A stretch of DNA of 36,829 bases. Origin: Chlorobiaceae bacterium. GTDB lineage: Bacteria > Bacteroidota > Chlorobiia > Chlorobiales > Chlorobiaceae. The notes under the pieces are model-generated. The model saw only the letters and a list, made by a program, of their open reading frames with translations. It searched no databases and was not told where the DNA came from. Below are positions 1 through 36,829 of this stretch, piece after piece. The DNA lies in contig JAAXWP010000029.1 in the NCBI GenBank assembly GCA_013334925.1, forward strand, positions 1 through 36,829, given 5' to 3'. The position numbers and the translations under genes are program-made. Numbering within the stretch: position 1 is the stretch's first letter; each line of letters starts with the position of its first letter.

Positions 1-1097
1 GCGTAATCCGACAGGCGAAGTGCGGCGTCCATGACCTCGCCGTAGATGTCCCACTGATTCTGCCGGAAAGCGGCATTGCCGGCTCTGACCGGCCTGGAGC
101 CCAGGTAGCCTTTCAGGTGCATCAGCGAGCGCTCTTCGAGCGCCTGTTCGCCATGGATCGAATACATGATCTGCAGTCGGCGGCTGCCGTGCCGTCGGTA
201 GGTGGCATGAAGCCAGCGGATGAAGCTGTCGGCTTCACTGACATGTCCGAGGGAGAAGAGGGCCTTGAGCGTGAACGAGGCGTCCCGCAGCCAGGTGAAC
301 CGGTAGTCCCAGTTTCGCGGGCCGCCAGGAGTTTCGGGCAGGGAGGTCGTGGCCGCTGCAGCGATAGCTCCGGTCGGCTGGATGGTCAGCAGCTTGAGCA
401 CCAGGAGCGAACGATGGACCAGGGGGGTGAATTCACCGAGCCAGGCACATCGCTGGCCAATGCAGAATTGTATCCACTCTTCCCAGTAGGTTTTCGTCGA
501 TTCGTAAGGACAGGGCAATCGTTCAGGCTTGCTTTCCGTATACAGGTCCACATGCGCAGCCTCACCGGTCGAGAGGGTGAAACTCAGGCGCAGCGTGTCG
601 GTACCGAGTCCTTCAGACTGGTATTCGGGTCCGGAAATGACCAGATGCAGGCAAAGTTTATCGGTTGTTGCGGTGAATCCATCGCCTTCAGCCTGGATGA
701 TTGGGCTGCAGTTGGCGTAGTCGGGCCGGGGTGCGAAGATCAGCACGAGCCGGGTTTGACCATCGATGGCATGAACACAACGGTGTATTCCCTGGGGTCG
801 TTGCGGCTGACGGGTATTTTCGACAGGCATGAAATCATCGAGCCTGATCGTTCCAGAGGCCGTCGTGAAGGTGGTCGAGAGGATATTGGTCTCAGGAATG
901 TATTCGCGGGTCGAAGTGAAGGGCGCTGCGGGGCACAATGAAAAACAGCCGCCTCGTTCATCGTCGAGCAGCGCGCCGAACACGGTGGGCGAGTCGAGCC
1001 AGGGCAGGCAGCAGTAGTCGATCGAACCATCACGCGAAACCAGTGCTGACGATCGCATGTCGCCGATCACGCCATAATCTGCAATATTGCGATACAT
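1..1097 (-). CDS. Glycoside hydrolase family 15 (glucoamylase/trehalase-like), 3' end outside window
   Basis: The reading frame starts at the ATG at 1097 and stays open to the window edge, giving the first 365 residues. The N-terminus MYRNIADYGVIGDMRSSALV and the following SRDGSIDYCCLPWLDSPTVFGALLDD are typical of the N-terminal domain of GH15-like proteins. Residues about 255-275 hold the catalytic-domain signature LPETPGGPRNWDYRFTWLRD, and VRAGNAAFRQNQWDIYGEV follows near residues 335-355. The family is usually about 600 residues, so roughly 40% is missing, including the C-terminal catalytic glutamate. The expected role is hydrolysis of alpha-glucosidic bonds in glucans or trehalose, probably in turnover of storage carbohydrate; the substrate cannot be told from this part. 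It lies 67 bases downstream of the hybrid kinase on the same strand, with a GC-rich hairpin between them. Family confidence is high; substrate is open. Confidence 0.88.
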   Translation of the reverse strand, partial: MYRNIADYGVIGDMRSSALVSRDGSIDYCCLPWLDSPTVFGALLDDERGGCFSLCPAAPFTSTREYIPETNILSTTFTTASGTIRLDDFMPVENTRQPQRPQGIHRCVHAIDGQTRLVLIFAPRPDYANCSPIIQAEGDGFTATTDKLCLHLVISGPEYQSEGLGTDTLRLSFTLSTGEAAHVDLYTESKPERLPCPYESTKTYWEEWIQFCIGQRCAWLGEFTPLVHRSLLVLKLLTIQPTGAIAAAATTSLPETPGGPRNWDYRFTWLRDASFTLKALFSLGHVSEADSFIRWLHATYRRHGSRRLQIMYSIHGEQALEERSLMHLKGYLGSRPVRAGNAAFRQNQWDIYGEVMDAALRLSDY

Positions 1098-1136
1098 GCT
1101 GTCATGCCGTCCGGTTAGAGTTCGGGGGGCATCGTG

Positions 1137-1162
1137 CCGGGGAGAGAGGGCTCTCCCCCCGG
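1137..1162. terminator. GC-rich hairpin between kinase and GH15 genes
   Basis: GGGGAGAG (1139-1146) and CTCTCCCC (1151-1158) form a perfect 8-bp stem with a 4-base loop, flanked by further C/G runs. It lies directly after the kinase stop at 1165. There is no clear T tract on the minus strand, so it may be an attenuator or mRNA-stability hairpin rather than a full intrinsic terminator. Confidence 0.45.
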
Positions 1163-1164
1163 GA

Positions 1165-3294
1165 TCAGACTTCGACGGGGCGCTCGTTTTTCAGCATCGC
1201 AGCCACTTTCTGCAGGAACAGCTTCATCTTGACCGGCTTGATGAGGCAGTCGTTCATGCCGCTCAGCTTTGCCATCTGCAGCGCTTTGTTATCGAGATTG
1301 CCGCTGAGGCCCAGGATCGGGATGTCCTTGTTGATGCTGCTTGAAGAGCGCAGACGCCTCGATGCTTCGAATCCGTCCAGCACCGGCATTTTCATGTCCA
1401 TGACCAGCAGGTCGCAACGGTTTTCATCGAGCTTGTGGAGCGCCTCCTGACCGTTCGATGCTTCGAGGATCGTTACATCGAGTTTTCTGAGCATCGACTT
1501 GATGACCCTGCGGTTGAAGTCCAGATCGTCAACCACGAGCACCGTTTTTCCTGACAGGGACTCCTTGAGTGCCTCACGTGAGGTTTCAAGCGAAATTTTA
1601 AGCACCTGCAGCAATTCGGACAGTACCGGTGGCATGGAGATCCGGGCATCGATTCCTGAGGGCTCCTCTCCCTCTTTTGCCTCGACTGGCTGGTGATCGG
1701 AAACGAAAGCTATAACCGGAATCTCTTTGCCCTGGGCATCGAGTCTTTTGGCTATTTCCGAGGCACTCAGTACAGGAAGATTGAGATCCGAAAGAATGAT
1801 GTCGTAGCGTTTCGCCTCTATCATGCTCATTGCCGATGCTCCCTCCGCGGCTTCGTCTATCTTGAGACCGAGAGGTGCAAGCTGTCTTTGGATAATGGCC
1901 AGATTTTCCCGATCGTTCCCGGCCAGCAGCAGGCGCTTGCCTGAAAGGAGTGATTTGTACTCTGCATACAGATTCGCTTCGAAATCTTCGATCAGATCCC
2001 TGTCGAGTACCGGGAATGTCAGTGTGAATTCCGTGAATTTTCCGAATTCGGAACTGCACAGGATGTCGCCACCGAATGAGCGCATCACTCTCCGACAGAA
2101 TGCGAGGCCGAGCCCGGTGCCACCCTTTTTACCAGAGGTGAAGAAGGGATCGAAGATCCGGTTGAGAATTTCAGAAGGTATACCCGGTCCGTTATCCCGG
2201 ACGATCACCCTGTTCACATCCGAACCGGTTTCAAACCTGATTTCAATTTTTCCATCAGGTCGCTCACGAAGCACATGCAGCGCATTCAGGAAAAGATTGT
2301 ACAGCACAAACAGGTAGCTGTTTTCATCTCCCCTGAAGATGAAGTCATTTTCACCCTGCAGCATGATTTTGTGGCGCTCTTCTTCGGAAGCATAACCGTA
2401 TTCATCAATTGCCTTCCGGGTGGTAGCTGCAGCTGAGAGAGAGGAGAAGTTATGTCTGAACAGATCCTCCCCCCTGAAGTTTTCGAGGGTCATATCGATG
2501 ATGTGCAGGCCGCGATTGACAGCTGTCTGTGCCTGGGCCACACGTTGCCTGATGGTTTTGGCAAGCTCTGCAAGCTGTGTTGTATCTCCAGAGTGATCAA
2601 GTCTGTTGGGCAGCAGTTCCTGCAGAATCTCATCGAGATTGTGGCTGATCTGACCGAGAGGGTTTCGCATTTCGTGGGCGATGCCTCCGGCAAGTGCCTC
2701 GAGCGCGAGGTTTTTCTCTTCAGCTTTTCTTCGCTCTTCAGCTTTCATACTCTGCCAGTTGCTGAAACTGAACATGTATCCGGCGACAATCGAGAACAGA
2801 ATGACCAGACTCCAGAGAGGAATGTTGAAGTGAGGTTCAAGCGGTACTTGTGGGGCAGACAGTACATAGAACGCGATAGCCCCGAGCACACCGATGATCA
2901 GATCGAGCAGAAACAGCAGCCAGTTCGGAACGAACATGATCAGCACGAATACCATGAAGATCTCCCAGTACAACCAGAGTTCATGAAAGTTGTTCATGAG
3001 CAGATTGGTTGTGAAGATAAACGGGAGAACAAAGATCAGCATGAAATGCCAGTAGATCGGGAAATACTGCTGCTGTTTTTCGGAGAGTTTCGGCTTGAGG
3101 AGCGCGCAAAGGCATAGCGTGACGGCAAGCATCCTCAATGCGAAATTCTCATAAGGAAGGTGGAATACGTACTTGAAAATGAAATAAAATGAAAAATGTG
3201 CGGGAGCCCCCAGGAGAGCTGCCGCCTTGGCGTTGGAGCGGGAGACGAGAGTTCCGTCCTTGATGAACTCTCGTATGTGAGCAAGAAGCTTCAT
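1165..3294 (-). CDS. Membrane hybrid histidine kinase with CqsS/LqsS-like sensor and two receiver domains
   Basis: I take the ATG at 3294 (709 residues); the longer frame begins at GTG 3360 inside the upstream gene. Residues about 25-190 are hydrophobic, with about six membrane segments and no periplasmic loop domain. The part FKYVFHLPYENFALRM resembles the sensor region of Vibrio CqsS and Legionella LqsS, which detect alpha-hydroxyketones; I recognise this from memory only. The H-box is GGIAHEMRNPL (His near 207). The ATPase domain has N-box NLFLNALH, G1 DNGPGIP and G2 GTGLGLAFCRR. Receiver 1 (about 450-570) looks degenerate: GND replaces the acidic pair, and Met stands where the conserved Lys of KP should be, although DLNLP keeps an Asp. 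Receiver 2 (about 585-703) is intact (VVDD, MDMKMP, IKP). The upstream flavoprotein gene stops one base before this start, so the two are almost certainly co-transcribed. No DNA-binding output domain is present, so a partner is expected elsewhere. Confidence 0.85.
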   Translation of the reverse strand: MKLLAHIREFIKDGTLVSRSNAKAAALLGAPAHFSFYFIFKYVFHLPYENFALRMLAVTLCLCALLKPKLSEKQQQYFPIYWHFMLIFVLPFIFTTNLLMNNFHELWLYWEIFMVFVLIMFVPNWLLFLLDLIIGVLGAIAFYVLSAPQVPLEPHFNIPLWSLVILFSIVAGYMFSFSNWQSMKAEERRKAEEKNLALEALAGGIAHEMRNPLGQISHNLDEILQELLPNRLDHSGDTTQLAELAKTIRQRVAQAQTAVNRGLHIIDMTLENFRGEDLFRHNFSSLSAAATTRKAIDEYGYASEEERHKIMLQGENDFIFRGDENSYLFVLYNLFLNALHVLRERPDGKIEIRFETGSDVNRVIVRDNGPGIPSEILNRIFDPFFTSGKKGGTGLGLAFCRRVMRSFGGDILCSSEFGKFTEFTLTFPVLDRDLIEDFEANLYAEYKSLLSGKRLLLAGNDRENLAIIQRQLAPLGLKIDEAAEGASAMSMIEAKRYDIILSDLNLPVLSASEIAKRLDAQGKEIPVIAFVSDHQPVEAKEGEEPSGIDARISMPPVLSELLQVLKISLETSREALKESLSGKTVLVVDDLDFNRRVIKSMLRKLDVTILEASNGQEALHKLDENRCDLLVMDMKMPVLDGFEASRRLRSSSSINKDIPILGLSGNLDNKALQMAKLSGMNDCLIKPVKMKLFLQKVAAMLKNERPVEV

Positions 3295-3295
3295 G

Positions 3296-4603
3296 TCATC
3301 GCCCGGTAAGTATTTTGACGCACTCTTCCGCAGCTCTGAAACAGGCCTCGATCGATGCACCGCGCCGGTAATCCCCAGTTACGAAAAAACCTGGAATCTG
3401 TTCCAGTTCCCGATCGATTCTGCCAAGCAATTCATGATGATATGGGGAATATGCGCAGAGACCTTCTGGAAGGTACTGATAGACAAAGGCCTCTCTCGGA
3501 TTGCCGCGGATGTTGAAATGCGGGGAGGCAATCTCTTCTCCGAGACTGACGACAGCTTCGGGAGCGGAGAATTCAGAAATGGTCCGTCTCGATACGTTAC
3601 CGCTGAAGGTGTACCGCACGAGGTCAAGGTCATTGATACCGTATGCGCCGGCATTGCTCAGGGCTACCGAGTTGTCGAATATCATTGCGCGGCAGTCCGA
3701 TTTGAACACCGGATTTCGGTATCTCACGATGGCAACGGCAACCGGATAGTATCGGATCTGTCTCAGCAGTTTGGCTGCGGCGGTCAATTCTCGTTCGATC
3801 AACTCCGCCAGCCTGTGTGCCGGTACGGCAGAAATCACCCGGTCGTAGATCTCGGAACCCGGTATACCTTTGTTCAGGAACTCAAGTCTGACAGAATTCG
3901 TGTTTTCGTCCCGGCTGACAGAGGTGACCGGGCAGTTTTCAAATATCCTGAGTGAGCCGGGTGCGTCCATTTGTCGGAATGCCGCAAGCAGTCCGTGCAT
4001 GCCTTCCTTGAGCTGCTCGTAACTGTCGAGCGCCAGAGCGATGTTCGATCCGAGATTGCCCGGATAGCATTCGTCTGGTTCAGCTCCGTTCATCCTGATC
4101 GTAACCGGCCTGATGATGTTGTTGACACAGCGATTGTTCAGATATTTCGCCAGCGTCATATGGTCAAGACGTTCCGATATCCTGACGAAATAATCACTGC
4201 AGAGCACACCCTGAGTTCTGTCGTCGAGAATAGCCCTGGCCATAGGGTACAGTTTTCTGTACCCATCAAGGCCGCAAAGTTTCAGAATTCTCAGAAGGTT
4301 AAAGAATTTCGATCCCTCACGGCTGAACTTGACGATCCGGCCATTGACCATCTGTGACGTGTTCAATCCGAAATATTCGAATTCAGGACTGCCGCAAGCC
4401 TTGACGAATTCCCTGAATCTTGTATAGTGTTTCCCGATATTCTTACCGCCGAAATCAACCTTTCTCAGAAGAAGCTGTTCACTTCCGATTCTTCCTCCAA
4501 TGGAACTGCCTGCTTCATAAAGATCAACATCGAAATTCAGTTTCCTGAGGTAATACGCCGAAGCGATTCCTGAAACGCCACTTCCAATAACCGCTATGCG
4601 CAT
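3296..4603 (-). CDS. FAD-dependent amine oxidase / protoporphyrinogen-oxidase-like flavoprotein
   Basis: The 435-residue product opens with a dinucleotide-binding fold: IGSGVSGIASAYYLRKLNFDVDLYEA, followed by GGRIGSEQ, the GG motif of the amine oxidase/phytoene desaturase/UDP-galactopyranose mutase superfamily. The C-terminus FVTGDYRRGASIEACFRAAEECVKIL is the usual final FAD contact (GD...GASIEA). No signal peptide or membrane helix is evident. The start overlaps the end of the AfsA-like gene by 10 bases and the stop is one base from the kinase ATG, so all three should be made from one message. Known relatives oxidise amines, porphyrinogens or carotenoid precursors. Here I infer a step in making or modifying a small molecule together with the AfsA-like protein. 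The family is clear; the substrate is unknown. Confidence 0.82.
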   Translation of the reverse strand: MRIAVIGSGVSGIASAYYLRKLNFDVDLYEAGSSIGGRIGSEQLLLRKVDFGGKNIGKHYTRFREFVKACGSPEFEYFGLNTSQMVNGRIVKFSREGSKFFNLLRILKLCGLDGYRKLYPMARAILDDRTQGVLCSDYFVRISERLDHMTLAKYLNNRCVNNIIRPVTIRMNGAEPDECYPGNLGSNIALALDSYEQLKEGMHGLLAAFRQMDAPGSLRIFENCPVTSVSRDENTNSVRLEFLNKGIPGSEIYDRVISAVPAHRLAELIERELTAAAKLLRQIRYYPVAVAIVRYRNPVFKSDCRAMIFDNSVALSNAGAYGINDLDLVRYTFSGNVSRRTISEFSAPEAVVSLGEEIASPHFNIRGNPREAFVYQYLPEGLCAYSPYHHELLGRIDRELEQIPGFFVTGDYRRGASIEACFRAAEECVKILTGR

Positions 4604-5514
4604 GCTCGGTTGTTCTCCATTTGTTGAAGCTGCATGAGTCTGGATTCAAAATGCGTTTTTTGCCGCGCAGCGATTTTTTCAATACGCGCCTCTTTTACTA
4701 CGCACGATGATTCGCTCATAAATGCAAATCCAATCAGCATTGCTTCTGCGCAAACCCTGCCCCACTGGATGACCTGGGCATATACAGGAATCTCTTTATC
4801 TTCACTTTTTCTGTCCGCAGTGAAGCTGCTGTACGCCCGGATAATGATCGGCGAAGAGCGTTCAACAAAATGGAAAAACCCCATGTTGTAACTTAAAAGC
4901 GCGATCTGTCCATCGAGTGGAAGACCCTGAAGATGTCCGACACTTATGCCTACCTGTCGTAACGCTTCGATCATCAGCATTCCCTGAACATGGGCTGATT
5001 CATGATCAAAATGCATTTCATCTGTTTCGAGCGACATGTTGAAGTGCCAGATGTTGCCTTTTAAACATGGCTCTGAAATCAGAATGTTGGATTCGCTTGT
5101 CTTGTGTACCAGGGCTTTGCTGATCTTTGAACCGGGCGGTGATCCTGGCGACAGCGCAATCGGGCTTCTGAGCAATCCTTTCAGGTCGAACGGCAGCTTG
5201 CGCATCATCTCAGCGGCAACCCTCGAATCCAGTCGGGTATCGGGGGCCTGTAACACGCAGGCAAGTTTCCTGATCTGTTTTTCCATTTCCGGATGCTCCA
5301 GCCGATACTCCTGAGAGATGTGCAGTGAGCAGGTATCTCCGAGCAATACCAGATAACGGGCAGCTTCTTCAGCTGATCGTACCGTGATAATGTGCGATCC
5401 ATCTTCCGGTGCCGAGGCTGAATCTTCGGTAATGAGAAGTGTGTACGATGTCAAACCAACGGAAAGGATGTCATAATCCTCACCTTGACCATGGTTTTTG
5501 TTGATCTGTTGCAT
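4594..5514 (-). CDS. AfsA-like hotdog protein (possible butyrolactone-type signal synthase)
   Basis: The product has 306 residues. Residues about 136-290 match the A-factor biosynthesis hotdog pattern: VHKTSESNILISE, then HFDHESAHVQGMLMIEALRQVG (168-189), which carries the characteristic E-A-x-RQ, then a second strand set ending in RIEKI. In Streptomyces, AfsA condenses a beta-ketoacyl chain with dihydroxyacetone phosphate to start gamma-butyrolactone synthesis, and the protein usually has two hotdog repeats. Here I see one clear repeat; residues 1-125 do not look like a second copy and I do not recognise them. No signal peptide or membrane segment is evident, so it should be cytosolic. It is the first gene of an overlapping unit with a flavoprotein and a sensor kinase, which suggests signal production coupled to signal sensing. 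An AfsA-fold protein with another role, such as a ligand-binding thioesterase-like protein, remains possible. Confidence 0.72.
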   Translation of the reverse strand: MQQINKNHGQGEDYDILSVGLTSYTLLITEDSASAPEDGSHIITVRSAEEAARYLVLLGDTCSLHISQEYRLEHPEMEKQIRKLACVLQAPDTRLDSRVAAEMMRKLPFDLKGLLRSPIALSPGSPPGSKISKALVHKTSESNILISEPCLKGNIWHFNMSLETDEMHFDHESAHVQGMLMIEALRQVGISVGHLQGLPLDGQIALLSYNMGFFHFVERSSPIIIRAYSSFTADRKSEDKEIPVYAQVIQWGRVCAEAMLIGFAFMSESSCVVKEARIEKIAARQKTHFESRLMQLQQMENNRACA

Positions 5515-5810
5515 TCTTACGCTTGCTTATGGGGGAAGAACAATTCCCGGATTACAGAATACTTTCGTTATCCCTTTTCGGAGCTGTCCTGTGGCTGCGG
5601 ACCGTCATTTTTGTTTGACGGTCATATATAATGCTACGTCTATTTGTTGGGTCTGTTACAAATATAACTGGTATATAGCTATTTTAGCTGAATTTCACCA
5701 GCATATCCCGCTTTTTGCTGCAGGTATTACGGCTTTCGAGTACCGTATCCGGAGAATTTTCGTCGGTTTAACCAGGGGTTGACCCTGTATAGGCAGGTGT
5801 TTCGTTTCGA
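5515..5810. promoter_or_regulatory. Leader of the AfsA-like unit, with three inverted repeats
   Basis: This stretch has no credible gene and is AT-rich between about 5600 and 5700. It holds three perfect inverted repeats: GACCGTCA/TGACGGTC (5600-5607 and 5616-5623), ATTTGT/ACAAAT (5642-5647 and 5658-5663), and AGCTA/TAGCT (5677-5681 and 5685-5689). AT-rich hexamers such as TATATA and TAAAAT lie among them, but I cannot fix a -35/-10 pair. I infer the promoter and operator region of the three-gene unit starting at 5514, since a strong hairpin at 5811-5856 closes the gene upstream. Confidence 0.5.
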
Positions 5811-5856
5811 TAACCGGAAAGGGCGTAGTTGGTGCCTGATTCGCCCTCTCCGGTTA
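5811..5856 (-). terminator. Strong hairpin after the SnoaL-like gene
   Basis: TAACCGGAAAGGGCG (5811-5825) and CGCCCTCTCCGGTTA (5842-5856) pair over 15 bases with a single G.U in the minus-strand RNA and a 16-base loop. It begins 9 bases past the stop at 5865. There is no uninterrupted T tract, but length and position fit a transcription stop separating this gene from the AfsA-like unit. Confidence 0.65.
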
Positions 5857-5864
5857 CCCGCAGA

Positions 5865-6257
5865 TCAGGAGAGATTTCTCGGAACCTGAGAAGAGTGGTG
5901 ATGCACGATCGGATTTTCAAGTGAAAGATCGACAGCGAACGTGAATCTTGACGGGAATGTCAGAAGAAGCTGATCAACTTCGAATTCGAAGGCATAAAGA
6001 CCACTGAGGACCCAGGAACTGCATCCCAGTGACTGTTTTTTTAGAGATTTTTCATACAGCCTGACCTGAAGCTTGTCTCTGGTGGCCAACTGTTCGAAAT
6101 ACTGCCGGATTCCCTGGGTAGTGTTTACGGTGTGTGGTGAGAAGGTGGGAATGAGTACGGCGTTTTCATGATAGAGTTTTTCGACTTCGTCGATCGCTCC
6201 GTTGCAGATTCCGGATATCCAGGCTGAGAGGACATCTTCGGCATTCTCGTAATGCAT
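5865..6257 (-). CDS. SnoaL-like / calmodulin-kinase association-domain family protein
   Basis: This 130-residue product has the compact cystatin-like fold pattern of the SnoaL/DUF4440/CaMKII-association group. It starts with a helix (ENAEDVLSAWISGICNGAIDEVEKLYHENAVLIPTF), continues with GIRQYFEQLA, and ends with strands closing in FTFAVDLSLENPIVHHHSSQVPR, where HHHSS.VP is typical of the CaMKII-AD-like branch. Members bind small hydrophobic ligands or form oligomers; some are enzymes in polyketide tailoring. No signal peptide is visible. It is set off from the AfsA-like unit by a hairpin, so it is probably transcribed alone although it is on the same strand. No specific function can be given. 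Confidence 0.72.
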   Translation of the reverse strand: MHYENAEDVLSAWISGICNGAIDEVEKLYHENAVLIPTFSPHTVNTTQGIRQYFEQLATRDKLQVRLYEKSLKKQSLGCSSWVLSGLYAFEFEVDQLLLTFPSRFTFAVDLSLENPIVHHHSSQVPRNLS

Positions 6258-6407
6258 GGCGGTACTGATGGTGATGTGGTGATTGAGTCAGCAGATGATG
6301 ACTCGGTTTGTGTTATACGGGACGTTCAGGGCTCCCGCGGAAGAAAGTAAACAATTTTTCACAAGGCGAACAACGCTTTTCTGAGGGGTGCGAATTCACC
6401 AGAATGA

Positions 6408-6444
6408 ACAGGCCTGTGCAGGGTTTTACTTTGCACAGGCCTGT
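6408..6444. terminator. Perfect 13-bp hairpin downstream of OmpA-type lipoprotein gene
   Basis: ACAGGCCTGTGCA (6408-6420) and TGCACAGGCCTGT (6432-6444) are exact inverted copies around an 11-base loop. Each arm contains its own palindrome, ACAGGCCTGT. The structure lies 24 bases past the lipoprotein stop at 6468. It lacks a T tract immediately after the stem on the minus strand, so its efficiency as a terminator is uncertain. Confidence 0.6.
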
Positions 6445-6467
6445 GTAGTGATGATGTGTTTTTGTTG

Positions 6468-7172
6468 TTACATTTTCAATTCGCCGCTCTGTGCCTGGCG
6501 TTTGAGCTCATTATTGGCGTAGATCAACACTTCAACACGTCGGTTGAGACGCCGGCCGGCTTCGGTTTCGTTCGTTGCGACAGGTCTGGTTTCACCATAT
6601 CCTACGCTACTGATACGGCTGCCCGATACACCGTATGCTCTCAGAAGCGAACCTACCGATTCAGCACGCCTTTCGGAAAGGGTCTGGTTTGTCGCTTCAT
6701 TGCCGACCGTATCCGTGTGGCCCTCGATGACCACATTCGTGTCCTTGTAATTATTCATGATTCTGGCGAGCTTTTCGATGTTGTAACGGCTCGCCGAGTT
6801 GATGGTCGATGAACCTGTCGAAAAGAGAATGCCGCTGTCGAAGACCACCCTGATGCCTTCGCCTACCCGTTCTACCTGAGCACCCTGTACATCACGCCTG
6901 ATCTCTGCAGCCTGCCTGTCCATGTAATTTCCGATGACAGAGCCCGCAGCACCGCCAATTGCGGCACCGAGCAATGCGCCTTTTGCCCAGCTTCCGGTTC
7001 GGCTTCCGATAATTCCGCCAAGAAGGGCTCCTGATGTTGCGCCAATGGCTGCACCTCGGGTTCCGCGACCTTCAGTCGCGGTCATCTCGGACTGGCAGCC
7101 CCAGGAGAGTGATGCTGTAGAGAGCAGCAGCCCGACGGCTACCGGCCTGGTGAGTTTCTTCATGGTTGTCAT
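6468..7172 (-). CDS. OmpA-family lipoprotein with glycine-zipper segment
   Basis: The 234-residue product has a lipoprotein signal ending in LSWGC, then a glycine-rich zipper (AAIGATSGALLGGIIGSRTG...GALLGAAIGGAAGSVIGNYMD, about residues 40-85). Residues about 105-220 are an OmpA C-terminal peptidoglycan-binding domain, with VIEGHTDTVGNEATNQTLSERRAESV and the ending NRRVEVLI. The architecture matches the YiaD/Pal-like group, which tethers the outer membrane to peptidoglycan. Two ATG codons are possible (7172 and 7163); both leave the signal intact. It is followed by a perfect 13-bp hairpin. Confidence 0.9.
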   Translation of the reverse strand: MTTMKKLTRPVAVGLLLSTASLSWGCQSEMTATEGRGTRGAAIGATSGALLGGIIGSRTGSWAKGALLGAAIGGAAGSVIGNYMDRQAAEIRRDVQGAQVERVGEGIRVVFDSGILFSTGSSTINSASRYNIEKLARIMNNYKDTNVVIEGHTDTVGNEATNQTLSERRAESVGSLLRAYGVSGSRISSVGYGETRPVATNETEAGRRLNRRVEVLIYANNELKRQAQSGELKM

Positions 7173-7585
7173 TGCTGTCGTTGTTTTGGTTTTCGCTGAA
7201 GTGATGAGCTGTAACTGGGTCGACAGAGCATTGTGTCAGAAATCACCTCATTCGTGGTTTCTTCTGATAGCAATGGTTCAAACACTGGGCGAAAACGCTT
7301 AGTTCGCGTTGTTTTTCAGAACAGAATCGGTCAACATGCTGATCTGTATCAGAAAATATACGCTTTTTGTGTGTGCTGGAAAGTTTGGGTGTTGTCTGTA
7401 TTCGCGTTTTGTGCCACAGGAGCCCAAGGAGTTGTGAGTCATGGTGATGGGACACACCATGACTGTCAATGGATTTTAATTACGTCCGTTTCTGTACTGA
7501 CCGTTGAACGCAAAGCCTCAAACAGGCAAAAAGGTCAGATAAGGCATGAGTTGTCTGACCTCTTTGCCTGGATTGAGAGAATGGA
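7173..7585. other. Gene-free stretch with two hairpins
   Basis: No credible gene is present. It contains a terminator-like 17-bp inverted repeat at 7523-7570 just past the barrel-protein stop, and a perfect 10-bp inverted repeat AGTCATGGTG/CACCATGACT (7437-7446 and 7455-7464). The remaining 270 bases before the lipoprotein start at 7172 should carry its promoter; I cannot place -35 and -10 elements with confidence. Confidence 0.6.
7523..7570 (-). terminator. Intrinsic terminator-like hairpin of the outer-membrane barrel gene
   Basis: The arms 7523-7539 and 7554-7570 pair over 17 bases with one G.U, around a 14-base loop. The inner stem GGTCAGA/TCTGACC is followed on the minus strand by CTTTTTGCC, a short T run inside the longer stem. 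It starts 16 bases after the stop at 7586. Confidence 0.75.
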
Positions 7586-8200
7586 TCAGAACTGGTATCG
7601 AATACCGGCCATTATGTTATGGCCTTTCAGACTGAGCCCGCCGTTGTCTGGCCTGAAATATCGATACCCAAGATCGAACATGGTCTGGTCGTCGATTTTT
7701 ACCCCCAATCCGGTCCCGACCTGCCAGGCGAAATTGGTATTGTCATCTCTCCATGACATATCTGCACGGGCAACTCCCATTCCAGCCATGATATAGGGTT
7801 TGAGGCCCGAACCCGCGTCGAAATCGTACATTCCGTTCGCCATGAAACTGAGGTAGGTGACGTGCCCGTCAACTGACTTCACATCATGACGCTGGTAGCC
7901 CATGGCAGCTTCGAGTCGTACCGGGTCAAAATTGTATCCGACGGCTCCATTCAGCACAAGACCGGTTTTCACCTCATTGTTGCCAGGAATTCCGGCTCCG
8001 ATCGAACCGCTGATGTAGGGGCCGGATGCAGATGGCTGGCTGGATGTCGCTGGCATCAACGGCGCGGGGGGAGGTGTGGTTTCCTGCATCATAGCGGGTT
8101 CCTCCGCCTTTGGCACTTCTGTGCCGTTTGCGAGTGCCGTGCTGCCGAAACCGACGAAAAGAGAGATGGCAAGGGTTGCGATCTGAAGAGTCTGTTTCAT
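7586..8200 (-). CDS. Outer-membrane beta-barrel protein (OmpW/OmpA-barrel type)
   Basis: I place the start at ATG 8200 (204 residues). It is preceded by a good ribosome site (CTGGAGCAAAA), and the protein then begins MKQTLQIATLAISLFVGFGS with a clear signal peptide cut after ALA. The longer frame begins at a TTG at 8317. After a Pro/Glu-rich linker (about residues 25-50) the rest is alternating strands with aromatic girdles: SGSIGAGIPGN, GAVGYNFDPVRLEAAMGYQRHD, LSFMANGMYDFD, KPYIMAGMGVARADM, QVGTGLGVKIDD, MFDLGYRYFRP. It ends in GIRYQF with the terminal Phe used for outer-membrane assembly. About eight strands fit this length. It resembles the porin-like OMP_b-brl surface-antigen family; ligand and role are unknown. 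A dedicated hairpin terminator follows. Confidence 0.85.
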   Translation of the reverse strand: MKQTLQIATLAISLFVGFGSTALANGTEVPKAEEPAMMQETTPPPAPLMPATSSQPSASGPYISGSIGAGIPGNNEVKTGLVLNGAVGYNFDPVRLEAAMGYQRHDVKSVDGHVTYLSFMANGMYDFDAGSGLKPYIMAGMGVARADMSWRDDNTNFAWQVGTGLGVKIDDQTMFDLGYRYFRPDNGGLSLKGHNIMAGIRYQF

Positions 8201-8637
8201 TTTTGCTCCAGTTAGGTTCAACAACAACTGCATTTTACGGGAACTGCAAATTTGCTGATCGTAACTATTACAAAAGGTGTGCGGATACAGACCTGAGGGA
8301 TTGCTCACCTGATCCAATATTCAAAAATTATCTGAATATCGGTAATGACTTACAGAAGAACTCCAGTGTGCAGGGGAACGCAATTTTCCCGATTTTCACA
8401 AAGCTGTTCTCTGAAGTATTTAAAAAAGAATGTTTTACAGATTTTCACCGCAAGATTTTATTTCTGAAAACGTCCAATACCCGTAAGAGCTTGATTGTGG
8501 TGTAATGGCGGGGAATAACCAGTGGTAACGGCTTTGGTGCCTGGCGGGTCTGAATCCCTCGTGTATTGGCAGTATCCGGGTTCTGATGTGATGGGACGAG
8601 TATTGACGAAAAATGTGAACTATTCAAACGACATACC
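8201..8637. other. Divergent intergenic region, no gene seen
   Basis: This 437-base region lies between the barrel gene (minus) and the small KTSC-like gene (plus). It is AT-rich from about 8310 to 8480. The only structure I can point to is a perfect 7-bp inverted repeat ATATTCA/TGAATAT (8317-8323 and 8333-8339), about 120 bases upstream of the barrel start, which could be an operator. No open frame here looks like a protein. Confidence 0.5.
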
Positions 8638-8865
8638 ATGAAGATATACATGAACTTTGCGGCGGATTCCGGCATCGATGCCTATGATTACGGTTATGAC
8701 TGGGTTCAGATCCAGTTCAAGGATGGATCGATTTTTGAGTATACCAGGGGCAGTGCAGGCTCACAGATTATCGAGGCGATGAAAAACCGGGCATTGCTTG
8801 GCAAGGACCTGTATTCGTTTATCCAGACTCATGCAGGAACCTTGCATTCCCGGCGACTTCGTTGA
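8638..8865 (+). CDS. Small KTSC-like domain protein
   Basis: This 75-residue product carries VQIQFKDGSIFEYTRGSAGSQIIEAMKNRALLGKDLYSFIQTH. That resembles the KTSC domain layout (a short strand set with F-x-G-x-x-Y-x-Y, then a helix with A...G..), a small fold often seen alone or fused to nucleic-acid-associated proteins. The last residues are basic (HSRRLR). A strong bidirectional terminator follows at 8911-8948. No operon partner is present and no function can be named. Confidence 0.6.
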   Translation: MKIYMNFAADSGIDAYDYGYDWVQIQFKDGSIFEYTRGSAGSQIIEAMKNRALLGKDLYSFIQTHAGTLHSRRLR

Positions 8866-8910
8866 CGGTTGGTGCGCCGCCATCGTTTCAGCCCGGCAGA
8901 AAAAGCTGAA

Positions 8911-8948
8911 AAAAGCAGTCTCACACTCCGGGACTGCTTCGTTTTTTT
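8911..8948 (+). terminator. Rho-independent terminator after the KTSC-like gene
   Basis: GCAGTC (8915-8920) and GACTGC (8932-8937) form a stem with an 11-base loop. A run of A precedes it and TTCGTTTTTTT follows, so it can work on both strands. Confidence 0.85.
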
Positions 8949-9046
8949 GTTTCGACGGCAGGCTTGAAGTGCTGCCGTGCAGAATAAATTATTTGTTTTC
9001 AGGGGGTGTTGAACAGGTATATACCAAACCGGAGCCCTGAACGATC

Positions 9047-9919
9047 ATGCACAGGACAAAAGACGAATGGATGCAGGCTGTGAGGCGCGATCTGCCGCCT
9101 GAAGAGCGCTTTTCTGAACGTAACCGGGCGATTACCGCCAGGTATGCCCGCTGGTATCTCGATCATCCGGCCATATTCAAATGGGCAGGCATGGCGGCCT
9201 TTGCCTCCAGGCAGGTTGGGGTAGCCATCGTGTCCGTCGAGATGCTGACCTCTCCTGAGCGCATGGGCGAACAGAACCCGCTGGTCGGTCTGCACCGGAT
9301 TGCGTCCGGACTTTTCATGCGGGAGGATCTCGATGTGATCCGTTCTGGTAACAACAGTATTTTCAATGATATCGCCTGGGCACATGAGGCATATCTCGGC
9401 GGTGGGCTACAGGAGATCGAAGAGCATGCCGGTGGAGGTGAACCAACCCTCCTGCTCGAAGGCTTCAGGTTCATTGATCGTGGTATCCGGGGCCTGAAGT
9501 CGGGAGGTAACGATGATGAGAGCGAAAAGCTCATCTGGCATGGCAATGTTCTGCTTCTTCGACATGAACAATCGGTGGTGCTCCAGCCGGTGTTCGATCG
9601 TCTGAGTCCTGGAGGCAGGATTCTTGCTTCGTTTGGCAGCGAGCTTGATTTTTCGGGTACATTTCCGGCAGATTCGCGTTGCAGCGCCTCTTTTTCAGCT
9701 CATTCCGGTTATTTCGAAACACTGTCCGGCCTTTGCAGCGTCGCCGACGCGGCTCAACGCTGGGCGTGGGTTGAGTCTCGTGTGGTTCCGGCCTGGATGG
9801 AGGCGGACCGGCGGATGATGACAGATCCGTCACTGAAACGGGAACTCGTCTCGATGGCAGCATCCGAGCCTGGTATGCTCCACCGGATTTCCGGTTTCAC
9901 GGCTTCGCTGCTTTTCTGA
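9047..9919 (+). CDS. Unrecognised 290-residue protein
   Basis: I do not recognise this family. The product is soluble, with no signal peptide and no membrane helix. It begins with a charged helix (RTKDEWMQAVRRDLPPEERFSERNRAITARYARWYLDHPAIFKWAGMAAFASRQVGVAI), then MREDLDVIRSGNNSIFNDIAWAHEAYLGGGLQEIEE, which looks like a helical domain with a conserved-looking D-x-AWAHEAY segment. The middle (about 155-235) includes EKLIWHGNVLLLRHEQSVVLQPVFDRL. The C-terminal third is rich in Trp and Arg. A faint resemblance to the helical DUF2515 type exists but I would not rely on it. It lies alone, 7 bases from the end of the convergent permease gene with no terminator between. Codon use matches the neighbours. 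Confidence 0.7.
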   Translation: MHRTKDEWMQAVRRDLPPEERFSERNRAITARYARWYLDHPAIFKWAGMAAFASRQVGVAIVSVEMLTSPERMGEQNPLVGLHRIASGLFMREDLDVIRSGNNSIFNDIAWAHEAYLGGGLQEIEEHAGGGEPTLLLEGFRFIDRGIRGLKSGGNDDESEKLIWHGNVLLLRHEQSVVLQPVFDRLSPGGRILASFGSELDFSGTFPADSRCSASFSAHSGYFETLSGLCSVADAAQRWAWVESRVVPAWMEADRRMMTDPSLKRELVSMAASEPGMLHRISGFTASLLF

Positions 9920-9926
9920 AGCTCCG

Positions 9927-11171
9927 CTATCTGGATGCACGGAGCGCTTCGACAGGGTCGAGGTGCGCGGCTTTCCAGGCGGGGAAGAGTCCGAAAGAGA
10001 TTCCTATGGCCGAGCATACGGTCATAGCGACAATCATCCATATCCAGGGGAACATGACAGGCAGGTTGAATTTCAGCGCGACCAGGTTCCCTGCACCGGC
10101 ACCGGTCGCAATGCCAACGATGCCTCCTCCGATTGAGAGGAGCAGCGCTTCAAGCAGAAACTGCCTGAGAATCGTGCTGCGTGGAGCGCCTATCGACATG
10201 CGGATTCCTATCTCCCTGGTTCGTTCGGTGACGCTGACCAGCATGATGTTCATGATGCCGACGCCGGCGGTCAGGAGCGCCATGAAACTGATGATGAATG
10301 CTCCGACACTGATGGTGTTCTGGATGCTCCGGAACGATTCCACCAGCGACTCGTTGGTTCTGATATCGAAATCGTTGGTCTCCCTGACGGTCAGTCCTCT
10401 TGCCAGGCGCATGGCCCCGATGGCCTGATCTATCGTAGCCTGGTACTCCTGCTGCGATCTGGCTTCCACGGTTATGGCAATGCTGCTTTTTTCGTCGACA
10501 TGTCCCAGATATCTCGTGATCGGTATCAGGACGAAGTTGTCCTGGCTCTGACCGAATGCCGCACCTTTCTTTTCGAAGACACCGATGACCGTATAGACCT
10601 TGCCGTCAACCTTGATCTTGCGGTTCAGGGGAGCTGCCGTTTCACCGAACAGCGATCGGGACAGTTCACTGCCGATGACGGCGACGTCACTCGCATAGAG
10701 CACATCATTGCCACTGAGGTTTCTGCCGGTTGCGAGGTCGAATCCGTTGGCTTTCGCATAGTTTTCATCACCCCCAGTAAGGACGACATCCGGATTTGTC
10801 GACTGGCTTGCATAGCGTGCCTGGCTCGATTGCTTCGAGATGACGAACCCGACATTCAGCGCTTTCGAACCCATGAATTTCCGGAACAGAAGAGCCTGTT
10901 GCCAGGTGATATCCTTGCGGTTGGCGTAAAGATCACGCTGGTGACCGCTTCCGAAGACCGTAGCAGGATATTTCTGTATCTGGAAGGTATTGGCTCCGAG
11001 GCTGGAGAGACCTGTAGCTACCGATCGCTCGACAGCATCGAGAGCCGTCATGACCGCAATGATCGAAAACACCCCGACCGCGACACCGAGCGTGGTGAGT
11101 GCGGATCTGAGCTTGTTTGCAGCCAGCGAGGTCGCTGCCTGCAGAAGAATTTCCCGGATCGTCATGCCCAT
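9927..11171 (-). CDS. MacB-like ABC transporter permease (second of two)
   Basis: I use the ATG at 11171 (414 residues), one base past the stop of the previous permease; the longer frame begins at a TTG inside that gene. After MTIREILLQAATSLAANKLRSALTTLGVAVGVFSIIAVMT there is one N-terminal membrane helix, a periplasmic MacB-type core (about 45-275), and three C-terminal helices with the FtsX-family motif VSVTERTREIGIRMSIGAPRSTILRQFLLEA. The C-terminus LFPAWKAAHLDPVEALRAS is typical of MacB/LolC/FtsX permeases. Together with the preceding paralogue it probably forms a heterodimeric permease pair energised by the ATPase at 12435-13127. Substrate unknown: macrolides, lipoproteins, peptides and siderophores are all handled by relatives. 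Confidence 0.92.
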   Translation of the reverse strand: MGMTIREILLQAATSLAANKLRSALTTLGVAVGVFSIIAVMTALDAVERSVATGLSSLGANTFQIQKYPATVFGSGHQRDLYANRKDITWQQALLFRKFMGSKALNVGFVISKQSSQARYASQSTNPDVVLTGGDENYAKANGFDLATGRNLSGNDVLYASDVAVIGSELSRSLFGETAAPLNRKIKVDGKVYTVIGVFEKKGAAFGQSQDNFVLIPITRYLGHVDEKSSIAITVEARSQQEYQATIDQAIGAMRLARGLTVRETNDFDIRTNESLVESFRSIQNTISVGAFIISFMALLTAGVGIMNIMLVSVTERTREIGIRMSIGAPRSTILRQFLLEALLLSIGGGIVGIATGAGAGNLVALKFNLPVMFPWIWMIVAMTVCSAIGISFGLFPAWKAAHLDPVEALRASR

Positions 11172-11172
11172 C

Positions 11173-12438
11173 TCATTCGTATCTGAGTGATGAGGCCGGG
11201 TCGAGTTTCGAGGCGCTGACTGCCGGGGCGAGACCCGAGACAATGCCGGTAGCCACTGAAACGAAAAGGCTGGCCAGTACCAGCATCGGTGAAAAACGGA
11301 CAGGAAAATCCGGGAGCAGCAGCTGGATGGAGAAGGTGATCGCCACGGCAGTCATGAGGCCGATGAAGCCGCCGATCAGGCAGATCATCACCGATTCGAT
11401 CAGAAACTGCAGGAGTATTGTCCGGCGTCTCGCCCCCAGCGCCTTGCGAAGGCCGATCTCCCGTGTCCTCTCCTTGACGCTGACGAAGGTGATGTTCATG
11501 ATGCCGATCGCTCCCACAAACAACGACATTCCGGTGATGAAGATACCCGCTGCAGCGATGCCGTTCTTGATCGGATCGAGCTGGCTTTTGAACGCCTGCT
11601 GTTCATTGACCGCGAAATCCTCTTCGTCAGCCGGAGCTAAACGTCTGATTCTTCGCATCAGGCCGGTGATCTCCTCCTTGGCCTCATCAACCTTTTTTTC
11701 ATCCCTGATCTTGATACGGATGCTGACAAACGAGGTTTTCCCATAGACCTTCTCGAACGCGCCCAGCGGCATGATAACCTGATTGTCGAAGCTGAAGAGA
11801 CCCAGGAATTTTCCCTGCTTCCTGAATACGCCGATCACCCTGACGTTGCTGTTCTTCAGTTTGATCGCTTTGCCGATCGGAGACTGGTAGGGAAACAGAC
11901 CCGTGGCGATATCGTCACCGATCACGCAGACCATGTCGGCGGCGGTCGATTCCTGAGGTGTGAAAAATCGTCCTTCTGAAAGGTCGCCCGAAGCTGTCTG
12001 CAGGTAGTCCTGGTTGGTCCCCATGGCGAAAATCTGCTGCAACAGACGATCGCGGTATCGTGCTGAAGCCTGGAATGTCGACATCTGGGGAGCGGCGACG
12101 ACAAGTTCGGTGAACGGATTTGCCGCTATGGCACGGTTGATCTGCTCCGCGTAATCGGTATCGAGATCAGGCCGGTTGCGGTACTTCCACCACTGGCCCA
12201 TGGTACTCCATGAAGCTTTCTGTACGTACACCACATCGTAGCCGATCATGGCAAGGCTTTTCTCGAAGCCGACGTCGATGCCGTTGATGGCCGTCCCCAT
12301 CATGGTAATTGCCACGATGCCGATGATGACACCCAGTGCGGTCAGGAACGAACGTATCTTGTTGGCCCGTATCTGATAGATTGCGATGTTCAGGCCCTCC
12401 GACGTCTCGTAGCGGAGCTGTTTGAGTCCGTCGCTCAT
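11173..12438 (-). CDS. MacB-like ABC transporter permease (first of two)
   Basis: The 421-residue product has the MacB layout: a cytoplasmic start ([34 protein letters not shown]), a long periplasmic domain (about 45-285), then three membrane helices around [32 protein letters not shown], ending [20 protein letters not shown]. The ATP-binding domain that is fused in E. coli MacB is a separate gene here. The start overlaps the ATPase stop by 4 bases (ATGA) and the next permease starts one base after its stop, so expression is coupled. The two permeases are clear paralogues. Confidence 0.93.
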
Positions 12439-13127
12439 GGTGCCGAATCGCTTTCGATCCTGCCGTCACGAAGCCGGATGATCCTGCGCGTGAAGCTGGC
12501 GATGTCCTCTTCATGGGTGATGAGGATGATGGTGTTGCCCGCTTCGGAGAGTTTGCCGAACATATCCATGACTTCATGGCTGGTTGCCGTGTCGAGATTT
12601 CCGGTAGGTTCGTCCGCCAGGATGATCGATGGTCGGTTGACCAGTGCCCGGGCTATGGCCACTCGCTGCATCTGTCCACCGGAGAGTTCCGAGGGTTTAT
12701 GCCCGATCCGGTCGGCGAGTCCGACCTGATCCAGAGCCTTACGGGCCCGCTCGATGCGCTCCTCGGGGTTTACTCCTGCATAGATCAGTGGAAGTTCGAC
12801 GTTTTTCAGACAGTTCAGTCTCGGTAGCAGGTTGAAGGTCTGGAACACGAATCCTATTTCCCGGTTACGCACCCTGGCGAGTTCGTCGTCATCCATTTCG
12901 GCGACGTTCCTCCCATTGAGCTCATATACGCCGGATGTGGGAGTATCGAGACAGCCGAGGATGTTCATCAGGGTTGATTTACCGCTTCCGGAGGGTCCCA
13001 TGATGGCGGCATAGTCATTTTTTCCGAAACGAAGGTCGATGTTGTCCAGTGCCTTGACCGTCTGGTCGCCCATGGTGTAGAACTTGCTGAGCGAACGGAT
13101 GCTGATGATGTCCGGCTGAACGTTCAT
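12435..13127 (-). CDS. ABC transporter ATPase, MacB/LolD type
   Basis: The 230-residue protein has Walker [10 protein letters not shown] (about residue 41), Q-loop [10 protein letters not shown], signature LSGGQMQR, Walker [10 protein letters not shown] and the H-loop His in ILITHEEDI. The N-terminal [27 protein letters not shown] is typical of the MacB/LolD/FtsE branch that works with single-helix-plus-three FtsX-type permeases. It powers the two permeases downstream. Both ends overlap their neighbours by 4 bases (membrane-fusion protein upstream, permease downstream). All catalytic motifs are intact. Confidence 0.95.
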
Positions 13128-14392
13128 CGGCTCTCCTGGATCCGGATTCGGCTTCCGTCACGAAGCTCGCGGGTGATGGCGCTGAAACTGCCGGACACGA
13201 CCGTTTCGCCCTCCCTGAGACCTGAAAGTACGATGATGTGTGTGTTGTCGGTCATGCCGGTAGTAACCTTCCGGAACCGGACGATGCCATCGCTGACCAC
13301 GAATACTCCCTCAAGTCCCTCCGGCGCCCGGTTCGGCGTTGTCGACTGAACGACCTTGTCTTCGTCCGACGCGTTTTTCTCCGGTTTGACCATTGCCGTG
13401 GCATTTTCCCTGATGGTCACGCTCTGGATCGGCACGACAAGCGCATTGGGCACACGGTTCGTTTCGATGTCAGCCGTGGCGCTCATGCCTGGTTTAAGCA
13501 GTCGCTGATGGTTCAGTACCCTGATCTTGACCGAGAAATTGGTTACCTCCTCCTGGGTTCCTGCTGCTTTCGTTATGGCCGAGCTGGAGATCTCCCTGAC
13601 GACACCGGAGAACTTCCGGTCGCCGAAAGCGTCGACCGTGACCGTGACCGGATTGCCGACGCGGACATTGACGATATCGTTCTCGTTGACTTCGACCTCG
13701 ACCTGCATGCTGTCGAGATTGGCGATACGGAGAACTTCGGTGCCGGGGAACTGTCCGGTACCGACGACACGCTCACCGATCTTGCTTTTCAGCAGGGTGA
13801 TCGTGCCGTTCATCGGGGCCTTGACGATTGTTTTTCTCAGGCGCTCTTCATTCTGGCTGAGCAGACTGCGATTCTGTTCGATGCCGTAGCGCGACGCCTC
13901 GTAAGCCGCTTTCGACGATTCGGCGTTGGTCTTGGCTGTCAGCCACTCAGTCTGGGAGATCAGGCGCTCCTTGTAGAGCAGGTCGGCCTTGCGGAAGTCG
14001 TCACTGGACTTGAGCATTCTCGCCCTCGAATCGAGGCTCTGAGCGCGAGCCAGGTTCATCTGTGCCCGACTCTGTTCGACCTGATTTTCATAGATATCGG
14101 GTTGTATCCTGAAAAGCAGATCGCCAGACTTGACCTGTTGGCCCTCCCTGACCGGGAGTTCGATGATCTCACCCGAAACGTCAGGGGACATGACCACTTC
14201 GGTTTCAGGCTGGATCTTGCCGGTGGCGGTCACCACATGCACCACCTCTTTTCGGAAGGCTTTTTCGGTCGTTACCTCTAACGGTTTTTCCCGCAGTTTC
14301 AGCCACAGTCCGAGCACGATCAGAACCAGTACGGTTGCACCGGATATGATGATGACTGAATTTCGTTTTTTTGTTCGCTGTTTGTTGGCCAT
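13124..14392 (-). CDS. Periplasmic membrane-fusion protein (MacA/HlyD family)
   Basis: The 422-residue product has a short basic N-terminus and a single membrane anchor ([20 protein letters not shown]). A lipoyl/barrel-sandwich half ([39 protein letters not shown]) leads into a long alpha-helical hairpin (about 95-185), the second lipoyl half ([22 protein letters not shown]) and a beta-barrel domain. It should bridge the inner-membrane permeases and the TolC-type channel across the periplasm. It lies between the TolC gene (22 bases) and the ATPase gene (4-base overlap). A Lys/Asp/Glu-rich insert near residues 340-360 ([14 protein letters not shown]) is unusual but does not disturb the domain order. 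Confidence 0.93.
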
Positions 14393-14414
14393 AAATGGGT
14401 GATGCGTTACGATA

Positions 14415-15797
14415 CTATTCTGAAACAGCCTTGCCGGAGGTATAGTCGAGCAGGGCTTTCTGCAGGGCCAGGTTGTACGCTGCCTGCGTCAGGCCGGATT
14501 TCGCGTTGAAGAGCGTGGCTCTCGCCGCGCTGAGCTCGACGAATCCGCTGGCCCCGAGTTCGTATTTTCTCTGTACGGCACTGAATGCCGAGCTGGCGGC
14601 GCGGAGGCTCGCTTTTGCCGCTTCGAGCTGGGTGAACGCTGCCCGGTAATCCGCCGCCGTCTGACGGATGTCGAGAACGACGCCATCCTTCAGCTCCTCA
14701 TAATCGAGCCGCCGGTTCAGCAGGGCAACCTTAGCGGATTCGACGCTGTATCTGGTGAGGAACCCGTCGAAGATGGACCAGTTCAGATTCAGCGACACCA
14801 TGTAGCCGACGCCGTTTTCAAGCTGGGTCGATAACGGTGGATAGTAGGAGGTGTAATCGGTGCCGTTGTACTTCAGGAAGTTTGTCCCGTCGCTGCTCGC
14901 CGAAAACGCAAGGTCGAGCTTCGGCAATCTGTTGCCGGCGGCCTTTCTGACCTGCCACCGGGCGGCGTCGGTCTCGAGCCGTCCCGCTTCGAGATCTGCG
15001 CGTCGTTTCATGCTCAGCGTGGTGAGGCTGTCCGCATCGACAGAAACCCGAACCGAAGAAGATGAGGATGTATCGATCGGTTCGATGTCGATCGGGGTCA
15101 TCGGATCGATCCTGAGGCGCCGAAGCAGCTCCGAAACGCTTTTTCTCGCCTGGTTATCCGCCTTGATCGCCGTCAGAGAGTTGCTGGCCACCTCCGCCTG
15201 TTGCTGGTAGAGGTCAGTCAGCGATTTGAGACCGATCTGGTATTGCCGGTCGGTCAGGGTCAGGAGGTCGCTGGATGAGTTCAGGTTTTCTCTGGCGATG
15301 CCGAGGAGTTCACGGTCGAGCAGTGCCTGGTAGTAATGCTGGGTGATGTCGAAAACTATGCTCTCCCTGGCGCGCTGCAGGCTCAAGCCGGCAGCATGTT
15401 TCAGATCGATCGCCGACCGTAGGGCGGCATAGTCGGAAAGGCCGTTGAAGATGTTCAGGGATGCCGTCACTCCAAGATTGACCGATTCGGACTCGGTTTT
15501 CACTTTGTCGCCATAAAGAGATCCGGAGATCGATGAACTGTAGGAGCGGTTCACCGAACGCGGAACATAGCCAGCTGTCGCACTGACTTTCGGCAGGAAG
15601 CTGCCATAGCTTTTCAGGAGGTCGGCACCTTCGAGCCTGAGATTGTTTTCGGCCTTTTTAACCTGAGTCGCGTTTTTCAGAGCGATCGAAATGCACTCCT
15701 GAAGTGTGAGCTTCCTCGCTTGAGGCTCAATGGCGGCTACTGCACTCATCGGCGTAAGCAGGAGGACGATAGTCAGAATGAACAGCGTTCTTTTCAC
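14415..15797 (-). CDS. TolC-family outer-membrane efflux channel
   Basis: The 460-residue product has a signal peptide (KRTLFILTIVLLLTPMSAVAA) and two outer-membrane-efflux repeats of long helices: LTLQECISIALKNATQVKKAENNLRLEGADLLKSYGSFLPKVSATAGY in the first half and ADLEAGRLETDAARWQVRKAAGNRLPKLDLAFS in the second, each followed by beta strands. The start is a GTG at 15797; no better ATG exists because the next Met lies inside the signal peptide. It is the first gene of the efflux operon, and its promoter should lie in 15798-15918, where the minus strand has AT-rich TATATTGTATT. Length and layout are normal for TolC proteins. Confidence 0.94.
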   Translation of the reverse strand: MKRTLFILTIVLLLTPMSAVAAIEPQARKLTLQECISIALKNATQVKKAENNLRLEGADLLKSYGSFLPKVSATAGYVPRSVNRSYSSSISGSLYGDKVKTESESVNLGVTASLNIFNGLSDYAALRSAIDLKHAAGLSLQRARESIVFDITQHYYQALLDRELLGIARENLNSSSDLLTLTDRQYQIGLKSLTDLYQQQAEVASNSLTAIKADNQARKSVSELLRRLRIDPMTPIDIEPIDTSSSSSVRVSVDADSLTTLSMKRRADLEAGRLETDAARWQVRKAAGNRLPKLDLAFSASSDGTNFLKYNGTDYTSYYPPLSTQLENGVGYMVSLNLNWSIFDGFLTRYSVESAKVALLNRRLDYEELKDGVVLDIRQTAADYRAAFTQLEAAKASLRAASSAFSAVQRKYELGASGFVELSAARATLFNAKSGLTQAAYNLALQKALLDYTSGKAVSE

Positions 15798-15918
15798 GGT
15801 AACAGAGACAGCGTTCGGATAGTTTGATCAATACAATATAATGACACGTCAGAACCATCTAACGCCATATCGTTCAAATAGTTTCCGTTACCGGTCGGAC
15901 ACTGGTGGCCTTGCGGGG

Positions 15919-16494
15919 TCACAGCTTCTCGAGTAGCAGGTCTATGCTCCGCCGGTAGTCGTCTGCCATGGAGGGTTTGAGCTGGATGAGCGAGGTGTAG
16001 ACCCGAATGGCTTTTTTGTATGCACCCTGTGCAATGAACAGCCTTGCAAGTGATTCGGTGGGGACGGCTATCGACGCATCGTCCGGGAACGGTTTCTGCT
16101 GTTCGGCAATCGGCGTCGGGTCAGAGTTCTCGGTGGCACGGGGCGCCTGGAATCCCGAAAGGGCGATCGAGAGCTGTTCGAATTCGTCGGCGACGGGATC
16201 GATTTCGGGTTCTTGTGGTTCAGGTGAGCTTTGCGATTCGAGTACCGTTACCTCGATAAGCTCCTGCCATGCGATCTGGTTCGATGGCGCGATGCGGCAG
16301 CAGTGCTTCAGATGCGTGATCGCCTGGTCAGGTCGTCCGAGACCGCGCAAAGCTCTCGCATGCAGCAGGTGCATTATGTAGGATTCCGGGAATCCCTTGT
16401 CCACTTTTGCAAGTTTGTCGAGGGCTGCCCGGTATTCGCCACGTGAAATATCCAGCGAAACCTCTGCAAATATGAGGTGCGGCTCACCTGTCAT
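15919..16494 (-). CDS. TPR-repeat protein
   Basis: This 191-residue protein has two TPR-like helical pairs at the start (EPHLIFAEVSLDISRGEYRAALDKLAKVDKGFPESYIMHLLHARALRGLGRPDQAITHLKHCCRIAPSNQIAWQELIEV) and one near the end (LARLFIAQGAYKKAIRVYTSLIQLKPSMADDYRRSIDLLLEKL). They are separated by a low-complexity Glu/Pro/Ser-rich linker (about 85-140). No signal peptide is present, so it is a cytosolic scaffold candidate. It lies between ddl and the TolC gene on the same strand, with a repeat-like hairpin upstream. Partner unknown. Confidence 0.85.
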   Translation of the reverse strand: MTGEPHLIFAEVSLDISRGEYRAALDKLAKVDKGFPESYIMHLLHARALRGLGRPDQAITHLKHCCRIAPSNQIAWQELIEVTVLESQSSPEPQEPEIDPVADEFEQLSIALSGFQAPRATENSDPTPIAEQQKPFPDDASIAVPTESLARLFIAQGAYKKAIRVYTSLIQLKPSMADDYRRSIDLLLEKL

Positions 16495-16512
16495 AACATC
16501 GTTATCGTTCCG

Positions 16513-16559
16513 TCAGGGGATGATGACCCTGTTCCGGCTTGTGCCGGTGGTCACCCTGA
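16513..16559. repeat. REP-like nested palindrome between ddl and TPR gene
   Basis: Three nested stems can be read: TCAGGG/CCCTGA (16513-16518 and 16554-16559), TGACC/GGTCA (16524-16528 and 16549-16553), and CCGGC/GCCGG (16534-16538 and 16543-16547) with a TTGT loop. The layout (CAGGGTGACCACCGGCACAA on one strand) resembles dispersed intergenic palindromes found in many copies in bacterial genomes. It lies in the gap behind ddl and may act as a terminator or mRNA stabiliser. Copy number cannot be judged from one window. Confidence 0.6.
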
Positions 16560-16584
16560 ATTATCGTTATCTGTCTGTCTGTTG

Positions 16585-17676
16585 TCAGTTGTCCGTCGCT
16601 GCTGCCGATTCCATGGCGAAATGCAGCAGTTTTTTCACCAGTTCGGGAAACTCGATGCCTGTGGCTGCCATGAGCATGGGGTACATGCTGATATCGGTGA
16701 ACCCGGGAATGGTATTGACTTCGTTCAGTATGAATCGGCCGGTGCCGTTCTCAAGGAAGAAGTCGATGCGGGAAAGCCCACGGCAACCGAGTGCTTTGAA
16801 CACGGCAAGAGCGGCGGATCTGACTGCAGCGGTCTCCTCTTCCGAAATGCGGGCCGGAATGAAGAGTTTGGCAGAGTTCCTGATGTATTTGTCCTCGAAG
16901 TCATAAAATTCACTGCCAGGTACGATTTCTCCCGGCACCGATGCCAGGGGATCGTCGTTACCCAGGACGGCGACCTCGATTTCCCGTCCCGAGATGGCAG
17001 CTTCAACCAGCACTTTCGTGTCAAGCTGGCAGGCTTTATCGAGTGCGGGCTGCAGCTCACCGGCATTATGGACCTTGGTGATGCCGACCGATGAGCCCAG
17101 GCTTGCCGGTTTGACGAACACTGGCCACTGGAACTTTGCTTCCACTTCACGGCAGGTTTTTCCGGGATCGGGGAGATAGTCGCTGCTCAGAATGTTGAGG
17201 CCATCGGCAACGGCAATACCTGCCGCTGAGGCACAAAGCTTGGTGAACGCCTTGTCCATGGCGATTGCCGAAGCGGCTACGCCGCATCCTGTGTATGGAA
17301 TGCCAAAGGTTTCGAGGCAGCCCTGTATCCGGCCGTCTTCTCCGAACGAACCATGCAGGACGAGGAAGGCGACATCGGTCCGCTGCTGAAAATCGCTGAA
17401 ATCAAACAGTTCCGATCCGTGGCTGTTCGTGATGCTCTCAAGCCTTGATGATGCCGCTTCGGGCTCACTGCTTCTGAGGAGTGCGGCAAGGTCGGTTCCG
17501 AGGATCTCTTCTGCGCAGGCGCCTCCGTACCATCGACCGTTGCGGTCGATATAGACAGGCCTGACGCTGAATTCCCGAGTATCGATCTGCGCGGCCACTG
17601 CACGGGCAGAGATGACCGATATCTCATGTTCGGTGGATTTTCCTCCGAAGATCACGGCAACAGTACGACGGGACAT
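16585..17676 (-). CDS. ddl: D-alanine--D-alanine ligase
   Basis: ATP-dependent ligation of two D-alanines for peptidoglycan precursors. I choose the ATG at 17676 (363 residues), where [21 protein letters not shown] gives the expected N-terminal domain start; the longer frame begins at a TTG overlapping the upstream stop. [61 protein letters not shown] and the metal-binding end [25 protein letters not shown] are the canonical ATP-grasp and substrate motifs. All catalytic elements are present. It follows the CoA-binding protein gene on the same strand by 35 bases. Confidence 0.96.
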
Positions 17677-17711
17677 AAACGGTAACGATGGCTGGTTGAG
17701 GGTTAAGGGGG

Positions 17712-18116
17712 TCAAGAGTCAAGCCGCTGGTGCTCTACGGCAATACAGCGATTCTGGACGACCGAGAGCCCCGCTTTTCTGGCTTTGTCAGCAGCGGCGT
17801 CATTCGTGATGCCGAGTTGCATCCAGATGACACGGGCACCTGTGGCGATTGCTTCGTCCACAACTGGCGGAACATCGGCAGGCTTTCTGAATATGACAAC
17901 GATCTCGATGTGCTTCCGGATCTCTTCGGGGATGGACGAGAGCGAAGGCCAGCACTTCATGCCGAGGACGGCATCGATCGTCGGATTGACCGGATAGAGC
18001 TCATAACCGGACTGGATCAGGTAACGGGCAACTCCGTAGCTTGGACGATGAGGTTTGTCCGATATGCCGACGACAGCGATGTGCCGGTAGGTTCTGAGAA
18101 TCGATCCGATATCCAT
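17712..18116 (-). CDS. CoA-binding domain protein (YccU-like)
   Basis: The 134-residue protein, from ATG 18116, is a single CoA-binding Rossmann domain: [52 protein letters not shown], then [33 protein letters not shown] and the end [18 protein letters not shown]. This matches stand-alone YccU-like proteins, related to the nucleotide-binding part of succinyl-CoA synthetase. No enzymatic role is established for the family. A longer frame from a TTG at 18188 adds residues not seen in the family. It heads the minus-strand group with ddl. Confidence 0.92.
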
Positions 18117-18346
18117 GAGTGCATGCGTAGAGCTGAGAGCGGTCTCGCCGCCTTTCGGGAAAATACCGGTCTTGACGGAGACTAACAACAGGAATCGCGC
18201 ACACTTCGCAAGCTATGGCCTCAGGGAAACTAATGAGGTGATGGACAAGGTTGAAAATCTTCAAGGTTCTGAGCTCTGTCGCGATGAAGCATACCCGGGT
18301 CTATGCTTGAAACAGGCCCTGCGAAGCAGTGAAAGGAAATTTTTCC

Positions 18347-18940
18347 ATGCGCCTGAAGAAGATCATCATCATCCTTTTCGCACTGATGTCGCTCGCCGGT
18401 TGTTCGACGCTTTCGGTCACCAGTGACTACGATAACCAGGTGAATTTCACCACCTGGCATACGTACCGTTGGCAACAGGTCCCGGATACCACCAGCGTTC
18501 GCGATCTTCTTGCAGCCAATCCGCTGGTATACCGACGGGTGAAGTCGGCAGTGGATCGCGAGCTCGCATCGAAGGGATATGTGCTGAAGGAGCGCGGACC
18601 GGTCGATTTTACGGTTTCGACGAGCGGGTACATCAGGGAGCTGGTGCGTGTCGAACCCGATCCGGGATTCTGGCAGATCGCCTATCTTCGCGGTCGGCCC
18701 ATGTGGTATCGCATGAGATGGGGTGACCCGTTTCCCAACTACATGTACTATGAGGAAGGCGTACTTGTGATCGATCTGGGCGATGCTTCCCGCATGGAAG
18801 TTGCCTGGCGCGGTGCTGTCCGCGGGATGGTGCAGAGCTACCATTCTCCTGAGCAGATGCAGGCAGCGATCGATCACGCTGTACATAAACTCCTGTCGAT
18901 CTTTCCGCCTGCGCCCGCGCCTGAACCGAAATCGGAGTAA
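18347..18940 (+). CDS. Lipoprotein with DUF4136 domain
   Basis: The 197-residue product begins MRLKKIIIILFALMSLAGC, a lipoprotein signal with lipobox LAGC. AAAGGA ten bases before ATG 18347 is a good ribosome site; the longer frame starts at a GTG at 18329. The mature part reads VTSDYDNQVNFTTWHTYRWQ...VDRELASKGYVLKERGPVDFTVSTSGYIRE, typical of DUF4136 lipoproteins, and ends with AWRGAVRGMVQS...AIDHAVHKLLSIFPP. It should be anchored to the outer membrane. Function of the family is unknown. It is transcribed away from the CoA-binding protein gene; the 230 bases between hold the two promoters. Confidence 0.88.
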   Translation: MRLKKIIIILFALMSLAGCSTLSVTSDYDNQVNFTTWHTYRWQQVPDTTSVRDLLAANPLVYRRVKSAVDRELASKGYVLKERGPVDFTVSTSGYIRELVRVEPDPGFWQIAYLRGRPMWYRMRWGDPFPNYMYYEEGVLVIDLGDASRMEVAWRGAVRGMVQSYHSPEQMQAAIDHAVHKLLSIFPPAPAPEPKSE

Positions 18941-19114
18941 CTTATATCACACTGTCCCGTTGCCTGGAGATCCCCACTATCAAGGCGTTTTTTGCCGTTA
19001 TGCTTCAGGAGCCTCCATCTTTTCCTATATTCAGATGACAACACGGCCTGTTTCCTGGAGAGCCGATAGTTGACGGTCTCGTCCTGCGTGTTGTTCATCG
19101 ACAACCTGTCCAGA

Positions 19115-19933
19115 ATGTCAGTGCTTTTCGAAAAGGTTTTCTGCATCGATACCGGCAGTGGCAGTGGCCGCTGCAATATGGAGCTTGATATGCGACTCAT
19201 GCAGTCGCTCGTCGATGGTTCGTTTCGACGCCACTTTGGTGAAGGTAGCTGTCTGTGGCGGTTCTATTCATGGTCTCCTGCTGCGGTTTCGCTTGGCCGC
19301 AACCAGGACCCTGCCGAAATCGATGTTTTGAAATGTCGGGCAGACGGAGTCGACATCGTCATGAGGCCAACCGGAGGTCGGGCGGTGTTTCATGCCGATG
19401 AATTCACCTATTCGTTTTTTGCCGAGACTGTCCATCCGAACGAAGTGATCTACCGGATGGTGCACGAAACGATCGCAAGGGCGCTGGAACAGAGCGGCGT
19501 TGTTCCGGACTTCTGTCGTTCTCAACCGGATTTCAGGAAGCGTTATGCAACAGCCGAAGCTGTTCCCTGCTTCACTGCATCCGCAAAGTACGAACTGCAG
19601 GTAGATGGCCGTAAAATTGTCGGTTCTGCCCAGCGACGTCGTGGCGATGCGATTCTTCAGCACGGATCGATGCCTCTCTCCTCGAGGCACAGGGATATCG
19701 TCCGGTACATTGCATCGGGTGAGCACGGGCTGATCGAGACGATAGCCAGTGATATGGCAAGCAAGACGGCGTCGCTCGACGAATTCACCGATGCCGGATA
19801 CGACGAGCTTGTCAGGCTGATGTTGTCGGCAACAGGTTTCGACGGTATATCCGTCACGAAGCTCGACACCGGTGATCTCGGCTTTCTGCCGTCGCTCAGC
19901 GAACCAATGAATGTTTTAATTTCAGAATCATGA
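19115..19933 (+). CDS. Lipoate/biotin protein ligase family protein (LplA/LipM-like)
   Basis: I use ATG 19115 (272 residues, [25 protein letters not shown]); a TTG at 19070 is the longer alternative. The fold signature is complete: [39 protein letters not shown] (the RxxGG.xVxH substrate motif), and [33 protein letters not shown] with the catalytic Lys in GRKIVGSAQ. Such proteins attach lipoate, or transfer octanoate, to 2-oxoacid dehydrogenase or glycine-cleavage carrier domains. Ligase, octanoyltransferase and amidotransferase activities cannot be told apart by eye. The stop overlaps panB by 4 bases, suggesting coupled expression of two cofactor genes. Confidence 0.88.
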
Positions 19934-20763
19934 CACCAGGCACCATACAGAAATTACCCCACGTGACCACCCGCCGGATGCTCGACATGAAGCAGAACGG
20001 CGAGAAAATTTCCATGCTGACCGCCTACGATTTCACCATGGCGCGGATCCTCGATCGTGCGGGTGTCGATGCTGTTCTTGTCGGCGATTCGGCAAGCAAT
20101 GTCTTCGCGGGTCACAACACCACGCTTCCCATCACCATCGAGGAGATGATCTATCACGCCAAGGCGGTGGTCCGAGGTGTGCAGGCGGAGACGAGCCGGG
20201 CGATGATCGTTGTCGACATGCCCTTCATGAGCTACCAGCTTTCACCCGAAGAGGCACTGCGTAATGCCGGCAAAATCATGAAAGAGCACGAGTGCGATGC
20301 CCTGAAGCTCGAGGGCGGGAAGGTGATCGCCGAGTCTGTCAAGCGGATTACCGACGTAGGTATTCCGGTTATGGGTCATCTCGGTCTCATGCCGCAATCG
20401 ATTTACAAGTACGGAAGCTACAAGGTTCGGGCACAGGAGGATGCAGAAGCACGTCAGCTTATCGAGGATGCGAAGATACTCGAGGAGGCGGGCGCTTTTG
20501 CGATCGTTCTCGAGAAGATTCCATCCGCTCTTGCCGGCGAGGTGAGCCGTTCGCTGACGATTCCGACTATAGGTATCGGAGCTGGCCCCGAGTGTGACGG
20601 CCAGGTGCTGGTCATCAATGACTTGCTCGGACTCAGTACCGAATTCCATCCCCGTTTTGTGAGGCGATACGCCGATCTGTCTTCAGTTATCGAAGATGCG
20701 GTCCGCAGGTATGTCGAGGATGTGCGCAGCAACAGCTTTCCTTCACTTGACGAAAGTTACTGA
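19930..20763 (+). CDS. panB: 3-methyl-2-oxobutanoate hydroxymethyltransferase
   Basis: Transfers a hydroxymethyl group from methylenetetrahydrofolate to 2-oxoisovalerate, the first step to pantothenate and CoA. The 277-residue protein has [45 protein letters not shown] with the Mg-binding Asp residues, then [43 protein letters not shown] and [21 protein letters not shown]. Length is normal. It overlaps the lipoate-ligase gene by 4 bases; no other pantothenate gene is nearby. Confidence 0.97.
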
Positions 20764-20876
20764 ACGTGCACTGACAGGGTGGCAGGAACTCTTATTCTTT
20801 TAAAGTCGAAGCGAATCTCTTACTTTAGGGCCGAACCGGGGTGGCATGATCATATGCAGCCCCTTGCCGATATTTT

Positions 20877-21677
20877 ATGGGTAATGTCGAACAGAACAAC
20901 AGACAGAAGCGCTATCCTCCCGTGCTGAAAAATGGCAATGGAAAGGTTCCGTTTCGTTTTCCTTTTGTATCCAGATCGTTTGTGCCGTCGGTGTTTACGG
21001 TCATGAACATGGTTTCCGGTTACGGATCGATCGTCATGTCAAGCGAAGGGAGCTACATCCTTGCCGGATGGCTCATTTTTCTGGCGGCATTTTTCGACAC
21101 GATCGACGGCTTTGCTGCCAGAGTGACCAATGGGGCTTCCGAATTCGGTGTGGAGCTCGACTCCTTGTCTGACCTGGTCTCTTTTGGCGCGGCTCCGGCG
21201 TTTCTGGTATATCGATTCGGCCTCTCGAGTCTCGGTATGCCTCTCGGACTTATTCTCAGCTCACTGCTCATGGTCGGAAGCGGGCTCAGGCTCGCCAGAT
21301 TCAACATCAGTCTCATCGGCTATCACAAAGAGTCCTTTTCCGGTCTTCCTACTCCGGCCCAGGCCATGACGATTGCCTCCTTCGTGCTCTGGATGCAAGC
21401 CGAACCGTTGCTGACCGGCAGAGCATTGCATGAGGCGCTCGCTTTGTTGACCGTCGTACTGGCAGGTCTGATGGTGAGCAAGGTGAATTATGACGCCCTG
21501 CCAAAGCCTTCCATCGAATCGTTCCGACGCTATCCATTCCAGATGACCGCCTATGTGATAGCGATTTTCTGCGTGCTGGTCTTTCAGGCGAAAGCTTTTT
21601 TTGTGGCCATGTTATTGTATATTCTGCTCGGAATCGTCAGGTCCCTGGGCATGCTGGTGAGGCAGTGGCAGGTCTGA
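20877..21677 (+). CDS. pssA: CDP-diacylglycerol--serine O-phosphatidyltransferase
   Basis: Makes phosphatidylserine, the precursor of phosphatidylethanolamine. The 266-residue membrane protein carries the CDP-alcohol phosphotransferase motif DTIDGFAARVTNGASEFGVELDSLSD (D-G-x2-A-R-x8-G-x3-D-x3-D). About seven to eight hydrophobic helices span residues 45-260 and the N-terminus is hydrophilic and basic. The sequence FVPSVFTVMNMVSGYGSIV before the motif is typical of the serine-specific branch. It stands between panB (113 bases) and purS (30 bases). Confidence 0.93.
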   Translation: MGNVEQNNRQKRYPPVLKNGNGKVPFRFPFVSRSFVPSVFTVMNMVSGYGSIVMSSEGSYILAGWLIFLAAFFDTIDGFAARVTNGASEFGVELDSLSDLVSFGAAPAFLVYRFGLSSLGMPLGLILSSLLMVGSGLRLARFNISLIGYHKESFSGLPTPAQAMTIASFVLWMQAEPLLTGRALHEALALLTVVLAGLMVSKVNYDALPKPSIESFRRYPFQMTAYVIAIFCVLVFQAKAFFVAMLLYILLGIVRSLGMLVRQWQV

Positions 21678-21707
21678 GGCTCTTTTCAACAAGCAACACA
21701 ATCAGTT

Positions 21708-21962
21708 ATGGCATACAAGGCAAAGATCAGGGTTACCCTTCGCCCCTCAATCCTTGACGTCCAGGGCAAAGCAGCTCAGCATGCGCTCGAGAACCTGGGT
21801 TACACCACCGTCGAGTCGGTACGTATCGGTAAGTACATGGAGGTGAACATCGGAGAGAACACGGCTGAAGAGGCCGGCAGGGTATGCACCGAAATCTGCC
21901 AGAAGCTTCTGTCCAACCCGGTCATGGAAGACTTCACTTTCGAACTCGAACCCCTCAATTAA
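21708..21962 (+). CDS. purS: Phosphoribosylformylglycinamidine synthase subunit PurS
   Basis: A small (84-residue) subunit of the three-part FGAM synthase in purine synthesis, which couples PurQ and PurL. The sequence MAYKAKIRVTLRPSILDVQGKAAQHALENLGYTTVESVRIGKYMEV is the standard PurS N-terminal half, ending in NPVMEDFTFELEPL. It is followed by purQ after 14 bases; purL is not in the window. Confidence 0.96.
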   Translation: MAYKAKIRVTLRPSILDVQGKAAQHALENLGYTTVESVRIGKYMEVNIGENTAEEAGRVCTEICQKLLSNPVMEDFTFELEPLN

Positions 21963-21976
21963 ATCCTGCTATCGTT

Positions 21977-22681
21977 ATGGCTGATGTAACCGTTGGTATT
22001 GTGGTCTTTCCCGGCTCGAACTGCGACCATGATACCGAATATGCCGTTGCTTCGTTTCCCGGTGTCAAACCGGTCATGCTCTGGCACAACGACCATGACC
22101 TGAAAGGCTGCGATGCGATCATGCTGCCCGGGGGGTTCTCTTACGGCGACTATCTTCGTTGCGGCTCCATTGCCCGTTTCTCTCCCATCATGCGCGAAGT
22201 GATCGAGTTCGCGCGCAAGGGACGGCCGGTACTCGGCATCTGCAACGGTTTTCAGGTGCTTGTCGAAAGCGGCCTGCTTGAGGGTGCACTTATCCGTAAT
22301 ACCGGCAAGAAGTTCATCTGCCGTCAGGCGACCATCAAGGTTGTCAACAATACCACCATCTTTACCGACGCATATCGCAAAGATGAAGTGCTTCGGGTTC
22401 CTGTGGCTCATGGTGAGGGAAACTATTACGCTTCGCCTGAAACCATCGAAAACCTCGAAGCGCATGATCAGGTCGTGTTCCGATACGTCGATGACGAGGG
22501 CAATGCCACCGAAGCCGCCAATTTCAATGGCTCCATGGGCAATATTGCCGGTATCGTCAATCGCCAGGGCAATGTGCTCGGCCTTATGCCGCATCCGGAA
22601 CGCGCGAGTGAAAAGTCGCTCGGATCGGAAGACGGCCGTCGGCTTTTCGAATCGCTGTTCCGTCATGTAACCGGCGTCTGA
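21977..22681 (+). CDS. purQ: Phosphoribosylformylglycinamidine synthase subunit PurQ
   Basis: Glutaminase subunit of FGAM synthase. I start at ATG 21977 (MADVTVGIVVFPGSNCDHDTEYAV), giving 234 residues; an open frame further upstream lies inside purS. Class I amidotransferase motifs are intact: PGGFSYGDYLRCGSIARF, the nucleophile elbow PVLGICNGFQVL, and the His/Glu pair in MPHPERASE. Together with purS it supplies ammonia to PurL, encoded elsewhere. The MFS gene starts 11 bases after the stop. Confidence 0.97.
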   Translation: MADVTVGIVVFPGSNCDHDTEYAVASFPGVKPVMLWHNDHDLKGCDAIMLPGGFSYGDYLRCGSIARFSPIMREVIEFARKGRPVLGICNGFQVLVESGLLEGALIRNTGKKFICRQATIKVVNNTTIFTDAYRKDEVLRVPVAHGEGNYYASPETIENLEAHDQVVFRYVDDEGNATEAANFNGSMGNIAGIVNRQGNVLGLMPHPERASEKSLGSEDGRRLFESLFRHVTGV

Positions 22682-22692
22682 TCGATCTGTCC

Positions 22693-23997
22693 ATGAGTTC
22701 GCAAAGGTCCCGGATATTTGCATGGTTGCTGTTCGACTTCGCCAATACGTCGTTCAGCGTCATGATGGTCACCTTTGCCTTTCCGCTTTTTTTCAAGAAT
22801 GTCATCTGCGGAGGCGCGCCATCGGGTGACGCCGTCTGGGGGGCGAGCATCGGTATCTCCATGCTGCTGGTCGCCCTTATCTCTCCGATACTCGGCGCTC
22901 AGGCTGACTACTCAGGGCGGCGCAAGCGATTTCTTTTCCTCTTCACGTTGATGTCGATTATTGCCACAGCGCTCCTGGCCCTGACCGGGCCGGGTACCGT
23001 GTACACCGCCGCGGCGTTGTTCATGCTGGCAAACATCGGGTTTGAAGGTGGACTGGTGTTTTATGACGCCTATCTTCCTGAAATTGCTTCCCGGCGCAGT
23101 CTGGGCCGTGTTTCCGGTTACGGTTTCGCCATGGGATATCTTGGTGCGTTTGCCATCCTGTTCCTGATGAGGCCATTGCTTTCCGGTGGCATCGTGGTCT
23201 CGAATATGGATAACCTCAAGCTGAGCTTTCTGTTTGTCGCGCTCTTTTTTGCCGTATTTGCAACGCCACTGTTTCTTACCCTGCGCGAAAACAGGGGGAT
23301 GCGAAGGGCAGCTGACCTGCCCAGGAACCGGGAGACTGCAGTCAGTTCGATTTCCCGATCGATTTCGGAAGTCGCCTATACGGTCAGGCACATTCTGAGC
23401 TATCCTGATCTTTCCCGTTTTCTCCTGGCCTTTTTCTTTTACAATGACGCCATTCTCACGGTCATCGCTTTCTCGTCCATCTATGCCCAGAATACCCTCG
23501 GGTTTACGACCGGAGAGCTGATCGTCTTCTTCATGACCGTTCAGACCACAGCCATTATCGGCTCGGTGGTGTTCGGTTTCCTTACCGACAAAATCGGTCC
23601 GAAACGAACCATCGTCATGACGCTCCTGATCTGGTTCGTGGTGATTTTTATGGCCATTTTCTCCCAGGGCAAGAGCATGTTTTATGTCACCGGCCTGCTT
23701 GCCGGCATGTCCATGGGCTCCTCGCAGGCAGCATCCCGCTCACTCATGGCCAGACTGACCCCGAAAGAGCATATCACCGAATTTTTCGGCTTCTACGACG
23801 GTACCTTCGGCAAGGCGTCGGCTGTCGTCGGTCCCATGGTGTTCGGCTTTGTCTCCTCCCAGGCTGGCAGCCAGAAAGCCGCACTGGCCTCTCTGCTCAT
23901 CTTTTTTGGCCTTGGCCTCTTCATCATGACCGGTGTCCGCACCCGGACGACCGCTGTCGATCCATCCGAAGACGGGATCAGGCACTTCGAGTACTGA
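22693..23997 (+). CDS. MFS transporter, UMF1 family (Atg22-like)
   Basis: The 434-residue protein has 12 hydrophobic segments. Its start RIFAWLLFDFANTSFSVMMVTFAFPLFFKNVI is the hallmark of the UMF1 branch of the major facilitator superfamily, which includes the yeast vacuolar amino-acid exporter Atg22. A cytosolic loop GAQADYSGRRKRFLF after helix 2 and FGFLTDKIGPKRTIV in the second half are the usual MFS loop motifs. The Ser/Arg-rich segment near residues 200-230 is the central loop. Substrate unknown. It closely follows purQ and may be in the same transcript. Confidence 0.88.
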   Translation: MSSQRSRIFAWLLFDFANTSFSVMMVTFAFPLFFKNVICGGAPSGDAVWGASIGISMLLVALISPILGAQADYSGRRKRFLFLFTLMSIIATALLALTGPGTVYTAAALFMLANIGFEGGLVFYDAYLPEIASRRSLGRVSGYGFAMGYLGAFAILFLMRPLLSGGIVVSNMDNLKLSFLFVALFFAVFATPLFLTLRENRGMRRAADLPRNRETAVSSISRSISEVAYTVRHILSYPDLSRFLLAFFFYNDAILTVIAFSSIYAQNTLGFTTGELIVFFMTVQTTAIIGSVVFGFLTDKIGPKRTIVMTLLIWFVVIFMAIFSQGKSMFYVTGLLAGMSMGSSQAASRSLMARLTPKEHITEFFGFYDGTFGKASAVVGPMVFGFVSSQAGSQKAALASLLIFFGLGLFIMTGVRTRTTAVDPSEDGIRHFEY

Positions 23998-24152
23998 CCT
24001 TCTGAACCTGCGGCATTTGCAATCGAGCCGTCCTTTCGCGTTTTAAACCCTGACCAGAGCCATTGCCGGTATTTCCGGTATCCAAACAGGACGCAGTCCC
24101 GGGTATTGCGTACTGCAGGAATTCTGTTGTTTTTATTAAATGAACAGTGTAA

Positions 24153-24167
24153 ATTTACGTTGTAAAT
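24153..24167. promoter_or_regulatory. Candidate TetR operator upstream of the first TetR gene
   Basis: ATTTACGTTGTAAAT is a perfect 6-bp inverted repeat with a 3-base spacer, and it overlaps a second perfect palindrome, GTAAATTTAC (24149-24158). The sites lie 26 to 44 bases before the chosen GTG start at 24193, a usual position for TetR autoregulation. Confidence 0.55.
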
Positions 24168-24192
24168 AAAATTGAGCGATAAAGGAGGTTTC

Positions 24193-24897
24193 GTGGCACG
24201 TCCGGTAAAGTCACGGCAGATTCCGAATATTCAGGAGGCTATCAAGGATGCCGCCTGGAAGCAGATCGCTGAATCCGGAGCAGTATCACTTTCCCTCAGG
24301 GGGATTGCCCGTGTACTGAAGATATCCGCTCCGGCGATTTACAACTATTTCATCGATCGGGACGCCCTGATCTCGGCGTTGATGTACGATGCCTATGTCT
24401 CATTCGGAGAATTTCAGCGTGCCGCGATGGCTCAGTATTCTGACTCCGGTCAGCTCCTCGAACGGCTTTTTGCCATTGGCGTGGCATACCGGGAGTGGGC
24501 ACTGAAGTACCCCAATCGTTACCGGCTCATTTTCGGTAGTCTTGTTCCAGGGTACCGTACATCCGAAGACGGGTTGCTGCCGGTCATGAAACTGGGCATC
24601 TCAGCTCTTATGGAATGCGTTGGCGAGCTCCATGCGGCCGGAATGCTCCGGAGCCCGGACACGCTGACGGGTATGCCTGAGCTGACAGGGTTTCCTGGTT
24701 GTCTTGATGCTTTCACGGGTTCCGCGGATGCTCTGGTGACCGGAATCTCGATGCTGATCTGGAGCCGGGTGCATGGCATGGTTTCTCTGGAACTTGAAGG
24801 AAAGTTGCCTCCATATGAAGGATATCCGGCATTACTCTATCAGCTTGAACTTGAAATGATCATGCGTCAGTTTGTAATTCTGCAACCAGATAAGTGA
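24193..24897 (+). CDS. TetR-family transcriptional regulator (WHG-type C-terminal domain)
   Basis: I choose the GTG at 24193, four bases after AAAGGAGGT, giving 234 residues; a TTG at 24172 is the longer option. The N-terminal helix-turn-helix reads IKDAAWKQIAESGAVSLSLRGIARVLKISAPAIYNYFIDRDALISALMYDAY. The ligand-binding part has AIGVAYREWALKYPNRYRLIFGSLVPGY and VHGMVSLELEGKLPPY, as in the TetR_C_33/WHG group. It is a close paralogue of the TetR gene at 28304: IKDAAW.QIAESG, GVAYREWAL.YP.RY.LIFG and SRVHGMVSLE are shared. Ligand unknown. The palindromes before its start suggest autoregulation. Confidence 0.9.
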   Translation: MARPVKSRQIPNIQEAIKDAAWKQIAESGAVSLSLRGIARVLKISAPAIYNYFIDRDALISALMYDAYVSFGEFQRAAMAQYSDSGQLLERLFAIGVAYREWALKYPNRYRLIFGSLVPGYRTSEDGLLPVMKLGISALMECVGELHAAGMLRSPDTLTGMPELTGFPGCLDAFTGSADALVTGISMLIWSRVHGMVSLELEGKLPPYEGYPALLYQLELEMIMRQFVILQPDK

Positions 24898-25037
24898 CAG
24901 ACATCGGATCATCGAAGCAATGCATGTGCGGAAGGTGGATCTGCTCCGGTTTCGGACACTGCTATGCAGGTCGGTGCCTGGTCATCCGGGGATTCCGACG
25001 TGAACCGGCACTCAAGTGAACGCAATTCCATAATCTC

Positions 25038-25622
25038 ATGACAGGTATTCTGGAACTCAGGACATGGCTTCTGGCCAACTATCGGTTCCTCAGTGAGGAG
25101 GATCTGGAATTTTTCAGACCCCACCTGATCGAGAGACAGATCGGGAAGGACGAGCATGTGCTTGCCAGTGGCCGATGTTGCAGGGAGGTCTCTTTCATCG
25201 TGTCAGGAGCCTTCCGTATGTATCATGGTCTGGGCGGCAAGGAGATCAATTCCCATTTTTTTGTCGAGCATGATTTTATGGCTGATTACGGAAGTCTTCT
25301 TGGTCAGATACCAAGCAGATACTCGATCCAGGCACTTGAGCCATCAAAAATCGTGAGCATCAGTCACGATGTGCTGATGTATGCGTATGAGCATTCGAAA
25401 AACTGGGAAAGGGTCGGTCGTCTCATGGCTGAACATTATGCAGGCATTTTCTCAGGCCGCCTCGAACAATTTCTGTTCATGGGTGGCCAGGAGCGATACC
25501 GGTGTCTCTTGCAGACAAACCCGCATATCTTCGAGCGGGTGCCGCTCTATCATCTGGCTTCGTACCTCGGTATGGAGCGGGAAAGTCTCAGCCGAATTCG
25601 GCAGCGGCTTTCCAGAGCCTGA
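25038..25622 (+). CDS. Crp/Fnr-family transcriptional regulator
   Basis: The 194-residue product has a cyclic-nucleotide-binding-type barrel: LIERQIGKDEHVLASGRCCREVSFIVSGAFRMYHGLGGKEINSHFFVEHDFMADYGSLLGQIPSRYSIQALEPSKIVSIS. A dimerisation helix follows and the protein ends with a helix-turn-helix (VPLYHLASYLGMERESLSRIRQRL). The phosphate-binding cassette residues of true CRP are not evident and there is no FNR-type N-terminal Cys cluster. The effector is therefore unknown; the adjacent Cys pair in GRCC could be redox active, which is speculation. Its HTH is shorter than in classical CRP, like the Bacteroidota/Chlorobiota sub-branch. It lies between the first TetR gene and the CrtI-like gene, a likely regulatory target. 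Confidence 0.9.
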   Translation: MTGILELRTWLLANYRFLSEEDLEFFRPHLIERQIGKDEHVLASGRCCREVSFIVSGAFRMYHGLGGKEINSHFFVEHDFMADYGSLLGQIPSRYSIQALEPSKIVSISHDVLMYAYEHSKNWERVGRLMAEHYAGIFSGRLEQFLFMGGQERYRCLLQTNPHIFERVPLYHLASYLGMERESLSRIRQRLSRA

Positions 25623-25737
25623 GAGTAGGAGGATTGAAAGGTTGTGGTTTCTGCCGATAATCAGGGAAACCGCTCCTTTATGACTGGAATTTTATTGCTC
25701 CGGCAATTAACAGTGTCAATCCGGTTTGTTATTGGTT

Positions 25738-25823
25738 GTCATTCTGATTCCGACTTGTCGGGAGAAGAATCCATAAGATATTTTTGCGATTGAAGATGGA
25801 TCCTTCACTTCGTTCAGGATGAC
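25738..25823. repeat. Dispersed palindromic repeat (RSEGS-type)
   Basis: The outer arms GTCATTCTGA (25738-25747) and TCAGGATGAC (25814-25823) and the inner arms GAAGAATCC (25764-25772) and GGATCCTTC (25798-25806) form a long imperfect hairpin. The right half (GGATCCTTCACTTCGTTCAG) is a form seen dispersed in many bacterial genomes, where its translation HPERSEGS is often mis-annotated as protein. Function unknown; it may act at RNA level. Confidence 0.75.
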
Positions 25824-26066
25824 AGACAGGGCCAGGAATGCTTTTGCTTCCTTTAGTCGCCTGAGTAATAATATATACACATCGCCCATCGTCTGTTGAT
25901 GCGCATCTGTCTGGGCCGTCTTTCCCCCTTGACGGCAGGTTGGGTGCTCGTCGAGCGATGGGCGATGCTGTTTTTCGGCATAACTGGTTCATTACCGGAA
26001 TCTCATGCAACCCGGCAGGGTGATACAGCTCGCATGAAAGATCTCGGAAGCACATTGGATGCGGTT

Positions 26067-26095
26067 GTTTGTGACAAACGTCAACAACAGTTGTT
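26067..26095. promoter_or_regulatory. Twin 13-bp palindromes before the CrtI-like gene
   Basis: GTTTGTGACAAAC (26067-26079) and AACAACAGTTGTT (26083-26095) are both perfect 6-1-6 palindromes, with centres 16 bases apart. They lie 72 to 100 bases before the ATG at 26167. The arrangement suggests cooperative binding of a dimeric regulator, such as one of the TetR or Crp/Fnr proteins encoded nearby. Confidence 0.6.
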
Positions 26096-26166
26096 CGGGG
26101 ATGCCATAATTTGACATGGTGACCTGAGACAGGACTTGTGAGGACAACCAACACCCGAAAATTTCC

Positions 26167-27672
26167 ATGAAAAATCCTGACATTGTCATTATCGGTGGCG
26201 GACTTGGCGGTCTGACTGCCGGCGCCCTGCTTGCGAAGCGCGGCAAAAAGGTGTTGCTGATCGAGCAGCACTCGGTTCCTGGCGGTTGCGCCACCACCTT
26301 CAGACGCAGAGGTTTTCTGGTGGAGGCTGGCCTGCATGAAATGGATGGGCTCGATTCAGGAGATCCAAAGAGGCGGATCTTTGAAGAGTTGGGAGTTTTT
26401 GAGCATCTCGAATTCATAAGGGTGCCTGAATTATACCGGGTGGTGACCTCGAAGACCGATCTCGTGGTGCCTGACAACACCGAAAAAGCGATCGAGATGT
26501 TTATCGGGGCTTTTCCTGATGAAGAAAAGGGGATTCGAGCCATTTTCAGTACCATTCATGCCATCCGTGACGAGGTTGATCGTCTGCCCTCGAACCGGAC
26601 CCTCTTGATGCTTCAGCTTCCGTTTTTTCCGTTGCTTTATCCGAAACTGGTCTTTATGGGCAACCGGACACTCGGGGAATTTGTCGACAGTATCATCGTC
26701 AATGAAGAGCTCAAGATTGCACTTCTGGCCAACTATCCCTATTACCATGACGATCCCGACACCCTTTCGCTGGTATACTACTCCATGGCCCAGTCGAGTT
26801 ATTACCGTGGAGGTGGACATTTCATCAAAGGAGGTTCACAGCGATTGTCCGATTACCTTGCCGGGTTCATACAGGCACATGAAGGAGAGGTAGTGCTTGA
26901 TACAAGGGTGACGAGGATTCTGACTGAACATGGCCGGGCCGTTGGAGTCGCCTGCAGGAAAAGGAACGGAATTGAAGAGGAACAGGTTTTCAGGGCGGAG
27001 ACGATCGTGGCCAATGCAGCCGTGCCTCTTGTCGCTGAGATGCTTCCGGATGCTGAGCGGATGCTGCTGAACCGCAGAATTTCCGGCCTGAAGCCCGGTA
27101 TATCCTGGTTATCGGTCTATATTGGTTTCAAGCGCGATATATCGCACCTGAACAACAGCGCATATTCGACCTTCATCATGTCTGAAGATGCCTCGACCTT
27201 ACGCAGAGGTATCCCGTCAGCAAGTTCCGGTTTCGATCGCAGGGGATTCGTGTTTGTGGATTACAGCCGGATCGATTCAGGACTTGGTGCCGAGGGAAAA
27301 AGTTTTGGCGTCATCTGCACGGTAGACCGTATTGATGAATGGAACGGTCTGACAGAGGATGCATACAGAGAGAAAAAAGAGCGCGTCGCCAAAACACTGA
27401 TCGATCGTCTGGAGCGAACGATTCCCGGAATCAGCCAGGAGATCGAATATGTCGAAGTTGGTACAGCTCGCACCATTCAGCGGTTTACCGGCAACCCTGG
27501 GGGTATAGCCACCGGTTATGCCCAGATCAAAGGTCAGTCGGGGCCGAAAAGACTCGAAAACCGTTCTCCGGTTCCAGGTCTGTTTTTTGCTTCAGCCTGG
27601 GCCAATCCTGGGGGCGGATTTACCGGGGCTATACTCTCCGGATGGTTTTGTGCGAATGAAATTTTATCATGA
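26167..27672 (+). CDS. FAD-dependent phytoene desaturase/carotene isomerase-like oxidoreductase
   Basis: The 501-residue protein begins DIVIIGGGLGGLTAGALLAKRGKKVLLIEQHSVPGGCATTFRRRGFLVEAGLHEMDGL, the FAD-binding start of the CrtI/CrtISO/retinol-saturase family. It ends GLFFASAWANPGGGFTGAILSGWFCANEI, the family's C-terminal FAD contact. Substrates of relatives are carotenoids and other polyunsaturated lipids; GxGGxxxFRxxGFxxExG is closer to the isomerase/saturase branch than to bacterial phytoene desaturase. It is probably a membrane-associated cytosolic enzyme. Its stop overlaps the DUF2141 gene by 4 bases. Control by the surrounding TetR or Crp-type regulators is likely from position and from the twin palindromes. 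The substrate cannot be decided here. Confidence 0.85.
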   Translation: MKNPDIVIIGGGLGGLTAGALLAKRGKKVLLIEQHSVPGGCATTFRRRGFLVEAGLHEMDGLDSGDPKRRIFEELGVFEHLEFIRVPELYRVVTSKTDLVVPDNTEKAIEMFIGAFPDEEKGIRAIFSTIHAIRDEVDRLPSNRTLLMLQLPFFPLLYPKLVFMGNRTLGEFVDSIIVNEELKIALLANYPYYHDDPDTLSLVYYSMAQSSYYRGGGHFIKGGSQRLSDYLAGFIQAHEGEVVLDTRVTRILTEHGRAVGVACRKRNGIEEEQVFRAETIVANAAVPLVAEMLPDAERMLLNRRISGLKPGISWLSVYIGFKRDISHLNNSAYSTFIMSEDASTLRRGIPSASSGFDRRGFVFVDYSRIDSGLGAEGKSFGVICTVDRIDEWNGLTEDAYREKKERVAKTLIDRLERTIPGISQEIEYVEVGTARTIQRFTGNPGGIATGYAQIKGQSGPKRLENRSPVPGLFFASAWANPGGGFTGAILSGWFCANEILS

Positions 27673-28160
27673 AACCAGTTTTAAATGACGGAAATATGAA
27701 AAATATTGTCATTTTATTGTTTATGTTCATGGGTTTTGCTCATGACCTGATGGCCGATGTTCCTGAACATCTCCAGAAACCGGAAGCCTCGGGTGAGATC
27801 AGGGTCAGGATTCTGGACCTTCGTAACCATGATGGGGAGATCATGCTGGTGCTGTTCAACGGGAAGAAAGGCTTCCCGGGCAAGGAACAGTATGTGTTCA
27901 GAAAAGCCTCGATTCCCGCTGCTGGAAATCCTCCGACATTCAAGTTTGAGCATATACCGTTCGGAAGTTACGCTCTCAGTGTCCGGCATGACGAGAATGG
28001 TAACGGAAAGCTCGATACCAATTTCATCGGTATGCCGAAAGAAGGGGTAGGGACTTCAAACAACCCGCGTACCCGTTTCGGTCCGCCATCATTTGATGAT
28101 GCGAAGTTCCTGCTCGATGGTGATGAAAAAGAACTGGTCATCCATATGCGCTATCTGTGA
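27669..28160 (+). CDS. DUF2141 periplasmic protein
   Basis: The 163-residue product has an N-terminal secretion signal (MKNIVILLFMFMGFAHDLMA) after a short lead. The lead disappears if the ATG at 27696 is used, which I consider equally plausible because it gives a cleaner signal peptide. The mature part has GEIRVRILDLRNHDGEIMLVLFNGKKGFPG, FKFEHIPFGSYALSVRHDENGNGKLDTNFIGMPKEGVGTSNN and RFGPPSFDDAKFLL, the standard DUF2141 pattern with the Asp-rich HDENGNGKLD, possibly Ca-binding. DUF2141 proteins often sit next to carotenoid-type genes, as here. It overlaps the oxidoreductase gene by 4 bases. Function unknown. Confidence 0.9.
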   Translation: MKPVLNDGNMKNIVILLFMFMGFAHDLMADVPEHLQKPEASGEIRVRILDLRNHDGEIMLVLFNGKKGFPGKEQYVFRKASIPAAGNPPTFKFEHIPFGSYALSVRHDENGNGKLDTNFIGMPKEGVGTSNNPRTRFGPPSFDDAKFLLDGDEKELVIHMRYL

Positions 28161-28249
28161 TTTTCAGTTCGTTCTTTACTGAAGAAAGATGGTTTTCGCC
28201 TGAAATGCTCCTGGTGCATATAGATTTTATTATTTTGACCTTATTTGGT

Positions 28250-28279
28250 ATACTTAGTATGTATGCTGTAGATATACAT
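28250..28279. promoter_or_regulatory. Candidate operator upstream of the second TetR gene
   Basis: ATACTTAGTAT (28250-28260) is a 4-3-4 palindrome, and ATGTAT/ATACAT (28259-28264 and 28274-28279) is a perfect 6-bp inverted repeat with a 9-base spacer. Both lie within 55 bases of the ATG at 28304, in an AT-rich region with a TTGACC hexamer at 28235-28240. They suggest autoregulation but differ in sequence from the site before the first TetR gene. Confidence 0.45.
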
Positions 28280-28303
28280 GATATGCATCAATCAGGAGTG
28301 CCC

Positions 28304-28996
28304 ATGGCTGTATCGCCAAATACAAGACAATTCTCCAGCTTGCAGCAGGAGATCAAGGATGCCGCCTGGCGGCAGATTGCGGAGTCGGGAGTAGCCGCTC
28401 TTTCGCTCAAATCGATCGCCCGTGATCTGAAAATTCCCTTACCGACGATCAGCAACTATTTTCCGGATCAGGATGCACTGGTGACCTCACTGATCATCGA
28501 TGCCCACTCTTCGTTCGGAGATTATCAGATCAGCGCGAGGGACTCTTTTCCCAACGTGGGACAGTTTCTGCAGCGACTGATGGCAACCGGAGTGGCTTAC
28601 CGGGAGTGGGCTTTGCGTTATCCTGAAAGATACATGCTTATTTTCGGCCCGGTGTCTCCAGGATATAAACCCCCGATGGACATTCTGAGGCCCTTCATGA
28701 TGCGATCGTTCAGCGCTCTGGTGAGTGTACTCAGAGAGCTTCGAGCTGCAAGGCTCCTGAATGTGGATTCTTTGCCGGTACTTGAACCAGCGTCATTCGA
28801 AAGCGTCCTCAGCGCCGGTACGCCGATATCCAAGGAGGACCAGATTATCTACACCCTGGCACTGGTCATCAGAAGCCGTGTGCATGGGATGGTCTCTCTG
28901 GAAATCACTGGCCAGCTGCCCCCTTATGGTGATGGTGCTTCGTCACTCTACGAATTCGAGATCAAATCGATCGTCCGCCAGTTCGTGGACATCTGA
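28304..28996 (+). CDS. TetR-family transcriptional regulator (paralogue of the one at 24193)
   Basis: I use ATG 28304, five bases after AGGAG; the frame is open further upstream to a GTG but without homology. The 230-residue protein has the HTH IKDAAWRQIAESGVAALSLKSIARDLKIPLPTISNYFPDQDALVTSLIIDAHSSFG. Its ligand domain keeps GVAYREWALRYPERYMLIFGPVSPGY and SRVHGMVSLEITGQLPPYGDGASSLYEFEIKSIVRQF, closely matching the first TetR protein. It follows the DUF2141 gene on the same strand, and the palindromes before it suggest its own promoter. Together the paralogues bracket the CrtI-like/DUF2141 pair. Confidence 0.91.
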   Translation: MAVSPNTRQFSSLQQEIKDAAWRQIAESGVAALSLKSIARDLKIPLPTISNYFPDQDALVTSLIIDAHSSFGDYQISARDSFPNVGQFLQRLMATGVAYREWALRYPERYMLIFGPVSPGYKPPMDILRPFMMRSFSALVSVLRELRAARLLNVDSLPVLEPASFESVLSAGTPISKEDQIIYTLALVIRSRVHGMVSLEITGQLPPYGDGASSLYEFEIKSIVRQFVDI

Positions 28997-29026
28997 TCGC
29001 TCTCCTTTGACGGATATTTACCTGAT

Positions 29027-29059
29027 AAACGGCATGCAATTCCGGTCGTCATGCCGTTT
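29027..29059 (+). terminator. 10-bp hairpin after the second TetR gene
   Basis: AAACGGCATG (29027-29036) and CATGCCGTTT (29050-29059) are exact inverted copies with a 13-base loop, 31 bases after the stop at 28996. There is only a short T run at the stem end, so it is a moderate terminator candidate. Confidence 0.6.
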
Positions 29060-29283
29060 GCAGATCGTTTGCAGCTTCTGTTTTGGTGGATTCGGGGGTC
29101 CTGTATACCAACCCTCTTTGGACGTAAGGAGCTTCGTCCGGCTCAAGGTCTCCCTGCAGTGACAGGCAGTCAATGTCGAAAGGTCCAAAAGGGATTTCCG
29201 GTCTGTTTTCTATCTTCTTTTTTTACTATTCACCAGAATCGGACTACCGACATCACGCTTAATCGTGCCAAGCTGTCAGAATT

Positions 29284-29733
29284 ATGGGTTTTATCGAAGC
29301 GATATGTATCAGTGCTGAAAAGGGTACGGTCAAGAATGCCGTTGAATCAGCCACGCTGAAAGATGCCTGGGGGATTGACGGTGATGCCCACGCCGGAGAA
29401 TGGCACCGTCAGGTCTCGCTGCTTGCCGGAGAGAGTATCGACATGGTGCGCGAAAAACTTCCGGATCTCGCGTTCGGCATGTTCGGTGAAAATCTGGTGA
29501 CGAGGGGTATAGAACTGCTTGGTTTGTCAGCGGGAGACCTGCTTGAGATCGACGGGGGGGTGCTGCTCGAGGTTACCCAGATCGGCAAGGCCTGCCATAA
29601 CGGAGGTTGCCCGATCAAGACGGCGACCGGAGACTGCATCATGCCAAGGGAGGGGATTTTCTGCCGGGTGATTTCCGGTGGTCATGTCGCACGCGGAGCT
29701 TCGATCATCCTGCTGTCCGGCGATAAGGGGTGA
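29284..29733 (+). CDS. MOSC-domain protein
   Basis: The 149-residue protein is a stand-alone MOSC domain: GFIEAICISAEKGTVKNAVESATLKDAWGIDGDAHAGEWHRQVSLLAGESIDMV, GMFGENLVTRGIEL, and VTQIGKACHNGGCPI...DCIMPREGIFCRVISGGHVARG with the conserved Cys in GKAC. MOSC domains bind or transfer sulfur on the molybdenum cofactor. The convergent Moco operon next door supports a role in Moco modification or carriage. It is separated from moaA by the heptamer repeat tract. Confidence 0.9.
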   Translation: MGFIEAICISAEKGTVKNAVESATLKDAWGIDGDAHAGEWHRQVSLLAGESIDMVREKLPDLAFGMFGENLVTRGIELLGLSAGDLLEIDGGVLLEVTQIGKACHNGGCPIKTATGDCIMPREGIFCRVISGGHVARGASIILLSGDKG

Positions 29734-29772
29734 GAGCCGTGACGCGAAATCCTTCAATAGTCCCACGTCCCC

Positions 29773-29919
29773 CATCACTGATCCTCTCGTCACTCGTCAC
29801 TGATCCGCTCTTAACTCTTCCCTCATCATTCATCATTCATAACTCATCCCTCATCCCTCATCCCTCATCACTCATAATTCATAACTCAGCACTCATAACT
29901 CATCCCTCATCATTCATCC
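29773..29919. repeat. Heptanucleotide tandem repeat (about 21 units)
   Basis: From 29808 to 29919 there are 16 consecutive 7-base units in strict phase, mostly CTCATCC, CTCATCA, CTCATAA, TTCATCA or TTCATAA, with no insertion breaking the period. Five more diverged units extend it back to about 29773. The tract lies between the MOSC gene and the convergent moaA. It resembles the short tandemly repeated heptamers known from filamentous cyanobacteria. Seven bases is not a multiple of three and no gene crosses it. Confidence 0.9.
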
Positions 29920-29925
29920 CTTCTC

Positions 29926-30930
29926 TCACCCTCCAATCTGCGACATGCTGGATACTGCATGACCGTCGCCGCTGTTCCTTCCATCCTTCGGCTTCCTTAT
30001 CACAGCGTCGGTAATAGCTTTCCGGAGCTCCTCTTCGGTAGCATCTGCCTGAAGCAGCGGCATGAGGGGAATGCTTTCATGGTGGTATAGGCAGCTGACC
30101 AGCCTGCCGTCGGCAGTGATTCGAAGCCGCGTACAGCGACTGCAGAAGTTTCTCGAGTATGCAGGGATGATCGCAATGGAGCCGAGATGCCCGGGTATGC
30201 GGTAACTGTAATGTTCTGTGGCGTGGCCGGTTATCGGTTCAAGATCAGGAAAAGCCTGGTACAGATGCTCCCTGATCATATCGGCTCCCATGAAACGCCC
30301 TGTCCGCCAGATCTGGTGATCGTCGAAGGGTTGCAGCTCCATGAAACGTACCGTGATGGCATGTGCTCTGGTCAATGCGGCAAATGCAGGGATTTCGTCC
30401 TGATTGATTCCACGAAGCAGCAGCGTGTTGATCTTGAGTTTCACTCCTCTGTTTTCAAGGAGCATATCCAGTGAGCGACGAACTTTTTCGAACTCGTTTC
30501 GCCTCGTGATGGCAAGGAATTTCGATGCATCGAGGGTATCGAGACTGAGGTTGATGCCTCCGAGCCCGGCATCGAGCAGTGATAGCAGTCGGCGTTCGAG
30601 CAGCAGACCGTTCGTGGTGAGCTTGACGCTCTCAATACCAGCGGTGTTTCTCGCGGCAGCGACGAGCTCTTCCAGATCGCGACGGAGCAGCGGCTCTCCA
30701 CCGGTGAAACGTACTTTGCGTATACCCGTTTTTCCGAGAGCACAGATGATTTTTTTTATCTGTGCGGTGTCGAGTTCCCCGACTGGACGGGCAGGGGCGT
30801 CCTCTTCACGAAGGCAATAGGTGCAGCGAAGGTTGCAGGCTCCGGTGACGGAGATGCGGACATAGTCCACCGTACGCCCGAAGCGATCGGTCAGCAGGTT
30901 TCGGTTCAGATCTTTACCGTTGGTCCTCAT
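29926..30930 (-). CDS. moaA: GTP 3',8-cyclase MoaA
   Basis: A radical-SAM enzyme that starts molybdopterin synthesis from GTP. The 334-residue protein has the N-terminal cluster motif CNLRCTYC (Cys 32, 36, 39), then TGGEPLLRRDLEELV, and KLTTNGLLL. A C-terminal second cluster motif CSRCTRLRITADGRLVSC follows, and the protein ends in GG, as catalytically active MoaA does. The start overlaps the mobB-mobA stop by 4 bases. It is the last gene of the Moco operon; the heptamer tract follows its stop directly. Confidence 0.96.
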   Translation of the reverse strand: MRTNGKDLNRNLLTDRFGRTVDYVRISVTGACNLRCTYCLREEDAPARPVGELDTAQIKKIICALGKTGIRKVRFTGGEPLLRRDLEELVAAARNTAGIESVKLTTNGLLLERRLLSLLDAGLGGINLSLDTLDASKFLAITRRNEFEKVRRSLDMLLENRGVKLKINTLLLRGINQDEIPAFAALTRAHAITVRFMELQPFDDHQIWRTGRFMGADMIREHLYQAFPDLEPITGHATEHYSYRIPGHLGSIAIIPAYSRNFCSRCTRLRITADGRLVSCLYHHESIPLMPLLQADATEEELRKAITDAVIRKPKDGRNSGDGHAVSSMSQIGG

Positions 30931-32030
30931 GACTGCTCTCCGTTCAACTCTTCGAGGGCCCTCTGCATGCCGCTCGGGTCATTGACGTTGCGCAAGGTAT
31001 CGGTACCTGATGCATTGACGATCGATATTCTCGAATGTGCGAGAAACGAGGAGAGGGAGTCGTTTCCGTTTCCGTGACGACGGAGAAGCGAAATTCGGGA
31101 TTTGGGTTCGTATATCGTACACAAGGGTTCCGGACGGTCTGCACCGGGGAGCATGAACGCGGTGGCGAACCTGAATGGGTCGCGACTGGAGCTGAGTGAC
31201 CCGAGGGTTTTTCCGTCGAGGTACGGGAAATCGCACGCAACGACAAACCATGCGGCTTCCGGATGCTCGCGCTGGGCCGAGAGCAGGCCTCCAAGGGGAC
31301 CGAGATCAAGGTAGGTGTCGGTGAGAACTCTATGGCCGAACCCGGCATATGCTGCTGCCTGATCCTGTCGGCAGGAGACGAACACCTGAGGGCAGAATTC
31401 CGAAAGGAGCGACGCCGTGACAGCGAGCTGGTTATCCTTGCCATAGGTCAGCAGCGCCTTGTCGGATCCCATGCGCAGGCTTCGACCGCCAGCAACTACA
31501 AGTCCGTAGAGGGGTATTGCCGAAACCAGTGAGGTGAGATGTTTCCCGACAAACTCTGCGATGGCGCCGATATCGTCGCGATGAAAACAGGGGAGGCCGA
31601 ACCGCTCCAGTCCGATTGCATGTCCGTCATGAACCAGTGCGAGGACATTGCCGATCACCGATTTTTCGAGCAGGGGCAGAATCGCATGGGTGGTATCGAC
31701 GACAAGGATCTTGGGTATCGGCAGCTCTTTGAGCCCTTCGATGAAGAGGATGTCACAGGAATCGAGCACCGTACTGCCAGAGATGTTTCCCGGAGTGTCG
31801 GAGATGAGCGCCTCTTTTTCAGGATCGGCGATCATGACCGAGACTGCCCCTGCCTGACGTGCGAGATAAGAATCCTTGCCAGTGCGGTCAATGTCGAAAC
31901 GGTGGCATCCGTGCTTGAAATAGCCTGGTTCCCGTTCCTGCTGGCGGAAGTGCCGAAGCAAACGGGTGACCAGTGTGGTTTTGCCTGAGCCCGAGAGCCC
32001 GCAGAATGCCAGTTCAAAAGGATGAAACAT
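30927..32030 (-). CDS. MobB-MobA fusion protein (Mo-molybdopterin guanylyltransferase)
   Basis: One 367-residue protein joins two activities. Residues 1 to about 165 are MobB-like, with P-loop CGLSGSGKTTLVTRLLRHF, Walker B-like CDILFIEGLK and a degraded middle; MobB binds GTP and assists MobA. Residues about 174-367 are MobA, with LVVAGGRSLRMGSDKALL (nucleotide-binding) and FVVACDFPYLDGKTL (metal Asp), which attaches GMP to Mo-molybdopterin to form the guanine dinucleotide cofactor. No stop or frameshift interrupts the join. It is 14 bases after moeA and overlaps moaA by 4 bases. Enzymes using the bis-MGD cofactor should exist in the organism. Confidence 0.9.
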   Translation of the reverse strand: MFHPFELAFCGLSGSGKTTLVTRLLRHFRQQEREPGYFKHGCHRFDIDRTGKDSYLARQAGAVSVMIADPEKEALISDTPGNISGSTVLDSCDILFIEGLKELPIPKILVVDTTHAILPLLEKSVIGNVLALVHDGHAIGLERFGLPCFHRDDIGAIAEFVGKHLTSLVSAIPLYGLVVAGGRSLRMGSDKALLTYGKDNQLAVTASLLSEFCPQVFVSCRQDQAAAYAGFGHRVLTDTYLDLGPLGGLLSAQREHPEAAWFVVACDFPYLDGKTLGSLSSSRDPFRFATAFMLPGADRPEPLCTIYEPKSRISLLRRHGNGNDSLSSFLAHSRISIVNASGTDTLRNVNDPSGMQRALEELNGEQS

Positions 32031-32044
32031 GGTGCATCTCTCCT

Positions 32045-33271
32045 TCAGTATCCGGTTGACCAGGGTAGCGGTGTACAGGTGATCAGACTTCCTGCCGGCA
32101 GAGGATCGTCGGATGGGGCCGATTCGACGATGCAGTTCGCTCCGTCCGTGGCCGTGAGCATGTGTGACTCCGTTTTCGCCGATACGCTGCAGAGCAGTCG
32201 TCCGCTTTCCGAGCGAAGACGTCCGAAAAGAAATCGGTGCCGTTTGCGATCGGCCGGGAACGGTGTTTCGAGAAACGCTTCGAACTTTGATGGCGGCTCA
32301 TGACCCTGCAGCCTGTTCAGTGCCGGTGTACAGTATTCGAGAAAACACGCAAGAGCGGAGACCGGGTTGCCGGGCAGCGAGAAGACCATGGTTTCCGATG
32401 GCGCCATGCCGAAATAGAGCGGTTTGCCCGGTTTCTGCGCGACCTTCCAGAATCGCTTTTCAACGCCGAGCTCGGCAAGTGTTTCCTGCACGAAATCATA
32501 CTCTCCGGTTGAGATGCCTCCGGCGGTCAACAGCACATCGGATTCTGCCAGTGCGGTTTCGATGGTGCTGCGGATAATGGCCGGATTGTCGGGTAACTGC
32601 CAGGAGGACGAGCGCTGTGCCCCGCAGGCATCGACGCAGGCTTCGAGCATGGGTAGGTTGCTGTTGTAGATGGCCAGGGGAGGGGCTTCCTCTCCCGGCA
32701 GGCGCAGCTCATCTCCTATGGTCACCAGGGCGACCTTCGGTCTCCGGAAAACGGACACCGAGGCAACGCCGAATGCAGCGAGCACGGCAACCTCGGCAGG
32801 CGTGATCCGTGTACCTTTCCCGAGAAGCAGCTCTCCATTCGCTACCTCCTCACCAGTCATGCGGATGTTGGCACCGCGTTTCGGGGACTTGTAGAACTCC
32901 ACAACCGGCTGGCCGAATCCGCTGGTCTCCTCGAACGGTACCACCGTATCGGCATGAGCGGGTATCGGCGCTCCGGTCATGATCTGTGCACAGCTTCCTG
33001 ATGCGAGTGGTAGGGTAGTAAGGGCTCCTGCGGGGAGCTTCTGCGTAACCGGAAGCGTTACTGGGCTTGCTGCGGATGCGGACGCGATGTCGTCGGCAAT
33101 CACCGCAAAGCCATCCATGGCAGCGTTGGTGAAGCGCGGCATCGGAAATCCGGCATGGATATCTCCGGCAAGCACCCTGCCGGGGAGATCCCGCAGCGGA
33201 AGCGTTTCGGTTCTGGTCGTAGCGATCGTCGCCAACCGGATGATTTCGTGTGCATCGTGTACCGTAATCAC
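32045..33271 (-). CDS. moeA: Molybdopterin molybdenumtransferase MoeA
   Basis: Inserts molybdate into adenylylated molybdopterin. I start at GTG 33271, whose GTGA overlaps the stop of the upstream fusion gene by 4 bases, giving 408 residues ([20 protein letters not shown]). The frame remains open to an in-frame start at 33448, but those 59 residues are inside the upstream gene and unlike MoeA. Motifs: [73 protein letters not shown] and [17 protein letters not shown]. Confidence 0.95.
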
Positions 33272-34212
33272 GATTTGTGGCCCTCCCCCTGAATCATGGA
33301 AAACGCGTGGAAGATTCCTGGCAGCAGCACTTCGAGTGCATCGGCGGCAGCTCCGGTACTGCCGGGAAGGCAGATCACCATGGTCTGGCCGATCATGCCG
33401 GCTGCCAGTCTCGAGAGCATGGCCGTGCGTATTTTGCCCTGTCCCCATTGGAACAGCGCCTGCTCGACTCCGGGAAGTCTTCTCGTGAACCGTGGCACCA
33501 GCGTTTCGATGGCAAGATCGCGTGGGCCCAGTCCCGTACCGCCAGAAGTGATGATCAGTTCGATGCCATCCCGGACCCAGGAGTCGATCGTTTCACCTAT
33601 TTCGGCTGGCTCGTCCGGAACGATGACAACATCGCCCACTGCACAGCCTGCCGATTCCAGTCCATCCCTGAGAATTGCGCCTGAACGGTCCGTGCCCATG
33701 CCTGCCGAGATCGAGTCGGACATGACCAGCACCGAGCTCCTGGGGCGGCAACCTGTGGAGGTCTGCTGCTTTCCGCCACTTTTTTTCAGCAGCGTTATTC
33801 CACCGATCTCCATCTGCTTGTCGACGGCCTTGCACATGTCGTAAATGGTCAGGGCCGCTACGGAGACCGCGGTCAGCGCTTCCATTTCGACACCGGTCGA
33901 CTCCCTTGTCCGTACGGTCACCGAGATGTCGATGCGAGTATCGACGATATCGAACTGGATGTCGACCCAGGACAGGTTGAGCTGATGGCATAACGGAATG
34001 AGCGATGCCGTCTGTTTGGCAGCCTGGATGCCGGCGATTCTGGCTGCGGCGAGCACATTGCCCTTGGGCATGGCGTCGCCTTCAAGCAGGTGCAGGGTTT
34101 CCGGTTGCATCGAAATCCATCCGGCGGCCTCTGCTTCGCGCCTGGAAGGTGGTTTTCCCGATACGTCGACCATGCGGACCATGCCGCTGCTGTCAAGGTG
34201 CGTCAATTCCAT
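33268..34212 (-). CDS. MoaC-MoaB fusion protein (Moco biosynthesis)
   Basis: A single 314-residue protein. Residues 1-148 are MoaC (cyclic pyranopterin monophosphate synthase), with [47 protein letters not shown] and [23 protein letters not shown]. Residues about 158-314 are MoaB/MogA (molybdopterin adenylyltransferase), with [35 protein letters not shown] and [13 protein letters not shown]. It thus joins an early and a late step of the pathway. MoaD and MoaE, needed between them, are not in the window. It is the first gene of the operon; upstream lies a 555-base gene-free region where the promoter must be. Confidence 0.92.
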
Positions 34213-34767
34213 GAAAGGTATATGCAGGTGATTTGTCCGAGACGGAAGGATGCTGGTGGCGCAGGCTGGAGGCCATGCCGCTCAAAATGTCAATATAGCC
34301 AATGATCCTGTTATTGCCCACGCTCTTTGGGTAATCCCGTTGATTATTGTCTGACTGGCAAAAGCACTCATTATTGCACAAAATCGGCGTCTGGCATGGT
34401 GAATACAGCGAAGCGAAATGACGAACAGTCCTTCATGACGCGACACCGTGACTGGTTGATTTTTCAGCCTCCATGTAGGGCGCGGGATGACAGAATCAGG
34501 TGCAGTGTGGCTGACAAGGATCGATATATCTTACTTTCTGCTGGTGGTTCGATCCGCTGTTCGAGCGGTTGTCTTGCTCATCCACTCCGCACCGTGCTTG
34601 CCTGTTGCTTTCTGAAATTGCGTGAGCAATGTCATTGACTGGCCCGGTTCAAATATGTAATATATCCGAAGGGGAGCGTTAACGCCCTTGCCTGCAAGAA
34701 GTTGCCGGAAGGGTTACGGCTTCCCGGACAAGCGGAGATCTTCCATAACCACATCATTGTAAAATCC
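34213..34767. other. Divergent intergenic region between the Moco operon and the ferritin-like gene
   Basis: No credible gene. On the minus strand, the first 170 bases before moaC-moaB carry three copies of CAATAA(T/C)A-like sequence (ending near 34376, 34349 and 34316). The palindrome GCGTTAACGC (34676-34685) lies 83 bases before the ferritin-like ATG. The open frame at 34327-34638 (plus) has no recognisable domain and an unusual Cys- and Ser-rich translation. Confidence 0.5.
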
Positions 34768-35262
34768 ATGGGTACGAAAGGTCGTGAAATAGTCGGAGAG
34801 CACATCGGGCGTGTGCTCGAACTGCTCAACAAGGCCTATGCCGATGAGTGGCTGGCCTATTATCAGTACTGGATCGGTTCCAAAGTGGTTCAGGGGCCGA
34901 TGAAAGACGCCGTCATAGCCGAGCTGCTGCAGCATGCCGCTGACGAACTGCGTCATGCCGATATGCTGAGCATGAGGATCATCCAGCTTGGGGGTACACC
35001 GCTGACCAATCCGAGGCAGTGGTTCGAATGGACCAATTGCGGATACGATGCTCCCGATAACCCTTTTGTGAAGATGATTCTCGAACAGAACATCTCCGGA
35101 GAGCAGTGCGCTATCAGTACCTACAACAGCATCATACAGGAGATCGGTCTCAAGGATCCGGTCACCTACAATCTTGCCGTTCAGATTCTGCAGGATGAAG
35201 TCGAGCATGAGGAGGACCTGCAGTCACTGCTCGAAGATCTTGGGGTTTTTCTGAAATCCTGA
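34768..35262 (+). CDS. Ferritin-like diiron protein (DPS-like/bacterioferritin-like)
   Basis: I use the ATG at 34768 (164 residues); the longer frame starts at a TTG at 34702. A four-helix bundle with diiron ligands can be read: NKAYADEWLAYYQYWIG (Glu), LQHAADELRHADML (E-x2-H), LEQNISGEQCAISTYN (Glu), and ILQDEVEHEEDLQSLLEDL (E-x2-H). Such proteins store or detoxify iron, or reduce peroxide. The gene stands alone and is followed by a good terminator. The palindrome GCGTTAACGC upstream may be regulatory. Confidence 0.9.
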   Translation: MGTKGREIVGEHIGRVLELLNKAYADEWLAYYQYWIGSKVVQGPMKDAVIAELLQHAADELRHADMLSMRIIQLGGTPLTNPRQWFEWTNCGYDAPDNPFVKMILEQNISGEQCAISTYNSIIQEIGLKDPVTYNLAVQILQDEVEHEEDLQSLLEDLGVFLKS

Positions 35263-35309
35263 ATGACATCATCGACCGGACAACCTTTGTCATTGTTCAA
35301 ATTATCCCT

Positions 35310-35338
35310 GCCTCTGTTTACCGACAGGGGCTTTTTTT
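35310..35338 (+). terminator. Rho-independent terminator of the ferritin-like gene
   Basis: GCCTCTGT (35310-35317) and ACAGGGGC (35324-35331) pair over 8 bases with one G.U and a 6-base loop, followed at once by seven T (35332-35338). Confidence 0.9.
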
Positions 35339-35631
35339 ATGTTTTGACCTGTCCGTTGACGTGACTGGGTGACTGTTTTCCGGGTGCCGGATATTTCAGA
35401 GCTGGACGGGGTTTTGGCGATTGGTTTTATGGGGTTGAGTGGTTATATTTTCGCTTCGGTCCCGTAGAGTATCGTATAGTTATTCTATGTTTCCGGTTCA
35501 CCGACACAGGAGCGCAAGGTTAACGAAAGTGCCGGCGCCGACCTGTGACCGTTGACCGGAACCGGAAAATGTTCTTGTCGGGAAACCCGGATGCGTGCTC
35601 GTGTATTATTTACATTTAATCCTGTACCAGC
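35339..35631. promoter_or_regulatory. Leader of the ArsA gene with nested inverted repeats
   Basis: No protein gene is seen in the stretch after the terminator. TTTCCGGTTC (35490-35499) and GAACCGGAAA (35559-35568) are exact 10-bp inverted copies, and inside them CACAGG (35505-35510) pairs with CCTGTG (35542-35547). The inner loop is GC-rich (GCCGGCGCCG). The structure ends about 64 bases before the TTG start of the ArsA gene. It could be a structured 5' leader, a small RNA or an operator; I do not recognise a known riboswitch. Confidence 0.45.
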
Positions 35632-36829
35632 TTGCGAATTCTAACATTTACCGGTAAGGGTGGCGTAGGGAAAACCAGCGTTTCGGCAGCAACCGCTGTA
35701 CGTCTGTCCCAGCTTGGCTACCGCACCCTCATTCTTTCGACCGACCCCGCTCACAGTCTTTCCGACTCATTCAACCTCTCTCTTGGCCCTGAACCTACCA
35801 AGGTCCGGGAAAACCTGCACGCCATCGAGGTCAATCCGTATGTCGATCTGAAGGAGAACTGGCATGAGGTGCAGAAGTTCTACGCAAGGATTTTCATGGC
35901 TCAGGGTGTATCCGGAGTCATGACCGACGAAATGACCATTCTTCCCGGCATGGAGGAGCTGTTCTCCCTGCTGAGGATCAAGCGATACAAGAATTCCGGT
36001 CTGTACGATGCACTTGTGCTCGATACGGCTCCGACCGGTGAGACCCTGAGGCTGCTCTCGCTGCCTGACACCCTCTCATGGGGTATCAAGGCTGTCAAGA
36101 ACGTCACCAAGTACATTGTCCGCCCGCTCAGCAAGCCGCTGTCCAAAATGTCGGACAAGATTGCCCAGTATGTTCCTCCGGAAGCCGCCATCGACTCGGT
36201 CGACCAGGTGTTCGAAGAGCTCGAAGGAATCCGCGAAATCCTTACCGACAACCTCAATTCGACGGTCCGTCTCGTCATGAACGCCGAGAAGATGTCGATC
36301 AAGGAGACCATGAGGGCGCTCACCTATCTGAACCTTTACGGTTTCAAGGTGGACATGGTTCTGGTCAACAGGCTGCTCGACATCAATGAAGAGAGCGGAT
36401 ATCTCGAGAAGTGGAAAGGCATCCAGCAGAAGTACCTCGGCCAGATCGAAGCAGGCTTTTCGCCGCTGCCGGTCAGGAAACTCAAGATGTACGATCAGGA
36501 GATCGTCGGTCTGACGGCTCTCGACCAGTTTGCCCGTGATATCTATGGCGACACCGATCCTTCGGACATGATGTACGACGAGCCGCCGATCAGGTTCGTG
36601 AGGACCAAGGAGCTCTATGAGGTCCAGCTGAAGCTCATGTTCGCCAACCCTTCGGATATCGACGTCTGGGTTACCGGTGACGAGCTGTTCGTTCATATGG
36701 GTAACCAGCGCAAGATCATTACGCTTCCGGTCACCCTCGCAGGCCTCGAACCGGGCGACGCGTACTTCCAGGACAAGTGGTTGCATATCCCGTTCGATCT
36801 GGACAACCACAAGGAGCACCGCAGGGATG
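35632..36829 (+). CDS. ArsA/GET3-family ATPase with HSP20-like C-terminal domain, 3' end outside window
   Basis: The start must be the TTG at 35632 (LRILTFTGKGGVGKTS), since an in-frame stop lies just upstream at 35617-35619. The 399 visible residues show P-loop GKGGVGKT, switch region STDPAHSLSDSF and LDTAPTGETLRLLSLP (Glu where Get3 proteins usually have His). A helical membrane-protein-binding part follows, then residues about 320-399 (RTKELYEVQLKLMFANPSDIDVWVTGDELFVHMGNQRKIITLP...) with the HSP20/alpha-crystallin-like fold attached to ArsA homologues of green sulfur bacteria and cyanobacteria. The CxxC of eukaryotic Get3 is not seen. The role may be tail-anchored protein handling or chaperoning rather than arsenite export; no arsenic genes are nearby. 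Only a few residues are missing. Confidence 0.93.
   Translation, partial: MRILTFTGKGGVGKTSVSAATAVRLSQLGYRTLILSTDPAHSLSDSFNLSLGPEPTKVRENLHAIEVNPYVDLKENWHEVQKFYARIFMAQGVSGVMTDEMTILPGMEELFSLLRIKRYKNSGLYDALVLDTAPTGETLRLLSLPDTLSWGIKAVKNVTKYIVRPLSKPLSKMSDKIAQYVPPEAAIDSVDQVFEELEGIREILTDNLNSTVRLVMNAEKMSIKETMRALTYLNLYGFKVDMVLVNRLLDINEESGYLEKWKGIQQKYLGQIEAGFSPLPVRKLKMYDQEIVGLTALDQFARDIYGDTDPSDMMYDEPPIRFVRTKELYEVQLKLMFANPSDIDVWVTGDELFVHMGNQRKIITLPVTLAGLEPGDAYFQDKWLHIPFDLDNHKEHRRD

What the first reader, a model, noticed from the sequence alone, without database searches (positions are those of the whole stretch)
1165..5514. Possible autoinducer cassette: AfsA-like protein, flavoprotein and CqsS-like hybrid kinase in one overlapping unit
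Seen: three minus-strand genes overlap by 10 bases or are 1 base apart. The first encodes an AfsA-type hotdog domain (VHK..., EALRQVG), the second an FAD amine-oxidase-type enzyme, the third a multi-helix membrane histidine kinase with two receivers. Known: AfsA starts gamma-butyrolactone hormone synthesis in Streptomyces, where the receptor is a cytosolic TetR-like protein; CqsS/LqsS kinases sense alpha-hydroxyketones made by the unrelated CqsA/LqsA. Inference: this unit couples a butyrolactone-type synthase and a modifying flavoenzyme to a membrane two-component receptor, a combination I do not know as described. No CqsA-type aminotransferase is in the window, which supports a different signal.
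Basis: partly seen in the sequence, partly recalled or inferred. Interest (0 to 1): 0.8.

Follow-up and report, generated by a model that had tools for sequence, protein, structure and literature searches.

The report
Bacterial signal synthase-receptor cassette with swapped synthase
In green sulfur bacteria, one chromosomal slot holds a membrane receptor of the cholera-autoinducer type next to interchangeable enzymes (here an AfsA-type enzyme plus a flavoenzyme, in other species the known CqsA synthase or a methyltransferase), and a receptor residue known to set signal choice differs between the AfsA- and CqsA-paired receptors, which points to an undescribed cell-to-cell signal.

Summary
In detail: AfsA-type protein, FAD amine-oxidase-fold enzyme and hybrid kinase are consecutive minus-strand genes (10-base overlap; 1 base apart). 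The kinase's membrane domain alone matches genuine CqsS (beside CqsA in Vibrio), E about 1e-12. The order AfsA-FAD-kinase recurs in all 27 AfsA-bearing genomes among 86 Chlorobiaceae (one contig ends before the kinase) and in one Rickettsiaceae genome. In the window's genus one syntenic slot holds AfsA-FAD+kinase, genuine CqsA+kinase, methyltransferase+kinase, or nothing. The residue aligned to V. cholerae CqsS S107, a known ligand-specificity site, is W in 26/26 AfsA-paired and S in 18/18 CqsA-paired receptors, the only such strict swap among 707 columns, although just two transitions are phylogenetically independent. Best reading: AfsA plus the flavoenzyme make a lipid-derived signal sensed by the CqsS-family kinase. 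CqsA/CqsS homologues in Chlorobiaceae were already known; the AfsA-FAD-receptor cassette and the synthase exchange were not found in the papers searched. Ligand and output pathway are unknown.

The parts
4594..5514 (-). AfsA-type protein, 306 aa: N-terminal alpha/beta domain (about aa 24-106) plus one hotdog domain (about aa 150-265) with VHK (aa 136-138), FDHESxHVQG (aa 169-178) and EALRQ (aa 183-187)
3296..4603 (-). FAD-dependent oxidoreductase, 435 aa, amine-oxidase/protoporphyrinogen-oxidase fold
1165..3294 (-). CqsS-family hybrid histidine kinase, 709 aa (longest ORF 731 aa from GTG at 3360): membrane sensor, DHp with H229, HATPase, degenerate REC1, intact REC2 with D655 (731-aa numbering); no HPt
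2743..3291 (-). CqsS-type membrane sensor domain (aa 24-206 of the 731-aa ORF)
   Evidence: profile of this part alone matches Vibrio CqsS, E 5e-13 to 1e-12
2965..2967 (-). codon of W132, aligned to V. cholerae CqsS S107 (TM4 specificity residue); the W104 equivalent W129 is at 2974-2976
5865..6257 (-). flank of the slot: SnoaL/NTF2-like protein
6468..7172 (-). flank of the slot: outer-membrane protein (labelled OmpA here)
   Evidence: synteny
3..1097 (-). other flank: protein labelled GH15 here, runs off the window
   Evidence: synteny

Best explanation
The cassette is a self-contained synthase-receptor pair. The AfsA-type hotdog enzyme probably condenses an acyl (beta-ketoacyl) thioester with a small hydroxylated partner (DHAP in the characterised relatives), and the flavoenzyme oxidises or desaturates the product. 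The diffusible, lipid-derived molecule is sensed by the CqsS-type membrane domain of the kinase encoded by the next, translationally coupled gene, which changes its kinase/phosphatase balance. At this locus the same receptor lineage is paired in other species with CqsA (alpha-hydroxyketone signal) or a methyltransferase, and the receptor's pocket residue 132 (S next to CqsA, W next to AfsA-FAD) changed with the synthase. Shown: gene order and its conservation, homology, synteny, covariation. Inferred: enzymatic reaction, secretion, ligand binding. Unknown: ligand structure and downstream response regulator.
For: 27 of 86 Chlorobiaceae genomes have AfsA, always as AfsA-FAD-kinase with overlapping or abutting genes (in one the contig ends before the kinase). 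The same cassette lies between ftsK- and xseA-like genes of a Rickettsiaceae genome. The sensor domain alone matches CqsS that adjoins CqsA. Slot MacB-OmpA-NTF2-[AfsA+FAD | CqsA | MT]-sensor-(GH15)-lpxD-prs-rplY, empty in G149. Genuine CqsA there (NF005526, 597-616 bits, cut-off 428). CqsA-paired slot receptors nest inside the AfsA-paired ones. The S107-equivalent is W 26/26 versus S 18/18 and the only strict swap among 707 columns. AfsA signature residues are intact. A single AfsA-like domain condenses 3-ketothioesters with DHAP in vitro (PMC7756379). afsA is needed for transcription of its own cluster in Ruegeria pomeroyi (PMC7426152).
Against: Only 2 phylogenetically independent CqsA/non-CqsA contrasts exist, so the covariation is not significant by independent pairs (p 0.5). 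W132 also occurs beside the methyltransferase, and S132 in three slot receptors with no CqsA next to them. No metabolite or expression data. No response regulator in the cassette, and no HPt domain detectable in 4 cassette-bearing genomes, so the output is unexplained. The AfsA is single-hotdog and far from the ScbA model. The topology of the sensor was judged from hydrophobicity and alignment only.
Confidence: 0.65

Rival explanations
1. AfsA and the flavoenzyme make a non-signal metabolite (membrane lipid, pigment or antimicrobial) and the kinase is a feedback sensor of that metabolite rather than a receptor for cell-to-cell signalling.
For: AfsA-FAD without a CqsS kinase is found beside an MFS transporter in Aliiroseovarius; an AfsA cluster is needed for diffusible killing in R. 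pomeroyi (PMC7426152); AfsA-like domains build antibiotics (PMC7756379).
Against: The same receptor slot is used by CqsA, a dedicated autoinducer synthase, and the cassette has only two enzymes and always the receptor.
Confidence: 0.18
2. The kinase senses an alpha-hydroxyketone, and AfsA-FAD modify or destroy that AHK signal.
For: The sensor is CqsS-type; the window's genome and all 15 AfsA-bearing genomes of the second genus carry CqsA.
Against: 11 of 12 AfsA-bearing genomes of the window's genus have no CqsA; the residue that goes with CqsA pairing (S) is W here.
Confidence: 0.07
3. The linkage is co-regulation only: the kinase senses an unrelated environmental cue and controls the two enzymes.
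For: Several CqsS-type kinases in these genomes stand alone without any synthase.
Against: Receptor residue tracks the synthase type at one locus; overlapping genes in almost every genome and the same triple in another phylum.
Confidence: 0.1

Closest known systems
CqsA/CqsS (Vibrio) and LqsA/LqsS (Legionella) alpha-hydroxyketone systems
   Same: Homologous membrane sensor domain, hybrid kinase layout as in CqsS, synthase gene next to the receptor gene; W104 equivalent kept
   Different: Synthase is AfsA plus FAD enzyme, not CqsA; the S107 equivalent is W; gatekeeper I/F/A like the LqsS values given in PMC3376566; no HPt found in several cassette-bearing genomes, so no visible LuxU-type relay
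AfsA/ScbA/BarX gamma-butyrolactone system of Streptomyces
   Same: AfsA hotdog family with VHK and E-A-x-R-Q signature; synthase of a proposed hormone
   Different: One hotdog domain instead of two; fails the ScbA/BarX equivalog cut-off; partner is an FAD enzyme; the proposed receptor is a membrane kinase rather than a cytosolic TetR-type protein
Ruegeria pomeroyi DSS-3 AfsA cluster (SPOA0342; PMC7426152) and the Aliiroseovarius AfsA-FAD-MFS locus
   Same: AfsA protein in a Gram-negative with signal-like autoregulation (DSS-3); AfsA-FAD pair (Aliiroseovarius)
   Different: No CqsS-type kinase in the Aliiroseovarius locus, and none described in the passages read on the DSS-3 cluster
Paraburkholderia caribensis KAS-III + CqsS-type kinase (L057)
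   Same: CqsS-type sensor directly downstream of a different acyl-condensing enzyme
   Different: KAS-III fold enzyme, kinase with a likely C-terminal HPt (read from sequence, not scanned); not characterised

Membership tests
AfsA hotdog family (PF03756) | Pfam match above the gathering score | tested here: met
   113.8 bits against 24
AfsA/ScbA/BarX gamma-butyrolactone synthase | NCBIfam equivalog NF041195 above cut-off | tested here: not met
   34.3 bits against 200
AfsA/ScbA/BarX gamma-butyrolactone synthase | two AfsA hotdog domains | tested here: not met
   one stretch in the window protein against two in five actinobacterial members; model shows one hotdog
AfsA/ScbA/BarX gamma-butyrolactone synthase | condensation of a beta-ketoacyl thioester with DHAP | not testable with these tools
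   needs an enzyme assay
Streptomyces-type butyrolactone signalling | TetR-type cytosolic receptor | not tested
   genome not searched for it
CqsS/LqsS receptor family | homologous N-terminal membrane sensor domain | tested here: met
   profile of aa 24-206 against Vibrio CqsS, E 5e-13 and 1e-12
CqsS/LqsS receptor family | W104 and S107 equivalents in TM4 | tested here: not met
   W104 kept, S107 is W132
CqsA/CqsS alpha-hydroxyketone system | CqsA/LqsA synthase adjacent to the receptor | tested here: not met
   AfsA-FAD adjacent; CqsA elsewhere in the genome
CqsA/CqsS alpha-hydroxyketone system | HPt/LuxU-LuxO type phosphorelay | tested here: inconclusive
   kinase has no HPt; HPt undetected in 4 of 5 cassette-bearing relatives; own genome has one short HPt ORF
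Protoporphyrinogen oxidase | NCBIfam equivalog NF008841 above cut-off | tested here: not met
   63.7 bits against 517; fold related

The most novel reading that the evidence does not exclude
A new class of bacterial autoinducer made by a single-hotdog AfsA enzyme plus an FAD oxidase and sensed by a CqsS-family kinase, within a modular locus where receptor lineages switch ligand class when the neighbouring synthase is exchanged (AfsA-FAD, CqsA, methyltransferase), with the switch readable at CqsS position 107.
Probability: 0.5. Interest if true: 0.88.

Novelty: new variant of a known kind. Interest (0 to 1): 0.78.

Why it matters
If true, it links two signalling worlds that were thought separate (AfsA-made hormones with cytosolic receptors, and alpha-hydroxyketones with membrane kinases), predicts an undescribed signal in green sulfur bacteria, and gives a natural set of matched receptors with different synthases at one locus. 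That makes an open question, how membrane autoinducer receptors change ligand, directly testable by swapping one residue (W132/S).

Tried and rejected
Single-protein scan of genome contigs with the AfsA protein found nothing, and the first kinase alignment was too diverse to scan with. PDB sequence search with AfsA gave no convincing relatives. Coevolution by pairwise identity: AfsA hotdog versus sensor r=0.79, but the sensor correlates as well with its own kinase core (r=0.84) and everything follows common descent, so this was not used as evidence. A single origin of the S-type slot receptors was rejected (p-AU 0.00015), so simple differential loss of two ancient receptors does not explain the pattern, at least on kinase-containing alignments. 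A PhcB-like identity of the slot methyltransferase was considered from memory; only generic methyltransferase matches were found, so it was left open.

Full report
Observation. The three minus-strand genes are present as described: AfsA-type 4594-5514, FAD enzyme 3296-4603, hybrid kinase 1165-3294/3360. AfsA and FAD overlap by 10 bases, and FAD and the kinase ATG are separated by one base. Pfam assigns AfsA (7.8e-33, one stretch), Amino_oxidase (1.2e-21), HATPase_c, a weak HisKA and two Response_reg domains.

Conservation. Of 86 genomes of the family, 27 carry AfsA, and in a wider draw of 394 genomes of the phylum the same 27, all in this family, carry it. In every one the order is AfsA-FAD-kinase on one strand; by longest-ORF starts AfsA-FAD overlap by 1 to 163 bases and FAD-kinase mostly by 1 to 58 (one truncated start call leaves a 60-base gap); in one genome (L034) the contig ends before the kinase. 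One genome has the cassette twice in tandem plus an extra kinase, another has one cassette plus an extra kinase. Named carriers include Chlorobium ferrooxidans DSM 13031 (L070). Outside the family the same triple was found in a Rickettsiaceae MAG on a 767-kb contig between ftsK- and xseA-like genes (gene names read from sequence by eye), at a G+C like its downstream neighbours; its kinase also has an HPt domain. The N-terminal part of that AfsA can only be read in another frame, so it may be frameshifted there.

Receptor. A profile of the kinase's membrane part alone (aa 24-206, no DHp) matches two Vibrio CqsS proteins, each of which adjoins a CqsA gene (recognised by sequence), at E 5e-13 and 1e-12 over nearly the full length, with no shuffled sequence reported. 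The N-terminus is therefore homologous to CqsS. H229 and D655 are invariant; the REC1 aspartate is present in only 15 of 27 kinases, so REC1 looks degenerate. No HPt was found in four of five cassette-bearing relatives tested; the window's genome has one short HPt ORF. The output is unknown.

Synthase exchange. The family holds many CqsS-type kinases; the window's genome has seven matches. Their neighbours include genuine CqsA (NF005526, 597-616 bits against a cut-off of 428), a protein with a weak hotdog-like thioesterase match fused to a methyltransferase (c4), and another methyltransferase (MT14). In the window's genus the slot MacB - OmpA - NTF2 - X - sensor - (GH15) - lpxD - prs - rplY has X = AfsA-FAD (12 genomes), CqsA (4) or MT14 (3) (flanks incomplete where contigs end), and in G149 NTF2 and lpxD are 54 bases apart with no cassette. 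That is a natural replacement series. In a receptor tree the CqsA-paired slot receptors form one supported clade (100/99) inside AfsA-paired receptors (96/98 for the joint clade).

Specificity residue. Work on V. cholerae CqsS, as reviewed in PMC3376566 and PMC5007282, assigns W104 and S107 (TM4) to discrimination of the C3 group of the ligand and F160/F162/F166 and C170 to head group and tail. Aligned here, W104 is W in all 75 receptors; S107 is S in 18/18 CqsA-paired, W in 26/26 AfsA-paired (including the Rickettsiaceae one), W in 4/4 MT14-paired, A or C in the seven c4-paired and A in the KAS-III-paired receptor. Among 707 columns it is the only one fixed for different residues in the AfsA- and CqsA-paired groups; only columns 62, 132 and 135 of the sensor domain separate the groups completely. 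Caveats: just two independent contrasts support it; W is shared by AfsA and MT14 pairing, so it marks 'not CqsA' rather than AfsA; three S-type receptors in the slot have no CqsA beside them. The numbering of the Vibrio residues was transferred through V. campbellii CqsS using the C170/F175/F166 correspondence given in the reviews.

Enzymes. The AfsA model (mean pLDDT 86.9) has an N-terminal alpha/beta domain and one hotdog, closest in fold to thioesterases and FabZ-type dehydratases. Actinobacterial AfsA proteins have two hotdogs; the aligned copies divide the motifs between them, VHK in one and FDHxxDHVPGM in the other, whereas the single hotdog here carries both, as a homodimer might. The FAD enzyme (pLDDT 87.6) has the protoporphyrinogen-oxidase/amine-oxidase fold. 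A single AfsA-like domain is known to condense 3-ketothioesters with DHAP (PMC7756379), which makes a butenolide-type product plausible but not shown. An AfsA-FAD pair also occurs beside an MFS transporter in Aliiroseovarius without such a kinase.

Literature. CqsA/CqsS homologues in Chlorobiaceae are already reported (PMC5289986), as are CqsS-like membrane domains in Chlorobia (PMC4821796). Searches combining AfsA with CqsS, Chlorobi or histidine kinase found no description of the cassette; only open-licence PMC papers were searched.

Verdict. A real, conserved, exchangeable synthase-receptor cassette; new variant of a known kind. The signalling role is well supported by comparative evidence and untested by experiment.

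Noticed in passing
G000:C37:54566-55750 (L119) and G000:C67:175-1365 (L169): Two CqsA/LqsA-type alpha-hydroxyketone synthase genes in the window's own genome, the first divergent from a CqsS-type kinase.
   Followed up: partly
L137, L142, L145, L148, L149, L157 and L132 (about 13818-15227): A fused enzyme (weak hotdog-like thioesterase match plus LCM-type methyltransferase, about 465 aa) sits immediately upstream of a CqsS-type kinase in seven loci: a second candidate unknown synthase.
   Followed up: partly
L124:6286-7314, L125, L128:5086-6153: A SAM methyltransferase occupies the synthase position of the same slot; possibly a fatty-acid methyl ester signal, not tested.
   Followed up: partly
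L057:4921-8562 (Paraburkholderia caribensis plasmid): KAS-III-type enzyme directly upstream of a CqsS-type hybrid kinase with a likely C-terminal HPt domain.
   Followed up: partly
L122 (G000:C74:46000-65000): Three CqsS-type kinases in a row with no synthase next to them.
   Followed up: no
L092:2326-5654 (Omnitrophota) and L087/L088 (Nitrospirota): AfsA-domain proteins overlapping a sensor kinase gene (Omnitrophota) or a receiver-domain gene near motility-type genes (Nitrospirota).
   Followed up: no
L041 second kinase and L045 third kinase: Recent tandem receptor copies next to the AfsA cassette carry the CqsA-type residue S, in genomes where no CqsA was found: possible listeners to a foreign signal.
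   Followed up: partly
L171:5251-9495 (Aliiroseovarius crassostreae plasmid): trpA-annotated gene, AfsA, FAD enzyme and MFS transporter in a row; an AfsA-FAD pair in another setting.
   Followed up: no
L076 8486-9597: In the Rickettsiaceae cassette the N-terminal part of AfsA is readable only in a different frame from the hotdog part.
   Followed up: partly
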